Assembly: GCF_003052165.1 (NCBI RefSeq)
Contig: NZ_CP024869.1
Location: forward strand, 124,001 to 188,000
Length of the DNA stretch: 64,000 nt
DNA from: Dietzia sp. JS16-p6b
GTDB lineage: Bacteria > Actinomycetota > Actinomycetes > Mycobacteriales > Mycobacteriaceae
Direction of reading: 5' to 3'
The translations under genes and the position numbers were made by a program. The notes under the pieces are model-generated. The model saw nothing but the letters and a program-made list of their open reading frames with translations. It ran no database searches and was not told the origin of the DNA. This document shows positions 1 to 64,000 of this stretch, in pieces; position 1 is the stretch's first letter, and each line of letters opens with the position of its first letter.

Positions 1-161
1 TAGTCGACGAGCGGCGGGACCTCCACGCCGTCCTCGGCGCACCACTCGCGCATCGTCCCGGGGCGCATGGCGGCTTCGAGGTGGACGTGCAGGTGCGCCT
101 TGGGCAGGACGGCGTAGCGCTCGTATGCGGGGGAGTGCCCGGCTCGTGCCGGCTGACTCAC
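1..161 (-). CDS. Adenosine deaminase family protein, N-terminal part cut by the window edge
   Basis: Only about 53 N-terminal residues are inside the window; the rest runs off the left edge. Reading leftward, the frame passes through LPKAHLHVHLEAAMRPG, the first strand of the adenosine/AMP deaminase barrel, where the HxH pair supplies two metal ligands. Members of this family hydrolytically deaminate adenosine (or adenine-type relatives) in the cytoplasm during purine salvage. A GTG at 161-159 overlaps the stop codon of the upstream symporter gene, suggesting coupling, but the purine-rich GAAGGAG before it abuts the codon, so the exact start is uncertain. Substrate cannot be told from this fragment. 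Confidence 0.75.
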   Translation of the reverse strand, partial: MSQPARAGHSPAYERYAVLPKAHLHVHLEAAMRPGTMREWCAEDGVEVPPLVD

Positions 162-1627
162 TCCTTCGGCTCGACGTCGCGCGCCTTGTCGGCGACGTGC
201 TGCAGCGTCATCGGATCAGAGCCGTCCCACGACGTGACGTTCCGGGCCCGGGGCAGCTCGTCCCGGTGGAACACGGGGTTGTGGCCCTCGGCCTTCTGGC
301 GCAGGTAGTGCTGCAACAGCGCCACCGCGAGCCCGCTGAGGGGGATGATCGCGATGAGGTTGATCGTCGCCATGACGCCCATGAACAGGTCCGCAAGGTT
401 CCAGATGAGGTCGACCGAGCCCAGGCAGCCACCGAGAACGGCGAGGACGACCAGGACGCGGAAGACCCGCAGGGCCATGGGGCTCTCGCGGAGGAAGCGG
501 ATGTTGGCCTCGCCGTAGTACGAGTTGCCGAGGATCGAGGAGAAGGCGAGGAAGAAGATGACCACCATCAGGAAGGGCACTCCCCAGTCGCCGACCTGGG
601 AGGCCAGCGAATCCTGGGTGAGGGTGATGCCCTCGCGGTCGCCGCCGAAGTCCGGGTTGGCGAGAAGGATGATGAACGCGGTCGCCGAGCAGACGACGAG
701 GGTGTCGAAGTAGACGCCGAGGGCCTGCACCAGCCCCTGCTTGACGGGGTGGGAGACGGATGCGGTGGCGGCCGCGTTGGGGACCGAGCCCATGCCGGCC
801 TCGTTGGAGAACAGGCCACGCCGCATGCCCTGCATGATCGCCGCGCCGATCGCCGCGCCCGCGACCTCGCGGAAGCCCAGGGCGTGGCCGACGATCAGCG
901 AGATCATCTCCGGGACCTCGGTGATGTTGATCGCCACGACCACCAGGGCGACGACGATGTAGGCGATCGCCATGAGCGGGACCACGATCTCCGTGACCGC
1001 CGACAGTCGCCGGATGCCGCCGAAGATCACCGCGGCCACCACCAGGGCCAACACGACGCCGATGAGCAGGCCCGGCCCGAGCCCCTCGAGACCGAACTGG
1101 TTGCGCACGGACGCGGAGATGGAGTTGGCCTGGACTGCGTTGAAGACGAAACCGTAGGTCACGGTGATGATCACCGCGAAGGCGACCGCCACCGGCTTCC
1201 ACCCGAGTCCGTCACGGATGTAGTAGGCGGGGCCACCGATGTAGGAGTCCTTGCCCCGCACCTTGTAGAGCTGGGCGAGCGTGGACTCGATGAACGCCGT
1301 GGCGCCGCCGATGATCGCCAACATCCACATCCAGAACACCGCACCGGGTCCGCCGACCGTGATCGCGATGGCGACACCGGCGATGTTCCCGGTGCCCACA
1401 CGGGACGCGGCGGAGACGGTGAAGGCGCGGAAGGCGGAGATGCCCTTCTTGTCCGGCTCGATGTCCGAGGGCTTCTCGACGATCGTCCTGAACATCTCCG
1501 GGAACATCCGGATCTGCACGATCAGGGTCGTGAAGGAGAAGTACAGGCCGGCGATGACGAGGAGCGCGATGACCGCGTACCAGTAGAGATCGTTGACGGA
1601 TGCGATGAAGTCGGCGATTGCGCTCAC
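158..1627 (-). CDS. Sodium:alanine symporter (AGCS family)
   Basis: A 489-residue polytopic inner-membrane carrier of the alanine/glycine:cation symporter family, which couples uptake of alanine or glycine to sodium. It has about eleven hydrophobic segments and the family signatures GTGNIAGV (residues 78-85), GGPAYYI (131-137) and a later FSNEAGMGSVPNAAA block. Length is normal for the family. The GTG start at 1627 follows a TACCGT box by seven bases, which suggests a leaderless message. The adenosine deaminase-like gene overlaps its stop and probably shares its transcript. The patatin gene is divergent, 56 bp away. Exact substrate is inferred from the family only. Confidence 0.93.
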   Translation of the reverse strand: MSAIADFIASVNDLYWYAVIALLVIAGLYFSFTTLIVQIRMFPEMFRTIVEKPSDIEPDKKGISAFRAFTVSAASRVGTGNIAGVAIAITVGGPGAVFWMWMLAIIGGATAFIESTLAQLYKVRGKDSYIGGPAYYIRDGLGWKPVAVAFAVIITVTYGFVFNAVQANSISASVRNQFGLEGLGPGLLIGVVLALVVAAVIFGGIRRLSAVTEIVVPLMAIAYIVVALVVVAINITEVPEMISLIVGHALGFREVAGAAIGAAIMQGMRRGLFSNEAGMGSVPNAAATASVSHPVKQGLVQALGVYFDTLVVCSATAFIILLANPDFGGDREGITLTQDSLASQVGDWGVPFLMVVIFFLAFSSILGNSYYGEANIRFLRESPMALRVFRVLVVLAVLGGCLGSVDLIWNLADLFMGVMATINLIAIIPLSGLAVALLQHYLRQKAEGHNPVFHRDELPRARNVTSWDGSDPMTLQHVADKARDVEPKE

Positions 1628-1634
1628 TTCGGAG

Positions 1635-1640
1635 ACGGTA
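1635..1640 (-). promoter_or_regulatory. -10 box of a leaderless promoter for the AGCS symporter
   Basis: TACCGT on the minus strand ends seven bases before the GTG at 1627. This TANNNT-N(6-8)-start arrangement recurs throughout the window. Confidence 0.5.
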
Positions 1641-1670
1641 GTCGATCATCATCGAAGTGACGGGGCGATT

Positions 1671-1676
1671 TACCCT
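1671..1676 (+). promoter_or_regulatory. -10 box of a leaderless promoter for the patatin gene
   Basis: TACCCT lies seven bases before the GTG at 1684, and no ribosome-binding sequence is visible between them. It supports 1684 over the in-frame GTG at 1657. Confidence 0.5.
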
Positions 1677-1683
1677 GGGTGTC

Positions 1684-2574
1684 GTGACCGACTTATCGCC
1701 CACCGCTCCGGATGTCGCCGTCCTGTTCGAGGGCGGGGGAATGCGGGCGGTGCACACGGCGGGGGTGGTGGAGACCCTCATCAGCGCGGATATCCACGGG
1801 GGAATGGCCGCGGGAATCTCCGCGGGCGCCACCCATGTGGCCAACTATCTCTCCCGTGAACCGGTCCGGGCGAGGAAGAGCTTCGTCGAACTGGCGGCCG
1901 ATCCGAACTTCGGCGACTGGCGCAGCTTCGCCCGCGGAAAGGGATTGTTCAACGCGGAGTACATCTACGAGCAGACCGGTCTCCCGGACCAGGTGCTGCC
2001 GTACGACTTCGACACGTTCTCCCAGAGCGGGACGGCTGCGAGGATCGGGACGTTCCGGTGTTCGGACGGTGCGACGGTCTTCTGGACCGAGGAGGACGCC
2101 GCGAGCATGTCAGAGCTCATGCGGATGGTCAGGTCGTCCTCGACGATGCCGGTGTGGATGCCGCCGGTCCTGATCGACGGCGAGTACTACGTCGACGGGG
2201 CGCTGGGCCGTGACGGAGGGATCCCGCTGTCCGCCGCGCGCGAGGCGGGATACGAGAGGTTCCTGGTGGTGCTGACCCAGCCGAGCGGGTACCGGAAGAT
2301 CCCGCCGCGGCGCCTCACCCCGTTCTACCGCTCGTACTTCCGGCGTTTTCCGGCCGTGGGGGAGGCGCTCCTCCACAGGTGGGCGCTCTACAACGAGACC
2401 CTCGACGAGATCGAGGCCCTCGAGGCGTCGGGTGGCGCCGTGGTGTTCCGCCCGGAACGCGTCCTGATCCGGAGTTACGAGCGCAGGGTGGACCGGCTCG
2501 CCGAGGCGTACGTCCTCGGGCGGGAGCAGGCGCGGCGAGAGGTCGCCGCCTGGATGGAGTTCTGCGGGATGTGA
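1684..2574 (+). CDS. Patatin-like phospholipase / acyl hydrolase
   Basis: A 296-residue alpha/beta hydrolase of the patatin family, expected to cleave acyl esters of phospholipids or other lipids with a Ser-Asp dyad. The oxyanion-hole loop GGGMR is at about 17-21, the nucleophile elbow GISAG places Ser46, and the Asp of the YVDGALG motif is about residue 171. There is no signal peptide, so it is probably cytoplasmic or loosely membrane-bound. I chose GTG 1684 because a TACCCT box sits seven bases upstream; GTG 1657 would add nine residues without a ribosome-binding site. The gene is monocistronic, with the insertion sequence directly downstream. Physiological substrate unknown. Confidence 0.9.
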   Translation: MTDLSPTAPDVAVLFEGGGMRAVHTAGVVETLISADIHGGMAAGISAGATHVANYLSREPVRARKSFVELAADPNFGDWRSFARGKGLFNAEYIYEQTGLPDQVLPYDFDTFSQSGTAARIGTFRCSDGATVFWTEEDAASMSELMRMVRSSSTMPVWMPPVLIDGEYYVDGALGRDGGIPLSAAREAGYERFLVVLTQPSGYRKIPPRRLTPFYRSYFRRFPAVGEALLHRWALYNETLDEIEALEASGGAVVFRPERVLIRSYERRVDRLAEAYVLGREQARREVAAWMEFCGM

Positions 2575-2602
2575 TGGCCGTCGGAGTGCTGACGGGCTCG
2601 GG

Positions 2603-2623
2603 TTCTAGGGATCGTTGCAACAC
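2603..2623. repeat. Left terminal inverted repeat of the IS30-family element
   Basis: Starts TTCTAGGGATCG and ends TTGCAACAC. It matches the reverse complement of 4251-4271 at 19 of 21 positions; the two differences are adjacent, at GGA/GAG. Confidence 0.85.
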
Positions 2624-2632
2624 GATGGATTC

Positions 2633-4225
2633 CTAGGTTGAGGCTAGTAGGTCTCGCATCCGTTCGGCGGGGGTCTCGAAGTTGAGGGTCTTGCGGGGGC
2701 GGGCGTTGAGCTCCTGGGCGACGTGCTCGAGATCCTCGGGGCCGAAGACGCTCAGGTCGGTTCCCTTGGGGAAGTACTGGCGCAGCAGCCCGTTGGTGTT
2801 CTCGTTCGATCCCCGCTGCCAGGGGCTGGCCGGGTCGCAGAAGTACACCGGGCAGCCGGTGGCGATCGAGAACGACTTGTGACCGGCCATCTCGCAGCCC
2901 TGGTCCCAGGTCAGCGATCCGCGCAGGTGCTCGGGCAGGGTCGAGATGACCTTGACGAGCTGGTCTCGGACGGCCTCGGCGGTGTGGCCATCTGGCAGGT
3001 GCACGAGCATGACGTAGCGGGTGCTGCGCTCGACCAGGGTGCCGATCGCCGAGGCGTTCCCGGCGCCCAGGATTAGATCTCCCTCCCAGTGGCCGGGCAC
3101 CGCCCGGTCCTCGACCTCGGCGGGCCGGTCGGAGATCATCACCATCTCATCGACGAACCTGCTGCGCCGCTGATCAGGGCGCTTGCGAGGGATCCGCCTG
3201 GCACGACCGGTCCGGAGAGCTGCCTGGACCTGCCGCTTGAGGCCACCGCGGGATTGCAGGTACAGGGCTTGGTAGATCGTCTCGACGCACACCCATATAG
3301 CCTGATCGTCGGGGAACTGCCGGCGCAACGCTCCGGCAATCTGCTCGGGCGAGTGCCGTAGCGACAACCGCTCCTGGATGAACGCCGCCAGAGCCGGGTT
3401 GGCGGCGATCTTGGCGACCTTGGGCCGGAACCGTCGCAGCACGCTGCGCCGGTGGGCCTGATGTGGCTCGTAGCGGCCCTCATTGCTGCTGTTACGTGCG
3501 ATCTCGCGAGAGACCGTACCGGGACTGCGGCCTACCTGGCGGGCGATCTCGCGGATGCCCTTGCCCGCCCGGCGCAGGTCGGCGATCTTCTCCCGCTCGA
3601 GTACTGACAGGTAACGGCTCGAGATGACCTTCTCGACCCGCTCGACAGGCACGATTTCCACCGGCACCGCCTGGCGGCCCGGGACGCACTCCAAGACACT
3701 CATCAGACGGTTATAGAGGCCGACGTCCGGGCCGGCGGGGACAAACGCCGATCGTGGCTGACCATTGCGTTTGGTCACGCCCTTATCCCAGTCCAGCGCC
3801 GTTTCGACGCTGATCCCCACCGCCTTGGCCGCCCCACGACGATCCATCGACCGGGCCCGCAAGAGCAGGTACTCGCACCGCCTGGTCGTCGACTTGCGGG
3901 TAACGCCATCGCAGTGGCGAACCCACAACCCGGCGGCCATCCCGACCCGGTACACCACCGACGAGCCGACCCCGACGGCACGAGCGACGTCCATCGGCTC
4001 CATCCCCGACGCCAACGCCGCCCTGATCGTCGCTCGCTCGTCACCAGTTGAATGCCGCTTCGTCGACACCGGCCACTTGCGCGAGTGCGCCAACGCAAGC
4101 GCCCGCCCGTAATGCACCCCGACCCGGCCGGCCGCCGCACGAACCGAAAGCCCGCCACAAACCAGCGACTCCAGCTCCGACTCCTGCACCGGCGAGATCT
4201 CCCACACAGAGCCCTCAGCAGCCAC
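2633..4225 (-). CDS. IS30-family transposase with long N-terminal helix-turn-helix extension
   Basis: A 530-residue DDE transposase that cuts and joins the ends of its element. The catalytic core shows GHWEGDLI (Asp383), TWDQG (Asp441) and RGSNEN (Glu475), with IS30-type spacing. The DNA-binding part is unusually long: besides the family helix-turn-helix GIREIARQVGRSPGTVSRE (223-241), about 200 residues precede it with up to three further HTH-like segments around 26-45, 77-96 and 129-147. Common IS30 transposases are shorter (roughly 320-480 residues). GTG start at 4225. No frameshift or internal stop, so probably active. Confidence 0.93.
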   Translation of the reverse strand: MAAEGSVWEISPVQESELESLVCGGLSVRAAAGRVGVHYGRALALAHSRKWPVSTKRHSTGDERATIRAALASGMEPMDVARAVGVGSSVVYRVGMAAGLWVRHCDGVTRKSTTRRCEYLLLRARSMDRRGAAKAVGISVETALDWDKGVTKRNGQPRSAFVPAGPDVGLYNRLMSVLECVPGRQAVPVEIVPVERVEKVISSRYLSVLEREKIADLRRAGKGIREIARQVGRSPGTVSREIARNSSNEGRYEPHQAHRRSVLRRFRPKVAKIAANPALAAFIQERLSLRHSPEQIAGALRRQFPDDQAIWVCVETIYQALYLQSRGGLKRQVQAALRTGRARRIPRKRPDQRRSRFVDEMVMISDRPAEVEDRAVPGHWEGDLILGAGNASAIGTLVERSTRYVMLVHLPDGHTAEAVRDQLVKVISTLPEHLRGSLTWDQGCEMAGHKSFSIATGCPVYFCDPASPWQRGSNENTNGLLRQYFPKGTDLSVFGPEDLEHVAQELNARPRKTLNFETPAERMRDLLAST

Positions 4226-4228
4226 AAC

Positions 4229-4257
4229 GCAACACCTCGATCACACTCAGGTGTTGC
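4229..4257. promoter_or_regulatory. Inverted repeat overlapping the IS right end, just before the transposase start
   Basis: GCAACACCT (4229-4237) and AGGTGTTGC (4249-4257) are perfect complements around an 11-base loop. The structure lies four bases upstream of the GTG start of the transposase and overlaps the terminal repeat. It could hinder translation of the transposase or act as an internal transposase site; neither is shown. Confidence 0.5.
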
Positions 4258-4271
4258 AACGACTCCTAGAA
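4251..4271. repeat. Right terminal inverted repeat of the IS30-family element
   Basis: Reads GTGTTGCAACGACTCC then TAGAA. It is the partner of 2603-2623 and lies on the transposase promoter side. Its inner edge forms part of a hairpin with 4229-4237. Confidence 0.85.
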
Positions 4272-4299
4272 TTCGCCGTGTGGGGTGAAATGACGAGGG

Positions 4300-4321
4300 C
4301 CCCGGTGGCGGACCACCGGGG
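4300..4321. terminator. Hairpin terminator downstream of the 48-residue peptide gene
   Basis: CCCCGGTGG and CCACCGGGG form a perfect 9-bp GC-rich stem with a 4-base loop. It lies 40 bases beyond the stop codon of the minus-strand small peptide gene and just outside the insertion sequence. There is no strong U tract, as is common in actinomycetes. Confidence 0.7.
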
Positions 4322-4360
4322 CGCTCGTGCTGGGCTCCGAGAGCCGATCAGCGGGGTCGA

Positions 4361-4507
4361 TCAGGAGCCGAAGAGCTCCGCGCCGCCGCCGAGGGTGTCG
4401 AGGATGTAGGCGGGCAGCCGGAGAAGACCGTCGATCGCGGCGGACCCGACGTTCGGGACGAGGTCGACGGAGCCGTTGGCGAGGGAGTACCAGAAATCAG
4501 AGAACAT
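4361..4507 (-). CDS. 48-residue acidic amphipathic peptide, PorH/PorA-like in character
   Basis: A short gene with a good ribosome-binding site (AAGGA, eight bases before ATG 4507) and its own strong terminator. The product begins MFSDFWYSLANGSVDLVPN and ends GGGAELFGS. It has no signal peptide, one Arg, five acidic residues and regularly spaced hydrophobic residues that could form an amphipathic helix. The small channel peptides PorA (45 aa) and PorH (57 aa) of Corynebacterium are likewise signal-less, acidic, Ser-containing and encoded by adjacent genes. I see no clear sequence identity with them, so this is resemblance in size and composition only. It could also be an unrelated small protein. 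Confidence 0.65.
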   Translation of the reverse strand: MFSDFWYSLANGSVDLVPNVGSAAIDGLLRLPAYILDTLGGGAELFGS

Positions 4508-4669
4508 TGGCGTGTCCTTTCGAGAGGTGGCGCCCCACTGTCTGGCGGGACTTGTGGTTCACGTTACTGACGATCGACCGTGGTTTCCACAAACTCGCCC
4601 TCAGAGTAAACCTTCTCAGGCTATTCGCATCCCGCTCACTGGGGGGTTCCTACTTTATGAGGATCGTCC

Positions 4670-4675
4670 TATGAT
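4670..4675 (+). promoter_or_regulatory. Candidate -10 box upstream of the 61-residue peptide gene
   Basis: TATGAT is one of the best -10 matches in the window, set in a relatively AT-rich stretch of the 236-bp divergent region (4508-4743). A weak -35 (TTCCTA, 4647-4652) lies 17 bp upstream. The leader would be about 65 bases. Confidence 0.4.
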
Positions 4676-4743
4676 CAGATCAGGGCGACCGAGATGTAGT
4701 CCAACGGGTGGGCTGTCCAGGGCCGCTCTGGAAGGAGTTCATC

Positions 4744-4929
4744 ATGTGGGGAAGTCTCGTGGAGTTCGCCGGTTCGTCCGTCGGCGTCGTGGGCAGTCTG
4801 GCCACCGACACAGGGTCGACGCTCGTCGACACCCTGACATTCCTCCCGGTTCACATCGTGGAGGCTCTCTGGATGACGGTGTTCGGGATCGCCGAGGACC
4901 TGGGGTCGACCATCATGCCGCCGGTCTGA
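4744..4929 (+). CDS. 61-residue acidic amphipathic peptide, PorA/PorH-like in character
   Basis: ATG 4744 follows AAGGAG by seven bases; an in-frame upstream ATG lacks such a site. The peptide starts MWGSLVEFAGSSVGVVGSL and continues with alternating hydrophobic, Ser/Thr/Gly and acidic residues. It contains six acidic residues, no Lys or Arg, and no secretion signal. It is transcribed away from the 48-residue peptide gene, with a shared 236-bp upstream region, and each gene ends in a GC-rich hairpin. The pair therefore looks like two well-expressed small structural peptides. Similarity to mycolate-layer channel peptides is by size, charge and pairing only. Confidence 0.65.
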   Translation: MWGSLVEFAGSSVGVVGSLATDTGSTLVDTLTFLPVHIVEALWMTVFGIAEDLGSTIMPPV

Positions 4930-4953
4930 CAGGTCGCACGACGGGGTGATTCT

Positions 4954-4982
4954 CAGCCGCCTCCCCTCGTGGGGGGCGGCTG
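4954..4982. terminator. Hairpin terminator after the 61-residue peptide gene
   Basis: CAGCCGCC (4954-4961) pairs with GGCGGCTG (4975-4982), and a further C-rich/G-rich run extends the stem toward a TCGT loop. It lies 24 bases past the stop codon. Confidence 0.7.
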
Positions 4983-5045
4983 ATCCCGTCGGGAGGCGGC
5001 CGTCGACAAGGGGTGGATCGCGAGGGGCGGGTCGCCCGCGCGCAT

Positions 5046-5063
5046 TAGACAGACCGGTCTGTC
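5046..5063. promoter_or_regulatory. Palindromic operator upstream of sirA, McbR-like
   Basis: GACAGACCGGTCTGTC (5048-5063) is a perfect 16-bp palindrome. The sequence from 5046 also fits TAGAC-N6-GTCTG, one base off the TAGAC-N6-GTCTA site published for McbR, the TetR-type sulfur regulator of Corynebacterium glutamicum. It covers the -35/spacer region of the sirA promoter, the right place for repression. The identity of the regulator is inference. Confidence 0.6.
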
Positions 5064-5069
5064 GGCGGC

Positions 5070-5075
5070 TACCCT
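5070..5075 (+). promoter_or_regulatory. -10 box of a leaderless sirA promoter
   Basis: TACCCT is seven bases before ATG 5083, directly downstream of the operator palindrome. There is no ribosome-binding sequence between it and the start. Confidence 0.5.
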
Positions 5076-5082
5076 CGCCGTC

Positions 5083-6771
5083 ATGACCGGTACCGCCTCC
5101 CGCCCCGCTCGACCCGCTCGCGCCCCCAAGCCCCAGGGCCAGTGGAAGATCGACGGCAAGCTCACCCTCAACCACAACGAGGAGTTCAAGCTCACCGACG
5201 ACGCGCTCAACGTCCGCCAGCGCATCCTCGACACCTACTCCAAGGAGGGCTTCGCCTCCATCCCGTCCGACGATCTGTCGGGCCGGATGCGCTGGTGGGG
5301 CCTGTACACCCAGCGCAAGCAGGGTCTGGACGGCTCCCGGACCTCCAAGCTCGAGGCCGACGAGCTGCAGGACGAGTACTTCATGATGCGGGTCCGGACT
5401 GACGGCGGAGCGGTGACCACCGATCAGTTGCGGGTCCTCGCGGGCATCTCGACCGACTTCGCACGCGGCACCGCCGACATCTCCGACCGGCAGAACATCC
5501 AGTACCACTGGATCGCCATCGAGGACGTCCCGGAGATCTGGCGGCGTCTCGAAGACGTGGGGATCGACACCGTCGAGGCCTGCGGCGACTGCCCCCGGGT
5601 GATCCTCGGCAGCCCGGTGGCCGGCGTGGCCGAGTCGGAGATCCTGGACCCGACCCCGGTGATCGAGGAGATCAAGGCCAAGTACATCGGTACCGAGGAG
5701 TTCTCCAACCTCCCGCGCAAGTTCAAGTCCGCCATGACCGGGCACCCGAGTCTGGACGTGGTCCACGAGATCAACGACATCTCGTTGGTCGGCGTCCGGC
5801 ATCCCGAACTCGGCCCCGGATACGACCTCTGGGTGGGGGGCGGACTGTCGACCAACCCGCAGCTCGCCACCCGCGTCGGCGTGTTCGTCCGTCAGGAGGA
5901 GGCGGCCGAGGTGTGGGCCGGCGTGGTGGGGATCTTCCGCGATTACGGCTACCGCCGCATGCGCACCCGCGCCCGTCTCAAGTTCCTCATCAAGGACTGG
6001 GGTGCCGAGAAGTTTCGCCAGGTCCTCCAGGACGAGTACCTGGGACGCGAACTCCCGGACGGCCCCGCCCCCGAGCGTGGAGTGGGTTCGGGCGACCACG
6101 TGGGCGTCCACGAGCAGAAGGATGGCCGCTTCTACGTGGGCGCGGCTCCCACCGTCGGCCGTGTGGGCGGGGAGAAGCTGGCGCAGGTCGCCGACCTCGC
6201 CGAGGCCGCGGGTTCCCACCGGGTCCGCTTCACCCCGCACCAGAAGCTGCTGGTGCTGGACGTCGAGCCGGAGAAGGTGGAGCAGTTGGTCGAGGGGCTG
6301 GCGGAGATCGGCCTGCACGCCCGGCCCAGCTCGTTCCGCCGCTCCACCATGGCGTGCACCGGCATCGAGTTCTGCAAACTCGCCTTCGTCGACACCAAGG
6401 ACACGGCCACCGCGCTGATCGGTGAGCTCGAGAGCCGGTTCGCCGACGAGGCGCCCCTGCGTACGCCGCTGTCGATCCACCTCAACGGGTGCCCCAACAG
6501 CTGTGCACGCATCCAGACCGCCGACATCGGGCTCAAGGGCCAGCTGCTCGACGGCGACACCCCGGGATTCCAGGTCCACCTCGGTGGTGGCCTGGCCTCC
6601 CAGGACCAGGAGTCGGGCGGCCTGGGCCGCACGGTCCGCGGCCTGCGCGTGCCCTCCGCGGATCTGCCCGACTACGTGGAGCGCGTGATCCGCAAGTACA
6701 GGGAGACCGGTGCCGACGGCGAGACCTTCGCCGAGTGGGCCCACCGGGTGGAGGAGGAGGTCCTGGTATGA
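5083..6771 (+). CDS. sirA: Ferredoxin-dependent assimilatory sulfite reductase
   Basis: A 562-residue siroheme/[4Fe-4S] enzyme that reduces sulfite to sulfide with six electrons from ferredoxin. Cluster ligands are Cys425 and Cys431 (CTGIEFC) and Cys470 and Cys474 (NGCPNSC). Tyr75 and Cys167 are spaced exactly like the covalently linked Tyr-Cys pair known from the Mycobacterium tuberculosis SirA/NirA structure. The family also contains nitrite reductases; the neighbouring cysH and siroheme genes favour sulfite. The stop overlaps the cysH start (ATGA), so the genes are coupled. Control is likely through the palindrome at 5048-5063. Confidence 0.95.
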   Translation: MTGTASRPARPARAPKPQGQWKIDGKLTLNHNEEFKLTDDALNVRQRILDTYSKEGFASIPSDDLSGRMRWWGLYTQRKQGLDGSRTSKLEADELQDEYFMMRVRTDGGAVTTDQLRVLAGISTDFARGTADISDRQNIQYHWIAIEDVPEIWRRLEDVGIDTVEACGDCPRVILGSPVAGVAESEILDPTPVIEEIKAKYIGTEEFSNLPRKFKSAMTGHPSLDVVHEINDISLVGVRHPELGPGYDLWVGGGLSTNPQLATRVGVFVRQEEAAEVWAGVVGIFRDYGYRRMRTRARLKFLIKDWGAEKFRQVLQDEYLGRELPDGPAPERGVGSGDHVGVHEQKDGRFYVGAAPTVGRVGGEKLAQVADLAEAAGSHRVRFTPHQKLLVLDVEPEKVEQLVEGLAEIGLHARPSSFRRSTMACTGIEFCKLAFVDTKDTATALIGELESRFADEAPLRTPLSIHLNGCPNSCARIQTADIGLKGQLLDGDTPGFQVHLGGGLASQDQESGGLGRTVRGLRVPSADLPDYVERVIRKYRETGADGETFAEWAHRVEEEVLV

Positions 6772-7550
6772 CCGCAGTCGCTCTCGATCTGCTGCCCCGC
6801 AGCACCGTCCTGACCCCCGGCCCCGGCCGGCGCCGGACCACCGAGGAGCTCAAGGCGATCGCCGAGGACGCGGCCCGTCGCTTCGACGACCGCGGACTCT
6901 ACGGCCGCCACGGTGAGGTCGACCCCGCCGAAGTCCTGGCGTGGGCCGGTGAGACCTTCGGGGACGCCCTGGCCGTGGCCTGCTCGATGGCCAACACCGT
7001 CGTTCCGGAGATGACCGCGCAGTACGCCCCGGGCGTGGACGTGCTCTTCCTCGACACCGGGTACCACTTCTCCGAGACCATCGGGGTCCGGGACGCCCTC
7101 GCGTCCACACCGGGGCTCAACGTGGTGGACGTGCGCAGCCCCGCGAGCCGCGAGGAGCACGAGGCCGCGCTCGGCCCGCGCCCGTTCGAGACGAACCCGG
7201 AGCTGTGCTGCCGCCTGCGCAAGGTGGAGCCGCTCGACGCGGCTCTGTCCGGCTACGAGGCGTGGATCACAGGCCTGCGCCGCGTGGACACCGACCACCG
7301 CGCCGGCGCGGCGATCGTGGAGTGGGACGCCAAGCACTCGATGATCAAGATCAACCCGCTCGTGGCGTGGACCCTGGATCGCGTGCACGCCTACGCGGAG
7401 GAGCACGGGTGCCTGCTCAACCCCCTACTCGACGACGGCTTCCCGTCGATAGGCTGTGAACCGTGCACCCACCGCGTCGAAGCCGGAGCGGATCCGCGCT
7501 CAGGTCGCTGGGCCGGTTCCTCCAAGACCGAGTGCGGCATCCACCTGTGA
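6768..7550 (+). CDS. cysH: Adenylylsulfate (APS) reductase, [4Fe-4S] type
   Basis: A 260-residue cytoplasmic enzyme that reduces activated sulfate to sulfite using thioredoxin. The four iron-sulfur ligands are Cys147-Cys148 (ELCCRLRK) and Cys230/Cys233 (GCEPC), and the C-terminal ECGIHL carries the catalytic Cys256. Presence of the cluster cysteines marks the APS-type rather than the PAPS-type enzyme. The ATG lies within the sirA stop, and the stop overlaps the GTG of the next gene, so sirA, cysH and the siroheme gene form one translationally coupled operon. Length is typical. Confidence 0.95.
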   Translation: MTAVALDLLPRSTVLTPGPGRRRTTEELKAIAEDAARRFDDRGLYGRHGEVDPAEVLAWAGETFGDALAVACSMANTVVPEMTAQYAPGVDVLFLDTGYHFSETIGVRDALASTPGLNVVDVRSPASREEHEAALGPRPFETNPELCCRLRKVEPLDAALSGYEAWITGLRRVDTDHRAGAAIVEWDAKHSMIKINPLVAWTLDRVHAYAEEHGCLLNPLLDDGFPSIGCEPCTHRVEAGADPRSGRWAGSSKTECGIHL

Positions 7551-8431
7551 CCATCGCCTTCGCCGACGCGGGACCTGCGGTCGAGCGGTCGGCGGCACCC
7601 ACGCTGGACGGCCTCCCTCTCACCGTGGGGCTGTCCGCCCGGGAGGTGCTCGTGGTGGGCGCGGGGCCCGTGTCGGTCCGCCGCGCCGAGACCTTCCTCG
7701 CCGCCGGGGCGGTGGTCCGGGTCGTGGCCCCTCGGGTGGACCCGGCGATGGCCGACCTCGCGACGCGGGCCGGCGGCCAGCTCGTCGTCGTCACCAGGAA
7801 CTTCACCCCCGCGGACCTGGACACGCCCTGGATGGTGCACGTCGCCACCGGCGACCCGGCGGTCGACGCCGAGGTCGCCGCGCTCTGTGAGCAGCGCCGG
7901 ATCTGGTGCGTGGCCGCCGGAGACGCCGCACTCGGCTCCGTGCGGGTGCCCGCGCGGACGGCGGTGGCGACGCCGGCGGGTCTCGTCCGCATCGCCGTGG
8001 ACTCCTCGGACCCGCGCCGGTCGGTGCGGGTGGGACGTCACGTGGCGAGGTCTCTGGCCACCGCACCGGCGGGGTTGCGCGCCCGGCGCCGCCCCGAGGC
8101 GGGGTGGCTGGTCCTGGTCGGCGGGTGCGGCGACGGTGACCTCCTCACCGTCCGTGCCCGCCGTTTCGTCCACGCAGCGGACGTCCTGGTGGTGGACGGC
8201 GCGGCCGATCCGGGGTTGCTGGCGGAGATCGACGACGACGTCGAGGTCATCGAGGTCGGGTCGACCCTGCCCGTCGACGCGGTCGCCCGGGTGGTGGCCG
8301 CGCGGTGCGCCGCCGGGCACGGGGTCGTCCGGATCGTCGCCGCCGATGCCCTGGCGGAGCGGGCCGGCGAGCTCAGGTCCACCGGGCTCGAGTTCGAGAT
8401 CGTGCCCGGCGTGATCGACGGCGGGGCCTGA
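7547..8431 (+). CDS. Siroheme synthase: precorrin-2 dehydrogenase domain plus degenerate methylase remnant
   Basis: A 294-residue protein. Residues about 31-180 form the CysG N-terminal module (VLVVGAGPVSVRRAETFLAAGA, NAD-binding), which oxidises precorrin-2 to sirohydrochlorin and can chelate iron. From about 187 it resembles the start of a uroporphyrinogen methyltransferase (VGGCGDGDLLT, matching VGAGPGDPDLLT of the family), but it stops at VPGVI after about 105 residues. The usual GGDP substrate/SAM loop is replaced by AADAL. The methylase part is therefore truncated and probably inactive, so precorrin-2 must come from a separate enzyme. Start GTG 7547 overlaps the cysH stop. The product supplies siroheme for SirA. 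Confidence 0.85.
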   Translation: MTIAFADAGPAVERSAAPTLDGLPLTVGLSAREVLVVGAGPVSVRRAETFLAAGAVVRVVAPRVDPAMADLATRAGGQLVVVTRNFTPADLDTPWMVHVATGDPAVDAEVAALCEQRRIWCVAAGDAALGSVRVPARTAVATPAGLVRIAVDSSDPRRSVRVGRHVARSLATAPAGLRARRRPEAGWLVLVGGCGDGDLLTVRARRFVHAADVLVVDGAADPGLLAEIDDDVEVIEVGSTLPVDAVARVVAARCAAGHGVVRIVAADALAERAGELRSTGLEFEIVPGVIDGGA

Positions 8432-8435
8432 ACAG

Positions 8436-9254
8436 CTAGCGCCAGGCGTCGGTGAGGGCGGCGTCGATACCGTCGCGCACCGCCCGCCGCACCTCGTCGA
8501 TCGACGGCACGGGACCGGGGCCCTCCCACAGGGAGAGCGGACCGGCGGACACCACGGGGTGGCGCGGGGGCAGCCTCGCGTGCTCCCGTCCGCGGTAGAC
8601 GATCCCGACAGGCAGGATCGCCACCGGCGCGCCCGCCTCGCGGACCCCGCGGGTCATCTGGCCCACGCCCTTCTTGACGGAGTCGAGCCGCAGCGTGCGC
8701 AGGTCGTCGGCCGAGGAGTTGGTGCCCTCCACGAACGTCAGGACCACCCCGCCGGCGAGCAGTCGGTCCACGCACAGGCCGATCAGTCGGGCGGCCGCCG
8801 CGTCGTGCACCGCGCGGTCGGTGCCCACGTAGTTCTTGGCCCGGAAGACCGGGACGGTGCCCGTGTACTCGAACACCGGTCGCAGCGGACCGCGGAAGAG
8901 CGGGTCCTTGGTCAGGCCGGTGCCGGAGGACAGGAACCGGACCCGCCGGTCGTACACCGCCGATGCCAGCACGAACGGGTCGTGAGCGGAGGGGTGGTTG
9001 GCGGCGACGACGATCCCCACCCCCGCGTCGTGGAGCCGGTGCAACTCCTCCACCGTCCCGGCCCCGATCCGCACCTCGGGTGAGTACAGCGCCCCCACGA
9101 ACGCCAGCAGGGGATGGGTGAAGCCGTCCCTCCGCCGGGCGGGGCCGTAGTAGTCGTAGACGGCCTCGAAGTTGGACAGGGTCACCTCCGGACGCGCCCG
9201 GCGCCCCCTGCCCGATCCGAGGGCCCGCCGACTGCGTCCGGCTCCTGCGTCCAT
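8436..9254 (-). CDS. PlsC-family 1-acyl-glycerol-3-phosphate-type acyltransferase
   Basis: A 272-residue membrane-associated acyltransferase that would transfer an acyl group to a lysophospholipid or similar acceptor. The HX4D catalytic motif is NHPSAHD (His87, Asp92) and the acceptor-binding motif is FVEGTNSS (about 174-181). An Arg-rich N-terminus may help membrane attachment. ATG 9254 is preferred because the sequence upstream in frame looks non-coding. It lies convergent to the siroheme gene (4 bp apart) and divergent from the chelatase gene. Its connection to sulfur metabolism is not obvious, and the exact acceptor is unknown. Confidence 0.85.
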   Translation of the reverse strand: MDAGAGRSRRALGSGRGRRARPEVTLSNFEAVYDYYGPARRRDGFTHPLLAFVGALYSPEVRIGAGTVEELHRLHDAGVGIVVAANHPSAHDPFVLASAVYDRRVRFLSSGTGLTKDPLFRGPLRPVFEYTGTVPVFRAKNYVGTDRAVHDAAAARLIGLCVDRLLAGGVVLTFVEGTNSSADDLRTLRLDSVKKGVGQMTRGVREAGAPVAILPVGIVYRGREHARLPPRHPVVSAGPLSLWEGPGPVPSIDEVRRAVRDGIDAALTDAWR

Positions 9255-9312
9255 CACCCCAGTCTCGCCGAGCGTCCGGGGCGGCGCACCCGGAATCCGG
9301 CATGCTCGGGGG

Positions 9313-10068
9313 ATGACGACGAACGTGCACACCATCCACCCCGTCGCCGGGCGGCCCCGTCTGCTGCTCGTGGCACATGGGACCCGGTCCTCGGCGGGCC
9401 GTCGGGAACTGGGCCGGGTCCTGGTGGAGACCCGCAGGAGACTCGGCGACGTGGACTGCCGTCTGGCATGGGTCGACGTCCAGGCGCCGGGCCCTGACCG
9501 CATCCTCGCCGACGCCGTCCCCACCGTCGTGGTCCCGGCCTTCCTGGCCCGCGGCTACCACGTCACCGAGGACGTCGAGGGCGCCTGCGATCGCGCTCCA
9601 GGTCCCGTCGCGCTCGCGCCCCACGTGGGAGGCGAGCCGGAGATCGTGCGCGCGCTGGTCCAGCGGCTGGCCGAGGCGGGGGCCGTGGGGGCGTTCGGCT
9701 CCGACGCGGTGGTTCTGGGGGCGGCGGGCAGCCGGGACGAGTCCTCGCAGGCGGAGACGCGGGCCCTGGCCTCGGCCCTGGAACGGGTGCTGGGCGTGCC
9801 GGTGAGCGCCGGTTTCGCCTCCGCCGCCGCCCCGGCCGTCGCCGACGCGATCGCCGGATTCCGGGAGCGGGGGCACCGCCGGGTGGCCGTTGCGACGCAC
9901 CTGCTCGCTCCCGGGTTCTTCGCGGATCGTCTGGCGGCGGCCGGAGCGGACGCGACCTCGCGGCCGCTCGGCGCCAACCCGGAGATAGTCGATCTGATCG
10001 TCCGGTTATATCGAGAGAATTCGGCGGGATTAACCGCCTCTCCGAACCGGGAGTTCTCGACACGGTAA
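9313..10068 (+). CDS. CbiX/SirB-type sirohydrochlorin chelatase
   Basis: A 251-residue class II chelatase with two homologous halves. The first half has LLLVAHGTRSSAG (His22) and PAFLARGYHVTED (His83), the metal-binding histidines; the second half has the weaker pair LGAAGSRD and ATHLLAPGFF. Such enzymes insert ferrous iron into sirohydrochlorin for siroheme, or cobalt for cobalamin. M. tuberculosis carries a comparable chelatase gene after sirA-cysH, so an iron role here is most likely, although cob genes elsewhere in the window keep cobalt possible. ATG 9313 follows a G-rich stretch. The final 20 residues and the following 100 bp become AT-rich. Confidence 0.88.
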   Translation: MTTNVHTIHPVAGRPRLLLVAHGTRSSAGRRELGRVLVETRRRLGDVDCRLAWVDVQAPGPDRILADAVPTVVVPAFLARGYHVTEDVEGACDRAPGPVALAPHVGGEPEIVRALVQRLAEAGAVGAFGSDAVVLGAAGSRDESSQAETRALASALERVLGVPVSAGFASAAAPAVADAIAGFRERGHRRVAVATHLLAPGFFADRLAAAGADATSRPLGANPEIVDLIVRLYRENSAGLTASPNREFSTR

Positions 10069-10088
10069 AGGTCAGACTATTATCGACA

Positions 10089-10116
10089 TTGGTCAACTAA
10101 TGTGATCACGCATAAT
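10089..10116 (+). promoter_or_regulatory. Candidate lsr2 promoter in an AT-rich upstream region
   Basis: TTGGTC (10089-10094) and CATAAT (10111-10116) are separated by 16 bp inside a 106-bp intergenic region much richer in A+T than the rest of the window. The same region holds GTGATCAC (10102-10109) and two TTGTGCA copies. Lsr2 prefers AT-rich DNA, so autoregulation is a reasonable inference. Confidence 0.4.
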
Positions 10117-10174
10117 ATGCAGAAATTGTGCATACTGTTGTGCAGTAGTAACGGCAACCAGCTAGGGAGTGACA

Positions 10175-10513
10175 GTGGCGCAGCAATTCCAGGTCAAGTA
10201 CATCGATGACCTCGACGGAACAGAACTGGGTGACGAGGCTAATTCCCTCTCGTTCGCCTTCGAGGGCAAGGAATACTCCATCGACCTGAGCGACGAGAAC
10301 GCCCAAGCCTTCCGGGATGTCATGGCCCCGTACATCGCCGCTGGTCACCGCGTGACCGCGACCAGGGGCAAGCCGGCTCGCAAGGCTGCCGCCAAGTCCT
10401 CGTCGGGCGATACCAAGATCATTCGTGAATGGGCGAGGGAAAACGGCTTCGAGGTCTCCGACCGTGGCCGCATCCCGGCCGACGTGATGGAGGCCTACGC
10501 CGCCGCGAACTGA
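10175..10513 (+). CDS. lsr2: Lsr2 nucleoid-associated protein
   Basis: A 112-residue H-NS-like DNA-bridging protein of mycolata that silences AT-rich and horizontally acquired genes. The N-terminal dimerisation domain (residues 1-60) and the C-terminal DNA-binding domain ([17 protein letters not shown], with the RGR minor-groove motif at 97-99) are joined by an Ala/Lys/Ser linker. I chose GTG 10175 rather than the in-frame GTG 10169 because AGGGAG sits five bases upstream and MAQ is the usual family start. It is followed by a strong terminator and is monocistronic. Confidence 0.97.
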
Positions 10514-10523
10514 CCACGCAATC

Positions 10524-10560
10524 GAGGGCCCGCATCCCCGGTGACGGGGTGCGGGCCCTC
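10524..10560 (+). terminator. Rho-independent terminator of lsr2
   Basis: GAGGGCCCGCA pairs with TGCGGGCCCTC, and the stem continues through CCC/GGG with one G-T wobble. The sequence GTTCTATT follows. This is one of the strongest hairpins in the window. Confidence 0.85.
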
Positions 10561-10657
10561 GTTCTATTCGCAGGTCTCCCCACCCGGCGGACACGCCCCA
10601 CCCGGTCGGCGACCGGAATTGGTGGAAGGACGCGGTGACGCCGCGGGAATTGTCCGC

Positions 10658-11347
10658 TCAGAGCTGAGTGATCGGTGCGTCCAGGTGCGACAGGGCGGCG
10701 GCGACGAGTCCCGCGCGGATCCCCGCGTAGTTGGCCCCACGGAGCGGAGCCATCTCCGCCGCCACCGCCACGGCGCGGTCCAGCACCGCGTCGGCCTCGG
10801 CCGCCTCGTGGACGATCCCGGCCTCGATCGCGTCGGACGCCGGGTAGCGCCTCGAGGTGAGCATCGCCGTGCTCGCCACCCCGGGCGTGAGGCGTGTGGT
10901 GATGAGCGCGTTCATCCCCGGGGGGAACGGCATGCCGAGCTGCGCCTCGGGCAGGTTCCAGAATCCGCGATCGGCGCGCATGACGCGGTGGTCGTGAGAC
11001 AGGGCCAGCATCGCGCCGGCTCCGAAGGCGTGGCCGTTGATCGCCGCGACCGTCGGTAGTTCGAGCCGCAGGACCCGGGCGAACAACCGCTGGGCCCGTG
11101 AGACGTACGCGGGCAGTCCGGTGGGATCGGAGGCGACGACCGACAGGTCGAGACCGTTCGAGTAGAACTTCCCGGCCCCGGTCGTGACCAGTGCCGCCGG
11201 TCCTTCGGACGCCTCGACCTCGGTGAGCGCGGCGTCGAGGGAGTCCAGGAACTCCGGGGAGAAGGCGTTGTCCGGGGCGTCCGCCGGGTCGTCCGGCTCG
11301 GCGAAGCGGAGGACGAAGACGGAATCGTGACGGTTGAGAGTGGGCAT
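10658..11347 (-). CDS. Enoyl-CoA hydratase/isomerase family protein (short crotonase)
   Basis: A 229-residue crotonase-fold protein, shorter than classical hydratases (about 260). The oxyanion-hole regions are GAGKFYSNGLDLS and INGHAFGAGAMLAL. The N-terminal pattern and length are closer to delta3,delta2-enoyl-CoA isomerase-like members, which move double bonds during unsaturated fatty acid oxidation. ATG 11347 has a TACGCT box seven bases upstream. The divergent neighbour is a TetR regulator followed by a thioesterase, which fits an acyl-CoA metabolism locus. Exact reaction unresolved. Confidence 0.85.
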   Translation of the reverse strand: MPTLNRHDSVFVLRFAEPDDPADAPDNAFSPEFLDSLDAALTEVEASEGPAALVTTGAGKFYSNGLDLSVVASDPTGLPAYVSRAQRLFARVLRLELPTVAAINGHAFGAGAMLALSHDHRVMRADRGFWNLPEAQLGMPFPPGMNALITTRLTPGVASTAMLTSRRYPASDAIEAGIVHEAAEADAVLDRAVAVAAEMAPLRGANYAGIRAGLVAAALSHLDAPITQL

Positions 11348-11354
11348 GGGTCAC

Positions 11355-11360
11355 AGCGTA
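11355..11360 (-). promoter_or_regulatory. -10 box of a leaderless promoter for the crotonase gene
   Basis: TACGCT on the minus strand lies seven bases before ATG 11347. Confidence 0.45.
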
Positions 11361-11527
11361 GAGCCACGGGAACGCCGTCACGGCAGGTGGGACACCGTTG
11401 TCACGGCGTCCGCGGGAGGCGCGGCGCGACCGCGGGGGCAGGGGACGGGCGGCGCGTCGGCGGTACGGCAACAGTGTTTTCGGTGGACACGCCACGGCGT
11501 TGTGACGCGATCGCGACGTCGTCGTCG

Positions 11528-11533
11528 TACTCT
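11528..11533 (+). promoter_or_regulatory. -10 box of a leaderless promoter for the TetR gene
   Basis: TACTCT lies six bases before GTG 11540 and supports that start over earlier in-frame codons that read through low-quality sequence. Confidence 0.5.
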
Positions 11534-11539
11534 TCCCGG

Positions 11540-12214
11540 GTGACCCGTTCCCCCTCCCGCGGCACCTCCGGCGCCCCTCCCCACGCCCAGTACGACGAGG
11601 CCCTCCGGCTGGGGATCCTGCGCGAGGCGACGCGCCGGCTCCGGAGCGCGGCGCCGGAGAAGCTCGGACTGCGGCCGCTGGCCGCCTCACAGGGCACCTC
11701 CACCACCGCCATCTACACGATGTTCGGGGGCAAGTCCGGGTTGCTCGCGGCGGTCGCGGAGGAGGCGGACCGGATGCTCGCCGAGGCGCTGCGCGAGTCA
11801 CTGCGCCACGACAGTGTCGAGACCGACATGCGCTCCCTGTGCCGTGCCTACCGACGGTGGGCGCTGGAGAACCAGGGGCTGTACGCGCTCGTGGTGGGGG
11901 AGCCCGTCCGTTCGCCCCGCACCGAGACGGGCCGCCGGGACCCCCGGTGGAGGGAACCACTGCTCGAGATCGTCGACGCGCTCGTGGACGAGGGGGTCTT
12001 CCGGGCCTCGGACGTCCACGAGGCGGCCACGGCGATCTGGGCCTCACTGCACGGGGTCGTGTCGCTGGAACTGAGCGTGTGGCGTCAGTCCCCCAGCGCC
12101 GAGCAGTACTTCGAGACTCAACTCGCGGCCGTGTTGCGGTCCTGGGCTGCAGGGCAGGGCCGCCGGGCCACACCACACGGGCCCGCGAACTCCTCAACCG
12201 GAATGGTGGGCTGA
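11540..12214 (+). CDS. TetR family transcriptional regulator
   Basis: A 224-residue one-component repressor. The N-terminal helix-turn-helix is LRPLAASQGTSTTAIYTMFG followed by GKSGLLAAV (about 48-76); the C-terminal half is a ligand-binding domain with the WASLHGVVSLEL type ending seen in several actinobacterial TetR proteins. The start is set by the TACTCT box six bases upstream. It is five bases upstream of the thioesterase gene and probably regulates that operon and the divergent crotonase gene. The 192-bp region between the divergent genes holds short palindromes (for example GCCGTCACGGC at 11374-11384) that may be its operator. Ligand unknown. Confidence 0.88.
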   Translation: MTRSPSRGTSGAPPHAQYDEALRLGILREATRRLRSAAPEKLGLRPLAASQGTSTTAIYTMFGGKSGLLAAVAEEADRMLAEALRESLRHDSVETDMRSLCRAYRRWALENQGLYALVVGEPVRSPRTETGRRDPRWREPLLEIVDALVDEGVFRASDVHEAATAIWASLHGVVSLELSVWRQSPSAEQYFETQLAAVLRSWAAGQGRRATPHGPANSSTGMVG

Positions 12215-12218
12215 ATCC

Positions 12219-13085
12219 ATGGGCGAGCGGTCGTTCTTCACTGTCGACGACTCCGGGGCGTACATCCCCACCAGGTACGCCCGCAGCGCGTGGTCGGACA
12301 CGATGGTCAACGGGCCCGCCGTGGTGGTGGCCGCCGCTCGTGCGCTCGAGTCCGAGCACGGGGCGGAGGGGTTTCACCCCGCCCGACTCACCGTGGACCT
12401 CTTCGCGCCGGTCCGCACCGAACCGCTGTTCGCCGTGACGGAAGAGGTCCGGGCTGGCAACCGCATCCGGGTCGCCGATGTCCGGATGCTGCAGGAGGGC
12501 GCGCTCGTGGCCCGCGGCACTCTGGTCCAGTTGCGCCGGGGCGAGCAGCCACCCGGGAACGTGTGGCGCTCGGGCCGGCGCGTCGGGGCCCCGCCCGAGG
12601 CGGACCCGCTCGAGGACACGCCGGGATCGAACGTCTTCTTCGGCAGCGGAGACCAGGGGGAGGCGTGGAGCCGCGACATGGGTGCGCACCAGAATGACCA
12701 GCGCAAACGCTTCTGGCTGCGTCCGCTGGACGTGGTGGCCGGTGAGGACGCCACGCCCTTCCAGCGCGCCGTCACCCTCGCCGAGTCCACCAGCCTCATG
12801 TCCCACTGGGGCGACGAGGGCATCGGCTTCATCAACGCCGACCTCACCGTGGCGCTGGCCCGTCTGCCCCGCTCGGGCGACATCGGGATCGAGGCCGACG
12901 AGCACCTCAGCGACGCGGGCGTGGCGGTGGGCAGCGCATCGCTGTTCGACCGGGACGGCGTGTTCGGCACCGGGACCGTGGTGGCCGTGTCCAACGCGGG
13001 GCGGCAGATCGACTTCACCCGGCGCCGGCCGGGCACCGAGGACAGTGGATCGATCGGATCGAACGAGGCGGCGACGCGGGTATGA
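12219..13085 (+). CDS. Acyl-CoA thioesterase-like protein (double hotdog)
   Basis: A 288-residue protein with two hotdog halves, of the actinobacterial thioesterase family related to TesB. The first half contains WSDTMVNGPAVVVAAARALE and RLTVDLFAPV; the second contains FQRAVTLAESTSLMSHWG and NADLTVALARLP. These enzymes hydrolyse acyl-CoA to free acid and CoA in the cytoplasm. It begins five bases after the TetR gene and overlaps the next gene by four, so the three are one operon. The C-terminal 25 residues are variable and low in complexity. Chain-length preference cannot be read from the sequence. Confidence 0.82.
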   Translation: MGERSFFTVDDSGAYIPTRYARSAWSDTMVNGPAVVVAAARALESEHGAEGFHPARLTVDLFAPVRTEPLFAVTEEVRAGNRIRVADVRMLQEGALVARGTLVQLRRGEQPPGNVWRSGRRVGAPPEADPLEDTPGSNVFFGSGDQGEAWSRDMGAHQNDQRKRFWLRPLDVVAGEDATPFQRAVTLAESTSLMSHWGDEGIGFINADLTVALARLPRSGDIGIEADEHLSDAGVAVGSASLFDRDGVFGTGTVVAVSNAGRQIDFTRRRPGTEDSGSIGSNEAATRV

Positions 13086-13924
13086 GCCCCGGGTTGACGC
13101 GGGAGCGGATGCTCGACGCGATCGAGGCCCAGGTCGGGCTGGTGCGGTTCGCGCTCGCCGGGGGCGTCGACCCGGCCACCGCCCCGGCCACCGACCTGGC
13201 CACCGACCTGGCCACTCTGGTGCCGTCGTGTCCGGAGTGGACGATCCACGATCTGGTCACCCACCTCGGTGCCGTCAACCGGTGGGGCGGCGCCACGGTG
13301 CGCGACCGGAACCCGCACGAGCGCTCGCGGGGGCTGGGTGACGCGATGAGGTCCGCCCCGCCGATGTCCGCAGGTGCCGCGGCGCTCGCCGACTGGTACG
13401 CGACGCAGGCCTCGGGAATGCTCGAGACCTTCACGGAGACGGCCCCCGACGCGCCGGTGTGGACCTTCTCCGGCCCCGGCCGGGCCGATTTCTGGCTTCG
13501 GCGGCAACTCCACGAGACCGCCGTCCACCGCTGGGACCTCGAGGACGCGCTCGGCGGGCCCACCGCCACCACGCCGCTGCCGGAGGACGTGGCGGTGGAC
13601 ACGGTGGACGAGTTCTGCGCTGTCATGTTCCCGCACAAGGGGCCCCGACGGTCGCTACCCGTGACGATCCGGCTGCGGGCGGTCCTGCACGCCCCCGAGG
13701 GGCTGGCGACGGGTGCCGAGCCGGTGGGTGCACGCAGCCCGGGCGCCGACCCCGAGTGGGTCCTGACCGGCGCGGAGGAGGCCGGTGAGGTCGCGGTGAC
13801 GGGCCCGCCGGAGACACTCGCGCTCCTGCTGTGGGGACGGATCGGGGCCGACGACCCGGCTCTGGAGATCTCGGGTGACCGCGCCGGACTCGACGCCGCC
13901 CTGGAGGCCGGACTCGCGGGGTGA
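13082..13924 (+). CDS. Mycothiol-dependent maleylpyruvate isomerase family protein
   Basis: A 280-residue protein of the MDMPI/DinB-like superfamily. The N-terminal four-helix domain carries the likely metal ligands in HDLVTHLG and LHETAVHRWD, and a C-terminal domain follows. Characterised relatives use mycothiol as thiol cofactor, for example in isomerising maleylpyruvate; most family members have unknown substrates. The ATG lies within the thioesterase stop codon, so expression is coupled. A tiny in-frame duplication gives ATDLATDLATL at about 37-47. Presence of this family agrees with a mycothiol-producing actinomycete. Confidence 0.8.
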   Translation: MSPGLTRERMLDAIEAQVGLVRFALAGGVDPATAPATDLATDLATLVPSCPEWTIHDLVTHLGAVNRWGGATVRDRNPHERSRGLGDAMRSAPPMSAGAAALADWYATQASGMLETFTETAPDAPVWTFSGPGRADFWLRRQLHETAVHRWDLEDALGGPTATTPLPEDVAVDTVDEFCAVMFPHKGPRRSLPVTIRLRAVLHAPEGLATGAEPVGARSPGADPEWVLTGAEEAGEVAVTGPPETLALLLWGRIGADDPALEISGDRAGLDAALEAGLAG

Positions 13925-13948
13925 GGCCGCCCGCCGGGTGGAGCGTGC

Positions 13949-14320
13949 TCAGAAGAGGGCTGCGGCCAGTGCGAGACCGGCGGCCACCGCCGCGACCACC
14001 GCGATCCCCGTTCCCAGGACGTTGCCGAGGGCCCTGCGATAGGCCCCGCCCTGGACCAGGCGGACGGTCTCCACCATGGCGGTCGAGAACGTGGTGTACC
14101 CGGCGCAGAAGCCGATCGTGGCCGCCTCCAGACCGACGCCACCGATCGCCCCGGCAATCGCCGCCCCGGTGAGCACGCCCATGAGCAGTGAGCCGGTGAT
14201 GTTGACGGCGACGGTTCCGACCGGGAAACCGCTGTTCCACCGGGTTCTGACGAGGCCGTCCACCACGAATCTGGCCGCGGCGCCGAGCCCGCCGAACAGG
14301 GCGATGAGGGCGATGGTCAC
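13949..14320 (-). CDS. crcB: Fluoride channel subunit CrcB/FluC (second of pair)
   Basis: A 123-residue four-helix membrane protein of the Fluc family, which exports fluoride. Conserved segments include NITGSLLMGVLTG and GFCAGYTTFSTAMVET. GTG 14320 overlaps the stop codon of the preceding crcB by four bases, so the two are translated together. Paired, non-identical Fluc genes usually encode heterodimeric channels with subunits in opposite orientations, which is the likely arrangement here. Confidence 0.93.
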   Translation of the reverse strand: MTIALIALFGGLGAAARFVVDGLVRTRWNSGFPVGTVAVNITGSLLMGVLTGAAIAGAIGGVGLEAATIGFCAGYTTFSTAMVETVRLVQGGAYRRALGNVLGTGIAVVAAVAAGLALAAALF

Positions 14321-14802
14321 GGGCGGTCCCCTCCCGGCGCGGTGGGGTCGGAGACGACACCCTGGTCGGGATCGAGGGGGAGACGACGCTCGCGCCACCG
14401 ATGGTGCCGGCTGGCCAGGATGACCCCGAGCATGCAGGTGAGGAATCCGCCGACGAGCGAGACCGTGAAGTAGCCGACCGCCAGGCCGACGTGACCGGAG
14501 GTGAGCAGCCTCTCGATCTCGAGGGCGAAGGTGGAGAAGGTGGTGAATCCACCCAGGGCGCCGGTGCCCAGGCCGAGGCGGATCATCCGTCGGGGACGGG
14601 TCTCGTCACCGGCACGGACGAGTGCTTCGAGAAGCAGCCCGAGGAGGAACGCTCCGATGAGGTTCTCGGCGAGCGTCGCCACCGGCCACTCGTGCGGGTG
14701 TGGAATCGACGTGGTCATGCCCCATCGGGCCAGGGTGCCCGCGGCGCCGCCGAGCGCGACGAGGGCGATCAACCCGGGGTGCAGATGCGGTGGTCGGCTC
14801 AT
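14317..14802 (-). CDS. crcB: Fluoride channel subunit CrcB/FluC (first of pair)
   Basis: A 161-residue Fluc homologue with ENLIGAFLLGLLLE and LGGFTTFSTFALE, plus a longer N-terminus and a charged C-terminal tail (about 25 residues). The ATG at 14802 has AGGAGG upstream. It heads the crcB pair. I looked for a fluoride riboswitch in the 298 bp upstream and could not recognise the conserved motif. A 40-codon open frame (14799-14921) ends by overlapping this start, which might couple translation. Confidence 0.92.
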   Translation of the reverse strand: MSRPPHLHPGLIALVALGGAAGTLARWGMTTSIPHPHEWPVATLAENLIGAFLLGLLLEALVRAGDETRPRRMIRLGLGTGALGGFTTFSTFALEIERLLTSGHVGLAVGYFTVSLVGGFLTCMLGVILASRHHRWRERRLPLDPDQGVVSDPTAPGGDRP

Positions 14803-15100
14803 CGGCGCTGCCTCCTGACCTTGTACGCCGCCGCACGCCGCGGGGCGCCCGGTTCGGACGAGGCCCGGTCGGGGTGTCCGGTCGGGTGGCCGCCGTCGAC
14901 ACGCATGGTGGCTACCAGCATTGACTAGGAAACAGGGACCGTTGACGACATCCGTGTCGTGGTTGAAGGCGGGCCCCACCGCCGTGATGGCCACGATAAC
15001 AAGCTCCACGTGGACCGGTTCTTGTGATGGAGCGTGAGGTGGGCCACGGTGGTGGGGTACCTCGGGCAGTGTCCGACGAGCAGTGGGGAGCGGGTAGCAG
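14803..15100. other. 298-bp divergent intergenic region between crcB and thpR
   Basis: No recognisable gene. It contains a possible 40-codon minus-strand open frame overlapping the crcB start and presumably the promoters for crcB and thpR. I see no fluoride riboswitch, terminator or strong palindrome. Confidence 0.4.
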
Positions 15101-15715
15101 ATGGGTCATCGCATGTTCGCCGCGGTGCTGCCGCCGGAGGAGGTGAGCCAGGAGCTCGAGCGGTTCCTCGAACCGCGCCCGGGACTCGCCTGGACCGATC
15201 CCGCGCAGTGGCACCTCACCCTGACCTTCTGCCCGGATGTCGACGAGTGGCGGATCGACGACCTCTCCGACAGGCTCGGCGCGGTCGCCCGGAAGCACGA
15301 GCCGTTCCGGATCCGGCTCGCCGGGGCGGGGGCGTTCCCCTCGGTCGACCGGGCGAAGGTGCTGTGGGCGGGCGTCGAGCACCTGGCGGCAGCCCCGACC
15401 GATTCCGGGTCGCGCGAGACTCCGTTGCACGCCCTGGCCGCGGGGGCCCGGTCGGCCGCCAACGCCGCCGGCTGCGTCCCCGACGGGGCTCGGTTCCACC
15501 CTCACCTCACGCTCGCCCGGCTCCGCGGTCGCTCCGATGCCACGGCATGGCTCCGCGTCCTCGACACCTTCACCAGCAGTGACTGGACGGTCTCCGAGAT
15601 CGCGCTGGTCGACTCCTTTCTCGGTGAGGGGCCCGGGGGGCGGGCCCGGCACGAGGTGGTGGACCGTCTGCCGTTGGGGGAGTCCGACACCCGGTGGTGG
15701 TCACCCTCCGGGTAG
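15101..15715 (+). CDS. thpR: RNA 2',3'-cyclic phosphodiesterase (2'-5' RNA ligase family)
   Basis: A 204-residue 2H phosphoesterase with two HxT motifs, WHLTLTF (His38, Thr40) and PHLTLAR (His135, Thr137), which open RNA 2',3'-cyclic phosphates and were first described as a 2'-5' RNA ligase. Length and motif spacing are typical. ATG 15101 or the ATG four codons later could be the start; a purine-rich GGGAG lies upstream. It is convergent with the lipoprotein gene. The physiological role in bacteria is still unclear. Confidence 0.9.
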   Translation: MGHRMFAAVLPPEEVSQELERFLEPRPGLAWTDPAQWHLTLTFCPDVDEWRIDDLSDRLGAVARKHEPFRIRLAGAGAFPSVDRAKVLWAGVEHLAAAPTDSGSRETPLHALAAGARSAANAAGCVPDGARFHPHLTLARLRGRSDATAWLRVLDTFTSSDWTVSEIALVDSFLGEGPGGRARHEVVDRLPLGESDTRWWSPSG

Positions 15716-15729
15716 CTCTGGTCCCGGGG

Positions 15730-16383
15730 TCACAACCCCGCACACTGCCCTTCCCGCTCACCGCCGACCTCGTTGCCGCCGCCGGTCGGGACCGGGGCGT
15801 TGCCCTCGCACTCGAGGTCGCCCCCGATGGAGTTGCCGTCGAAGCGCTGGGGGCCGGAGTTCTCCTGCGATTCCAGATCGCCACCGATCCGGACGTTCTC
15901 CACCGTCGCCTCGCCGCCCCTGTCCAACTCGATCGACCCCGCCACCTCGCCCCCGGACACCAGAACGGAGGCGTGCCCCTCGGCCTCGATGTCCTCGGTG
16001 ACCCGGACGTTGCGGGCCTCCAGCCGACCGCCGCTCCGGACGTCGATGTCGCCGGTGACGGTCAGGTCGGACAGCACACACGTCTGACCGTCGCGGACCA
16101 GGACATCCCCGGGGATGTCCTGCCCCGAGACGTCGGTGCCGCAGTCCGACCGGTCGAACGCCCCCCGGTCGGTGGGCTCCCCGGGTCTGTCGCCGTCCCG
16201 TTGGCCGGCGGGCAGTTCGGCCGTCTCGACGGGAGCGGTCACGGTGGCGGTGACCGTCGGCGCCGCGTCGACCCGGTCGTCCTCCGCGCCGGTCGCGCAT
16301 CCGGCGGCGGCGAGCACCGCGACCGCGGACAGGAGCAGTGAGCGGCGGGCCGCGTTGGGGCGGGGAGACGGGAGTGGGGTCAC
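15730..16383 (-). CDS. Lipoprotein with bactofilin-like beta-repeat domain
   Basis: A 217-residue exported lipoprotein. A basic N-terminus and hydrophobic helix end in the lipobox LAAAGC (lipidated Cys29). After a Thr/Val/Pro-rich linker, residues about 85-200 form short repeats of the type GDIDVRSGGRLEARNVRV, ASVLVSGGEVAGSIEL and ATVENVRIGGDLE, as in right-handed beta-helices and bactofilins. Cys81 and Cys102 flank the start of the repeat region, with two more cysteines near the C-terminus. GTG 16383 follows AGAGGTGA. Function unknown; probably a cell-envelope scaffold or adhesion protein. Confidence 0.8.
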   Translation of the reverse strand: MTPLPSPRPNAARRSLLLSAVAVLAAAGCATGAEDDRVDAAPTVTATVTAPVETAELPAGQRDGDRPGEPTDRGAFDRSDCGTDVSGQDIPGDVLVRDGQTCVLSDLTVTGDIDVRSGGRLEARNVRVTEDIEAEGHASVLVSGGEVAGSIELDRGGEATVENVRIGGDLESQENSGPQRFDGNSIGGDLECEGNAPVPTGGGNEVGGEREGQCAGL

Positions 16384-16478
16384 GGTTCACCTCTGCGGTC
16401 GACGGGTGGCCTTCTCCTGCCACCGTAGGCGTGGTGGGTGGATCGCACGGACAACGCAGTGGAAGAGCCTGATCGCCG

Positions 16479-17126
16479 GTGACTACCGTGGAGACCGTGG
16501 AGCTCCTCGGAACCGTCGATCCGGCACACCCTCTCGTCGTCGTCGCGCTGGAGCAGGAGGCCCGTCACTTCGTCACGGACTTCCCCGTCCTGGTCACGGG
16601 CGTCGGCAAGGTTCGGGCCGCGGTGGCGGTGGCGCATGCGGTCGGTGGCGGCGTCCGGCCCCGCGAGCTCGTCAACGTGGGCACCGCCGGGGGGCTGCAC
16701 CCGGGGATGCAGGGCGTTCACGAGATCGCCACCGTGTTCCAGCACGATTTCGACAACCTGGCACTCCACGCCGTGACCGGCCGTCACGACGGACCGCCGT
16801 TGACCCTCTCGGCCGAGTTCGCGATCACCCCCGAGCCGGCCCACGCGCTGCCGTCGGAGCCCGGCGGGACCGGCGCGCCCGTGCTCGCCTCCGGTGATCG
16901 CTTCGTGGCCGGCGGGCCACTGCGGGACCACCTCGCGTCGATCGCCGACCTGGTGGACATGGAGGGGTACGCGGTCGCCGCTGCCGGCTCGATGCTGGGC
17001 CTGCCCACCCGCCTGGTCAAGTACGTCTCCGACCCGGCCGACGAGTCGGCGGGGTCCACGTGGGTACAGAGCGTGGACGCGTGCGCGCGGGTACTGGCGG
17101 AGTGGGTCGGCAGCCGGCTGGAGTGA
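16479..17126 (+). CDS. Nucleosidase of the phosphorylase superfamily (MTA/SAH nucleosidase-like)
   Basis: A 215-residue PNP/UDP-superfamily protein. Motifs include VVVALEQEARHF, VTGVGKVRAAVAVAHA, NVGTAGGLHPG, VDMEGYAVAAAG (with the Met-Glu pair contacting the ribose) and YVSDPADESA (the catalytic Asp region). It probably hydrolyses methylthioadenosine, S-adenosylhomocysteine or another nucleoside. GTG 16479 is the longer start; GTG 16497 has a TACCGT box seven bases before it and is a good leaderless alternative that removes six residues. It is divergent from the lipoprotein gene and followed by the HNH gene. Confidence 0.82.
   Translation: MTTVETVELLGTVDPAHPLVVVALEQEARHFVTDFPVLVTGVGKVRAAVAVAHAVGGGVRPRELVNVGTAGGLHPGMQGVHEIATVFQHDFDNLALHAVTGRHDGPPLTLSAEFAITPEPAHALPSEPGGTGAPVLASGDRFVAGGPLRDHLASIADLVDMEGYAVAAAGSMLGLPTRLVKYVSDPADESAGSTWVQSVDACARVLAEWVGSRLE
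16484..16489 (+). promoter_or_regulatory. Possible -10 box for a leaderless nucleosidase start at 16497
   Basis: TACCGT is seven bases before the in-frame GTG at 16497. Confidence 0.35.
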
Positions 17127-17138
17127 GAACTCGAACTC

Positions 17139-17184
17139 TTGTGCTAAAAGGGCTGCTGCGGTAGTATCGAAAGTGTGTTCGATA
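17139..17184 (+). promoter_or_regulatory. Promoter with overlapping palindromic operator for the 13E12 HNH gene
   Basis: TTGTGC (17139-17144) and TAGTAT (17162-17167) are 17 bp apart, a well-spaced -35/-10 pair. TATCGAA (17165-17171) and TTCGATA (17178-17184) form a perfect inverted repeat with a 6-base spacer, overlapping the -10 box and the expected start of transcription. This is where a repressor would bind. Confidence 0.6.
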
Positions 17185-17209
17185 ATGGCCAAGGGGGAGG
17201 GGGATCACG

Positions 17210-18763
17210 ATGACGACGAGTGCGCTGTTCGCCGTACCCCAGCCCCTCGGCATGATCGACGCGGGGGCCGTCAGCGAGGCGGCCCGCGCCGCGACGCTGG
17301 CGCAGAACCGCGCGGGGGCCACGCGGCTGGAAGCGGCGCATGTCCTGGTCGCGCAGTTCGCTCGAGCCGACGAGGCCCGGTCCGACGAGCGCGGCGCCGG
17401 TTCGCGCCGGCCGGCCTACGCCCGGTTGGATCCCCAGGCGCGGGCGCGTGATCACCTGGTCGCGGCGTGTCAACTCACGTGTTGGCATGCCGCGCGGTTG
17501 GTGACGGCCGGGACGCAGATCCACCGGCGGCTGCCCCGTCTGCGGTCGACGGTCGACCGCGGGCTGATGCCTGAACAGTTGGCGATCGATATCGCGTGCC
17601 GCCTGGCAGAGGTTCCCGACGCGATCGTGTCGGACGTGGAGGACGAGGTGGTCGCGCGCTTTGTTGACGATCTCGACGGCGGCGACCGGCCGAGTCGCCT
17701 CGCGGTGGACTCGGCGATCGATGATGCCGTGGAGCGACACGACCCGGCTGCCGCGGAGGATGCCGCCGACGCTGCGGCCGCGACCCGCTCCGTCCGCTTC
17801 CGCGGCGCGCGTAACGGCATGGCCACGATGTGGGCCAGGCTCACCGCCGCCGATGCCGAGCTTCTTCGGCGGCGTATCGAGACCGATGCCTCGGTCGCCT
17901 CCGCGGACGGGCTGGATCGTCCCATGGACCAGCTCCGCGCCGACGCGCTCGCCGCGCTCGCCGTCTACGAGGCTGAGGCCGGCCCGTCCGCGACCGACCC
18001 CGACGCCGCCGCTGCCCCCACTGCCACCGCGTCCGAGCATGAGGGCAGAGACCTCGGTGACATAGATCTCGACGACATCGAACTCGGCGACGTCAGGGTG
18101 GGGACGGACCTGCCCCGGCCCACACTGGGCAACGCCGCGCGGGCGGGTCAGCCGATCCGCATCAGCGTGATCGCCTCCGCGGTCCGGGGCCTGCCCAACC
18201 GCGTCGAGTTCGTTCACGGCGCCTACAGCAGTTTCGAGTGGCTCTGCACGGAGTTGCTTGAGGGTGACGATGCGAGCGTGCGGTTCGAGCTCATCGACCC
18301 CGCCCCGGGCGCGCTCGACTCCCCCGATCACGCCCTGCGCTACGTGATCACCCCGGCGATGGCCGAGCGGATCCGTCTGCGCGACGGGACGTGCCGACAC
18401 CCAGGGTGCTCGGTCTCTGCCAAGCATTGCGATGTGGACCACGTCATCGCGTTCAACACCAAGGACCCTGAACTCGGCGGGCCGACCGCCGAGTGGAACC
18501 TCGTCTGCCTGTGCCGGAAACACCACCGGGAGAAGACGTTCGGGACCAACGCCTACCGGACCGGGCCATTGGGTGAACTCGTCATCCTCACCGACACCGG
18601 TCACGAACACCGCACCAGACCCAAGGGCCCCCTGGCCCGTGCCCGTGACGCCATCCGGGAACGAGAGTGGAGCGCCTTTGTGGATCGGACCATCGCCGAC
18701 GACGGCACGCTCGTCAACCCGCCAGGCCGTCCCGGGAACGGCTCCCGCAGACGACCGGCCTGA
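17210..18763 (+). CDS. 13E12-repeat family protein: DUF222 domain plus HNH endonuclease
   Basis: A 517-residue protein of a family common in mycolata and often present in many copies (REP13E12 in M. tuberculosis). Residues about 30-330 form DUF222. The C-terminal HNH nuclease domain starts at Cys395 (CRHPGCSVSAKHCDVDH) and ends with WNLVCLCRKHHREKT, with zinc-ligand cysteines and the catalytic His in DVDH. An acidic repeat region (DLGDIDLDDIELGDV) lies at about 282-297. ATG 17210 follows a GGGGGAGGGGG stretch. The role is unknown; some copies carry phage attachment sites, but I see no prophage here. Confidence 0.92.
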   Translation: MTTSALFAVPQPLGMIDAGAVSEAARAATLAQNRAGATRLEAAHVLVAQFARADEARSDERGAGSRRPAYARLDPQARARDHLVAACQLTCWHAARLVTAGTQIHRRLPRLRSTVDRGLMPEQLAIDIACRLAEVPDAIVSDVEDEVVARFVDDLDGGDRPSRLAVDSAIDDAVERHDPAAAEDAADAAAATRSVRFRGARNGMATMWARLTAADAELLRRRIETDASVASADGLDRPMDQLRADALAALAVYEAEAGPSATDPDAAAAPTATASEHEGRDLGDIDLDDIELGDVRVGTDLPRPTLGNAARAGQPIRISVIASAVRGLPNRVEFVHGAYSSFEWLCTELLEGDDASVRFELIDPAPGALDSPDHALRYVITPAMAERIRLRDGTCRHPGCSVSAKHCDVDHVIAFNTKDPELGGPTAEWNLVCLCRKHHREKTFGTNAYRTGPLGELVILTDTGHEHRTRPKGPLARARDAIREREWSAFVDRTIADDGTLVNPPGRPGNGSRRRPA

Positions 18764-18768
18764 CCGCC

Positions 18769-19242
18769 TCAGCAGTCGCCGACGCCCACCCACTCGGAGA
18801 CGCCGTCGGTGAAGCGCTGCCGCTTCCAGATGGGCACACCCCGCTTGAGCCGTTCGATGAGCTCCGAGCACGCGGCAAAGGCCTCGCCCCGGTGCGGCGC
18901 CACCGCAACCACCACCACCGCGACCTCGCCGACAGCCAACACGCCGACCCGGTGCACCGCGCCGATGCGGACGCTGCGGCGTGGGTCGAGCGGCCCGCCC
19001 TTCTCCAGCTCGGGCGAGGTGTGTTCGGTGGCGACCTCGTCGCAGAGCCGTGTCAGGACATCCTGCGCCGTCGGGTGGGCCGAGTACTCGATGTCGAGCA
19101 CGTCGCGTCCGTGATCGTGGTCGCGCACCACGCCGGAGAACGTCACCATGGCCCCGTCGGCGGTGCTCCAGACCGCCCTCTCGACCTCCCTGGGGTCGAT
19201 CGCGTCCTCGGTGATCTGCACGAGTGGACTGTGAACGGTCAT
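18769..19242 (-). CDS. moaE: Molybdopterin synthase catalytic subunit
   Basis: A 157-residue protein that inserts dithiolene sulfur from MoaD thiocarboxylate into precursor Z (cPMP) to form molybdopterin. Family landmarks are FSGVVRDHDHG (Arg40), HRVG (His97-Arg98) and RLKRGVPIWKRQRF, which holds the active-site lysines (133 and 140). The ATG has GAGGAGGC upstream. It follows moaC-mogA on the same strand, 53 bp apart, probably as one transcript. The small subunit gene moaD is about 11 kb away. Confidence 0.95.
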   Translation of the reverse strand: MTVHSPLVQITEDAIDPREVERAVWSTADGAMVTFSGVVRDHDHGRDVLDIEYSAHPTAQDVLTRLCDEVATEHTSPELEKGGPLDPRRSVRIGAVHRVGVLAVGEVAVVVVAVAPHRGEAFAACSELIERLKRGVPIWKRQRFTDGVSEWVGVGDC

Positions 19243-19295
19243 GGTCGGTGCCTCCTCGCGGTGCGGTGCGGTGCGGTCCCGGGCCGGCGCGGCGG

Positions 19296-20300
19296 TCAGT
19301 GTCCGCCGCCGTCGGCGTGCACGGCGAGCAGGTGGTCGAGCAGTTCGTCGAGGACCGCCAGCCCGTCACGCACCCCGCCCGGCGAACCCGGGAGGTTCAC
19401 CACCAGGGTACGTCCGGCGAAGCCGGCCAGGCCGCGGCTCATGGCGGCGGTGGGGGTCGAGACAAGACCGCGGGCCCGGATCGCCTCGGCGACGCCCGGG
19501 AGCTCGAGGTCCAGGTGCGGCGCGGTCGCCTCGGGGGTGCGGTCATCCGGGGCGACCCCGGTCCCGCCGGTGGTCAACAGCACGGCCGGGGAGCGGCGGA
19601 CCTGTTCGGTCACCGCCGCGGCGACCTCCGCGTCGGGGACCACGTGGACCTCGACCGGGGAGAACTCGCGCCCGAGCAGCCAGCCCTCGATGGCGGGGCC
19701 GGTGGTGTCCTCCCGTCGCCCGTGCGCGGCGGCCGTGGAGGAGACGACGACGACGGCGCTGCGACCCGACTCCACCGCGGCCCGCCCGGCGGCGGCGGGG
19801 GGTGACTCGTCCTGGTCCCTGGTCCAGTCGCCCCGTTTCCCGCCGGACTTGGCGGCCAGCCTCACCCCGTCCATCGTGGCCAGCGGGTCGACGGCCTTGA
19901 CCATGTCGTGCAGTGTCAGCCCGGCCACCGAGACAGCCGTGAGCGCCTCCATCTCCACCCCCGTGCGGCCGGTCGTCGTGGCTGTGGCCGACACCCGGAT
20001 CTCGCCGGCCGGCGCGTCGAGCTGGAAGCGCACCTTGACCGAGTTCAGGGGGATCTGGTGGCACAACGGGATCAGCTCCGAGGTCTTCTTGGCCGCGCCG
20101 ATACCGGCCAACCGGGCGGTGGCCAGCACGTCGGCTTTCCCCAGCTCGTCCCCCGACACCATCGTCACGATCTCGGGCCGGGTACGGAAGACCCCCTCGG
20201 CGGTGGCGGTGCGGGTGGTGACGGCCTTGCCGCCCACGTCGACCATCCGAACCCGGCCCTCGGCGTCGAGGTGGGTCAGATCCGGGTGGGCATCAGTCAT
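19296..20300 (-). CDS. Bifunctional MoaC-MogA fusion (cPMP synthase / molybdopterin adenylyltransferase)
   Basis: A 334-residue fusion. Residues about 8-160 are MoaC, with SELIPLCHQIPLNSVKV, GVEMEALTAVSVAGLTLHD and the C-terminal KSGGKRGDW; it converts the MoaA product to cyclic pyranopterin. Residues about 180-334 are MogA/MoaB-like, with TTGGTGVAPDDRTPEAT and NLPGSPGGVRDGL; it adenylylates molybdopterin. ATG 20300 is preferred over GTG 20309 because a TAGCGT box lies seven bases upstream of it. MoaC-MogA fusions are known in actinomycetes. It heads the moaC-mogA/moaE transcript and is divergent from the old yellow enzyme gene. Confidence 0.93.
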   Translation of the reverse strand: MTDAHPDLTHLDAEGRVRMVDVGGKAVTTRTATAEGVFRTRPEIVTMVSGDELGKADVLATARLAGIGAAKKTSELIPLCHQIPLNSVKVRFQLDAPAGEIRVSATATTTGRTGVEMEALTAVSVAGLTLHDMVKAVDPLATMDGVRLAAKSGGKRGDWTRDQDESPPAAAGRAAVESGRSAVVVVSSTAAAHGRREDTTGPAIEGWLLGREFSPVEVHVVPDAEVAAAVTEQVRRSPAVLLTTGGTGVAPDDRTPEATAPHLDLELPGVAEAIRARGLVSTPTAAMSRGLAGFAGRTLVVNLPGSPGGVRDGLAVLDELLDHLLAVHADGGGH

Positions 20301-20307
20301 GGCGACC

Positions 20308-20313
20308 ACGCTA
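20308..20313 (-). promoter_or_regulatory. -10 box of a leaderless promoter for moaC-mogA
   Basis: TAGCGT on the minus strand lies seven bases before ATG 20300 and decides between two possible starts. Confidence 0.5.
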
Positions 20314-20386
20314 GTCGCCGGTGCCGGAGTGCGTGAGAGAGCGTGCCGGGGGTGGTGCCCCGCGATCCGGACCCGGCCCGCAGGGG

Positions 20387-20392
20387 TTTAAT
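20387..20392 (+). promoter_or_regulatory. -10 box for the old yellow enzyme gene
   Basis: TTTAAT lies seven bases before ATG 20400, in the 99-bp divergent region shared with moaC-mogA. Confidence 0.4.
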
Positions 20393-20399
20393 CGACGGA

Positions 20400-21485
20400 A
20401 TGCCACTCCTCTTCGACCCCATCCGCATCCGCGATCTCGAGATCCGCAACCGCGCGTGGCTCTCGCCCATGTGCCAGTACTCGTGCGACGCCCGCGACGG
20501 CGTCCCCACCCCGTGGCATCTCGTGCACCTGGGTGCGCGGGCGCAGGGCGGGTTCGGACTGATCCTCGCGGAGGCGTCCGCCGTCGTGCCCGAGGGCCGG
20601 ATCAGCCCCCACGACGCCGGGATGTGGAACGACGCGCAGCGGAACGCATGGGCGCCGATCGTGGACTTCGTCCACTCGCAGGGCGCCGCGATCGGCATCC
20701 AGCTCGCCCATGCCGGGCGGAAGGCGTCGACCCACCGGGCTTTCCCCGGGGAGCCCACCGGGTCGATCCCGGTGGCGGAGGGCGGGTGGACCACTGTCGC
20801 CCCCTCGGCCATCCCGTTCGGCGACATGGCGGCCCCGGTCGCGCTCGACGCCGACGGGATCCGAGCTGTCGTCGACGCCTTCGCCGCGGCCGCCCGACGC
20901 GCGGACGAGGCGGGCTTCGATGTGGTCGAGATCCACGCCGCCCACGGCTACCTGGTCCACGAGTTCCTCTCGCCCCTGTCCAACGAGCGATCGGACGAGT
21001 ACGGCGGCTCCCGGGAGAACCGCTCGCGACTGCTGGTCGAGATCTGCGATGCGGTCCGTCGGGTCTGGCCGGAGGGCAAGCCACTGTTCGTTCGCATCTC
21101 GGCCACGGACTGGGTTCCCGGTGGGTGGACCCCGGACGATTCGCGCTGGCTGGCGGCGCGCCTCGCCGGGCACGGCGTCGACCTGGTCGACGTCTCGTCG
21201 GCCGCCAACACCCCTGCCGTCCCGCCGGTGCCACTCGAGCAGGGGTATCAGGTGCCGCTGGCCGAGGAGGTCCGGGCGTCCGGGGCGGTGCTGGCCGGCG
21301 CGGTGGGACTCATCAGCGACCCGCACTACGCCGAGCAGGTGCTGGCCGACGAGCGGGCCGACGTCGTGTTCCTGGGCAGAGTCGGGCTGCGCGAGCCCGC
21401 CTGGCCGCTCCGCGCGGCCGCCGAACTCGGAGTGCCCTGGCGTGAGGCGCCGTACCCGCCGCAGTACACGCGCGGCAAGTGGTGA
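20400..21485 (+). CDS. NADH:flavin oxidoreductase, old yellow enzyme of the YqjM class
   Basis: A 361-residue FMN-binding TIM barrel that reduces activated C=C bonds of enones or other electrophiles with NAD(P)H. The thermophilic-like/YqjM subclass is indicated by MCQYS with Cys25 near the flavin, the QLAHAGRK motif, and HAAHGYLVHEFLSPLSN, which carries the His-His pair that binds the substrate carbonyl. It is monocistronic, with ATG seven bases after a TTTAAT box. Likely roles are detoxification or stress metabolism; the natural substrate is unknown. Confidence 0.92.
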   Translation: MPLLFDPIRIRDLEIRNRAWLSPMCQYSCDARDGVPTPWHLVHLGARAQGGFGLILAEASAVVPEGRISPHDAGMWNDAQRNAWAPIVDFVHSQGAAIGIQLAHAGRKASTHRAFPGEPTGSIPVAEGGWTTVAPSAIPFGDMAAPVALDADGIRAVVDAFAAAARRADEAGFDVVEIHAAHGYLVHEFLSPLSNERSDEYGGSRENRSRLLVEICDAVRRVWPEGKPLFVRISATDWVPGGWTPDDSRWLAARLAGHGVDLVDVSSAANTPAVPPVPLEQGYQVPLAEEVRASGAVLAGAVGLISDPHYAEQVLADERADVVFLGRVGLREPAWPLRAAAELGVPWREAPYPPQYTRGKW

Positions 21486-21531
21486 ACCCCGCCGGTCAGC
21501 CGGCTGTCGCCACCCCGATGGCCGAGTGCGG

Positions 21532-23895
21532 CTAGAGGTCCAGCTCGATGTCCGAGCAGGGCATCGCCGTGCACACGGTGATCCGCTCCCGGACGACCGT
21601 GTCGGTCGTGCCTCCGTCGGCCCGGGACTCCGCGCTGGTGGTACCGCTGAGTTTGCCGGTCACACACGCCTTGCACAGTCCGCGTTCACACCCGGTCGGT
21701 ACGGAGATGCCCGCCCGGCCCGCGGCTTCGAGCAGGGTCGTGGCCCCGTCGATCTCCACCGAGGTGCCGGTGCGGCGGAAGTGCACGGTGTAGCGACTGC
21801 CGTCGTCCGCCGGTCGCTCGAGTTCCGGGGCGGTGAACGACTCGGCGTGAAAGCGCTCGGCAGGCTGTCCGAGGGCGCGCAGCTGGTCGCGGGCCAGATC
21901 GATCACCGCGGCCGGCGCACACACATAGGTCTCCCGGTCGGCGGCGTCCGGGACGAGACCGCGCAGCAACTCCGGACCCAGCCGGCCGGTGGTCAGGCCG
22001 TCCCGCCCGGACGGCGTATCGGTGAACAGGTGAAGCGTGGCGCCCGAGTCGCGGGCCAGCCGACGGAGTTCCGCCTCGTAGATGATCGAGCGCTCGTCGC
22101 GGTTGAAGTACAGCACGGTGGCGTCGGTCCCGGCGTCGCGGGCGATGCGGCGCAGGAGGCTGATGATCGGCGTGATGCCCACCCCGCCGGCGATGAGCAG
22201 TGAGGGGGCGCCGGGCTCCGGCATGGCGAAGTCGCCCGACGACTGCGGAACGCCGACGAGAGTGACGTGGCGCCCCGCCTTCAGCGTGTCGTTCAACCGG
22301 GTGGAGACCCGGCCCCCGTCGACCCGCTTGACGCAGATCTCCAGGTGTCCCGGCTCGTCGCGCTGCGAGCCGTCGAGCCGCGAGTCGATGCTGTCGCGGA
22401 CGAGGCTGTACTGACGGACGAGTTCGGCGGTGCCGCCGTCGTCGTCGTCGTCGACCTCCACCCGCACCGAGATGTACGCCCCGGCCTCCCACTCCACGTC
22501 CTCCCACCCGCGCGGCCTGGCCAGACGCACGGAGAGCGCGTCACCGCCGGCGACCGGCGTGGCCGACAGGACCCTCGCGGGAACATTGTGGAAGCGGGGC
22601 TTGTCCAGGTACGGGGACTCGGGCAGCGGCCGATACGTGAACCCCGAGATCACGCGCCGCACGAGCGAGGAGGGGTCGCGCAGCAACTCGGCCGGTCGTC
22701 CGAACTCCCGCTCGCCCAGCGGCACCGACAGGCCCGTGAGCGTCGTGGCGATGAGCGGCACCGTCTCCAGCAACGGGGTCTCGTGATACGGCAGCCCGAA
22801 CCGGGCGGCGAGGGCGCGCACCTCCGGCGCGATCCTGCGCTGCATGGACGGCGGCAGGTCGGGAAACAGGTGATGCTCGATGTGGGTGTCCAGTCCGCCG
22901 TAGAAGATCCGCAGGTCGGGGCGGTCGTCGAACGGAACCTCCTCCTCGAGGATCCGGGTCAGCGCCTCGTCCATCCGTCGGCTGGGCAGGAAGTTGCGGG
23001 TCGCCCGGATCTGCCGCTCGTAATACTGGTCGGGGGTCTCATCCGGGCCGGGATCGGTGAACAGTTCCAGTTCACCCGCGTGGTGTTCGATGAGCACCAG
23101 GAACAGCACGGACATGTATCCGGCGACTCCGCCCAGGTAGTTGGCCACCAGGGTCGGCAGCGGCTTCCATCCGGAGCGGAAGGGCTCGTCCACGAAGCGG
23201 CGCCGCGCGTCCCGACGGGCGATCCTGGCCGGTGAGCGCAGGGTGTACGAACTGAAGAACGGGTGGCTGTCGACCTTGCGCGCGATGTTGGCCAGGAAGA
23301 ACGGTGCCGCGACCGGGGCCATGGCAGCGAGCGCGGAGATCAACGCCACCTGCCCGAGGTGGTGGCCGTACCAGTCCTGGCCCGCGCTGCCGCGGAAGAC
23401 GCTGTAGCCGAGGTCGTGGTCCTTGCCGACGATGTTGGTGTTGGGGTGGTGGCCCGCGTGGTGCATCGTCTTCCAGTGGTCGACGTCGACGTTGAAGTCC
23501 CAGTCGTAGCGATCCGAGTGGTACTCGCCGTTGCCCGGCAGGTGGTCGTAACTGCCGTGGACGATGTTGTGGCCCAGCTCGGAGAACTGCATGAGTCGGT
23601 ACATCATCTCCAGCGCGGTGGCCCGGCGGATCGCGCGCGGACCCCCCTCGCGCAAGAGTTCGCGGCGGCGTGCGTCGATCGCCCGCCCATATGCGGTGAC
23701 GTGGCGGATGTGATCCAGGTCCTCCTGGCCCACCTCGGCCTTGGCCCGAGCGTAGAGCTCCTCCATCGCCTCGGCCAGGCCGGACGGTGATGCCGAGTGG
23801 GCGGGACCCGCCGGCCCTGCCGCCCCGTTCGTCGAGCTCCCCGGCTGTGAACCCTCCGAGCCCGTACCTGCGCTGATGTTACTGGCGAGAGTCAT
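21532..23895 (-). CDS. Fatty acid desaturase fused to ferredoxin reductase and 2Fe-2S ferredoxin domains
   Basis: A 787-residue three-part fusion. Residues about 40-400 are a membrane desaturase with His boxes ELGHNIVHG (about 107-114), HHAGHH (145-150) and HIEHH (338-342). Residues about 450-690 are an FNR-type FAD/NAD reductase (RQYSLVRD, IAGGVGITPIISLL). The C-terminus is a plant-type ferredoxin with Cys736, 741, 744 and 775. The protein would carry electrons from NAD(P)H to its own di-iron site to introduce double bonds into acyl chains; M. tuberculosis uses separate DesA3 and Rv3230c for this. The N-terminal 40 residues are low-complexity. The ATG is seven bases after a TACCGT box. Confidence 0.92.
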   Translation of the reverse strand: MTLASNISAGTGSEGSQPGSSTNGAAGPAGPAHSASPSGLAEAMEELYARAKAEVGQEDLDHIRHVTAYGRAIDARRRELLREGGPRAIRRATALEMMYRLMQFSELGHNIVHGSYDHLPGNGEYHSDRYDWDFNVDVDHWKTMHHAGHHPNTNIVGKDHDLGYSVFRGSAGQDWYGHHLGQVALISALAAMAPVAAPFFLANIARKVDSHPFFSSYTLRSPARIARRDARRRFVDEPFRSGWKPLPTLVANYLGGVAGYMSVLFLVLIEHHAGELELFTDPGPDETPDQYYERQIRATRNFLPSRRMDEALTRILEEEVPFDDRPDLRIFYGGLDTHIEHHLFPDLPPSMQRRIAPEVRALAARFGLPYHETPLLETVPLIATTLTGLSVPLGEREFGRPAELLRDPSSLVRRVISGFTYRPLPESPYLDKPRFHNVPARVLSATPVAGGDALSVRLARPRGWEDVEWEAGAYISVRVEVDDDDDGGTAELVRQYSLVRDSIDSRLDGSQRDEPGHLEICVKRVDGGRVSTRLNDTLKAGRHVTLVGVPQSSGDFAMPEPGAPSLLIAGGVGITPIISLLRRIARDAGTDATVLYFNRDERSIIYEAELRRLARDSGATLHLFTDTPSGRDGLTTGRLGPELLRGLVPDAADRETYVCAPAAVIDLARDQLRALGQPAERFHAESFTAPELERPADDGSRYTVHFRRTGTSVEIDGATTLLEAAGRAGISVPTGCERGLCKACVTGKLSGTTSAESRADGGTTDTVVRERITVCTAMPCSDIELDL

Positions 23896-23902
23896 GAGTG
23901 TG

Positions 23903-23908
23903 ACGGTA
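23903..23908 (-). promoter_or_regulatory. -10 box of a leaderless promoter for the desaturase fusion
   Basis: TACCGT on the minus strand lies seven bases before ATG 23895, in the 102-bp region shared with the AraC gene. Confidence 0.5.
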
Positions 23909-23985
23909 GCCACTCGTCGGGACCGGGAACAGGGCGATGGCGGTCGGATGGTTGGCATTTTCGGTCACTCGGCAACCTGCGTTGA

Positions 23986-23991
23986 TACGGT
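23986..23991 (+). promoter_or_regulatory. -10 box of a leaderless promoter for the AraC-type regulator
   Basis: TACGGT lies six bases before ATG 23998 and supports this start despite the odd N-terminus. Confidence 0.5.
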
Positions 23992-23997
23992 CGGGCG

Positions 23998-25134
23998 ATG
24001 ACCTCGTCGTCGGGCCCGTCCGCGCTCAGCTCGTCCGCGGTCGGCTCGTCCGCGGTCGGCTCGTCGACGCCGCGCTCGTCCTCGCCCGTGTGGGCGGTGC
24101 CCCGCGGCACGGAGGGGATCCGCATCATGGTGGACGGCGGCGTCGCGCGCGGGATGACGACGACGGAGTGCCTCGCCGGCACCGGGCTCGACGCGGCGGA
24201 CCTCGACGACGAGACCGCACAGATCTGGGCGCACCAGGAGTTCGTGGTGATCCGCAATCTCCTGGGCGAGCTCGGGGACCGGCCGGGTCTGGGTGCGGGT
24301 ATCGGTGCCCATTCGACGCTCGGGCGCACCGGCGTCATCGGCTTCATGATGCTCGCGGGGCCGACCGTGCGGGCGGCGCTCGACCGGGCCATCCCGTACC
24401 TCGCGCTCTCGCCCACTCACCTGCGGTTCTCCCTCGAGGAAGGCTCGGCGGGAGCCACCGGAACCGGGGCCGACGTGGACTGCCTGCTCGCCGCCGATGA
24501 CGAGATCCCCGCGGATGTCCGGACGTTCGTGGTCGAGCGTGACCTGGCGGGCCTGGCCGCGGCGCTCCGTGGGGCTCAGATCGACGTGGGGATCACCGGG
24601 CTCGAGACGACCCTCGGCCCGGAGAGTGCCGTGATCCTCGGTGAGTCGTGGGGGTTGACCGTCGACGAGGTCCGGCCATACGCCGAGCGGAACCGACTGG
24701 CCATCACCCGGGAGCGGCTGGACGCGCGGCTGCCCCAGGGCGACGAGAACACGGCGAAGCTCTTCGAGAGGCAGTGTCGCGAACTGCTCGACGACCGGCT
24801 GGCGCGCGTGGGCGTCGCGGGTCAGGTCCGCAGCCGCCTACGTCACGAGCGCGAGACGTGGCCGTCCATGACGGAGGTGGCAGGTGAGCTGCACATCGAC
24901 GTCCGCACCCTGCGTCGCCGGCTGGCCGCGGAGGGGACCTCGTTCCGGCGGCTGCTCGACGAGGTGAGGCATCATCGGGCGCTCGAGCTGTTGGCGCTCC
25001 GCGTGCCGGTGTCGGAGGTGGCGCGCGAACTCGGGTACTCCGAGACCGCGACCTTCACCAGGACGTTCATTCGGTGGGAGGGGGTCCCGCCCAGTCGCGC
25101 CCGGCGGGCCGGGCAGATCGAGCGAGTTCCGTGA
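23998..25134 (+). CDS. AraC-family transcriptional regulator
   Basis: A 378-residue activator-type regulator with an arabinose-binding-domain-like N-terminal module (about 50-230) and a C-terminal AraC DNA-binding domain with two helix-turn-helices (about 285-375; SMTEVAGELHIDVRTLRRRL and SEVARELGYSETATFTRTF). The first 30 residues are a Ser/Val/Gly repeat (SSAVGSSAVGSS) generated by short DNA duplications. It is divergent from the desaturase fusion, with 102 bp between the starts, so it most likely controls that gene. Three direct repeats at 20-bp spacing just downstream (25159-25210) also look like an AraC-type target. Confidence 0.88.
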   Translation: MTSSSGPSALSSSAVGSSAVGSSTPRSSSPVWAVPRGTEGIRIMVDGGVARGMTTTECLAGTGLDAADLDDETAQIWAHQEFVVIRNLLGELGDRPGLGAGIGAHSTLGRTGVIGFMMLAGPTVRAALDRAIPYLALSPTHLRFSLEEGSAGATGTGADVDCLLAADDEIPADVRTFVVERDLAGLAAALRGAQIDVGITGLETTLGPESAVILGESWGLTVDEVRPYAERNRLAITRERLDARLPQGDENTAKLFERQCRELLDDRLARVGVAGQVRSRLRHERETWPSMTEVAGELHIDVRTLRRRLAAEGTSFRRLLDEVRHHRALELLALRVPVSEVARELGYSETATFTRTFIRWEGVPPSRARRAGQIERVP

Positions 25135-25158
25135 GGCGTCGGCCGAGTGCGCACCTCC

Positions 25159-25210
25159 CGGATCGCGACCGGGTTCCACGGATTGTGCCCCATATTCACG
25201 GATCGTGACC
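25159..25210 (+). promoter_or_regulatory. Three direct repeats with 20-bp period upstream of tenA
   Basis: CGGATCGCGACC (25159-25170), CGGATTGTGCCC (25179-25190) and CGGATCGTGACC (25199-25210) follow the consensus CGGATYGYGMCC at exactly 20-bp intervals, so all lie on one face of the helix. The array sits 187 bp before tenA and 24 bp after the AraC gene. A cooperative DNA-binding protein is the likely reader. Confidence 0.5.
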
Positions 25211-25396
25211 GATCAGGACGCATGGGCATCGGCGGTGCCACTCGGGCCGAATGGCAGGCTGGGGGTGCCGGCGGCACGGTGCAGAGAGGACCGGCTCGGC
25301 GGGGTGCGGTGGCTGGCCCCGGCGTCGAGCGCGACGATCCGCACACCGACCGAGCGGACTGCTCAGCATCCCGACACTCACCCGAGGAGAGCCGAA

Positions 25397-26086
25397 ATGA
25401 CCCTGTTCGAGACCCTCAAGGACCGCTGCCGCCCCGAGTGGGAGGCCTACATCCGGCACGAGTTCGTGGAAAGGCTCGGAGAAGGAACGCTGCCGATCGA
25501 CGTGTTCCGCGACTACCTGATCCAGGACTTCCACTTCCTGGTGCAGTTCGCCCGTGCCAACGCACTGGCCGCGTTCAAGAGTCGCACGCTGGCCGACATC
25601 ACGGCCGCCCATCAGGCCACGGGGGCCATCATCGCCGAGACCGCGCTCCATCTGCGGTTGACCGAGCGGTGGGGCATTCCGCGCGCGGAGCTCGAGGCCG
25701 CCGCCGAGAAGCAGGCCACCGTCGCCTACACCCGCTACGTCCTGGACGCGGGCATGTCCGGAGACCTGCTCGACCTGCACGTGGCGCTGGCGCCGTGCAC
25801 CATCGGGTACGCCGAGATCGGGGCGCTGGTGCAGCCTCGCCTCGCCGACCACCGCGACGTGAGCGGCAGTGGCGGTGGGGTGACCGAGCATCCGTACGCC
25901 GAATGGATCGCCGAGTACTCGGGCGCAGAGTTCACCGCGGCGTCGGCTGCGGCGATCGCCCAGCTCGATCAGCTGGCCGCGGGCGGACTCAGCGAGCGAC
26001 GTCTCGACGAGCTCACCGGGGTGTTCTCCACGGCCACCCGGTTGGAGGCCGACTTCTGGCAACAGGCTCTCGACAGCGTGGCCTGA
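25397..26086 (+). CDS. tenA: TenA family thiaminase II / aminopyrimidine aminohydrolase
   Basis: A 229-residue all-helical protein that hydrolyses aminopyrimidine breakdown products of thiamine for salvage of the HMP moiety. Asp44 (YLIQDFHF), Cys134 (ALAPCTIGYAEIG, the nucleophile) and Glu217 (RLEADFW) match the TenA active site. ATG 25397 has GAGGAG at good distance; the frame is open further upstream but that extension has no TenA similarity. I checked the 262-bp upstream region for a TPP riboswitch and did not find one. The protein is relevant to the thiamine-diphosphate enzyme elsewhere in the window only in a general way. Confidence 0.93.
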   Translation: MTLFETLKDRCRPEWEAYIRHEFVERLGEGTLPIDVFRDYLIQDFHFLVQFARANALAAFKSRTLADITAAHQATGAIIAETALHLRLTERWGIPRAELEAAAEKQATVAYTRYVLDAGMSGDLLDLHVALAPCTIGYAEIGALVQPRLADHRDVSGSGGGVTEHPYAEWIAEYSGAEFTAASAAAIAQLDQLAAGGLSERRLDELTGVFSTATRLEADFWQQALDSVA

Positions 26087-26167
26087 GCCTCCGCGACCGG
26101 TCGTGGTTCGGCACGGCCCGATATACGCTCGTCGCTCCATGTCATGTCACAGTGAAAGGACGACTCA

Positions 26168-26323
26168 ATGATCATTCTCGGTGCGATTCTGTTAATCCTC
26201 GGATTCCTGTTGGACATCCCGATTCTCTGGACGATCGGCCTGGTTCTCGTGGCGATCGGGGTAATCCTCTACGTGCTCGGAGCAGCCGGCCGGGCGGTCG
26301 GTGGACGCAAACACTGGTACTGA
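26168..26323 (+). CDS. Small two-helix membrane protein, DUF6131-like
   Basis: A 51-residue protein, MIILGAILLILGFLL at the start and GGRKHWY at the end. Two hydrophobic helices (about 2-15 and 20-43) are joined by a short polar DIPILW turn. The ending GRAVGGRKHWY is characteristic of a small family widespread in mycolata; I recall it as DUF6131, with no known function. ATG 26168 follows AAAGGA, and a TATACG box at about 26121 may be the promoter. A strong terminator follows, so it is monocistronic. Confidence 0.85.
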   Translation: MIILGAILLILGFLLDIPILWTIGLVLVAIGVILYVLGAAGRAVGGRKHWY

Positions 26324-26344
26324 CCCGGCCGGGTGTGTGACCAC

Positions 26345-26381
26345 CGGGCCCGCTTCTCGCCGACCGTGAGAAGCGGGCCCG
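26345..26381. terminator. Bidirectional hairpin between the small membrane protein gene and moeA
   Basis: GGGCCCGCTTCTC (26346-26358) and GAGAAGCGGGCCC (26368-26380) form a perfect 13-bp stem, extended by one more C-G pair. It lies 22 bases after the DUF6131-like stop and 72 bases beyond moeA. Confidence 0.85.
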
Positions 26382-26453
26382 TCCACATGTGCGGGGCACC
26401 GCGGTGCGAACAGAGGCCGGGGTGTGCTCGATCGGTCACAAGGGCTCGATCGG

Positions 26454-27752
26454 TTACAAGGGGATGGTGACGACCTCGTCCCCCGCCGCCAGTGAGGTCA
26501 CGTCGGCGGGGATCTCGATCAGCACGTCGGCCCGCGCCATCGAGGCGACCAGGTGCGAACCCGGGCCCGAGACCGGTTCGGCGGTGGGCGGCCCTGACAT
26601 GCTGCCGGCGGAACCGGGCAGGAGCGCCGCTCGCAGGTACTGCGCCTTACCGGCGGGAGAGGTCACGTCGCGCGACAGCAGGGCCCGGCTGGTCTGCACG
26701 GGCACGCGACCCACGGCCTCGAGGACAATCGGACGCAGGAGTACCACGAACGACACGAGCGCGCTCACCGGATTGCCCGGCAGGCACACCACCGGCGTGT
26801 CCCGCCACGACGAGAGGCCCTGCGGGCCCCCGGGCTGCATGGCGACAGGGGCGAAGCGGGCCCCCTCGCGGTCCGCCAGGACCTGACGCACCACCTCGGC
26901 GTCCCCCATGGACACCGCCCCGACGGTCACCACGAGGTCGGCGTCCCCGGTGGCGACGTCCAGCGCCGCGGTGAAGTCGTCCCGCTCGTCACTGCTGATG
27001 ACCGTCGCGGTGACCTCGCACCCGCAGGCTCGCAGCGCCGCGCCGAGTGTGAGCGAGTTGGACTCCCAGATCTGTCCCGGCTCCAGGGGCCTGCCCGGTG
27101 CGACGAGTTCGGAGCCCGTGGCCACCACGCCGACCCGCGGGCGCGGCCGCACGTCGAGTCCGGACTCCCCGAGCGAGGCCGCCGCCGCGAGGTGCCGGGC
27201 CTCGAGCCGGGTCCCGGCGGGGATCACGAGGTCACCGGCGCGGACGTCGTCCCCCGGCCGCCGCACGAACTCCCCGGCGACCCGCGGAGCATGGACCAGG
27301 ACGGTCTCGGGCCGGCCCGCCTCGAAGGCGGCCGGGTCGGCCGGGTCGGCAGACGTGTCCTCCACGGGGACGACGCAGTCCGCTCCACCGGGCAGGGGGG
27401 CTCCGGTCATCACCGCGCAGGCCTCGTCGTCGTGGATCTCCGGTCCCGGCCCCTGGCCGGCGTGGATCGACCCCACCACCCGGAGCCGCACCGGCGAGTC
27501 CGGACCGGCCCCGGCGACATCCGACGAGCGCACCGCGTAGCCGTCCATCTGCGAGTTCACGAACAGGGGGAGGTCGGTCGACGCGAGCAGGTCCCGGGCG
27601 AGCACCGAGTCCGCGCACGCCACGAGGGGCAACCGGGTGCTCTGGGAGGCCCGCTGCAGCACCGACGCGAGATGCGTGCGCAGGAGCTCTCGGTACCCGT
27701 CGGGGGACGGGCGGGACTCGGGGCGGGTCGGGCGGTCGGGGTGGGAGGCCAT
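26454..27752 (-). CDS. moeA: Molybdopterin molybdotransferase
   Basis: A 432-residue protein that exchanges AMP for molybdate on molybdopterin-AMP, the last step of Moco formation. Family blocks are VNSQMDGYAVRSSDV, MTGAPLPGGADCVVPVED, the GNPVSALVSF segment and the central MoaB/MogA-like domain (VVATGSEL through VTVGAVSMGD). The usual TTGGxS in that domain reads TVGAVS, a small deviation. ATG 27752 lies six bases after a TACCGT box. It is divergent from the nucleobase permease gene. Confidence 0.93.
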   Translation of the reverse strand: MASHPDRPTRPESRPSPDGYRELLRTHLASVLQRASQSTRLPLVACADSVLARDLLASTDLPLFVNSQMDGYAVRSSDVAGAGPDSPVRLRVVGSIHAGQGPGPEIHDDEACAVMTGAPLPGGADCVVPVEDTSADPADPAAFEAGRPETVLVHAPRVAGEFVRRPGDDVRAGDLVIPAGTRLEARHLAAAASLGESGLDVRPRPRVGVVATGSELVAPGRPLEPGQIWESNSLTLGAALRACGCEVTATVISSDERDDFTAALDVATGDADLVVTVGAVSMGDAEVVRQVLADREGARFAPVAMQPGGPQGLSSWRDTPVVCLPGNPVSALVSFVVLLRPIVLEAVGRVPVQTSRALLSRDVTSPAGKAQYLRAALLPGSAGSMSGPPTAEPVSGPGSHLVASMARADVLIEIPADVTSLAAGDEVVTIPL

Positions 27753-27758
27753 GCCCCC

Positions 27759-27764
27759 ACGGTA
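27759..27764 (-). promoter_or_regulatory. -10 box of a leaderless promoter for moeA
   Basis: TACCGT on the minus strand lies six bases before ATG 27752. Confidence 0.5.
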
Positions 27765-27827
27765 ATCGCGTTGTACTGTGCCTACGGTCCGCGCGCGGGG
27801 CGCAGGCGGCGAAGCTAAGGGGCGACG

Positions 27828-29270
27828 GTGGCGAGAAGGCCGGGGAGAACGACGCTGTGGACCGTCCACGGTGACGGCAAGAGCATCAGGCCCGGCGAGG
27901 TCGTGGCCCCCATGGAACGGTTGAGCTGGCCCCGGACCATCGGCATCGGCGCCCAGCACGTGGTGTCGATGTTCGGCGCGACGTTCGTCTTCCCCATCAT
28001 CATGGGGCTCAACCCACAGCTCGCCATCCTCTTCTCCGGCGTCTGTACGCTGCTGTTCCTGGCGATCGTCAAGGGGCAGGTCCCCAGCTACCTGGGCACC
28101 TCGGTCGCGTTCGTCGGGGCGGTCGCGGCGATCCGCGCGCAGGGTGGCACGAGCGCGGAGGTCACCGGCGCGATGCTGGTGGCGGGTGCGACGCTCGCCG
28201 TCGTCGGCATCATCGTGCACGTGGTGGGCGGGCGCGTGGTCACCGCGATCCTCCCGCCGGTCGTCACCGGGGCCGTGGTGATGCTGCTGGGCTTCAACCT
28301 GGCGCCCGTCGTGGCCGAGACCTACTGGCCGCAGGACCAGTGGGTGGCACTGACGGTGATGATCGCCCTGATCCTCATGACCGTGGGACTGAAGGGCTTC
28401 GCCGGCCGGATCGCGATCTTCCTCGCGCTGATCTTCGGCTACGTCCTGTCGTGGGTCCTCGACCTGGTGACCGGGCCCATCACCTCGTTCAACGCCACCG
28501 CCGGTGAGGTGACGGAGCACCTGCGGGTGGACTGGTCGGGAGTGTGGGACGCGCCGTGGCTCGGGCTGCCGCCCATGACCGACGAGGCCGCGGGCGTGGT
28601 GGGAATCCACGCCCCGGACTTCTCGCTCGCGTTCGTGCTGCTCATCGTCCCCGGGATCATCGCCCTGATCGCCGAGAACGCCGGTCACGTCAAGGCGATC
28701 GGCGAGATCACGCGCACCGAGACCGACGGCCTGATGGGCCGGGCCCTGGCCGCCGACGGTGCGGGCACCGTCCTGGCCACCTCGTTCGGTGGATCGGCGA
28801 CGACGACGTATGCCGAGAACATCGGGGTGATGGCCGCGACCAAGGTCTACTCCACCGCCGCATATGTGGTGGCCGCCCTGACCGCCATCCTCCTGGGGTG
28901 TTCGCCGAAGCTGGGTGCGGTGATCTCGGCGACGCCCGGCGGGGTGCTGGGCGGGATCACGGTGGTCCTGTACGGCATGATCGGCCTGCTCGGTGCCAAG
29001 ATCTGGAAGGAGAACCGGGTCGACTTCGGCAACCCGCTCAACCTGGTCCCGGTCGCGGCGGGCGTGGTGATCGCCGTCGGCGACACGACCCTGGTCGTGA
29101 CGGACGACTTCCAGCTCGGCGGGATCGCGCTCGGCACCCTCGTGGTGGTGCTGGGCTACCACCTCGCCCGGGTGATCGCCCCGCAGTTGAGAGCGCAGGC
29201 CGAGCGCGACGAGATCCACGAGCTCACCCTCCTCGGGCCGAACCCGGAGGTGGAGGTGCCGGAGAGGTAG
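27828..29270 (+). CDS. Nucleobase:cation symporter-2 (uracil/xanthine permease family)
   Basis: A 480-residue integral membrane carrier (about 14 helices) for uracil, xanthine or uric acid, driven by protons or sodium. Signatures are QHVVSMFGATFVFPIIMG near the start and the family pattern ENIGVMAATK (about residue 328), which corresponds to Q-N-x-G-x4-T-R with E and K substitutions. GTG 27828 has AAGGGG upstream. It lies between moeA and moaA; xanthine dehydrogenase needs molybdenum cofactor, so a purine substrate would fit the context, but that is only inference. Confidence 0.92.
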   Translation: MARRPGRTTLWTVHGDGKSIRPGEVVAPMERLSWPRTIGIGAQHVVSMFGATFVFPIIMGLNPQLAILFSGVCTLLFLAIVKGQVPSYLGTSVAFVGAVAAIRAQGGTSAEVTGAMLVAGATLAVVGIIVHVVGGRVVTAILPPVVTGAVVMLLGFNLAPVVAETYWPQDQWVALTVMIALILMTVGLKGFAGRIAIFLALIFGYVLSWVLDLVTGPITSFNATAGEVTEHLRVDWSGVWDAPWLGLPPMTDEAAGVVGIHAPDFSLAFVLLIVPGIIALIAENAGHVKAIGEITRTETDGLMGRALAADGAGTVLATSFGGSATTTYAENIGVMAATKVYSTAAYVVAALTAILLGCSPKLGAVISATPGGVLGGITVVLYGMIGLLGAKIWKENRVDFGNPLNLVPVAAGVVIAVGDTTLVVTDDFQLGGIALGTLVVVLGYHLARVIAPQLRAQAERDEIHELTLLGPNPEVEVPER

Positions 29271-29336
29271 CCGCCCGCCGGTGATGCGGGCGCGCGCCTA
29301 CACTCGACCCGGACGGCCGGCAGATCGGAGGTGCGC

Positions 29337-30365
29337 GTGACAACGCAGGACCCCCCGAACACCTCGGTGCTCATCGACACCTTCGGTCGCACCGCGCGAG
29401 ACCTGCGCGTGTCGCTGACGGAGAAATGCTCGCTGCGGTGCACGTACTGCATGCCGGAGGAGGGGTTGCCCCCGATCCCCGACGCCGCACGGATGACGGG
29501 CGACGAGGTGGTCCGGCTGGTCGCGCTCGCGCACCACGAACTCGGGGTACGCGAGGTGCGCTTCACCGGCGGGGAACCGCTGATGCGCCAGGACCTCGAG
29601 CAGATCATCGCCGGGACCAGGGCGGCGTGCCCGGACCTGCCGATCGCCCTGACCAGTAACGGTGTCGGACTCGAGCACCGGGTGGGCGCGCTGGTCGACG
29701 CCGGGCTCGACCGGATCAACATCTCGCTGGACACGGTCAACCGCCTGGAGTTCGCGGAGCTCACCCGCCGCGATCGACTGCCGTCGGTCCTGCGCGGGGT
29801 GCGGGCCGCGGTCGAGGCGGGACTCGACCCGGTCAAGGTCAACGCGGTGCCGATGCGGGCGACCCTGCCCGGGGCTCCGGACCTGCTGGAATGGGCTCTG
29901 ACCGAGGGCGTGCAGCTGCGGTTCATCGAGGAGATGCCGCTCGACGCCGACAACACCTGGTCCCGGGTGGAGATGGTCACCGCGCAGGAGCTGCTCGAGG
30001 TGCTGGGCGCGCGATTCGACCTCGTCCCCGCCGGCCGCGAGGACCCGTCCGCACCGGCCGAGTTGTGGCAGGTGGTCGGACGTTCGGTGGCGGGGTCTCC
30101 GGCACACGTCGGGGTGATCGCCACCGTCACCCGGAATTTCTGCGCGGCCTGCGACCGGACGAGGTTGACCGCGGAGGGCACAGTGAGATCCTGTCTGTTC
30201 AGCGACGACGAGACCGACGTCCTGGGCGTCCTGCGTTCCGGCGCGCAGGACGCGGAGATCGCCCGGGTCTGGCGCGGGGCGATGTGGGGCAAGCAGGCCG
30301 GGCACGGCATCGGCGGGACGGCGTTCCACCGGCCGCGCAGGTCGATGGGCGCCATAGGTGGATGA
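29337..30365 (+). CDS. moaA: GTP 3',8-cyclase (radical SAM)
   Basis: A 342-residue radical SAM enzyme that starts molybdopterin synthesis by rearranging GTP. The SAM cluster ligands are Cys31, Cys35 and Cys38 (CSLRCTYC); the second cluster uses [10 protein letters not shown] and the Cys of VRSCLF in the C-terminal part. The protein ends in a glycine pair (IGG), as MoaA proteins usually do. GTG 29337 is preferred over GTG 29331 because GGAGG lies five bases upstream, and TACACT at about 29299 is a plausible -10 box. moaD and modA follow closely. Confidence 0.96.
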
Positions 30366-30405
30366 TTTGTCAACAAAATGGTTCCGGCGTGTCCGGGACA
30401 GAGGT

Positions 30406-30411
30406 TAGAGT
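30406..30411 (+). promoter_or_regulatory. -10 box of a leaderless moaD promoter
   Basis: TAGAGT lies seven bases before GTG 30419, so moaD-modA may be transcribed separately from moaA. Confidence 0.45.
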
Positions 30412-30418
30412 CGACCAC

Positions 30419-30682
30419 GTGAGCACGACATCCAGAATGATCACCGTGGGGTACTACGCGGCGGCCGAGGACGCGGCCGGCACCGCGCGCGAGCGCCTCC
30501 TCACGGAGGCGACCACCATCGGCGAACTGGCCCGGGAGGTCTGCGAGCGGCACGGTGAGCCGCTCGCCAGCATCGTCACGGTCTCGTCGTTCCTCATCGG
30601 CGAGGAGACCACCCGCGATCCCCACGCGTCGATCGACGGGGTCTCCGTGGTCGACGTCCTGCCCCCGTTCGCCGGAGGGTGA
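30419..30682 (+). CDS. moaD: Molybdopterin synthase sulfur carrier subunit
   Basis: An 87-residue beta-grasp (ubiquitin-like) protein ending in PPFAGG; the C-terminal Gly-Gly is activated and converted to the thiocarboxylate that delivers sulfur to MoaE. GTG 30419 is favoured by the upstream TAGAGT box; an internal ATG at 30437 would remove six residues. It is 53 bp after moaA and 3 bp before modA. No moeB-like activating enzyme is visible in the window. Confidence 0.92.
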   Translation: MSTTSRMITVGYYAAAEDAAGTARERLLTEATTIGELAREVCERHGEPLASIVTVSSFLIGEETTRDPHASIDGVSVVDVLPPFAGG

Positions 30683-30685
30683 CCG

Positions 30686-31492
30686 GTGGGACGGCGTTCG
30701 GGGCTCGCGTTGGGCGTCGCCCTGATGTGTTCCGGCGTCGCCTGTGCGGTCGAGGAGCCTGAGGCCACCGCGGTCGTCTCGCTCGGGGTGGCGGCCGCCC
30801 CGTCGCTGTCCGAGGCGTTCGTCGACATCATCCGGATCTTCGAGGCGGAGAACCCGGGTGTTCGGGTCCATCTCGAACTCGGGCGGTCGGACGAGATCGC
30901 CCGGGGGTTGTCCGAACGCACGGACCTCAACGTCTTCGCCTCCGCGAGCGAGGAGGCGATGGAGTCGGCAGTAGAGCAGGGCGCGGCGGTGGGGCCGCAG
31001 ATCTTCGCCCGCAACCACGTGGTCGTGGCGGTCCCGGCCGGGAACCCCCGCGACGTCCGAGAGATGGCCGACCTGGCCCGTCCGGAGTTGAGGGTGGGCC
31101 TGTGCGCGGTGGACACCCCGTGCGGGAAGGCGACCGAGAAGGTGCTCACGGCCTGGTCGGTGCAACCCGTGGACGCCGTGAGGGAATCGGGTGGGTCCCG
31201 CGCTCTCACCGCCAGGCTCGCGGACGGTGAGATGGACGTGGGAATCGTCTACCGCACGGACGTGGCGAGTTCGAACGGGTGGGTGGCGCCCGTCGAGGTG
31301 GAGGGCCGCGAACGCGAGCTGATGAGGTCAGCGGGCATGACCCGGTACGTCCTCGCCCGCGTACCCGGTGGGGAGGGCGGCCCGGACGGCGAAGCTGAGC
31401 GGGTCGCTGCCGACCGGTTCCGCGAATTGGTCACCTCTGATCGCGGCCGCAGAGCGCTCGAGGGGGTCGGGCTGGAACCGCTGCCGGAGTGA
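30686..31492 (+). CDS. modA: Molybdate ABC transporter substrate-binding lipoprotein
   Basis: A 268-residue exported periplasmic-type binding protein. The N-terminal signal ends in the lipobox SGVAC, so it is anchored to the outer face of the membrane. The mature part follows the ModA plan: AAPSLSEAFVDIIRIFE, FASASEEAMESAVEQG, DTPCGKATEKVL and DVGIVYRTDV. It binds molybdate or tungstate. GTG 30686 begins three bases after moaD, so expression is coupled. The permease and ATPase genes (modB, modC) are not next to it, because hmp on the opposite strand follows. Confidence 0.9.
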   Translation: MGRRSGLALGVALMCSGVACAVEEPEATAVVSLGVAAAPSLSEAFVDIIRIFEAENPGVRVHLELGRSDEIARGLSERTDLNVFASASEEAMESAVEQGAAVGPQIFARNHVVVAVPAGNPRDVREMADLARPELRVGLCAVDTPCGKATEKVLTAWSVQPVDAVRESGGSRALTARLADGEMDVGIVYRTDVASSNGWVAPVEVEGRERELMRSAGMTRYVLARVPGGEGGPDGEAERVAADRFRELVTSDRGRRALEGVGLEPLPE

Positions 31493-31517
31493 CCCGGGTG
31501 CCGCCCGGCGCGCGGGA

Positions 31518-32795
31518 CTAGACCAGCCAGTCGTTGGGGGCGAAGAGCTCGGCGTGAATCCGGTGTTCGGGCACCCCGGCCTCGAGGAACCTCGGGCGCA
31601 TCGACTGGAGGAAGCCGGTGGAGCCACACAGGAAGACGTGTGCGTCCGCCGGGAGTCCGACGGAGGCCGGGTCCATGAGGCCCGGGTGGACCGTCCCGGG
31701 TCCGGAGGCCGCGTCCGCGCCGTGCTCGTACCAGGTGTGCACCTCGGCATCGGCGAGCAGTGAGGACTCGCCGGCGACCTCCTCGGCCAGAACGTGCTGG
31801 TCGGGCGAGCGGTCCGCGTGCAGGATCAGCACGCGCCGGGGATCGTCGGTCGCCGACAGGTGAGCGATCATGCCGAGCATCGGGGTGATGCCGATCCCGG
31901 CCGAGCACAGGACGACCGGTGCCGCGTCCGGGCCCGACCCGGTTCCCGCGGCGTCCAGGACCAGGTCACCGAACGGCAGCGTGACCTGGAGCGTGGTGCC
32001 GACCCTGGCGTGGGCGTGCAGCCACCCGGAGACCTCACCGGCGGGGCACGGACCCGCGCCACCGGAGACCGCGTCGACCCGGCGGACGCCGATCCGCCAC
32101 GTGCCCGACCCCGGCGCCGCCGACAGCGAGTACTGACGCAACTGACGCGCGCCGTCGGGCAGCACCACTCCGACGGAGGTGTACTGGCCGGGTCGGAAGT
32201 CTGGCAGGTCGCCACCGTCGGGACCGCCGAGGGTCACCACGGTGACGGAATCGGTGACGTCCTCCCGGGCCAGGACGACGGCGGTCCGGAAAACGTCTCC
32301 CGGCTCGACCCGGGCCTCGGCGTAGAGGGCGTTCTCGAAGTCTACGAGGACGCCCGCCATGATCCAGTACACCTCGTCCCACGCGGCCGCGATCTCCGGG
32401 GTGATCGCCTCGCCCAGCACCTGGACGATCGCGTCGAAGAGGTTGTCGTGGACCACCTGGTACTGGTCGGCGGTGATCCCGAGGCTCGCGTGCTTGTGGC
32501 CGATCCGGGCCAGCATGTCGACGGGGCTCTTCCCGTCCACCAGCAGCGTCGCGAAGGTGGCGATGGAGGCGGCGAGCGCGCGCTGCTGGGCGCCCAGCTT
32601 CTGGTTGCCGCGGTTGAAGGTGTCGCGCAGGAGCTCGGGGTGGTTGCCGAACATCGTGCGGTAGAACACCGGGGTGATCTCGTCGATGTGCGCCCCGATG
32701 ACCGGGAGCGTGTCGCGGATGATCGGGACGTGGTGCGGCGAGAGCTCCCGCGGATGGGCGAGGATCGTCTCGAGTGAGGTGAGCGACGTGGTCAT
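31518..32795 (-). CDS. hmp: Flavohemoglobin, nitric oxide dioxygenase
   Basis: A 425-residue protein that oxidises NO to nitrate with O2 and NAD(P)H. The globin domain (about 1-140) has distal Tyr45 (VFYRTMF) and proximal His102 (HKHASLGI). The FAD domain shows RQYSLSAAP, and the NAD domain shows SAGIGITPMLGMI with a C-terminal HAELF ending. ATG 32795 has GAAGGAGA upstream. It lies 89 bp downstream of nsrR on the same strand, the classic arrangement for NO-responsive control. Confidence 0.96.
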   Translation of the reverse strand: MTTSLTSLETILAHPRELSPHHVPIIRDTLPVIGAHIDEITPVFYRTMFGNHPELLRDTFNRGNQKLGAQQRALAASIATFATLLVDGKSPVDMLARIGHKHASLGITADQYQVVHDNLFDAIVQVLGEAITPEIAAAWDEVYWIMAGVLVDFENALYAEARVEPGDVFRTAVVLAREDVTDSVTVVTLGGPDGGDLPDFRPGQYTSVGVVLPDGARQLRQYSLSAAPGSGTWRIGVRRVDAVSGGAGPCPAGEVSGWLHAHARVGTTLQVTLPFGDLVLDAAGTGSGPDAAPVVLCSAGIGITPMLGMIAHLSATDDPRRVLILHADRSPDQHVLAEEVAGESSLLADAEVHTWYEHGADAASGPGTVHPGLMDPASVGLPADAHVFLCGSTGFLQSMRPRFLEAGVPEHRIHAELFAPNDWLV

Positions 32796-32884
32796 GCGGA
32801 TCTCCTTCAGTGGACGCGACGGGGTCACCCGGGCACCTGGGGTGCCGGGCGTCGAGGGGGTGTGGGTCGGTGGTCGCCGACCGG

Positions 32885-33325
32885 TCAGGGGGCGGGTCCC
32901 AGGCTGAGCAGGACCTGCCTGGTCGGGGTGTGGACGATGCCCGAGACGGTGAGTGGATCGAGGGCGGCGAAGAACGCCTCGCGGGCCTCGGCCAGGGCTC
33001 GGCGGAGGCTGCAGTTGCCGGCTAGCGGGCAGGGCGCCGGGCCCTCGCACTGCACCACCTCGCCGGGGCCCTCGAGTTCACGCAGCAGCCGCCCGACGGA
33101 CGCCTGACGACCGGCCTCGGTGATCGCGAGACCACCGCCCCGGCCTCGCCGGGACTCGACGAGGCCGAGCTCCACGAGCCGGGAGACGGTCTTGGCCACG
33201 TGGCTCGTCGACGCGTTCACCGACTCGGCGATGCCCCCGGCGGTCATCCGGTCCCCGCGCCCGTCGGCCGCGGCGAGACGCATGAGGGCGCGGAGCGCGA
33301 GATCGGAGAACCTGGACAACTGCAC
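32885..33325 (-). CDS. nsrR: Rrf2-family NO-sensing repressor NsrR
   Basis: A 146-residue Rrf2 regulator with an N-terminal winged helix (MQLSRFSDLALRALMRLA; SHVAKTVSRLVELGLVESRRG) and three conserved cysteines, Cys93, Cys99 and Cys105, spaced C-x5-C-x5-C as in the iron-sulfur-binding NsrR group. NO destroys the cluster and releases repression, most often of hmp, which is the next gene. GTG 33325 gives the standard MQLSRFSD start; the frame is open further upstream. Half-site-like sequences at 33361-33406 may mediate autoregulation. Confidence 0.92.
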   Translation of the reverse strand: MQLSRFSDLALRALMRLAAADGRGDRMTAGGIAESVNASTSHVAKTVSRLVELGLVESRRGRGGGLAITEAGRQASVGRLLRELEGPGEVVQCEGPAPCPLAGNCSLRRALAEAREAFFAALDPLTVSGIVHTPTRQVLLSLGPAP

Positions 33326-33360
33326 GAGGCCGAGCGTGCCATATTGCGAACCGCCGTAGC

Positions 33361-33406
33361 GCATTTGTCCGCAGTGATCTCAAATACGTTCTGAGCTGGG
33401 CATTTG
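33361..33406. promoter_or_regulatory. Three AAATGC-like half sites upstream of nsrR
   Basis: GCATTTG (33361-33367), CAAATAC (33381-33387) and GCATTTG (33400-33406) alternate in orientation with about 20-bp spacing. Known NsrR sites contain ATGCATTT/AAATGCAT half sites, so these are candidate NsrR targets 36-81 bp upstream of the nsrR start. Confidence 0.35.
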
Positions 33407-33504
33407 GCGGGCGTGTCACCAGCAGGAACGCGGGGTCCCCCTAACCGTCGCGGCCCGTCGTCGCGTCGGCGGAGCACCTCGGCGGGGGCGGGGGAGGGCG
33501 CGGC

Positions 33505-33510
33505 TAGGAT
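33505..33510 (+). promoter_or_regulatory. -10 box of a leaderless cobQ promoter
   Basis: TAGGAT lies eight bases before ATG 33519, and no ribosome-binding sequence is seen. Confidence 0.5.
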
Positions 33511-33518
33511 CGATCCCC

Positions 33519-35009
33519 ATGGCAGCCTCCCTCCTCGTCGCCGGCACCACGTCGGATGCCGGCAAGAGCGTGGTGGTGACGGCGCTGTGCCGGGCGTTCG
33601 CCCGGCGGGGCATCAGGGTCGCGCCGTTCAAGGCGCAGAACATGTCCAACAACTCGATGGTCGTCCGGGGTCCGGCGGGCTTCGGGGAGATCGGCCGCGC
33701 GCAGTGGATCCAGGCCCTCGCGGCACGCGCCGAGCCCGAGGTGGCGATGAACCCGGTGCTGCTCAAGCCGGGCGGCGACCGGCGCAGCCACGTGGTGGTG
33801 ATGGGCCGCCCCGCCGGGACGGTCTCGTCCAGGGACTTCGTCGACGGTCGCGTGCATCTGGCCACCGCCGCCCATGCCGCATACGACGACCTGGCCGACC
33901 GGGCCGACCTGGTGCTGTGCGAGGGCGCGGGCAGTCCTGCCGAGATCAACCTCCGTGCCGGTGACTACGTCAACATGGGCCTGGCCCGTCACGCCGACAT
34001 GCCGGTGGTCGTGGTGGGCGACATCGACCGCGGCGGGGTCTTCGCCGCGATGTACGGCACGGTGGCACTACTGGATGCCGCCGACCAGCGGCTCGTCGCA
34101 GGCTTCGTCGTCAACAAGTTCCGCGGTGACCCCTCGCTCCTCGCACCGGGGCTGGACCACCTCGAGGCGCTCACCGGACGGCGGGTCCACGGAGTGCTGC
34201 CCTGGAGCCCCGACGTGTGGCTCGACTCCGAGGACGCGCTGGACATCGGCGGTCGCCGCGCCGACGCCGGCCGGGCGTTGCGGGTCGCCGTGATCCGGCT
34301 GCCCCGGATCAGCAACTTCACCGATGTCGACGCGCTGGGGCTGGAGCCGGACGTCGACGTGGAGTTCGTCACCGACCCCCGGACCGTCCGGGGCGCGGAC
34401 CTGGTGGTCCTGCCCGGCACGCGCGCGACGATTGACGACCTGGCCTGGCTCCGCTCCCGCGGTCTGGACCGCGCGGTGATCGACCACGCCCACGCCGGGG
34501 GGTCGGTGTTCGGCATCTGCGGTGGCTTCCAGATGCTCGGCCGACTCGTCCGGGACCCGGAGGGGGTGGAGGGTCCCGAGGGCGCGGAGGTCGACGGGCT
34601 CGGGCTGCTGGACGTGGAGACGGAGTTCGGGCCGGAGAAGGTCCTGCGTCTGCCCACCGGGGAGGCGCTCGGTCACGCGGCGGCCGGGTACGAGATCCAC
34701 CACGGGCGGATCGGCCTCGGCGCGGACCCCGAGTTCCTCGGGGGCGCGAGGCGCGACGGTGTGGCGGGCACCATGTGGCACGGGAGCCTCGAGTCCGACG
34801 GGTTCCGTCAGGCCTACCTCGCGGAGGTGGCGGCCCGCGTCGGCCGGGTCCGCGAACCCTCCGGGGTGGACTTCGCCGCCGCACGCGAGAGGCGACTGGA
34901 CCTGCTGGGTGATCTGGCGGTGGAGCACCTCGACCTGGACGCCCTGCTGGAGCTGGCCCGCGAGGGCGCGCCGGAGATGCCGTCCCTGCCGCCGGGGTCG
35001 GAGCGGTGA
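33519..35009 (+). CDS. cobQ: Cobyric acid synthase (adenosylcobyrinate amidotransferase)
   Basis: A 496-residue enzyme that amidates the b, d, e and g carboxylates of adenosylcobyrinic acid a,c-diamide using glutamine and ATP. The N-terminal dethiobiotin-synthetase-like ATPase starts with [16 protein letters not shown] and contains [10 protein letters not shown]; the C-terminal class I glutaminase has Cys334 ([10 protein letters not shown]) and His421 ([11 protein letters not shown]). Length is typical. Its stop overlaps the cobK start (GTGA). It is divergent from nsrR. No B12 riboswitch is visible upstream, unlike the other cob cluster at 47 kb. Confidence 0.96.
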
Positions 35010-35743
35010 TCCTCGTCCTGGGTGGGACCGCCGAGGCGCGGGAGCTGGCGAGACTGCTGCAGGACGCGGGTCACGAGTTCTGCTCGTCCCTGGCGGGGAG
35101 GGTGGCGCGTCCGCGGCTGCCCGTGGGCCGGGTCCGGATCGGCGGCTTCGGCGGGGTCGAGGGGCTCCGCGACCACCTGTCCACGCACCGGGTCCGCGTG
35201 GTCGTGGACGCCACGCACCCGTTCGCCGCGGGGATCTCCGCCAACGCCGCCGCCGCGTGTGCGCAGGCCGGCGTGCCCCTGCTCCGGCTCGAACGACCGG
35301 GCTGGTCGGCGGCCCCCGGCGCCGACCGGTGGCACTGGGTGTCGGGGCACGACGAGGCGGCGTCGACCGCCGCGGACCTCGGGGGCCGCCCGTTCCTCAC
35401 CGTCGGCCGACAGTCACTGGCGAGGTTCGTCGGTCCGCTCGCCACCCGCGAGGCGCTGGTGAGGGTGGTCGACCCGCCCGAGGGGATGATCCCCGCCCGG
35501 TGGCGGCTCCTGCTCGACCGTGGTCCCTACTCGGCCGAGGGCGAGCGGGCGCTGTTCACCGCGCACCGGGCGGACGTGCTGGTGACCAAGGACTCGGGAG
35601 GCGTGCACACCTGGCCGAAGATGGCGGTGGCCGCCGAACTCGGGGTGCCGGTGGTCGTCGTGCGCCGCCCGGGGGCCGCTCCGGGTGTGGAGGTGGTGGC
35701 CGACGCGGTGGCCGCCGTCGACCGGGTCGGGACCCTGGCCTGA
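35006..35743 (+). CDS. cobK: Precorrin-6A reductase
   Basis: A 245-residue NADPH-dependent reductase acting on precorrin-6A in the aerobic corrin pathway. It has the family's [14 protein letters not shown] start, the [20 protein letters not shown] block and the LVTKDSGG element near 195. GTG 35006 overlaps the cobQ stop by four bases. The product of this step is the substrate of CobL, encoded at 47 kb. Confidence 0.94.
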
Positions 35744-36055
35744 GGAGGCTCCGGACGCCGGGTTCCGGGCCGATCCACAGGATCCGATTACGGGGTTAAC
35801 ACATGTGTAGAGACGATCGACGCCTCGCCTGGCCGCGTCCGTCCTCGCGGGACCCGATCTCGCGCGGGTCTGCATCGCCGCAGGTCAATCAAGTCGAGGA
35901 CGGTGGACTGGCCTCACGTATCACGACTCCGGCGCCACCCGCAGGGACTTCGCCCAGCCCGGCGCCGCCGAGAACATGATCAGAGAAATCGGCCTAAACA
36001 CAGAAATGTTCGGACACCTGAGAATAGTGTGGTCTCCATCACACCAGGAGGCCGA
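35744..36055 (+). other. 312-bp intergenic region upstream of the ABC importer operon
   Basis: No gene recognised. A perfect 10-bp palindrome ACACATGTGT (35799-35808) directly follows GTTA and could be an operator. GACCCG/CGGGTC around 35849-35868 makes a weak hairpin. The last 70 bases are less GC-rich and presumably hold the importer promoter, although I cannot assign a clear -35/-10 pair. AGGAGG at 36046-36051 serves the ATPase gene. Confidence 0.4.
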
Positions 36056-36844
36056 GTGTTATCAGTTCGTAATCTCGAAGTCGTCTACGACGACGCGATG
36101 CTCGTCATCAGAGGTGCGAGTTTCGACGTGCCGGACGGCCACATCGTCGCGCTGCTGGGCGCGAACGGAGCCGGCAAGTCGACGCTGCTGCGCAGCCTCT
36201 CCGGACTACTCGATGTCCACAACGGGGCCATCACCAAGGGGTCGGTCACCCTCGACGGGGAGGACATCGGTTCGCTGAGCGCACCCGCGATCGCGCGACA
36301 CGGCGTCAAGCACGTCCTCGAGGGGCGACGGATCTTCAAGGAGTTCTCGGTCGAGGAGAACTTGCGCATCGGCGCGCACGTCACGCGCCGCCACCTCCGC
36401 GAGGGCCTCGACCGCGTCTACGGGATCTTTCCCGTCCTCCACGAGCGCAGGTCGCGAGTCGCCGGCTACCTGTCCGGCGGCGAGCAGCAGATGCTGGCGA
36501 TCGGCCGGGCGCTCATGTCCGCACCGCGATTCCTCCTGCTGGACGAACCGAGCCTGGGCCTGGCGCCCAAGATGGTGGAGCAGATCCGGGACATCATCGT
36601 GGAGATCAACTCGCAGGGGACCGGGGTGCTGCTGGTCGAGCAGAACGCGGCGATGGCGCTGTCGATCGCCAGGCACGGGTACGTGGTGGAGACCGGCCGC
36701 GTGGTCATGGACGGGCCCGCGGCGGACCTGCTCGACAACGACGACATCCGCGAGTTCTACCTGGGCGCGCGCTCGGACTCCGACGGGACGAAGTCCTATC
36801 GCAACGTCAAACAGTACCGCCGGCGCAAGAGGTGGGCATCATGA
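36056..36844 (+). CDS. Branched-chain-type ABC importer ATPase, LivF-like
   Basis: A 262-residue cytoplasmic ATPase of the hydrophobic amino acid/amide uptake (HAAT) class. Walker A is GANGAGKST (35-43), the signature is LSGGEQQ, and Walker B is LLLDEPSLGLAPK. GTG 36056 has AGGAGG four bases upstream. The C-terminal tail is unusually basic (YRRRKRW). Its stop overlaps the LivG-like start, and the operon continues with the second ATPase, an acyl-CoA synthetase, two permeases and a binding protein. Confidence 0.92.
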   Translation: MLSVRNLEVVYDDAMLVIRGASFDVPDGHIVALLGANGAGKSTLLRSLSGLLDVHNGAITKGSVTLDGEDIGSLSAPAIARHGVKHVLEGRRIFKEFSVEENLRIGAHVTRRHLREGLDRVYGIFPVLHERRSRVAGYLSGGEQQMLAIGRALMSAPRFLLLDEPSLGLAPKMVEQIRDIIVEINSQGTGVLLVEQNAAMALSIARHGYVVETGRVVMDGPAADLLDNDDIREFYLGARSDSDGTKSYRNVKQYRRRKRWAS

Positions 36845-37653
36845 CGAACCCGTCCACGACCAGCCCGGTCGTCGAGTTCTCGCAGGTGAGTTTGGCCTTC
36901 GGGAACCTCAAGGCGATCGACGGCGTCGACTTCACCGTCAACCCGGACGAGCTCTTCGCGATCATCGGCCCCAACGGCGCCGGGAAGACCAGCATCTTCA
37001 ACGTGCTCTCGGGGGTGTACCGGCCGCAGCAGGGGTCGGTGAAGCTCAAGGGTCAACAGCTCCTGGGGATGCGTCCGCACAAGATCGCCCGTCTGGGGGT
37101 CGCCCGGACCTTCCAGAACGTCGAGTTGTTCGCCAACCTGACGTTGGTCGACAACCTCATGCTGGGTCGCCACGTGAAGTTCCGCTACGGCACACTCGCC
37201 GCGATCGCCTGGGTGGGGCCGGCCAGGCGCCAGGAGGAACTGAACCGCGCCGCGGTCGAGGAGATCATCGACCTGCTGGAACTGCAGGCGTGGCGCAAGC
37301 TCCCGGTGGGCCTGCTGCCCTACGGCATCCAGAAGCGCATCGAGCTCGGGCGGGCGCTGGCGATGGAGCCGGAGATCCTCCTGTTGGACGAACCCGTGGC
37401 CGGGATGAACCTCGAGGAGACCGAGGACACCGCGCGCTTCCTGCTCTCGATCCGACAGGAGTTCAAGACCCCCATGATCCTCGTCGAGCACGACATGAGC
37501 CTGGTGATGGACATCGCGGACCGCGTGCTGGCCATCGACTTCGGCGCCCCGCTGGCCCTCGGCACCCCCGCGGAGGTCCAGAGCCACCCGGCGGTGGTGG
37601 AGGCCTATCTGGGCGGCCAGGCCGCGGTGCCCGCGGACGGAGGGGGGAGCTGA
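36841..37653 (+). CDS. Branched-chain-type ABC importer ATPase, LivG-like
   Basis: A 270-residue partner ATPase. Walker A GPNGAGKTS is at 43-51, the signature region reads LPYGIQKRIELGRAL as in LivG proteins, and Walker B is LLLDEPVAGM. It would form the heterodimeric motor with the LivF-like protein. ATG 36841 overlaps the preceding stop, and its own stop overlaps the acyl-CoA synthetase start by one base. Confidence 0.92.
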   Translation: MTNPSTTSPVVEFSQVSLAFGNLKAIDGVDFTVNPDELFAIIGPNGAGKTSIFNVLSGVYRPQQGSVKLKGQQLLGMRPHKIARLGVARTFQNVELFANLTLVDNLMLGRHVKFRYGTLAAIAWVGPARRQEELNRAAVEEIIDLLELQAWRKLPVGLLPYGIQKRIELGRALAMEPEILLLDEPVAGMNLEETEDTARFLLSIRQEFKTPMILVEHDMSLVMDIADRVLAIDFGAPLALGTPAEVQSHPAVVEAYLGGQAAVPADGGGS

Positions 37654-39488
37654 TGAGCACCACCACTCTGGCCACGCGGGTCCGGGACAACGCCGCCGCC
37701 CACCCCGGGGACGTGGCACTGCGGAGGAAGTCACGGGGTGTCTGGCAGCCGACGACCTGGGCCCAGTACTGGGACCAGATCCAGGACGTCGCGCACGCGC
37801 TGATCGCGCTCGGGATCGACACCCAGGACCGAGTCGCGATCCACAGCGAGAACCGGCCCGAGTGGCTGATCTGCGATATCGCGACCGTGGCCGTCCGGGG
37901 CGTCAGTGTGGGCGTCTATCCGACCAACCCGGCCGCCGAGGTCGGGTACCTGCTGGAGAACAGCCAGGTGAAGCTGCTCGTGGCCGAGGACCAGGAGCAG
38001 GTGGACAAGGCCCTGGCGGTCTCCGAGCAGTGCCCCGACCTCACCCACATCGTGTACCTGGAACCGCGCGGGATCCGGGGACACTACGACGACGAGCGCC
38101 TCATCCACTGGGACGACTTCCTGGCGCTCGGGCGAGAGCACCGTCTGAAGGACCCGGAGGCGGTGGTCAGACGGATGGAGCAGGCACGACCTGACGATCT
38201 GATCACCCTCGTCTACACCTCCGGGTCGACCGGCCCACCCAAGGGCGCCATGCTCACCACGTCCAACGTCGAGTTCGCGATCGACACCGTCATGACCCGC
38301 GGGGGGACCTCCGATCCGCCCCCGGGGCCCTCCGATTACGTGCTGACCTATCTCCCGCTGTCGCACGTCGCCGAGCGCTTCTTCACCACGTGGATGAGCT
38401 GCGCGAGCCGACTCCAGGTGACCTTCGCCGAATCCATCGACACCGTGCCCCAGAACCTCCAGGAGGTGCAGCCCACCCTGGTGATGGGCGTGCCGCGGAT
38501 CTGGGAGAAGCTCCTGGCCTCGGCCCAGATCCGTCTGGAGGACGCCACCTGGCTCAAGCGGAAGTGGTCGGGTTTCTGGCTGGCGCGCGCCGAGCGGATC
38601 GGCGACGCGCTGGTCTCGAACGGCGGACGGCACACGGCGGCGAGCCGGGCGTGGTACCTGGTGGGCTGGATCTGCATGTATCGGGCTCTGCGGGTCCGGA
38701 CGGGCCTGCGGTACGCACGGCACGCGGTCTCCGGAGCGGCACCGATCGCCCCGGAGGTCCTCAAGTTCTTCATGGGGATCGGCGTCCCGATGCACGAGCT
38801 CTACGGGATGACGGAGAACTCGGCGATCGCCACCACGAACAAGCCCGGACGGGTCAAGCTCGGGACCGTCGGTGAACCCCACGAGGGCACCGAACTCAAG
38901 ATCGACGAGAGGACGGGCGAGATCCTGGTCCGCAGCCCGGCGGTGTTCGCCGGGTACTGGCGAAACCCCGAGAAGACGGCCGAGACCATCGACGCCGAGG
39001 GCTGGCTGCACACCGGGGACGTGGGCGAGTGGGTCGACGGGACCCACGTCAAGATCACCGACCGGATGAAGGACATCATCATCACCGCCGGCGGCAAGAA
39101 CGTCTCGCCGTCCGAGGTCGAGAACGCCCTCAAGGTGTCCCCCTACATCAAGGAGGCCCTCGTGATAGGCGACGGTCGCAGGTACCTCACCGCCCTCATC
39201 GGGATCGAGCTCGACACAGTCGGTGACTGGGCCACCCGCAAACGGATCGCCTACACCACCTACCGCGACCTGACGGAGAAACCCGAGGTCCGTGAGCTGG
39301 TGCAGGGGGTCGTCGACGCCGCCAACGAGAGGTTCAACGCCGTGGAGCAGGTCAAGGCATTCGCGCTGCTGCCCAAGGAGCTCGACCACGACGAGGGTGA
39401 GCTGACCGCCACCCAGAAGGTCAAGCGCTCGGCGGTGACGGGGATGTTCGCGGATCTCGTCGACGAGCTCTACGAGGGGGCACGATGA
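37653..39488 (+). CDS. AMP-forming long-chain acyl-CoA synthetase within the ABC importer operon
   Basis: A 611-residue ANL-superfamily ligase that activates a carboxylic acid to its acyl-CoA via acyl-AMP. The P-loop is YTSGSTGPPKG (188-198); other motifs are YGMTENSAI, HTGDVGEWVDG and ITAGGKNVSPSEVENALK, containing the hinge and the C-terminal catalytic region. The overall pattern (RHAVSGAAPIAPEVLKFF, VGWICMYRALR) is that of the long FadD15-like class. It is coupled on both sides (TGATG and ATGA overlaps), so substrate import and activation are co-produced. The substrate is probably a carboxylic acid rather than an amino acid. Confidence 0.92.
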   Translation: MSTTTLATRVRDNAAAHPGDVALRRKSRGVWQPTTWAQYWDQIQDVAHALIALGIDTQDRVAIHSENRPEWLICDIATVAVRGVSVGVYPTNPAAEVGYLLENSQVKLLVAEDQEQVDKALAVSEQCPDLTHIVYLEPRGIRGHYDDERLIHWDDFLALGREHRLKDPEAVVRRMEQARPDDLITLVYTSGSTGPPKGAMLTTSNVEFAIDTVMTRGGTSDPPPGPSDYVLTYLPLSHVAERFFTTWMSCASRLQVTFAESIDTVPQNLQEVQPTLVMGVPRIWEKLLASAQIRLEDATWLKRKWSGFWLARAERIGDALVSNGGRHTAASRAWYLVGWICMYRALRVRTGLRYARHAVSGAAPIAPEVLKFFMGIGVPMHELYGMTENSAIATTNKPGRVKLGTVGEPHEGTELKIDERTGEILVRSPAVFAGYWRNPEKTAETIDAEGWLHTGDVGEWVDGTHVKITDRMKDIIITAGGKNVSPSEVENALKVSPYIKEALVIGDGRRYLTALIGIELDTVGDWATRKRIAYTTYRDLTEKPEVRELVQGVVDAANERFNAVEQVKAFALLPKELDHDEGELTATQKVKRSAVTGMFADLVDELYEGAR

Positions 39489-40390
39489 CCCAGTTCCTCA
39501 GTGCCCTGAGCGTCGGTCTGGGGTCGGGTGCCATCTACGCACTCGTCGCGATCGGCTTCGTCATGATCTTCAAGGCCACCGGCGTCATCAGTTTCGCGCA
39601 GCCCGCGTTCCTCATGTCCGGGGCGATCATCGTCAGCTTCCTCGCGCCGGTGATGGGGTTCTACGTCGGGGCGATCCTCGGGGTGATCGCCATCGGTGTC
39701 ATCGCCCTGCTGGTCGAGCGGGCCGCGATTCGCCCGATGGTCGGCAAGGCGGTGTTCATCGTGGCGATCATCACCGTGGGGTTGGACATCGTCATCCGAA
39801 CCGTCGCCGGGATGTTCCTCGGCACCCAACCGCGCTCGGTCGGGGACCCGTGGGGGACCGACGTCTCGGTGATCGGCGGGGTCATCGTCCAGCACCGGCA
39901 CGTGGCGGCGTTCGTCACCGCCGCCGTGATCGTCGTCGCCCTGCTGTTGTTCTTCCGGTACTCCTCGGTGGGCCTGGCGATGCGTGCGGTCGCCTCCGAC
40001 CAGGAGGCGGCGATGGCCCAGGGCGTCAGCGCCAGTGCGATCTTCGCGCTGTCCTGGGCGATGGCCGGGGCCCTGGCGGCACTCGCGGGGATCTTCGCCG
40101 CGACGGGCGGCCCGATCGGCAACACCTTGTGGCTCGTGGCTCTTATCGCGTTGCCCGCGATCGTCATCGGCGGGTTCGACTCGATAGGCGGCGCGATCAT
40201 CGGCGGCCTGACCATCGGCATAGCCCAGGCCATGGTCTCGACCTATCACAACCAGTGGTTCGACGGCAGCGGCGTCATGCCCGAACTCACCACGAACCTG
40301 GGTCCGCTGATGCCCTGGATCATCATGCTGGCCGTGCTGCTGGTCAGACCCCACGGACTCTTCGGCACCAAGGAGGTGGAACGGGTATGA
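39485..40390 (+). CDS. Branched-chain-type ABC importer permease, LivH-like
   Basis: A 301-residue membrane subunit with about eight helices. Landmarks are GSGAIYALVAIGFVMIFKAT at the start and MRAVASDQEAAMAQGVS, the cytoplasmic coupling loop that contacts the ATPase. The end reads LLVRPHGLFG, as in LivH proteins. ATG 39485 overlaps the synthetase stop, and the stop overlaps livM. Confidence 0.92.
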   Translation: MTQFLSALSVGLGSGAIYALVAIGFVMIFKATGVISFAQPAFLMSGAIIVSFLAPVMGFYVGAILGVIAIGVIALLVERAAIRPMVGKAVFIVAIITVGLDIVIRTVAGMFLGTQPRSVGDPWGTDVSVIGGVIVQHRHVAAFVTAAVIVVALLLFFRYSSVGLAMRAVASDQEAAMAQGVSASAIFALSWAMAGALAALAGIFAATGGPIGNTLWLVALIALPAIVIGGFDSIGGAIIGGLTIGIAQAMVSTYHNQWFDGSGVMPELTTNLGPLMPWIIMLAVLLVRPHGLFGTKEVERV

Positions 40391-41574
40391 GCACACTCGT
40401 ATCGGCGGCGGAACCGTCGGGGGGATCCCCGACGCCGCGGACCGCGACCGGGCGACGGGCCGGCTTCTTCGGCGGTCCCCGCGGGCGGCCGGAGCTCTAC
40501 TCCAGCTACCGGCAGGAGCAGGCGCTGTTCAACACGCGGGCCAAGGCGCTGGGCGCCGCCGTGCTCGTCGTCCTCGCCGTCCTGCTGCCGCTCAACGTCA
40601 GCGACGACGTGCTGCGGATCCTCGGGCTCGGGCTGGTCCTGGCGATCGGCGGGATCGGGCTCAACCTGATCACCGGTTACGCGGGGCAGATCTCCCTCGG
40701 TCACGCCTTCTTCGTGGGGGTCGGCGCGTACACCGCCTCGGTGGTGGCCGGCGATCCCGAGGGGCGTGCGCTGGGCCTGGGGATCACCTTCATCCCGGCG
40801 TGGATCCTCGCCGCCGGTGCGATGGCCGCGCTCTGCGGGGTGATCGTGGCGCCGCTGGCCACCAGGTTGCGGGGGCTGTACCTCGCGGTGGTGACGTTGG
40901 GCCTGGTCTTCCTCGGCACGTACATCTTCACCGAGTGGGGGAGTGTCACCGGTGGCCAGGGAGTCGGTCGCGAGGCCCCCCGGCCGATCCTGTTCGGGGA
41001 CGACCTCACCCTCGACAGCGCGTTCACCTCGGACCAGAAGTTGTACTGGTTCTTCCTCGCGCTGCTGTTGATCGGGGCGCTCGCGGCCCGGAACATCGCG
41101 CGTTCACGGGTCGGCCGCGCCTTCGGAGCCATCCGCGACCGTGACATCGCGGCCGGCGTCATGGGTGTCGACCTGGCCCGTTACAAGCTCATCGCGTTCA
41201 CGGTCTCGTCCTTCTACGCGGGTGTGTGCGGGTCGCTGCTGTTCGTCGCGAACCGGCACTTCGGTCCGGAGCAGTTCGGGCTGATCATGTCGATCCAGTT
41301 CGTCGCGATCGTCTTCATCGGCGGGGCCGCGACGATCTCCGGCACGATCATGGGCGCCCTGCTGATCGCGTCGCTGCCCCGGATCTCCTCCGAGATGGCG
41401 CACTTCGTCCCCTACATCTCCACGGCGCCCAACGTCAGCCCGAACATCTACGAGGTCGAGGCGATCCTGTACGGCGGCCTCATCGTGGCGTTCCTGTTGT
41501 TCGAGCCACGCGGCCTGTTCGGCATATGGCTGCGGATGCGGATGTATTGGAAGAGCTTCCCCTTCACCTACTGA
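40387..41574 (+). CDS. Branched-chain-type ABC importer permease, LivM-like
   Basis: A 395-residue permease with an extra 60-residue hydrophilic N-terminus (GFFGGPRGRPELYSSYRQEQ) before the membrane domain. The core shows LNLITGYAGQISLGHAFF, RGLYLAVVTLGLVF and the coupling segment GRAFGAIRDRDIAAGVMGVD, all typical of LivM. The protein pairs with the LivH-like subunit. ATG 40387 overlaps the previous stop. Confidence 0.92.
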   Translation: MSTLVSAAEPSGGSPTPRTATGRRAGFFGGPRGRPELYSSYRQEQALFNTRAKALGAAVLVVLAVLLPLNVSDDVLRILGLGLVLAIGGIGLNLITGYAGQISLGHAFFVGVGAYTASVVAGDPEGRALGLGITFIPAWILAAGAMAALCGVIVAPLATRLRGLYLAVVTLGLVFLGTYIFTEWGSVTGGQGVGREAPRPILFGDDLTLDSAFTSDQKLYWFFLALLLIGALAARNIARSRVGRAFGAIRDRDIAAGVMGVDLARYKLIAFTVSSFYAGVCGSLLFVANRHFGPEQFGLIMSIQFVAIVFIGGAATISGTIMGALLIASLPRISSEMAHFVPYISTAPNVSPNIYEVEAILYGGLIVAFLLFEPRGLFGIWLRMRMYWKSFPFTY

Positions 41575-41620
41575 CCCCACCCACGTCTGATCCCACACAT
41601 CGAACACCGAGGAGAACATC

Positions 41621-42904
41621 ATGAAGTCCAAGACGCTACGCAGCGGGGTGGCCGGTCTGGCGGCCGTCGCCCTGGTCCTGTCGGGCTGTGGTCGCGACGA
41701 CGCCTCCGACACCGAGGTCGCCGGGATCACCGACGAGCCGTGCCCGAACGCGGTCGACGAGTCGAACGGCTGCATCTACCTGGGTGCGGTCACCGACCTG
41801 ACGGGCCCGTTCTCCCCGGTCGGCGCCCCGATGATCGAGGGCGCGCAGGCCTACTGGCAGAACGTCAACGAGAACGGGGGCATCGACGGCTACGAGGTCG
41901 ACATGGTGACCCACGTTCGCGACAGCGGCTACAACGAGACCACGCACTCCCAGGAGTACCGGGAGATCAGGGATCAGATCCTGGTGCTGGCGCACTCGCT
42001 GGGCACGGCCCACACCAATGGCATCCTCGATGACACCCGGCAGCAGAACATCCTGGCGGTTCCCGCCTCGCTGGGGTCGAACTGGCTCTTCGAGGACGGC
42101 GTGCTGGAGTTCGGTACCAGCTACTGCGCCGAGGCCATGAACATGGTCGACTACGCCGTCGACGAGCTCGACGCCACGAGCGTCGGGATGGTGCACTTCC
42201 CCGGTGACTACGGCGACGACGCGGCCAACGGGGCGGAGATCGCCGCCGAGGAGCGCGACATCGAGTTCACGCGGTACACCACGGCGCCCGGCGGCACCGA
42301 CGAGCAGACCGCGGTGATCCAGCGGATCCTGGCCGACCGTCCGGACGTCGTCCTGCTCGCCACCAGCGCGATCGAGACCGGCGCCATCGTGGGTGCGACC
42401 GTCGCGCAGGGGTACGAGGGCCAGTTCATCGGCGCCACGCCCACCTGGAGCGCGGGGCTGATGGGGAGCCAGGCGGCTCCCGCGCTGGAAGCCCGGTACC
42501 GGGGCGCCGCCACCGTCGCGCCCTGGGGATACGACTCCGAGGGTCACAACGAGATGCGCGAGTTCGCCGAGTCCATCGGGGCCGAGCCCAACGACTGGTT
42601 CGTGCTGGGATGGGCCGCCCAGACCGTCATCCGCGGTCTGCTCCAGCAGGCCATCGAGAACGACGACCTCACCCGGGCCGGGGTCTTCGAGACCGCCGAC
42701 CAGCTGACCGGGTTGGACACCGACGGCATGTTCGCCGAGGGCGCAGGTGACTACTCGGGTGACGTCAACGAGCACGCGTCGCGCTCGACCATCTTCAACC
42801 GGATCGAGGCGGGCAGCCCGACGGGTCTGGTCCTGGAGGAGGAATGGTACGAGGGGCCGACCGCGGCGGACTTCGAGTTCACCGAGGCGTGCTACCTCAT
42901 GTGA
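41621..42904 (+). CDS. Branched-chain-type ABC importer substrate-binding lipoprotein
   Basis: A 427-residue exported binding protein with a lipobox LVLSGC (lipidated Cys23). The mature part is a type I periplasmic-binding fold (YLGAVTDLTGPFSPVGAPMIEGAQAY is split by the binding cleft further on). Cys41, Cys51 and additional cysteines late in the chain suggest disulfides. It lies 46 bp after livM with GAGGAG before ATG 41621. Being last in the operon with its own site suits higher expression of the binding protein. The ligand is unknown; the acyl-CoA synthetase in the operon suggests a carboxylate. Confidence 0.9.
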   Translation: MKSKTLRSGVAGLAAVALVLSGCGRDDASDTEVAGITDEPCPNAVDESNGCIYLGAVTDLTGPFSPVGAPMIEGAQAYWQNVNENGGIDGYEVDMVTHVRDSGYNETTHSQEYREIRDQILVLAHSLGTAHTNGILDDTRQQNILAVPASLGSNWLFEDGVLEFGTSYCAEAMNMVDYAVDELDATSVGMVHFPGDYGDDAANGAEIAAEERDIEFTRYTTAPGGTDEQTAVIQRILADRPDVVLLATSAIETGAIVGATVAQGYEGQFIGATPTWSAGLMGSQAAPALEARYRGAATVAPWGYDSEGHNEMREFAESIGAEPNDWFVLGWAAQTVIRGLLQQAIENDDLTRAGVFETADQLTGLDTDGMFAEGAGDYSGDVNEHASRSTIFNRIEAGSPTGLVLEEEWYEGPTAADFEFTEACYLM

Positions 42905-42919
42905 CCGAACGCGCTCGGT

Positions 42920-44383
42920 TCAGCTGACGCGAGCCGCCCGTCGACCACCGTCGACGGGCGGCGCGCTGTGCACGCGGGCGACCTCGGCCGCGAACCTCGC
43001 GGCCAGTGCGGGGTGCCCGGCCCAGTGGGTGTGGAGGTACGAGGCGTGCAGGGTGGGGGTCGCGAACCCCTCGACCCGGTCGCCCCAGGTCCACGCCGCG
43101 GACGCGCCCGCGCCAGATGTGCCCGCACCGGAGCCCGGGGTGACCGTGGTGCGGTGGAACTCGTGGCCGGTGACCTCGGTGCCCGCCACGGTGAGGAGGT
43201 TCGTCGACCCCGCGGTGACGCGGCGGTAGCCCAGCGTGAGGCGCGGGGACATGGCCGCGTCCGCCGGCACCGCCCCGATCATCGGGGCGCCGTCGAGGGT
43301 GCGACAGAGGTAGAGCAGTCCCGCGCACTCGGCCACGGTGGGCACACCGGCGCCGAGGGCGGTCCGCAGCGCCGTGAGCATCGGCCGGTTGGCGGCCAGT
43401 CCCGCCGCATGCACCTCCGGGAACCCGCCGCCGAGGTAGACGCCGGCGGTGCCCTCGGGCAGTGCGGAGTCGGCCAGTGGGTCGAAGACGGCCACGTCGC
43501 ACCCCGCGGCGTCGAGCAGCTCGACCGTCTCAGCGTAACGGAAGGTGAAGGCGCGGCCTCCCGCCACGGCGACGACCGGACGACGTGGCCCGGACAGTGC
43601 CAGTGCCGGCGGACCCGAGTCGGGCAGGCCCCCGACCAGTGCCTCCTCCGCGGACCAGGCCGGACCGGCCAGTGGCGGCGCCGCGTGGGCCAGGCGCATC
43701 ACCGCGTCCAGGTCCACCGAGTCGGCGAGGCGGTCCGCGAGGTGGTCGAGGCTACCGGCGGCTCCCGGTCGCTCCGCCGCCGGGACCAGGCCGAGGTGAC
43801 GGGACGGCGCGGTGACCTCGTCGTCCCGGCTCAGCACCCCGAGCACGGGGATCCCCAGCGGCTCCAGGGCGCGGCGTACCTCATCCGAGTGGCGGAGAGA
43901 CCCGGCCTTGTTGAGGATCACCCCGCCGATGCGGACGGAGGGGTCGAACGTCGCCATGCCCAGCACCACGGCGGCGATGCTGCGCGAGGCGTGGGAGATG
44001 TCGACCACCAGCAGCACCGGGGTGTCGGTGAGGCCGGCGACGTGGGCGGTGGAGGAGAAGCCGTCGCCGCCGATCTGGCCGTCGTACAGGCCCATCACGC
44101 CCTCGATCACGGCGACGTCGGCCGGGCGCGGCGCGGCCTGCGCCCCGTGGAGCAGCAGGGGAACGATCGCGTCCTCGCCGACCAGATGCGGGTCGAGGTT
44201 GCGGCCCGGTCGTCCGGTGGCGAGCTCGTGATATCCCGGGTCGATGTAGTCGGGCCCCACCTTGTGGCCCGAGACCGTGAGGCCCCTGCGCCGCAGCGCC
44301 GCCATGAGCCCGGTGGCGACGGTGGTCTTGCCGTGACCCGACGCCGGCGCCGCCACCACGAGCCGGGGCAGGTGCGTCACCAT
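42920..44383 (-). CDS. cobB: Cobyrinate (hydrogenobyrinate) a,c-diamide synthase
   Basis: A 487-residue ATP- and glutamine-dependent amidotransferase acting on the a and c carboxylates of the corrin ring. The ATPase part begins APASGHGKTTVATGL and contains KVGPDYIDPGYH; the C-terminal glutaminase includes VAECAGLLYLC, with the nucleophilic Cys, and a final histidine in ASYLHTHWAGHP. Residues about 425-440 contain a Ser/Gly/Ala insert. ATG 44383 or GTG 44380 could be the start; both overlap the cobO stop, so translation is coupled. Confidence 0.94.
   Translation of the reverse strand: MVTHLPRLVVAAPASGHGKTTVATGLMAALRRRGLTVSGHKVGPDYIDPGYHELATGRPGRNLDPHLVGEDAIVPLLLHGAQAAPRPADVAVIEGVMGLYDGQIGGDGFSSTAHVAGLTDTPVLLVVDISHASRSIAAVVLGMATFDPSVRIGGVILNKAGSLRHSDEVRRALEPLGIPVLGVLSRDDEVTAPSRHLGLVPAAERPGAAGSLDHLADRLADSVDLDAVMRLAHAAPPLAGPAWSAEEALVGGLPDSGPPALALSGPRRPVVAVAGGRAFTFRYAETVELLDAAGCDVAVFDPLADSALPEGTAGVYLGGGFPEVHAAGLAANRPMLTALRTALGAGVPTVAECAGLLYLCRTLDGAPMIGAVPADAAMSPRLTLGYRRVTAGSTNLLTVAGTEVTGHEFHRTTVTPGSGAGTSGAGASAAWTWGDRVEGFATPTLHASYLHTHWAGHPALAARFAAEVARVHSAPPVDGGRRAARVS
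42933..42962. terminator. Perfect 13-bp hairpin inside the 3' end of cobB
   Basis: GCCGCCCGTCGAC (42933-42945) and GTCGACGGGCGGC (42950-42962) pair completely around a CACC loop. It is 28 bases past the binding-protein stop on the plus strand but within the last codons of cobB on the minus strand. It probably terminates the importer operon, and possibly the cob transcript. Confidence 0.65.
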
Positions 44384-44991
44384 TCGATCCCCCTCTGCCC
44401 CTTCTGGCCGGCGTCCATCGGGTGCTTGACCTTGGTCATCTCGGTCACCAGGTCGGCGGCGTCGAGCAGCCGGGGGTCGGCGTCGCGGCCGGTGATCACC
44501 ACGTGCTGACGACCGGGCCGCGACGTCAGCGTCTCCACCACGTCCTCGACGTCCACCCACCCCCATTTCATGGGATAGGTGAACTCGTCGAGCAGGTAGA
44601 GGTCGTGTCGCTCGACGGCCAGCCGGCGCGTGATCTCCGCCCAGCCCTCGGCGGCGTCGGCGGCGTGGTCCTCCTCGGTGCCGTCCTTGCGCGACCAGGA
44701 CCAGCCGGAGCCCATCTTGTGCCATTCGACGGGCCCGCCCTCACCGGTCTCGGCGTGCAGTCGGGCGAGGCGCTCCATCACGGTCTGTTCGCCGATGCGC
44801 CACTTGGCGGACTTGACGAACTGGAACACCCCGATGTCCCAGCCCTGGTTCCACGCGCGCATGGCCAGGCCGAACGCGGCGGTGGACTTCCCCTTGCCGG
44901 GCCCGGTGTGGACCATGATCAGGGGTTTGTTGCGGCGTTGCCGGGTGCTCAGCCCGTCGTCGGGCACGCGGGTCGGTTGTCCCTGCGGCAT
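44377..44991 (-). CDS. cobO: Corrinoid adenosyltransferase
   Basis: A 204-residue CobA/CobO-type enzyme that transfers the 5'-deoxyadenosyl group from ATP to the reduced cobalt of cobyrinic acid diamide. The P-loop is TGPGKGKST (29-37), followed by GLAMRAWNQGWDIGVFQFVKS split over the first helix, LLDEFTYPM and the GRDADPRLLDAADLVTEM block. The ATG overlaps the chelatase-like stop by one base; its stop overlaps cobB. All three genes lie behind the B12 riboswitch. Confidence 0.95.
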   Translation of the reverse strand: MPQGQPTRVPDDGLSTRQRRNKPLIMVHTGPGKGKSTAAFGLAMRAWNQGWDIGVFQFVKSAKWRIGEQTVMERLARLHAETGEGGPVEWHKMGSGWSWSRKDGTEEDHAADAAEGWAEITRRLAVERHDLYLLDEFTYPMKWGWVDVEDVVETLTSRPGRQHVVITGRDADPRLLDAADLVTEMTKVKHPMDAGQKGQRGIEW

Positions 44992-47141
44992 CAGGCCACC
45001 TCTCCCTCGGGGTGTGCGGGGCTCTGTCGCGCGGCCGTGCGGGTCCGGACGGTGTCGGTCAGCCCCTCGGCCGTCACCTCGCCCAGCGGGATGTGTTCGG
45101 CGCCCAGGTGGGCGGCGAGTTCGGAGGCCAGGCCCATGCGGAACCGACCGCTCTCGCAGTCCACCACCACCGACGCCACCGGTAGGGAGGCCAGCCCGGC
45201 CGCCGCGGCGTGGGACCGGGCGAGGGCGTCCGGGCCGTGGGTGGCGCGGCCGTCGGTGACGACGACGACGAGGGGTCTGCGCTGCGGATCGCGGACCCGG
45301 GCGATGCGGAGCACCTCGGCGGTCGTGAGCAGGCCCTCCGCCAGTGGGGTCCGACCGCCGGCCGGCAGCTCCGCCAGGCGGGCGGCGGCCACGTCCACCG
45401 AGGAGGTGGGCGGCAGCGCGATCTGCGCGCCGGACCCGCGGAAGGTCACCAGTCCCACCGTATCGCGGCGGCGGTAGGCATCCATCAGCAGGGAGAGGAT
45501 GGCGGTCTTGACCTGCTCCATGCGGGTGCGAGCGGCCATCGAACCGGAGGCGTCCACGCAGAACAGCACCAGGTTGGCCTCCCTGCCCTCCCGCACCGCC
45601 GAGCGCAGGTCTCGGGTGGACAGGAGCAGTCGCCCGCCGTCGAGCACCGGCTGCCGCCCGCGCGCGGCCTGGCGGGGCGCGGCGGCGCGGATGGTGGCGG
45701 GCAGGTGGACGTCGGAACCGGTGAACCCCGTCGAGCCCGTCCGGCGGCCGGTCGTGGTGATCGCGCGGGACCGGCGGCCGGAGACTCCGTGGCCCGTCCC
45801 TGCGACGGTCAGCAGCCGCGTCCGGTACGGGTCCGAACCCGCCGTGACCGTCCCCGGCTCGGTCGTCGCGCCGCCCGGGCGGCCGTCCGCGCCGGAATCT
45901 GCGACGGCGTCGGTGTCAGAACTGGCCCCGGTGCTGTCGACCGCCTCCGGGCTCGGCCCATCGGATTGCGCATCCGGCTCGGGATGTCCGCCGTCCCCCG
46001 CGGAGGCGGCGGGGTCGGCGTCCTGCCGGCCGGCCGTGGCATCGCCCGCGGTGTCGTCGTCCCGGGGCTGGGGGTCGCGTTGGGGGTCGCGTTGGGGGTC
46101 GGGCTGGGTATCGGGGTCGGGGTCGGGCTCGTCGTCGTCGCCCAGCAGGCGGTCGAGGAGGTCCTCGTCGAGCCCCGGGGCGTCGAACGGTGCGCGTCGA
46201 CGGCGGTGGGGCAGCGCCATGCGAGCGGCGACGCGGATGTCGGCGCGGGTGATCCGGTCCCGCCCCTCCCAGGCGGCGTGGGCGGCGGCCGTGCGCGCGG
46301 TGACGATGTCGGCGCGCATGCCGTCGACGTCGAAGCCGGCGCAGACGGTCGCGATCGTCGTGAGCGCCCAGTCGGTGAGCTCGATGCCGCCCACGCGCTC
46401 CCGGGCGGCGACGATCCGCTCACGCAGGGCCAGCTCCTCCGTCGCGAAGGTCGCGCGGAAGCCGTCCGGGTCGGAGTCGAAGGCGACCCGGCGACGGATG
46501 ACCTCGGCCCTCAGCTCCGCCTCCCGCGGGGCGGAGACCTCCACGGTGAGGCCGAAGCGGTCGAGCAGCTGGGGCCGGAGCTCGCCCTCCTCGGGATTCA
46601 TGGTGCCGATCAGCACGAAGCGGGCGGCGTGTTCCACCGACACCCCGTCGCGCTCGACGGTCACCCGTCCCATCGCGGCGGCGTCGAGGAGCTGGTCCAC
46701 CACGTGGTCGTGGAGCAGGTTGACCTCGTCCACGTAGAGCAGTCCGCGATGCGCGCGGGCCAGCAGGCCGGGCTCGAAGGCGGTCACTCCCTCGCTCAGG
46801 GCCTTCTCCAGGTGCAGGGACCCGGCGATGCGGTCCTCGGTCGCGCCGATCGGCAGCTCGACCAGGCGGACCGGTCGGTGCTCGGTGGGCGCGTCGTGGG
46901 GGATCGGCCCGTCGGGGGTGTCGCCGCCACGGTCGGCGGGCGCGCTGGAGAACCTGTCGCCGGTCACCACCTCGATCTGCGGCAGGATCCCCGCGAGCGC
47001 ACGCACCATCGTGGACTTGGCGGTGCCCTTCTCGCCGCGGATCAACACGCCGCCGACCGACGGTGAGACCGCGTTCAGCAGCAGGGCCAGCGCCATGTCG
47101 TCCGAACCGACGACGGCGCTGAAGGGGTAGTGCAGTGGCAT
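44991..47141 (-). CDS. ChlI-ChlD-type fused chelatase subunit, probable cobaltochelatase component
   Basis: A 716-residue fusion of an AAA+ ATPase (Walker A GEKGTAKST at 36-44; LLYVDEVNLL at about 134-143; sensor GTMNPEEGELRPQLLDRFG) and a C-terminal von Willebrand A domain with the MIDAS motif DASGS (530-534). Between them lies a roughly 120-residue acidic, Pro-rich linker with short repeats (PDPD, RDPQRDPQ). Magnesium chelatases use ChlI and ChlD as motor subunits; with cobO and cobB downstream and a B12 riboswitch upstream, a cobalt-insertion role is most likely. The large porphyrin/corrin-binding subunit (CobN) is not in the window. Confidence 0.9.
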   Translation of the reverse strand: MPLHYPFSAVVGSDDMALALLLNAVSPSVGGVLIRGEKGTAKSTMVRALAGILPQIEVVTGDRFSSAPADRGGDTPDGPIPHDAPTEHRPVRLVELPIGATEDRIAGSLHLEKALSEGVTAFEPGLLARAHRGLLYVDEVNLLHDHVVDQLLDAAAMGRVTVERDGVSVEHAARFVLIGTMNPEEGELRPQLLDRFGLTVEVSAPREAELRAEVIRRRVAFDSDPDGFRATFATEELALRERIVAARERVGGIELTDWALTTIATVCAGFDVDGMRADIVTARTAAAHAAWEGRDRITRADIRVAARMALPHRRRRAPFDAPGLDEDLLDRLLGDDDEPDPDPDTQPDPQRDPQRDPQPRDDDTAGDATAGRQDADPAASAGDGGHPEPDAQSDGPSPEAVDSTGASSDTDAVADSGADGRPGGATTEPGTVTAGSDPYRTRLLTVAGTGHGVSGRRSRAITTTGRRTGSTGFTGSDVHLPATIRAAAPRQAARGRQPVLDGGRLLLSTRDLRSAVREGREANLVLFCVDASGSMAARTRMEQVKTAILSLLMDAYRRRDTVGLVTFRGSGAQIALPPTSSVDVAAARLAELPAGGRTPLAEGLLTTAEVLRIARVRDPQRRPLVVVVTDGRATHGPDALARSHAAAAGLASLPVASVVVDCESGRFRMGLASELAAHLGAEHIPLGEVTAEGLTDTVRTRTAARQSPAHPEGEVA

Positions 47142-47172
47142 GGGGGCTCCCGCTCTCGTCTGCCAGGCTGGT

Positions 47173-47340
47173 CAGCGCGAGGCCGGTCTCCGGACTTCCC
47201 GGCTCATCTCGAGCGGTCGCGCTGGACGCGATCGCCTGAGAGGCCGGGTTACCGTAGCGGGCCCTGTGCCGGATTCTCACCGGCTTCCCTGATTCTCCCC
47301 TCCGCACCGCCCGGGGCGGGTCGTGGGGCACCTCGTGCTG
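47173..47340 (-). ncRNA. Cobalamin (AdoCbl) riboswitch
   Basis: On the minus strand the leader of the chelatase-cobO-cobB operon contains the conserved core AGCCGGTGAGAATCCGGCAC, then GGGCCCGCTACGGT (the B12-box-like central element), and ends with GTCCGGAGACCGGCC, a match to the CAGGAGACC region near the 3' strand. AGGTGCCCC near 47337-47325 begins the 5' strand. Binding of adenosylcobalamin is expected to repress the operon, either by attenuation or by blocking the ribosome site at about 47150. Boundaries are approximate. Confidence 0.9.
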
Positions 47341-47425
47341 TGGGGGTGTAGTTGTCTCTTCAAGGGCGAGGCTACCCAGCGTCCTCGCGTTCCGGGCGGT
47401 CGGGCTCGGCGGGCGGGTTCGACGG

Positions 47426-47431
47426 TAGGGT
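47426..47431 (+). promoter_or_regulatory. -10 box of a leaderless cobL promoter
   Basis: TAGGGT lies eight bases before ATG 47440. A leaderless cobL-cobM message could not carry a riboswitch of its own. Confidence 0.5.
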
Positions 47432-47439
47432 TCCGCGTC

Positions 47440-48684
47440 ATGAACGGACAGGTGGTCGTGGTGGGGATCGGCGGTGACGGCTGGGCCGGTCTCGACGAGG
47501 CCCGTCGCCGCGCCGTCCTGGGCGCCGACGTCCTGCTGGGCGGGGAGCGGCACCTGGCGATGCTGCCCCCCGAGGTGACCGCCGAACGCGAGCCGTGGCC
47601 TCGGCCGCTGCGCTCGGCGTTGCCCGAGGTTCTCGAGCGCTACGACGGTCGGTCGATCGTGGCCCTGGCCTCGGGTGACCCGCTGGTCGCCGGGGTGGCC
47701 ACGACGTTGATCGACCTGCTCGGCTCCGATCATGTGGAGGTGCTGCCGGCCGTGTCGTCGGTCGCGCTGGCCCGGGCCCGGATGCGGTGGCCCGCCGAGG
47801 CGACGGTGGTGCTGCGCGATCACCGGACCCTCGTGCGTGAGCTGGCGCCGGGACGGCGGGTGCTGGTGCTCTCCGAGGACCGCCACACGCCGTCTGCCGT
47901 CGCCGGGGTGCTGACCGGGGCGGGATTCGGGGACAGCGTGCTCACCGTGCTGTCGGATCTGGGGAACCCGGACGAGGCCCGTCAACGCTGTGTGGCACGC
48001 GACTGGGATCCGGGACGCGCGGCGCCCCAGCTGCACGTGCTGGCCGTGGAGTGCGTGGCCGGGCCCGCCGCGCGCCCGCTCGGGGTGGTTCCGGGGCTGC
48101 CCGACGACGCCTTCGAGAACGACGGCCAGCTCACCCGCCGCGACCTGCGTGCCTCGGCCCTCTCGCGGCTCGCACCGTCGGCCGGCGAACTGTTGTGGGA
48201 CGTGGGCGCCGGAGCAGGATCGGTGGGAATCGAGTGGATGCGCGCGCACCCGTCCTGTCGCACTGTGTCCGTAGAGGCCGATCCCGAGCGGGCCGCGCGC
48301 GTGGAGCGCAACGCCGCGCGGCTGGGGGTGCCGTCGCTGGAGGTCGTCCGGGGGCGCGCGCCGCAGGCTCTCGAGGGGCTTCCGCAGCCCGATGCGGTGT
48401 TCGTGGGTGGCGGAGGCACCGCGCCCGGGCTGCTGCGGCAGTGCTGGGAGGCGCTGCGTCCCGGCGGCAGACTGGTCGCGCACGCCGTGACGATCGAGAC
48501 GGAGCGGGTGCTCGTCGACGCCCGCGCGGAGTTCGGCGGTGAGCTCGTACGGTTCCACGTGGAACACGCCGACTCGATCGGCTCGTTCACCGGCTGGGCA
48601 CCCGCGCGGGCCGTGGTGCAGTGGTGTGCGATCACGCCGTTCGCCGCCGTGGCTGACCGCCGGGAGACAGGGGAGAGCTCGTGA
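47440..48684 (+). CDS. cobL: Precorrin-6Y C5,15-methyltransferase (decarboxylating)
   Basis: A 414-residue fusion of CbiE-like (about 1-200) and CbiT-like (about 205-414) methyltransferases. The N-terminal half has VVVGIGGDGWAGL and LASGDPLVAGVATTL; the C-terminal half has the SAM-binding LLWDVGAGAGSVGIEW and VFVGGGGTAPG. It methylates C-5 and C-15 of precorrin-6B and removes the acetate side chain at C-12. ATG 47440 follows a TAGGGT box. The stop overlaps the cobM start. Confidence 0.95.
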   Translation: MNGQVVVVGIGGDGWAGLDEARRRAVLGADVLLGGERHLAMLPPEVTAEREPWPRPLRSALPEVLERYDGRSIVALASGDPLVAGVATTLIDLLGSDHVEVLPAVSSVALARARMRWPAEATVVLRDHRTLVRELAPGRRVLVLSEDRHTPSAVAGVLTGAGFGDSVLTVLSDLGNPDEARQRCVARDWDPGRAAPQLHVLAVECVAGPAARPLGVVPGLPDDAFENDGQLTRRDLRASALSRLAPSAGELLWDVGAGAGSVGIEWMRAHPSCRTVSVEADPERAARVERNAARLGVPSLEVVRGRAPQALEGLPQPDAVFVGGGGTAPGLLRQCWEALRPGGRLVAHAVTIETERVLVDARAEFGGELVRFHVEHADSIGSFTGWAPARAVVQWCAITPFAAVADRRETGESS

Positions 48685-49448
48685 CCGTTCACTTCGTGGG
48701 CGCCGGCCCCGGCGCCGCCGACCTGCTCACCCTGCGTGCGGCTGCGGCTCTGGCCGCGGCGGACGTCTGCCTGTACGCGGGCACCTATCTGGACGACGGC
48801 GTGCTCGACCACTGCCGACCGGACGCGCGGTTGGTGGACACCCAGCACCTGGACCTGGACGGGATCATCGCGGAGATCGTGGCCGCCCACGCCGAGGGGC
48901 TCGAGGTGGTGCGGCTGTGCTCGGGTGACCCGTCGCTGTACTCGGCCCTGGCCGAGCAGACCCGTCGGCTCGATGCAGTCGGCGTGCCCTGGGACGTGGT
49001 GCCCGGCGTCCCGGCCTACGCCGCCGCCGCCGCGGAGCTAGGGGTCGAGCTGACGGTTCCCGAGGTGGTGCAGTCCGTCGTTCTGACCCGGGTCCAGGCC
49101 CGGTCGACGGCCATGCCGTCTTCTGAATCCCTGGAGAACTTCGCCGCGACCGGGGCGACGCTGGTGCTGCACCTGGCGATCACCCGGATCCGCGAGCTCG
49201 CCGAACGGTTGGTGCCCACGCACGGCGCGGAGTGCCCGGTCGCGGTGGTGGCCAACGCGAGCCGCCCGCACCGAGTGGAGCTGCGCGGCACTCTCGCCGA
49301 CATCGCCGACGCCGTCGAGGCCGCGGGCCTGCGGCAGGCCGCGGTGATCCTGGTGGGCCGGGCACTCGTGCGACCGGGAGAGGCGGAGTCCTGGTTGTAT
49401 GCCTCGGACCCGGAGAGGGAGTCGAAGCGGCGGCGCGTGGCGGGGTGA
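48681..49448 (+). CDS. cobM: Precorrin-4 C11-methyltransferase
   Basis: A 255-residue tetrapyrrole methylase with VHFVGAGPGAADLLTLRAA at the N-terminus, LCSGDPSLYSALAEQ and the VPGVPAYAAAAAELG block; it transfers a methyl group from SAM to C-11 of precorrin-4. GTG 48681 overlaps the cobL stop by four bases. The last 15 residues are charged. It is convergent with the TetR gene 62 bp downstream. Confidence 0.95.
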   Translation: MTVHFVGAGPGAADLLTLRAAAALAAADVCLYAGTYLDDGVLDHCRPDARLVDTQHLDLDGIIAEIVAAHAEGLEVVRLCSGDPSLYSALAEQTRRLDAVGVPWDVVPGVPAYAAAAAELGVELTVPEVVQSVVLTRVQARSTAMPSSESLENFAATGATLVLHLAITRIRELAERLVPTHGAECPVAVVANASRPHRVELRGTLADIADAVEAAGLRQAAVILVGRALVRPGEAESWLYASDPERESKRRRVAG

Positions 49449-49510
49449 CTCGGATCCACCGCGCGGCGACCACCCTAGCTCGGTCGGTCCGTGCCGCCGG
49501 ACGGAATGCT

Positions 49511-50209
49511 CTAGGCTCCCGGCCGCCGGCCGGTGTGCACGACCGCCAGGGCGGTATCGACGTCGAGGTCCGGGTCCAGGACGGCGGCGCCTCTGATCGC
49601 CGCGGACCCCACCTCGACGAGCCACTCCACGAGGTCGTCGACGGGAAGGCGGCAGCCTGTCCGCACCCAGTTCAACGAGGCTTCGTCCGCAGCCGCGATG
49701 ATCGTTCGGCCGACGAACTGGACGGTGGCGTCGTCGGCGTCGACCCCGACGAGCTCGGCCAGCATCTCGAGCGCTCGAGCGCGTCCTGCCTGCGACGCCT
49801 CCAGTACGTCCGCGTCCGGTGAGCGCCCCCCGGCGATCAGTCGCTGGGCGAGTTCCGGGTGATCGGCGACGTAGCACAGGTGCGCACGGAGGCCGGCTCG
49901 GATCGCGTCGGCGGGGTCGGTGTGGGCGCCCGCGGCGAACGCCGAGTCCATGTTCTCCACGAACCTGTCGAGAACCGCCCGGTACAACCCCTGCTTCGAC
50001 CCGAAGTGGTGGAACACCAGACCGTGCGCGACGCCTGCCCGTCGAGCGATCTCGGAGACCGTGACCGCGCTGTAGTCGCGTTCGGCGAACGTCTCGGCGG
50101 CCGCCTCGAGGACGCGACCGCGCGTCGCGACCTTGCGTTCGGCTCGTGACGTCGAGGCGCTGCGGGCGCCGGGGGCGTCCTCGGGGCGCGATCCGGCATC
50201 GCTGTTCAC
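49511..50209 (-). CDS. TetR family repressor of the adjacent catabolic cluster
   Basis: A 232-residue regulator. After a 25-residue charged tail, the helix-turn-helix is VTVSEIARRAGVAHGLVFHHF followed by GSKQGLYRAV; the C-terminal ligand-binding domain has no close relative that I recognise. GTG 50209 is supported by TACACT seven bases upstream. It is divergent from the FAH-fold gene, and the palindrome TTGACTGCCAGTCAA between them overlaps the predicted -35 of that gene, so it most likely represses the cluster until an aromatic or acyl-CoA effector appears. Effector unknown. Confidence 0.85.
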   Translation of the reverse strand: MNSDAGSRPEDAPGARSASTSRAERKVATRGRVLEAAAETFAERDYSAVTVSEIARRAGVAHGLVFHHFGSKQGLYRAVLDRFVENMDSAFAAGAHTDPADAIRAGLRAHLCYVADHPELAQRLIAGGRSPDADVLEASQAGRARALEMLAELVGVDADDATVQFVGRTIIAAADEASLNWVRTGCRLPVDDLVEWLVEVGSAAIRGAAVLDPDLDVDTALAVVHTGRRPGA

Positions 50210-50216
50210 GCCCCCG

Positions 50217-50222
50217 AGTGTA
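50217..50222 (-). promoter_or_regulatory. -10 box of a leaderless promoter for the TetR gene
   Basis: TACACT on the minus strand lies seven bases before GTG 50209 and fixes the start 24 codons inside the longest open frame. Confidence 0.5.
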
Positions 50223-50262
50223 CGAGAGGGGCCCGGCCGCCACTCTTTCTGACCGAAAGTCA

Positions 50263-50292
50263 TTGACTGCCAGTCAACCAAATCGATAGGGT
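50263..50292 (+). promoter_or_regulatory. Promoter and TetR operator of the catabolic cluster
   Basis: TTGACT (50263-50268) and AGTCAA (50272-50277) form a perfect inverted repeat with a 3-base centre. TTGACT is also a near-consensus -35, and GATAGG/TAGGGT at 50285-50292 gives a -10 with 16-18 bp spacing. A repressor bound here would block polymerase directly. Confidence 0.6.
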
Positions 50293-50325
50293 TCCCGACA
50301 TCGTGTTCGACATGGAGGAGCCAGC

Positions 50326-51303
50326 ATGGCCGTCAGACTGATCCGGTTCGTCGCCGAGGGGACGACGCACTGGGGCATCGTCAACGGTGACGAGGTCACC
50401 GCCCTGGAGGGCGCCTATCTGACCACCGGGGAGGTGCTGGAGCGGGGAATCGAGGAGTGGCGGGACGGGCTCGATCGACCCCCGACCCACCGGCTGTCCG
50501 CCGTGACCGTGGTATCGCCGGTGACCACCCCGTGTCGGGTGATCTGCCAGGGTGCGAACTACCGACAACACGCCATCGAGTCGGGCATGGATCCCGACAA
50601 CCGCGCGTTCAACCTGTTCTTCGACAAGACCGACGCCTCGGTGTCCGGGCCGTTCGACCCCGTCACCCGCCCCCGCCATGTGCGGCTGCTCGACTACGAG
50701 ATCGAACTGGGGCTGGTGATCGGCGCGACCATCGACCGGCCGATCACCCTCACCGACGACCAGCTCCCCCGCTATGTCGCCGCCCTCACGATCGGCAACG
50801 ACATCTCGGCCCGCGATGTCCAGCTCCCTCAGGGGCAGTACTTCAAGGGCAAGAGCTACCGCGGGTTCTGTCCGCTCGGCCCCGAGCTCCTCGTCCTCGA
50901 CGAGGACGAGTTCCCACTCCTCGACGATCTAGACCTGGAGTTGAGGGTGAACGACGAGGTCCGGCAGTCGGACTCGACGTCGAACTTCTTGTACCGACCG
51001 GCCGAGACGCTGAGCGAGCTGAGCACGTTCTGCAACCTGTCGCCCGGCGACGTCGTCCTGACCGGCACGCCGCACGGGACCGCCGCGAAGTCACCCCATC
51101 CGCTCATCAGGCGTCTGGCCACCGCTCTGCTTCCCGAACACGTGATGTGGCGGTTGTTCATCCGACGCAGTCAGGACGGCCCTTTCCTGCGACCGGGCGA
51201 CCTCGTCACCGCCTCGATCCGCTCGGGAGACGGGTCTCTCGATCTGGGCACGCAACGCACCCCCATCATCGCCGAGAACTCGACGAACGGAGAGACATCA
51301 TGA
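50326..51303 (+). CDS. Fumarylacetoacetate hydrolase (FAH) family protein
   Basis: A 325-residue protein with the FAH/HpcE fold. Metal ligands are Glu125 and Glu127 (DYEIELG) and Asp159 (IGNDISARDVQ); GKSYRGFCPLGP follows. Family members cleave or decarboxylate beta-diketo acids, hydrate 2-oxoalkenoates or isomerise ring-cleavage products. ATG 50326 has GAGGAG upstream. It is the first gene of a coupled operon with a dioxygenase-like and a hydroxylase gene, which suggests that it acts after ring cleavage. The precise reaction cannot be assigned. Confidence 0.88.
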   Translation: MAVRLIRFVAEGTTHWGIVNGDEVTALEGAYLTTGEVLERGIEEWRDGLDRPPTHRLSAVTVVSPVTTPCRVICQGANYRQHAIESGMDPDNRAFNLFFDKTDASVSGPFDPVTRPRHVRLLDYEIELGLVIGATIDRPITLTDDQLPRYVAALTIGNDISARDVQLPQGQYFKGKSYRGFCPLGPELLVLDEDEFPLLDDLDLELRVNDEVRQSDSTSNFLYRPAETLSELSTFCNLSPGDVVLTGTPHGTAAKSPHPLIRRLATALLPEHVMWRLFIRRSQDGPFLRPGDLVTASIRSGDGSLDLGTQRTPIIAENSTNGETS

Positions 51304-51926
51304 CGATCGCGCAGCCGGTCGACACCCCCCTCGCGCCGGAGATCCTCGCTCACTACGTGGTCAAGACGCCACGGGCGACGGAGATGATCGAGTGGTACCG
51401 GACGGTTCTGGGCGCGAAGGTCGTTCACGAGGACAAGCAGATCGCCTTCCTCACCTGGGACGACGAGAGTCATCGACTGGCTCTGGTCAAGATCCCCGGC
51501 TTCGTGCGCTACCTCTTCCCGTTGGCCAGGCTCCGCCGCAAGATCCTCGGGGTCGACCACCTGGCGTTCACCTACAGCTCGCTCGAACGGCTGCTCCTCA
51601 ACCACGAGCGCCTCGCATCTCTCGGGATAGAACCGGTGTGGTCGATCAATCACGGCCCCACCACGTCGTTGTACTACGAGGACCCGGATGGGATCCGCCT
51701 CGAGTTCCAGGTTGAGAACTTCCCCACCGCGGAGGAGACCGCCGCGTTCTTCGACAGCGAGGAGTTCGCGGACAACCCCATCGGCGTCATGATCGACCCG
51801 GGGTATCTGCTGGAGCGGCTCCGCGGCGGCGCGGCGCCCTCCGAGCTCGTGCACCGACAGGCGGGAGTGCGTCCGGGCACCACCGCCCGGTCCAACAAGC
51901 GCGCCATCACGTTCCGCACGCTATGA
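51300..51926 (+). CDS. VOC-superfamily protein, extradiol dioxygenase-like
   Basis: A 208-residue vicinal-oxygen-chelate protein. The predicted metal triad is His18 (LAHYVVKT), His87 (GVDHLAF) and Glu135 (RLEFQVE), as in one-domain extradiol dioxygenases and glyoxalase relatives; YYEDPDGIRLEFQ is the family C-terminal signature. It could cleave a catechol or act as an isomerase. The start overlaps the FAH stop and the end overlaps the hydroxylase start, so all three are made together. It is shorter than two-domain enzymes such as BphC. Confidence 0.85.
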   Translation: MTIAQPVDTPLAPEILAHYVVKTPRATEMIEWYRTVLGAKVVHEDKQIAFLTWDDESHRLALVKIPGFVRYLFPLARLRRKILGVDHLAFTYSSLERLLLNHERLASLGIEPVWSINHGPTTSLYYEDPDGIRLEFQVENFPTAEETAAFFDSEEFADNPIGVMIDPGYLLERLRGGAAPSELVHRQAGVRPGTTARSNKRAITFRTL

Positions 51927-53767
51927 GCCCCGAGACCCGGGCCCCCGTCGTGATCTGCGGCGCGGGCAGCTCCGGCGCGACCCTCGCGTTGCTGCTCGCG
52001 TCGCGTGGGATCTCCTCCCTCGTGCTCGACCGGCGGCAGGAGCCACTGACCCACCCCGCCGCGCACGTCATCAACGCCCGCTCGCTCGAGATCTGGCGCG
52101 AGATCGCCCCCGACCTCGCCGGACAGATCGCGGCGCTGTCCCCGCCGATCTCCGAGATCAGCGTCATCCGGTGGATGTCGTCGACCTCCGCACCCCCGCT
52201 GGGCGAGATCGACCTACTCTCCGATCCGGAACGGTTGGAGCAGGTTCGCTCCCTGAGCGACTTCCTCCTCTCGCACGTGGGCCAGCACCTGCTGATGCCC
52301 GTGCTCTGGAAGTGGCTCGACGCCGAACCGCTGGTCGAGTTCCGCCGCGGGGTGAGCGTGCGCGCCGTCACCCGGGTCGAGGACGGCGTGGTGGCGGACA
52401 CGGACCTCGGTCGGATCGCCGCGCAGTACCTGATCGGTGCCGACGGCGCGAACAGTCCGATCCGCGAGAACCTCGGGATCGGTCTGCGTGGCCCGGTCCT
52501 GGCCCGTATGGCCAGCGCGTTCTTCCGGTCCCCGGACCTGCATCCGGACGACAGGCCCCTGCTCACCTGGATCTACCGACCGGAGTTCGCCGGAGTGCTC
52601 ATCGCGCACGCCGATCGCCACTACGTGTTGATGGGCACCTACCTGCATCCCGGGCAACCCATCGCCGCCGACCCGGACCGGTACTGGCGTGACACCCTCC
52701 CCGCGGTCCTGGGCGAGGACAACAGCTACGACATCGTCTCCACCGGCGCGTGGACCATGACCTCACAGACCGCGGAGAGCTTCCGCCGCGGCAGGGTCAT
52801 CCTGGTCGGTGACGCGGCCCACCGGTTCCCGCACACCGGGGGCTACGGACTCAACAGTGGCGTGCAGGATGCCCACAACCTCGCGTGGAAGCTCGATGCC
52901 GTGCTCACCCACGGCGCCCGCGAGACCCTTCTCGACACCTACGAACTCGAACGCCGACCGGTGGTCGAACGCTTCGCCCACCACAGTGTGTCCAACCACT
53001 TCCAGCTCGACGCGGTCACCCGGCACTTCGGTGCGACGAACCGTGCGCTGTACAACGCCACCCGGTTGATGGGCCGGGCGCCGCTGAGGTGGCTGCCGAC
53101 GGGGATGGCCGCGCGCCTGTCGGAGCATCTCGTTCGGGGCGGCCTCGCGCGGACGGCCGTTCTTCTCGAGGAGACCCCCCGGGCGTCGCGTGTGCGTGCA
53201 CGAGCCGCCGAGGCGATACCCCTGCAACTGCCGCATTTCATCTCGACCGGCCTGGAGTTCGGGTACTGCTACGACGGGCCGCTCGTGGCCGCCGACGACG
53301 GAGGTCGTCAGTCCGGCGCCGACGACGACGTCGTGGGGGATGTCGTGGAGTACTCGCCGTGCGTCGTGCCGGGAGGCCGACTCCCGCACGTATCCCTGAT
53401 CGACACCTCCGACGGGCGTCGGTCGATCCTGCAGCTGGTCAACCGCGCCCCGCAGACGGTCACCCTCATCACCGCCGATGCGGGGTCCTGGCGGGACCGT
53501 CTCCGCAGCGGGTCGACCGGACCCGTGGAGGTCGACGTGGTCGACATCCGCACCTGGTGCGTCGACCCGGAGCGTGCGGAGACCCTCCTGGGCCTCGACC
53601 GGGGCGGGGCCGTCGCGGTCCGGTGCGACGGGCACATCATCTGGAGCACCGAGACCTCGGCCGCCTCGTCCGCGGGGGACCTGGTGACCTTCCTCCGGAC
53701 CCGCTGGTCGCCGGTGTTCAGCACGTCGACTGCCCCGTCACGCCGTGAGAAGGAGTCCCAGCCATGA
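51923..53767 (+). CDS. FAD-dependent aromatic hydroxylase (PheA/TfdB/MhpA class)
   Basis: A 614-residue flavoprotein monooxygenase. The N-terminal Rossmann motif is ICGAGSSGATLAL (11-23), and the second FAD motif is VGDAAHRFPHTGGYGLNSG (Asp297). A C-terminal thioredoxin-like domain (about 470-600), typical of phenol hydroxylase relatives, follows. The enzyme would hydroxylate a phenolic ring or similar substrate with NAD(P)H and O2, giving the catechol for the adjacent VOC protein. ATG 51923 overlaps the previous stop, and the stop overlaps the next gene. Confidence 0.9.
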   Translation: MSPETRAPVVICGAGSSGATLALLLASRGISSLVLDRRQEPLTHPAAHVINARSLEIWREIAPDLAGQIAALSPPISEISVIRWMSSTSAPPLGEIDLLSDPERLEQVRSLSDFLLSHVGQHLLMPVLWKWLDAEPLVEFRRGVSVRAVTRVEDGVVADTDLGRIAAQYLIGADGANSPIRENLGIGLRGPVLARMASAFFRSPDLHPDDRPLLTWIYRPEFAGVLIAHADRHYVLMGTYLHPGQPIAADPDRYWRDTLPAVLGEDNSYDIVSTGAWTMTSQTAESFRRGRVILVGDAAHRFPHTGGYGLNSGVQDAHNLAWKLDAVLTHGARETLLDTYELERRPVVERFAHHSVSNHFQLDAVTRHFGATNRALYNATRLMGRAPLRWLPTGMAARLSEHLVRGGLARTAVLLEETPRASRVRARAAEAIPLQLPHFISTGLEFGYCYDGPLVAADDGGRQSGADDDVVGDVVEYSPCVVPGGRLPHVSLIDTSDGRRSILQLVNRAPQTVTLITADAGSWRDRLRSGSTGPVEVDVVDIRTWCVDPERAETLLGLDRGGAVAVRCDGHIIWSTETSAASSAGDLVTFLRTRWSPVFSTSTAPSRREKESQP

Positions 53768-56088
53768 CCCACGCCGCCACCGAGGCCGCCACCCCCGGAG
53801 CCGACAGCGCAATACTGGAGTCGATCGCGAAGCGCATCTTGTGGACCTCCACGGCGATGATCCACCACGCGAACCGGGTCCGCCCCAATCCCAGCGGCCT
53901 CAAGGTCGGGGGGCACCAGGCCTCGTGCGCGTCGATGGTGCACATCATGACGTCGCTGTGGTTCGGGCAGCTCCGCCCCGGCGACCGTGTGTCGGTCAAA
54001 CCCCACGCCTCGCCTGTGCTCCACTCGATCAACTACCTTCTCGGCGACCTCGACGAGAAGTACATGCCGACGCTGCGCGAGTACGGCGGTCTCCAGCCCT
54101 ACCCCAGTCGATCGAAGGACCCGGACCGCGTGGACTACTCCACCGGATCGGTGGGAATCGGGGCGACCGCACCGTTGTGGGGTGCGATGGCCCGGCGCTA
54201 CGTGGACACCACCTTCGGTCCCACCGGCCCCGGTCGGCAGTACTCGCTCGTCGGCGACGCCGAACTCGACGAGGGAGCGGTGTGGGAGGCCGTGCTCGAC
54301 CCCTCGGTGGCCGAACTCGGCGAGGTGGTGTGGATCGTCGACATGAACCGGCAGTCGCTCGACCGCGTCGTGCCCAACATCGCCGCCCCGCGGTTGGAGC
54401 AGATGTTCGCCGCCGCGGGCTGGCAGGTCCTCACCGTCGACTTCGGTCGGACTCTGGAGGAGCTGTTCGCCCGCCCCGGTGGCGACGCGCTGCGACGACG
54501 ACTGCGTGACATGTCGAACCCCGAGTACCAGAGGCTGCTGCGGTGCACTGCGCAGGAGATCCGGGACAGGCTGCCGGGCGAGGGGGCCGATGCGGAGGCC
54601 ATCGCCACGGTGATCGGGGATCTCGCAGACGCGGCCCTCCTCGGCGCGATCTCCAACCTCGGTGGTCATGACATCGACGCGCTGCGTGACGCCTACGCCC
54701 GGATCGACGACCAACGCCCCACGGTGATCCTGGCCTACACCGTCAAAGGTTTCGGTCTGCCGACCCAGGGGCACCCGCAGAACCACTCCTCACTGCTCAC
54801 CGGCGATCAGTTCGCGAGCCTGGCCGACTCCCTCGGTGAGGAGGTCGATCGCCCGTGGCGGAGGTTCGACCCGGGATCACCCGAGGGCACGCTGTGCGCG
54901 GCGACCGCGCAGTACCTGCGCCGGGAGCCCGCTCCGTCGCTCCCCGATCTGGCCGTGCCGCGGGACCTGAGCCGTACACCGCCGTCGACGTCGACCACCC
55001 AGGCCGCTCTCGGGCGAGTGCTCCTGGACCTCACACGCGACGCCCCGGATGTCGCCGCACGCGTGGTGACCGTCAGCCCCGACGTCAGTTCGACCACCAA
55101 CCTGGCCGGGTGGCTCAACAAGGTGGGGGTCTGGTCGCCGACCGAACGTCACGACTGGTTCGCCGATGACTCCGAGACGGTCGTCAAATGGCGTGAGAGA
55201 CCCACCGGGCAGCACATGGAACTCGGAATCGCGGAGACCAACCTCGTCGGACTGCTCGGCGAGCTCGGTGCGACCTGGAGTCGGTGGGGTCAACCGCTCC
55301 TGCCCATCGGCGTCGTCTATGACCCCTTTGTCGAAAGGGCCCTGGAGCCGTGGTCGTTCGGCATCTACGCAGGTGGGCAGTCGATTCTCGTCGGCACACC
55401 CTCCGGCGTGAGCCTGTCCGCGGAAGGCGGGGCCCACCAATCGGTGACGACCCCGTCCATCGGCGTGGAACAGCCGGGCTGTGTGTCGTACGAACCCGCG
55501 TTCTCCGTCGAGGTGCAGTGGATCCTGCTCGACTGCCTCGCGCACCTCGGTCGGCCCGACGGGCGATCGGCCTACCTGCGTCTGTCGACGCGGCCGGTGG
55601 ACCAGCACCTCGCCTCGGTTCCCGACGACCCCGCCGCTCGCGAGCGCCGCCGGGCCCAGGTGGTCGCGGGCGCCTACACCCTGAGAGCCTGCGCGGATCC
55701 GGACGTCACCATCGTCGCGATGGGAGCGGTCGTCAGCGAGGCGCTGGCGGCCGCCGACCGGCTCTCCGCTCTGGATATCGGATCAGAGGTCGTCTGCGTC
55801 ACCAGCGCAGGCCTGCTGTTCGCCGCCCTTCAGGCCCGGGCCGGACGGTCTGAGGCACCCAGTTGGATCCTCGACGCGGTGTTCCCCGCCGAGCGCGCGG
55901 CACCGATGGTCACGGTGCTCGACGGGCACCCCCACACGCTGGCCTTCCTGGCCACGATCAACACCGTGCCGCTGCGCGCGCTGGGGGTCTCGACGTTCGG
56001 CCAGACCGGTGCGCTGGAGGACGTCTACCGGCATCACGGCATCGATACCGACAGCATCGTCCGGGCTGCCCTCGACGCCGTCGGCTGA
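53764..56088 (+). CDS. Thiamine-diphosphate 2-oxoacid dehydrogenase E1-like (transketolase superfamily) enzyme
   Basis: A 774-residue enzyme resembling the homodimeric pyruvate dehydrogenase E1 (AceE). The thiamine site is GDAELDEGAVWEAV through NRQSLD (Gly164-Asp165 to Asn195); HQAS (His51) and HASP (His81) match active-site histidines. The pyrimidine-binding part follows from about 410 (AALGRVLLDLT, MELGIAETNLVGLLGELG), and the C-terminal transketolase domain from about 640. Housekeeping AceE proteins are longer (about 900). There is no E2 or E3 gene nearby. It overlaps the hydroxylase stop by four bases, so it acts in the same pathway, perhaps as a decarboxylating dehydrogenase or carboligase for a 2-oxo acid. 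Reaction unknown. Confidence 0.87.
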   Translation: MTHAATEAATPGADSAILESIAKRILWTSTAMIHHANRVRPNPSGLKVGGHQASCASMVHIMTSLWFGQLRPGDRVSVKPHASPVLHSINYLLGDLDEKYMPTLREYGGLQPYPSRSKDPDRVDYSTGSVGIGATAPLWGAMARRYVDTTFGPTGPGRQYSLVGDAELDEGAVWEAVLDPSVAELGEVVWIVDMNRQSLDRVVPNIAAPRLEQMFAAAGWQVLTVDFGRTLEELFARPGGDALRRRLRDMSNPEYQRLLRCTAQEIRDRLPGEGADAEAIATVIGDLADAALLGAISNLGGHDIDALRDAYARIDDQRPTVILAYTVKGFGLPTQGHPQNHSSLLTGDQFASLADSLGEEVDRPWRRFDPGSPEGTLCAATAQYLRREPAPSLPDLAVPRDLSRTPPSTSTTQAALGRVLLDLTRDAPDVAARVVTVSPDVSSTTNLAGWLNKVGVWSPTERHDWFADDSETVVKWRERPTGQHMELGIAETNLVGLLGELGATWSRWGQPLLPIGVVYDPFVERALEPWSFGIYAGGQSILVGTPSGVSLSAEGGAHQSVTTPSIGVEQPGCVSYEPAFSVEVQWILLDCLAHLGRPDGRSAYLRLSTRPVDQHLASVPDDPAARERRRAQVVAGAYTLRACADPDVTIVAMGAVVSEALAAADRLSALDIGSEVVCVTSAGLLFAALQARAGRSEAPSWILDAVFPAERAAPMVTVLDGHPHTLAFLATINTVPLRALGVSTFGQTGALEDVYRHHGIDTDSIVRAALDAVG

Positions 56089-56151
56089 TCACCTCCCGAC
56101 GCGCGGGCCGGCCCCTCGAATTACACTATCGACGTACTCGTAGCACTTCTG

Positions 56152-56158
56152 TAATACT
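56152..56158 (+). promoter_or_regulatory. -10 box for the AidB-like dehydrogenase gene
   Basis: TAATACT ends six bases before ATG 56165 in the only sizeable gap (76 bp) within the catabolic cluster, so a second, leaderless promoter is likely here. Confidence 0.5.
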
Positions 56159-56164
56159 GCATCG

Positions 56165-57811
56165 ATGGCGACACACACGGTCACGAATCAGGTCCCGCCC
56201 CTCGTGGGGTACGACGCGTCGGAACAACCGGTGATCCTGGAGGCCCTGGCCCGCGCCGGGGCGGACCACGCGAGGGACGAGCTGCGTGAGATCGGTCGGC
56301 TCGCCGGGTCCGCCGACGCCCTCGAGTGGGGCGACCGCGCGGAGGCGAACCCCCCGATCCTCCGGACCCACGACCGGTACGGGAACCGGATCGACGAGGT
56401 CGACTACGATCCGGCCTACCACGAGCTGATGCGTCGTGCCGTCGGCTTCGGTCTGCACGGCGCCCCGTGGGCGGACCCCCGGCCCAGCCCCCACCTCGTG
56501 CGCGCGGCCAAGTCGAGTGTGTGGGGCCAGACGGACGCCGGGCACGGGTGCCCGATCTCGATGACCTACGCGGTGGTTCCGGCGCTGCGCCGCGCTCCCG
56601 ACCTCGCGGCGACGTTCGAAGCGCTGCTGACGGGTCCGGAGTACGACCCGGTTCTGGCGCCGCCCACCACCAAGCGGGGTCTGACGGCCGGGATGTCGAT
56701 GACGGAGAAGCAGGGCGGGTCCGATGTCCGCGCCAACACCACGCGCGCGACGCCGAACGCCGACGGGACGTACTCGATCACCGGGCACAAGTGGTTCACC
56801 TCCGCGCCGATGTCCGACCTCTTCCTGGTCCTCGCGCAGGCGCCGGGTGGGCTCACGTGCTTCTGCGTCCCGCGCGTCCTGCCCGACGGCTCACGCAACC
56901 CCTTTCTCCTGCAGCGTCTCAAGGACAAGCTCGGCAACCGGTCGAACGCCAGCAGCGAGGTCGAGTACGACCAGACGACGGGCTGGATCGTCGGCGACGA
57001 AGGCCGGGGCGTCGCGACGATCATCGAGATGGTCAACATGACCCGACTCGACTGCACACTCGGTACCGCCACCGGGATGCGGGTCGGGGTCGCGAACGCC
57101 GTCCACCACGCGAGGCATCGCCGGGCCTTCGGAGCGGCCCTCATCGACCAGCCGCTGATGCGCAACGTGCTGGCCGACCTCGCGGTGGAGGCCGAGGCGT
57201 CCACGACGGTCGCACTCTGGCTCGCCGGACTCACCGACCTCGCCGACGCGGGAGACCGGGAGGCCGACGCCCTGCGACGGATCGGGCTGGCCGTCAGCAA
57301 GTACTACGTCTGCAAACGCGGGCCGATCCACGCGGCGGAGGCCCTGGAGTGCCTCGGCGGCAACGGATACGTGGAGGACTCCCGGATGCCGCGGCTCTAT
57401 CGCGAGGCGCCCCTGTTGTCCGTCTGGGAGGGGTCGGGAAACGTCGCGGCCCTGGACGTGCTGAGGGCCATGGCCAAGCAGCCGGAGACGGTCGAGGCGT
57501 TCCTCGGGGCCGTCTCCTCCACCCGCGGGGCGGACGCCCGACTGGACGGCGCCGTCGATCGCCTGGGCGGAACGTTGACGACGATCGCCACCGGGCAGCC
57601 GGACGAGGCGCAGTATGTCGCGCGCCGGGTGATCGGGGACATGGCGGTGATCCTGCAGGGGCACCTGCTGGTCCGCCACGGACACCCGGCGGTCGCCGAC
57701 GCCTTCTGCGCCAGCAGGCTGGGGGCCGATCATGGTGACGTCCTCGGCACGCTGCCGACCGGGGTGGACACGTCCGCGATCCTCGATCGCGTCACCCCGA
57801 AGGTCGGGTGA
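56165..57811 (+). CDS. Acyl-CoA dehydrogenase of the AidB subfamily
   Basis: A 548-residue flavoprotein. The domains are a long N-terminal region (1-180), the middle beta-domain (AGMSMTEKQGGSDVRANTTRA, ITGHKWFTSAP) and the C-terminal helices (RRAFGAALIDQPLMRNVLADLA, ECLGGNGYVEDSRMPRLYRE), with the putative base Glu422 in WEGSGNV as in AidB and isovaleryl-CoA dehydrogenases. E. coli AidB is linked to alkylation stress, but here the gene is coupled to crotonases, which suggests a real acyl-CoA oxidation role. The stop overlaps the next GTG. Confidence 0.92.
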   Translation: MATHTVTNQVPPLVGYDASEQPVILEALARAGADHARDELREIGRLAGSADALEWGDRAEANPPILRTHDRYGNRIDEVDYDPAYHELMRRAVGFGLHGAPWADPRPSPHLVRAAKSSVWGQTDAGHGCPISMTYAVVPALRRAPDLAATFEALLTGPEYDPVLAPPTTKRGLTAGMSMTEKQGGSDVRANTTRATPNADGTYSITGHKWFTSAPMSDLFLVLAQAPGGLTCFCVPRVLPDGSRNPFLLQRLKDKLGNRSNASSEVEYDQTTGWIVGDEGRGVATIIEMVNMTRLDCTLGTATGMRVGVANAVHHARHRRAFGAALIDQPLMRNVLADLAVEAEASTTVALWLAGLTDLADAGDREADALRRIGLAVSKYYVCKRGPIHAAEALECLGGNGYVEDSRMPRLYREAPLLSVWEGSGNVAALDVLRAMAKQPETVEAFLGAVSSTRGADARLDGAVDRLGGTLTTIATGQPDEAQYVARRVIGDMAVILQGHLLVRHGHPAVADAFCASRLGADHGDVLGTLPTGVDTSAILDRVTPKVG

Positions 57812-58620
57812 GCGTCGTGGTCGAGCATGTGAGAGTGACGGTTTCGGCGCACGGTCCGGTCACCGTGATCGGTCTGAACCGGCCCGATGTCCGCAACGCC
57901 GTCGACCGGCCGACCGCGCAGGCTCTCGCCGAGGCGTTCCGGGCCTTCGACGCGGACCCCGAGGCCTCCGTGGCCGTGCTGCACGGAGAACACGGCACCT
58001 TCTGCGCCGGCGCGGACCTCAAGGCGATCGCGCGGGACGAGGGCAATCGGGTCGCCGCGGACGGGGACGGTCCGATGGGGCCGACGAGGCTCCGACTGGG
58101 TAAACCGGTGATCGCCGCGCTGTCGGGCCACGCGGTGGCGGGTGGTCTCGAGCTCGCATTGTGGGCCGATCTCCGGGTCGCGGAGGAGAGCGCGGTGATG
58201 GGGGTCTTCTGCCGCCGATGGGGCGTGCCCCTCATCGACGGCGGGACCGTCCGCCTGCCGCGCCTCATCGGCACGAGCCGCGCGATGGACCTCGTGCTCA
58301 CCGGCCGCGCGGTCGGTGCGGCGGAGGCGTTGGAGATCGGGTTGGTGAACAGGGTCGTGCCCGACGGCACGGCGTTGACGGCAGCCATCGAGCTGGCCAC
58401 CGAGATCTCGCGGTTCCCCCAGGAGTGCATGCGACGGGACCGGCTGTCGCTGCTGGAACAGGAGGGGCTCGACGAGGAGGCGGCGATCAGGAACGAGTAC
58501 GACCACGGGGTGGTCTCGCTGCAGGCCGGGGCGGTCGCGGGCGCGGCCCGGTTCGCCGACGGCGCCGGACGTCACGGATCCTTCGGACCGGCACAGGCCA
58601 CAGAGGAGACGGGCAGATGA
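57808..58620 (+). CDS. Enoyl-CoA hydratase/isomerase family protein (first of two)
   Basis: A 270-residue crotonase. The oxyanion-hole peptides are FCAGADLKAIA and GHAVAGGLELALWADLR; the C-terminal trimerisation helix is present. Catalytic Glu positions are less clear: the second normally lies near VFCRRWGVPLIDGGT. It probably hydrates the enoyl-CoA formed by the AidB-like enzyme. GTG 57808 overlaps the dehydrogenase stop, and its own stop overlaps the second crotonase. Confidence 0.9.
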   Translation: MSVVVEHVRVTVSAHGPVTVIGLNRPDVRNAVDRPTAQALAEAFRAFDADPEASVAVLHGEHGTFCAGADLKAIARDEGNRVAADGDGPMGPTRLRLGKPVIAALSGHAVAGGLELALWADLRVAEESAVMGVFCRRWGVPLIDGGTVRLPRLIGTSRAMDLVLTGRAVGAAEALEIGLVNRVVPDGTALTAAIELATEISRFPQECMRRDRLSLLEQEGLDEEAAIRNEYDHGVVSLQAGAVAGAARFADGAGRHGSFGPAQATEETGR

Positions 58621-59558
58621 CCACCGATTACCGCACCCTGACCTACGAGGTGACCGGGGCGATCGCACGGATCACCTTCGACCGCCCCGAGCACGGTAAC
58701 GCCATCACGAGCGACACCCCGATCGACCTCGCGTCCGCCGTCGAGCGCGCCGACCTCGACCCGGCGGTCCACGTGATCCTCCTGTCCGGGCGGGGCAAGG
58801 GATTCTGCGGCGGCTACGACCTGTCGATCTTCGCCGAGGGGATGGCCCGAGACGCCGCCGGCGCCCACGGCGCCCCGGGGGGCCCCGGAGGATCCGTGCT
58901 CGACCCGGGCGTCCAGGCCCGCAACCACGACCCGGGCGTCACGTGGGATCCCATGGTCGACTACGCGATGATGAGTCGGTTCAACCGGGGTTTCTCGAGC
59001 CTCCTGCACGCGAACAAGCCCACGGTGGCCAAGTTGCACGGATTCGCGGTGGCGGGCGGCACCGATATCGCACTGTTCGCCGACCTCATCATCTGTGCCG
59101 ACGACACCCGGATCGGGTACCCGCCGGCGCGGGTCTGGGGCATCCCGGCCTCCGGGATGTGGGCTCACCGGCTCGGCGACCAACGCGCCAAGCGCCTGCT
59201 GTTCACCGGCGACCTCATCACGGGGCGGCAGGCGCATGACTGGGGGCTCGCGATCGACGCGCCCCCGCCCGAGGAGCTGGACGACCGCACCGAGGAGCTC
59301 GTCGGACGGATCGCCCAGATGCCGGTCAACCAGCTGATGATGGCCAAGCTGGCGTTGAACAGTGCGCTCCTCGCGCAGGGGGTGGCCACCTCGGGCATGA
59401 TCAGCACGGTCTTCGACGGCATCGCGCGCCACACCCCGGAGGGGTACGCCTTCCAGGCGAGGGCCGCGACCGAGGGCTTCCGGGAGGCGGTGCGTTCCAG
59501 GGACGAGCCCTTCGGTGACGCCAGGACAGCGGGGAAGCCGGCGCCTCCGCCAGTGTGA
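58617..59558 (+). CDS. Enoyl-CoA hydratase/isomerase family protein (second of two)
   Basis: A 313-residue crotonase with FCGGYDLSIFAEG and LHGFAVAGGTDIALFADLI as oxyanion-hole segments. A Gly/Ala/Pro-rich insert of about 30 residues (AAGAHGAPGGPGGS, about 82-95, and following) distinguishes it from the first copy. The final 25 residues are low-complexity. It overlaps the first crotonase gene (ATGA) and is the last gene of the cluster. Two different crotonases suggest hydration at two steps, or one hydratase and one hydrolase or isomerase. Confidence 0.9.
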   Translation: MTTDYRTLTYEVTGAIARITFDRPEHGNAITSDTPIDLASAVERADLDPAVHVILLSGRGKGFCGGYDLSIFAEGMARDAAGAHGAPGGPGGSVLDPGVQARNHDPGVTWDPMVDYAMMSRFNRGFSSLLHANKPTVAKLHGFAVAGGTDIALFADLIICADDTRIGYPPARVWGIPASGMWAHRLGDQRAKRLLFTGDLITGRQAHDWGLAIDAPPPEELDDRTEELVGRIAQMPVNQLMMAKLALNSALLAQGVATSGMISTVFDGIARHTPEGYAFQARAATEGFREAVRSRDEPFGDARTAGKPAPPPV

Positions 59559-59575
59559 GCCCGGTTCGGCGGCGG

Positions 59576-60346
59576 TCAGTGGCCGCCGCCGAGCGCCGTG
59601 GTGGCGAACGCGCCGAACTCGGCCCGGAACCGGTCATACGACTCCCTGAGCCGCTCGCCGGGCCAGTCGTCGGGGAGCAGTTCCGCGGGGAGCAGCGGAT
59701 CGTGGAGGATGTGCCGGACGGTGGCGGCCGCGAGCTCGAATCGTGCGGACATGTCGTCGGCGCGTTCTGCGGCGGCGAGTAGTGCCCTCCCCGTGGCGGA
59801 CCACTCCGCCGGGGCGAAGAGGTCCTCGGTGAGGGCCACGACGTCGCCTTCCGGCCGGCACGAGAAGACCGTGGTCCGCGACGACAGCGCCTCGGACCGC
59901 CCGGTGCATTCGGACCTCCCCGCGTAGAGGGCGTCGAGGTTGTCGGGGCGGATCCAGACGCCCTCGCGCAGCTCCGCGTAGCGCGACTCGGTGAGTTCGG
60001 TGCGGGTCGCGGCCCGGGTCACCGCGTCGGCCGGGACCGTGACCACCTGCATGGACCACTGCCCGTCCCATGGCCTCAACGAGGGGGAGAGCGCGGCCTC
60101 CTGCCGCCGCTGCCGCGCGATCAGGCGGGGCGAGAGGCGGTAGACACCGTTGTCCCGGTGGAGGTCCCCCGCGGCCACCATCCTGGTGAGCGCGACACGC
60201 ATCGCGGACTCCTTGAAGCCCAGCTGGACGGCTACCTCGATGATCGCCGCCGCGGTCGCCTCCGCGGGGTGCATACCGAGGAGCACACTCAGCACCGCGG
60301 ACCGGGCGGTGAGTTTCACCGGTGACTGCGGGGATGAGGGCACCAT
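59576..60346 (-). CDS. PaaX-family transcriptional regulator
   Basis: A 256-residue regulator with the PaaX plan: an N-terminal winged helix (LSVLLGMHPAEATAAAIIEVA, FKESAMRVALTRMVAAGDLHR) and a C-terminal domain ending in PaaX-type RFRAEFGAF. PaaX proteins repress phenylacetate and related aryl-CoA degradation and are released by aryl-CoA thioesters. It is convergent with the catabolic cluster, whose last gene ends 17 bp away, and so is a second candidate regulator. A TATCGT box is six bases before GTG 60343 (codon 2), so the leaderless start may be GTG 60343 instead of ATG 60346. Confidence 0.88.
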   Translation of the reverse strand: MVPSSPQSPVKLTARSAVLSVLLGMHPAEATAAAIIEVAVQLGFKESAMRVALTRMVAAGDLHRDNGVYRLSPRLIARQRRQEAALSPSLRPWDGQWSMQVVTVPADAVTRAATRTELTESRYAELREGVWIRPDNLDALYAGRSECTGRSEALSSRTTVFSCRPEGDVVALTEDLFAPAEWSATGRALLAAAERADDMSARFELAAATVRHILHDPLLPAELLPDDWPGERLRESYDRFRAEFGAFATTALGGGH

Positions 60347-60349
60347 CCG

Positions 60350-60355
60350 ACGATA
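60350..60355 (-). promoter_or_regulatory. -10 box for the PaaX-family gene
   Basis: TATCGT on the minus strand is three bases from ATG 60346 but six bases from GTG 60343, which favours the GTG if the message is leaderless. Confidence 0.4.
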
Positions 60356-60393
60356 CCCGGACCGTGAGCGGAGGAACTCCGACGTCTCTCCCG

Positions 60394-61809
60394 TCATTCC
60401 TCGAGGTGGATCGCCCGGCGGGGCAGGAGCGGCACGGCGAGGAGGCACAGCGTGGTGACCGCGAGGATGACGATCAGCGTCGTGGTCATTGCGCTCTCGG
60501 TCCCTCGTGCGAGGCCACCGATGAACAGTGTGGTGACCAGAGCGGATCCGATCCCGTTCGCGATCTGCTGTATGGCGCTGAGGGAGCCGCTGGCGGAGCC
60601 GGCCTCCTCGGGTTGGAGATTGCCGAGGGCGGTGTTGAACACCGAATTGAAGCAGATCCCGGCGGCGATCCCGATGACGCTGGTGGCCAGGATGTTCTGC
60701 CACCAGGCCACGCCGAGGCCCGAGGTGACGACGTTCAGCAGCAGGATGCCGGTGCCCAGGATCGTGGCGACCATCCCGAGGAGGACGAGGCGCCTGCCGA
60801 GCGTCAGGATGAGGGCGTTCGCTATGCCCGACCCGATGATGATGCCGATCGTCAGCGGGATCAGGTGGAGCGAGGTCCGGGTAGGCGTGTACCCGAGACC
60901 GAGTTGGAAGAACAGGCTCAGGACGTACATGAGGCCGCTGAAGCTCGCGAACACGCACAACCCCACGATGAGCCCCGAGGTGAACCCACGGTTGCCGAGC
61001 AGGCTGCGGGGCAGGAGCGGGTCGTCCGCACGGGCCTGCCGCCACCCGAACGCTCCCAGGAGCCCGACTCCGACGACCGTGCTCCCGATCGTGAGTCCGT
61101 TCCACCCGTCGGAGGACCCGGTGACGAGTCCGAAGAGCAGGCCGAAGAGAGCGAAGGCCAGCAGCACGCTGCCGATCAGATCGATCCGGGTCGAGGGTCG
61201 CGCGGGAACGGTCGGGAGGTGCCGCAGGGCGAGGACCAGGGCCAGTCCGCCGAGAACCACGTTGATGAGGAAGATCGGACGCCATCCGAGGCCGAACACG
61301 TCCGCGTCGATGAGGATCCCACCGAGCACGGGACCCGCGACGGCGAAGACGCCCAGCATCGGGGCGAACACAGCGAACGCCTTTCGTAGCATCGGCTTGG
61401 GAAATGTGGCCGCCATGATGGCCATGCCCTGGGGGATCAACATCGCCCCGAAGACCCCCTGGAGGACGCGGGCCGTGATGAGTACCGCCGCCGAAGGCGC
61501 GAGACCGGCGAGGGCGGAACCGACGATGAAACCGATGAGCCCGACGAGGAACGTACGTCGTTGTCCGTACTTGTCCCCGATGCGTCCGCCCACCACGAGT
61601 AGCGATCCCAGAGCCAATGCGTAGGAGGCCCCGAGCCACGGGATCACGCTCTCGCTCACACCGAGTTCGCGCACGATCGACGGCGCGGCGACGTTGGCGA
61701 TCGTCGCGTCCATCAGGTCCATCGCGTCGGCGAGGAGGACGACGATCAGGGTGAGCCAGACCGCTCGAGCGGTCAGAGGTGGTGGCGCAGGCGGCGCAGT
61801 GGTGGTCAT
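60394..61809 (-). CDS. MFS drug/solute exporter, DHA2 (14-helix) type
   Basis: A 471-residue proton antiporter of the EmrB/QacA class. Typical motifs are LLADAMDLMDATIANVAAPSI (helix 1, with the D-x-T-I-V-N-V-like motif) and GRIGDKYGQRRTF (motif A). Motif C-like sequence occurs in GVFAVAGPVLGGIL. It would export drugs, dyes or metabolites. ATG 61809 has GGGAG upstream. The divergent gene is a TetR repressor, and a three-unit operator array lies between them, so induction by the exported compound is expected. Confidence 0.92.
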   Translation of the reverse strand: MTTTAPPAPPPLTARAVWLTLIVVLLADAMDLMDATIANVAAPSIVRELGVSESVIPWLGASYALALGSLLVVGGRIGDKYGQRRTFLVGLIGFIVGSALAGLAPSAAVLITARVLQGVFGAMLIPQGMAIMAATFPKPMLRKAFAVFAPMLGVFAVAGPVLGGILIDADVFGLGWRPIFLINVVLGGLALVLALRHLPTVPARPSTRIDLIGSVLLAFALFGLLFGLVTGSSDGWNGLTIGSTVVGVGLLGAFGWRQARADDPLLPRSLLGNRGFTSGLIVGLCVFASFSGLMYVLSLFFQLGLGYTPTRTSLHLIPLTIGIIIGSGIANALILTLGRRLVLLGMVATILGTGILLLNVVTSGLGVAWWQNILATSVIGIAAGICFNSVFNTALGNLQPEEAGSASGSLSAIQQIANGIGSALVTTLFIGGLARGTESAMTTTLIVILAVTTLCLLAVPLLPRRAIHLEE

Positions 61810-61831
61810 GGTGTCTCCCGTCCGAGTAGTT

Positions 61832-61876
61832 ACGAACAGGATCGTAACGAACATGTTCGTCACGAACAAGATCGAC
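61832..61876. promoter_or_regulatory. Operator array of three 15-bp tandem repeats between the MFS and TetR genes
   Basis: ACGAACA occurs at 61832, 61847 and 61862, exactly 15 bp apart, each followed by an ATCG/TTCG element. The central unit ACGAACATGTTCGT (61847-61860) is a perfect 14-bp palindrome; the flanking units are imperfect versions. Placement between divergent MFS and TetR genes makes it the probable TetR operator. Confidence 0.7.
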
Positions 61877-61881
61877 ACTGG

Positions 61882-61887
61882 TATCGT
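61882..61887 (+). promoter_or_regulatory. -10 box of a leaderless promoter for the MFS-linked TetR gene
   Basis: TATCGT lies six bases before ATG 61894; the third operator repeat covers the spacer upstream of it. Confidence 0.5.
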
Positions 61888-61893
61888 CGGGTC

Positions 61894-62568
61894 ATGACCC
61901 CCCGAGTACCCGTGAGCAGGCGAGACCGGCCGGCGAAGGCCGCGTTGTCCCGGGAGGGGATCGTCGACGCGGCACTGCGAGTGGTGGAGCGGGACGGCGC
62001 CGACAAGCTCACACTCCGCAAGGTCGCCGCCGAGCTCGACACCGGGCCCGCGTCGCTCTATGTCTACGTCCGCAACGTCACCGTCCTCCACGCTCTCCTG
62101 GCCGACCGTCTGCTCGCGGATCTGGATCTCCGGTGGGACGGGGTCGAACCGTGGCGCGATCGCCTCCAGCGAGTGATGGCCGACTACGTGGACCTGCTTT
62201 CTCAGCGGGGGGAGCTCGCGCGAGCGGTGATGTTCGTGTGGCCCGACGGACCGCACTATCTGGACCTGATCGAGCTGCTGCTCCGGCTGCTCCTCACGGC
62301 GGGCGCCGACGAGAGGTCCGCGGCCTGGGGTGTGGATCTGCTGCTCCAGTACGCGAGTTCCAGCGCCGCGGAGTGGGCGGCCCGCGAGTCCGGCACCGGC
62401 CAGGAGATCGACGACCTCACGGCGACGATCGCGACGTCCGACCCGGGCCGGCACCCGACGCTCGCCGCTTTTCCCGTCGGCGTCTTCACCCAGGGCAGTC
62501 CCGACGAGCGGCGCCGGTGGGCTGTCGGAGCGCTCATCGACGGCCTCGTGGGCACCTCACGGGGGTAA
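61894..62568 (+). CDS. TetR family repressor of the divergent MFS exporter
   Basis: A 224-residue regulator of the TetR_C (tetracycline-repressor C-domain-like) type. The helix-turn-helix is LTLRKVAAELDTGPASLYVYV, preceded by LSREGIVDAALRVVE. The C-terminal domain runs from about 85 to 220. The start is set by the TATCGT box. It probably binds the 15-bp repeat array and controls itself and the exporter; the ligand is unknown. Confidence 0.9.
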   Translation: MTPRVPVSRRDRPAKAALSREGIVDAALRVVERDGADKLTLRKVAAELDTGPASLYVYVRNVTVLHALLADRLLADLDLRWDGVEPWRDRLQRVMADYVDLLSQRGELARAVMFVWPDGPHYLDLIELLLRLLLTAGADERSAAWGVDLLLQYASSSAAEWAARESGTGQEIDDLTATIATSDPGRHPTLAAFPVGVFTQGSPDERRRWAVGALIDGLVGTSRG

Positions 62569-62617
62569 TGGCCCCGCCGGCGTGGCCCGACCGTGCGCCG
62601 GGAGGAGTCGGTCGTGG

Positions 62618-62623
62618 GACAAT
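62618..62623 (+). promoter_or_regulatory. Possible -10 box for the epimerase-like gene
   Basis: GACAAT lies six bases before GTG 62630; it is a weaker match than the other boxes. Confidence 0.35.
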
Positions 62624-62629
62624 GTGGCG

Positions 62630-63580
62630 GTGAGCAGCACTGATGAACTCCATGTCATCGTCGGTGCCGGGCCGGTGGGCTCCGCCCTGGCGGCCCGGCT
62701 GGCGGCCACGGGGCACCGCGTCCGACTGGCGACCCGCTCCGGACGCAGCACCGCTACCCCCGGCGTCGACGCGGTGGCGGTCGACGCCTCCGACAGCGCG
62801 GCCCTCAGCGCCCAGGCGGCCGGGGCGGCGGTGCTCTACAACTGTGCGAATCCCGGCCCGTATCCGGTGTGGGAAGAGAATTGGCCGCCGCTGGCGGCGT
62901 CGCTCCTGCGCACCGCGGAGGAGACGGGCGCGGTGCTCGTCACGGCGAGCAACCTCTACGGCTACGGGGTGGTGCATGAACCCATGACCAGGCACACCCC
63001 GCTCGATCCCGTCGACCACAAGGGGGCGCTGCGCGCGCGGATGTGGGAGGACGCCCTGGCCGCGCACCGAGCGGGGCGGGTGCGCACGGCAGAGGCCCGG
63101 TCCTCGGACTACATCGGCCCCTCCGTCCCTGCGGAGAGCGGCCTGATCGCCCGCTACGGCCGGGCGACTCTGGCCGGGAAGACCGCAGCCGTGTTCGCCG
63201 ACCCCGACCACCCTCACACATGGACCGCGATCGAGGACGTGGCCGCCACCCTCGAGGCGCTGGGCCGGGACGAGCGGGCCTGGGGGTCTGCGTGGATCGT
63301 TCCGTCGAACGCGCCCAGAACCGTTCGGGAGGTCCTGAACGACCTTGCCGAGGCGGCTGGGGCGGCCCCACCGCGGGTGCGCCGTGTGCCGCGGCCGGTC
63401 CTCCGCGCCGGGGGGATGGTCGTCCCACTGCTGCGCGAGGTCAATGGTGTGTTGTACCAGTTCGACGGCCCTTTCGTCGCCGACGGGTCGGAGACCACCA
63501 ACACCTTCGGCGTCTCCCCGACCCCGTGGCGGACCGTGATCGAGCAGACCGCACAGGCGTGGTCCGGCCCGGGCCGGTGA
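62630..63580 (+). CDS. NAD-dependent epimerase/dehydratase-like (atypical SDR) protein
   Basis: A 316-residue Rossmann protein. The dinucleotide loop is VGAGPVGSALAARLAATG (11-28), followed by ATRSGRST, which suggests NADP preference. The active-site region has ASNLYGYG, with Tyr in place of the usual YxxxK context, and later HKGALRARMWE and SSDYIGPSV. Such atypical SDRs are often oxidoreductases or regulators of unknown substrate. GTG 62630 is the first plausible start; upstream codons in the same frame read through the TetR gene. It is monocistronic. Confidence 0.82.
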   Translation: MSSTDELHVIVGAGPVGSALAARLAATGHRVRLATRSGRSTATPGVDAVAVDASDSAALSAQAAGAAVLYNCANPGPYPVWEENWPPLAASLLRTAEETGAVLVTASNLYGYGVVHEPMTRHTPLDPVDHKGALRARMWEDALAAHRAGRVRTAEARSSDYIGPSVPAESGLIARYGRATLAGKTAAVFADPDHPHTWTAIEDVAATLEALGRDERAWGSAWIVPSNAPRTVREVLNDLAEAAGAAPPRVRRVPRPVLRAGGMVVPLLREVNGVLYQFDGPFVADGSETTNTFGVSPTPWRTVIEQTAQAWSGPGR

Positions 63581-63592
63581 GCCGATGCGCGG

Positions 63593-64000
63593 TCAGCCGA
63601 CCGACCCTGCCGCGCCCGGCACCGCGGGATCTCGGGGTAGAGCGTCGAGAAGCTCGCCGATCAGGGGGAGGAGGCAGGCGCTGCCCTGGCACTCCGGGTC
63701 GGCCGGTGGTGGGGGGCTGGTGTCGATCGAGAAGGTCAGTGGTTCCGCGGTAGGCGCCGGGGCCAGGGGGCTGGCGACGTTGCCGAACTGCGCGCGGTTC
63801 GTCCCGCCGTTGACGTGGCACTGCCAGTACACCGAGTAGTCGCCGTCGGTGAGGTGGTGAGTGTAGGTGACCTCCGAGAGATTCCACGGCGCGCTGTACG
63901 CGGCTGGCACGATGGCGGAGGGGTTGTCCGTCCACAGGTTTGACGGTGCAGACTCGCCTGCGGGGTTGATGGAGTAGAAGCAGCCAAAGGGCTCGAGGAA
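63593..64000 (-). CDS. C-terminal part of an uncharacterised, probably secreted protein
   Basis: At least 135 residues; the frame stays open to the right edge, so the N-terminus is outside the window. The visible part starts FLEPFGCFYSINPAGESAPS, continues through YTHHLTDGDYSVYWQCHVNGG and ends in a Pro-rich tail with CQGSAC. Aromatic and Cys residues in a Ser/Thr/Asn-rich, beta-like sequence suggest an exported disulfide-bonded domain. I do not recognise the family. Confidence 0.7.
   Translation of the reverse strand, partial: FLEPFGCFYSINPAGESAPSNLWTDNPSAIVPAAYSAPWNLSEVTYTHHLTDGDYSVYWQCHVNGGTNRAQFGNVASPLAPAPTAEPLTFSIDTSPPPPADPECQGSACLLPLIGELLDALPRDPAVPGAAGSVG

Follow-up and report, generated by a model that had tools for sequence, protein, structure and literature searches.

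The question raised by this locus is whether two very short genes, lying back to back in a Dietzia genome and both unannotated, encode proteins of the mycolate outer layer comparable to the corynebacterial channel peptides PorA and PorH. The window, meaning the whole stretch of DNA analysed, is 64,000 nucleotides long and covers nucleotides 124001-188000 of a 3.72-Mb genome assembled as a single contig. With Dietzia as its source, the DNA does come from a mycolate organism outside Corynebacterium, as the original prediction had it. The features of the locus are the following.

4361..4507, minus strand: gene for a 48-aa leaderless acidic micro-protein (subfamily A), 48 codons, MFSDFW... GSAAIDGLL.LPAYIL... 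FGS, with three Gly-Ser pairs
4744..4929, plus strand: gene for a 61-aa leaderless acidic micro-protein (subfamily B), 61 codons, with five Gly-Ser pairs and without Lys or Arg
4508..4743, no strand: shared divergent upstream region, 236 nt between the two frames
4294..4328, minus strand: GC-rich hairpin behind the 48-aa gene, z -4.8, a probable terminator with no U run
4937..4995, plus strand: GC-rich hairpin behind the 61-aa gene, z -3.9, a probable terminator with no U run

Both frames were found where they had been predicted, at 48 and 61 codons, each with a ribosome site (CGAAAGGACACGCCA-ATG and GGAAGGAGTTCATC-ATG); an upstream GTG at 4708 would extend the 61-aa frame to 73 aa (K+R 1). 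The proposed common upstream region spans 236 nt here; where both genes occur, in 9 genomes, their starts lie 231-237 nt apart. A consensus promoter scan called no promoter in this region. Reading by eye picked out a -10-like hexamer, TATGAT, at 4670-4675, and the exact hexamer occurs in 2 of 6 aligned sequences. The GC-rich hairpin claimed after each gene was recovered against dinucleotide shuffles (z -4.8 and -3.9), none of 200 shuffles being as good for either; the terminator scan called no U-run terminator behind either gene.

The neighbours of the pair in the window are a transposase gene, a patatin-like gene and a sulfite/nitrite reductase gene. The transposase (2633-4225, minus strand; HTH_38 and rve domains), which we take to be IS30-like, separates the 48-aa gene from the patatin-like gene. 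An Lsr2 gene (10169-10513, plus strand) lies further along in a local dip of G+C (0.57-0.63).

Both frames evolve as proteins, since pN/pS was 0.33 for the 48-aa gene (pN 0.146, pS 0.441; 12 sequences, 66 pairs) and 0.45 for the 61-aa gene (pN 0.173, pS 0.388; 6 sequences, 15 pairs), and in both the greatest variation fell at third codon positions. Both are real genes under purifying selection. Conservation in relatives, on which the original prediction had made its case depend, was found for the 48-aa gene: 20 of the 23 Dietzia genomes carry an orthologue (E <= 1.3e-13), with the patatin-like gene on one flank in 19/19 other loci and nirA on the opposite side in 15/20. Of the five loci in which nirA was not seen, contig ends truncate three, and the other two (G012 and G014) show none within the 1.5 kb fetched. 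One genome that gave no 48-aa match (G010) has nirA at a contig start, the place itself not being assembled. G004 and G011 have no 48-aa orthologue, and no micro-gene appeared upstream of their nirA; their NirA proteins are 78 and 67 % identical, against 77 % for G012, where the 48-aa gene is present. The divergent arrangement fared less evenly: it holds in 9 of the 23 Dietzia genomes, where an orthologue of the 61-aa gene adjoins the 48-aa gene, and the pairing is not kept in the remainder, other species carrying the 48-aa gene at the same place without its partner.

The peptides had been described as acidic and nearly free of Lys and Arg, and their composition bears this out. K+R is 1/48 in the 48-aa protein and 0/61 in the 61-aa protein, D+E is 5 and 6, and the pI is about 4.05. 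Calculated average masses, Met included and without modification, are 4991.6 and 6324.3 Da. Among 193 window ORFs of 40-80 aa, K+R <= 1 occurred in two, exactly these genes, the 61-aa gene having entered the count as the 73-aa frame from the GTG at 4708 with K+R 1. The low charge carries less weight when the comparison is confined to the K+R content of real proteins of the window (P 0.04 for the 48-aa and 0.0016 for the 61-aa protein). Neither peptide has a positively charged N-region, and judged from composition a secretion signal is absent, as claimed. The predicted amphipathic character appeared clear in the 48-aa protein (mean helical moment z 4.4 against shuffles) and moderate in the 61-aa protein (z 3.1), whose best 19-residue hydropathy of 1.65 marks a nearly transmembrane-like stretch. 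Six corynebacterial PorA/PorH sequences gave z values of 1.7 to 3.7, a range that the window peptides reach or exceed. The 19-residue hydropathy of the subfamily C protein of the same genome is 1.61, and that of the 48-aa protein only 0.92.

In both window proteins Gly-Ser is in excess: serine follows glycine in 3/5 cases in the 48-aa protein (P 0.012) and in 5/6 in the 61-aa protein (P 1e-4), against 89/788 (11 %) in 34 coding-like window frames. An alignment of 15 distinct subfamily A sequences shows no variation at serines 13, 22 and 48, which have Gly before them in 14, 15 and 15 sequences, respectively; it was made without the orthologues of G007, G014 and G017, whose start positions are unclear. 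Paralogues of similar make-up share a core GS-x3-D, with Glu or another residue in place of D in subfamily E. The members read are 46-67 aa long and K/R-poor, and we grouped them for this analysis into about six subfamilies (A-F). Comparison of the subfamily A profile with a B/C profile built from separate sequences gave 75 % (E 2.5e-5, 22 columns) over GS-x3-D...P...L. Subfamily C lies beside purine-synthesis genes (named by eye) and has tandem copies in some genomes; subfamilies D and E have, again as judged by eye, argJ-like and arabinogalactan-region genes in their vicinity. Profile and neighbourhood searches also yielded an 'MGSL' branch of subfamily B, subfamily F and further paralogues.

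A first profile (A2, E <= 0.1) found members in 21/23 Dietzia genomes, four of them in the genome of the window: A, B, C at C1:795917 and D at C1:3251922. Outside Dietzia it matched in 18/128 genomes, with a best E of 0.001 in a 276-aa frame. A second profile (A8, E <= 0.01) reached 22/23, adding G011 (a 58-aa frame, E 1e-7) and losing G004, and matched in 3/128 genomes outside the genus (best E 0.004). Both window proteins are in the alignment of the first profile and the 48-aa protein is in that of the second, and their own matches follow by construction. No Pfam or NCBIfam family was found above cut-off for the superfamily members tested, both window peptides included. SpoIIGA-type matches of the window peptides (E 0.019 and 0.071), far below the curated cut-offs, were rejected. 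The subfamily A profile matched no PDB sequence (best E 0.71), the 61-aa protein had no match in plasmids, and the 48-aa protein had none in phages. By profile similarity, the window pair belongs to a Dietzia-wide, unannotated, Gly-Ser-rich superfamily present in 22 of the 23 genomes.

Frames of similar kind were seen beyond the genus. Gly-Ser frames of 46-48 aa with good ribosome sites occur in genus g9 (L218 3806-3946, L220 4180-4320, L221 1914-2054) and in genus g13 (L219 4032-4178, minus-strand numbering). Their place is conserved across the three g9 genomes and the one of g13, and changes among the three g9 sequences are mostly synonymous. In G030 the frame has a giant DUF5979 surface protein on one side and a sortase on the other, and in G034 too it lies by a sortase. 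Against a Dietzia-only profile these frames score 13.2-14.7 bits, with 10.3 for the best of 2000 shuffles; because other frames reach 13.0 bits, a marginal homology to the 48-aa window protein can be offered only as a lead, with a hint that the superfamily perhaps extends further into the mycolata. Separately, a large mycolata genome (G084, genus g22) has two frames of 38-39 aa, of the type MIPVIIDTGSAALNG... (L235 1031-1150 and L236 1034-1150, minus-strand numbering), that resemble subfamily E by eye.

What could such serines be for? In C. glutamicum, according to excerpts of PMC11066868, O-mycoloylation falls on Ser, and more rarely on Thr, in surroundings of Gly, Ala and Ser that follow no strict consensus, and mycoloyltransferases are themselves among the mycoloylated proteins. 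MytC mycoloylates PorA in vitro and is required in vivo for mycoloylation of PorA, PorH and ProtX (PMC11927696, in the portion available). The original prediction had stressed that its peptides contain serine, and these serines do lie in the Gly/Ala/Ser-rich context reported for O-mycoloylation, in a genome that encodes a MytC/Cmt1-type enzyme. On this sequence evidence the window proteins are probably O-mycoloylated on their conserved serines. Since Nocardia and Rhodococcus, too, are said to have Cmt1 orthologues (PMC11066868, in part), a MytC-type gene alone is no marker of a micro-porin system.

Gly-Ser pairs were also counted in the mycoloyltransferases of the same genome. In three of them serines follow Gly in 7/13, 6/15 and 5/15 cases within the N-terminal 120 residues and in 2/18, 4/16 and 14/34 in the rest of the protein, a contrast that is clear in one only. 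The corresponding genes are L239 655-1839 (minus strand), where the contrast is clear, L240 812-2209 (minus strand) and L238 412-1746 (plus strand). The MytC-like and PS1-like enzymes have few Gly-Ser pairs in the same N-terminal interval (0/7 and 2/11).

The homology to PorA/PorH that the original prediction had inferred did not emerge. The window pair has the size and charge of these peptides (48 and 61 aa, acidic, signal absence judged from composition). The NCBIfam PorA/PorH models match 3/3 corynebacterial sequences, below cut-off, and gave no match to the window peptides at E <= 10. Comparison by hhalign of the window families with corynebacterial PorA/PorH profiles returned 0.1-0.8 %, no signal; with the groEL2-linked families described below included, the values were 0.1-10 %, again no signal. 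This is a low-power test, its positive control also failing (corynebacterial PorA against PorH, only 4.8 %), and because even that comparison gives nothing, there is room for a very old relation. The corynebacterial alignments comprised 8 PorH-like and 14 PorA-like frames chosen by eye from 30 groEL loci in 41 genomes, the sequences being taken by position behind groEL; a PorH/PorA-like frame lay within the 1.5-kb flank in 19/30 of these loci. In Corynebacterium, porA and porH are located between groEL2 and ppk2 (PMC5944148, seen in part). The window pair is not at that place: groEL2 is at C1:3019388 in this genome, and other micro-genes stand behind it. On present evidence, judged by these comparisons, membership of the pair in the PorA/PorH families is very improbable.

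The groEL2 locus of the same genome (C1:3016349-3020986; locus L172 2350-6987) contains groEL2, micro-genes and a gene for a MytC/Cmt1-type mycoloyltransferase. The micro-genes are three, all leaderless (47, 52 and 47 aa; L172 4107-4995). Dietzia groEL2 loci were read in 21/23 genomes, G005 and G022 giving none and those of G004, G008 and G018 being cut by contig ends. A MytC-type homologue (65-100 % identity) follows the micro-genes in 18/18 uncut loci (L172, L175, L178-L183 and L186-L195), with two to five micro-genes between groEL2 and the enzyme; a first filter picked up at least one of these in 17/18, and a looser one did so in the eighteenth. As a control, 20 stretches from other genera were read, 19 of them long enough, the groEL copy being picked by full-length best match and taken as groEL2. 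Micro-genes of the Dietzia groEL2 types occurred in 0/19 and some low-K/R frame in 3/19; one more distant MytC-like gene (50 %) was found behind groEL2, along with one partial opposite-strand MytC match (38 % over 146 aa).

The Dietzia groEL2-linked enzyme scored 180 bits with Cmt1/MytC, 101 with PS1 and 91 with Ag85A, and its Cmt1 score is the highest among the six PF00756 genes of the genome. The Ag85C-like gene scored 96 bits with Cmt1, the PS1-like gene 145 against 585 with PS1, two others near-equally with Cmt1 and PS1 (122 against 119, 99 against 107), and the fifth had no PDB match. One groEL2-linked micro-gene gave a sub-cut-off match to PorACj_fam (NF038022, E 0.0097). No profile similarity was found between the groEL2-linked micro-proteins and the window superfamily. 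The groEL2-linked set, more than the window pair, is the likely counterpart of the corynebacterial porin locus. Among the literature matches listed, which give papers in excerpt, we found no report of this gene order in Dietzia; this is no proof of its absence from print.

Other candidate channels exist in the genus. MspA porins (PF09203) were found in 52/68 other genomes of the family and in 0/23 Dietzia genomes, of which 15 have a completeness of at least 90 %. The statement that Dietzia channels are of MspA type (PMC9233653, in the part available) is not borne out by these 23 genomes. MspA was rejected as the Dietzia channel on this count. A large PF11271 protein (DUF3068, named 'PorA') is encoded in 17/23 Dietzia genomes, this one included, and the 6 genomes without it are drafts of 64-87 % completeness. 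Here its gene (C1:3239297-3240535) lies 11-13 kb from the subfamily D micro-gene, and likewise in G002, G003, G014 and G017. A channel purified from D. maris reportedly has a subunit size near 35 kDa. The DUF3068 protein could be this porin, which was obtained from D. maris cell walls in a study that does not give its gene (PMC4901239).

The reading we favour, with a probability of about 0.52, is that both window proteins are micro-proteins of the mycomembrane, made without a leader, that function in the way of PorA, PorH and ProtX and are acylated on their Gly-Ser serines. Their export would need no Sec signal and would follow the route that PorA, PorH and ProtX take; the MytC-type mycoloyltransferase encoded behind groEL2 would transfer mycolic acid onto the conserved serines; and the acyl anchors would keep the proteins in the mycolate outer layer, assembled into small helical oligomers. 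Channels may be formed by some superfamily members, and the genus has yielded no MspA porin. Pore formation by the window pair itself is doubtful, and pairing of the two products with each other is among the least certain parts of the explanation. Counted against the mycomembrane reading are the lack of any detectable sequence relation to PorA/PorH or to the groEL2-linked set, the lack of linkage to mytC, the side-by-side arrangement in only 9/23 genomes, the presence of DUF3068 as a rival channel candidate, and the small Gly-Ser contrast in two of the three mycoloyltransferase N-termini.

The nearest alternative keeps the location and the acylation and drops only the pore: the proteins may be structural, linking mycomembrane to cell wall as ProtX-like components, with permeability left to the groEL2-linked set or to DUF3068. 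Dietzia has both of these other channel candidates, nothing in the analysis decides against this possibility, and we hold it to be a serious one, short of an even chance; through the shared parts its odds and those of the favoured reading are not additive. A second alternative places the proteins in the inner membrane, each as one hydrophobic helix modulating a transporter or an enzyme, with neither export nor mycoloylation. The 61-aa and subfamily C proteins, with hydropathies of 1.65 and 1.61, come near a transmembrane helix, and the patatin-like neighbour is stable (19/19 loci). However, the 48-aa protein is amphipathic with a hydropathy of only 0.92, the near absence of K and R leaves no positive-inside anchor, and several paralogues in the same genome with invariant Gly-Ser serines would go unaccounted for; we consider this reading unlikely.

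Secreted surfactant or signalling peptides that likewise need no leader, as the phenol-soluble modulins of staphylococci do, would, by analogy, match the amphipathic character and the multiple copies per genome. Invariant Gly-Ser serines argue against such peptides, as do the window neighbours, none of which is an exporter (patatin-like gene, transposase, sulfite/nitrite reductase), and the lack of a phage match for the 48-aa protein and of a plasmid match for the 61-aa protein, so that we rate this quite improbable. A toxin-antitoxin reading of the pair is not favoured. That these are true PorA/PorH orthologues moved away from groEL2 would explain size, charge, missing signal and two adjoining genes, but the NCBIfam models that reach the corynebacterial sequences below cut-off do not reach the window peptides, no profile matches, and the groEL2 place is occupied by other micro-genes; the chance of such a move appears very small. 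Chance open frames, suggested by the shortness of the genes and by the want of a Pfam or NCBIfam family above cut-off, are refuted by pN/pS, by conservation in 20/23 genomes and by the rarity of K/R-free frames.

More tentatively, the favoured mycomembrane reading may be extended to the genus. Dietzia may have an outer-layer system resembling that of Corynebacterium, with a groEL2-micro-gene-mytC locus for small mycoloylated porins replacing MspA together with a second, larger set of leaderless mycoloylated micro-proteins, and with Gly-Ser as a shared tag that also marks some exported mycoloyltransferases. This second set, about six subfamilies with the window pair among them, is apparently undescribed. 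As far as the literature examined goes, Corynebacterium is the sole genus for which protein O-mycoloylation and micro-protein porins have been demonstrated, and the passage of signal-less proteins across the membrane to the mycolate layer is described as an open question (PMC12632848, in excerpt). If the reading is right, comparison with a second genus that has a large set of its own would allow the export signal and the acylation rule to be tested, the modifying enzyme would be encoded beside one group of its candidate substrates, and the channel obtained from cell walls of Dietzia maris (PMC4901239) would have candidate genes. Because one or no Lys/Arg gives few or no tryptic peptides, a trypsin-based Dietzia vesicle proteome (PMC8027190, seen in part) may have missed such proteins.

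Among known systems, MspA porins are outer-layer channels of mycolata, a role that the window proteins may share; they differ in having a domain of about 180 residues and larger, signal-bearing subunits (PMC9233653, in the part available), and PF09203 is found in 0/23 Dietzia genomes. PorA and PorH (NF033925, NF033938) differ from the window pair in showing no detectable homology to it and in their genomic place; the window genes are divergent, not tandem, and their products have several Gly-Ser pairs. They are alike in being mostly under about 65 aa, without a presequence, acidic and apparently helix-prone, and often encoded by two adjoining genes; in both cases the host is a mycolate organism that encodes an enzyme of MytC type. 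The groEL2-linked micro-proteins of Dietzia are followed by mytC and stand at the corynebacterial porin place, unlike the window pair, which lacks linkage to mytC; they resemble it in being leaderless and K/R-poor, 45-59 aa long, with serines in TGSL/FGSL. ProtX of C. glutamicum, likened here by description, represents the same class, that of signal-less O-mycoloylated mycomembrane proteins (PMC12632848, in excerpt), in which the window pair would take its place.
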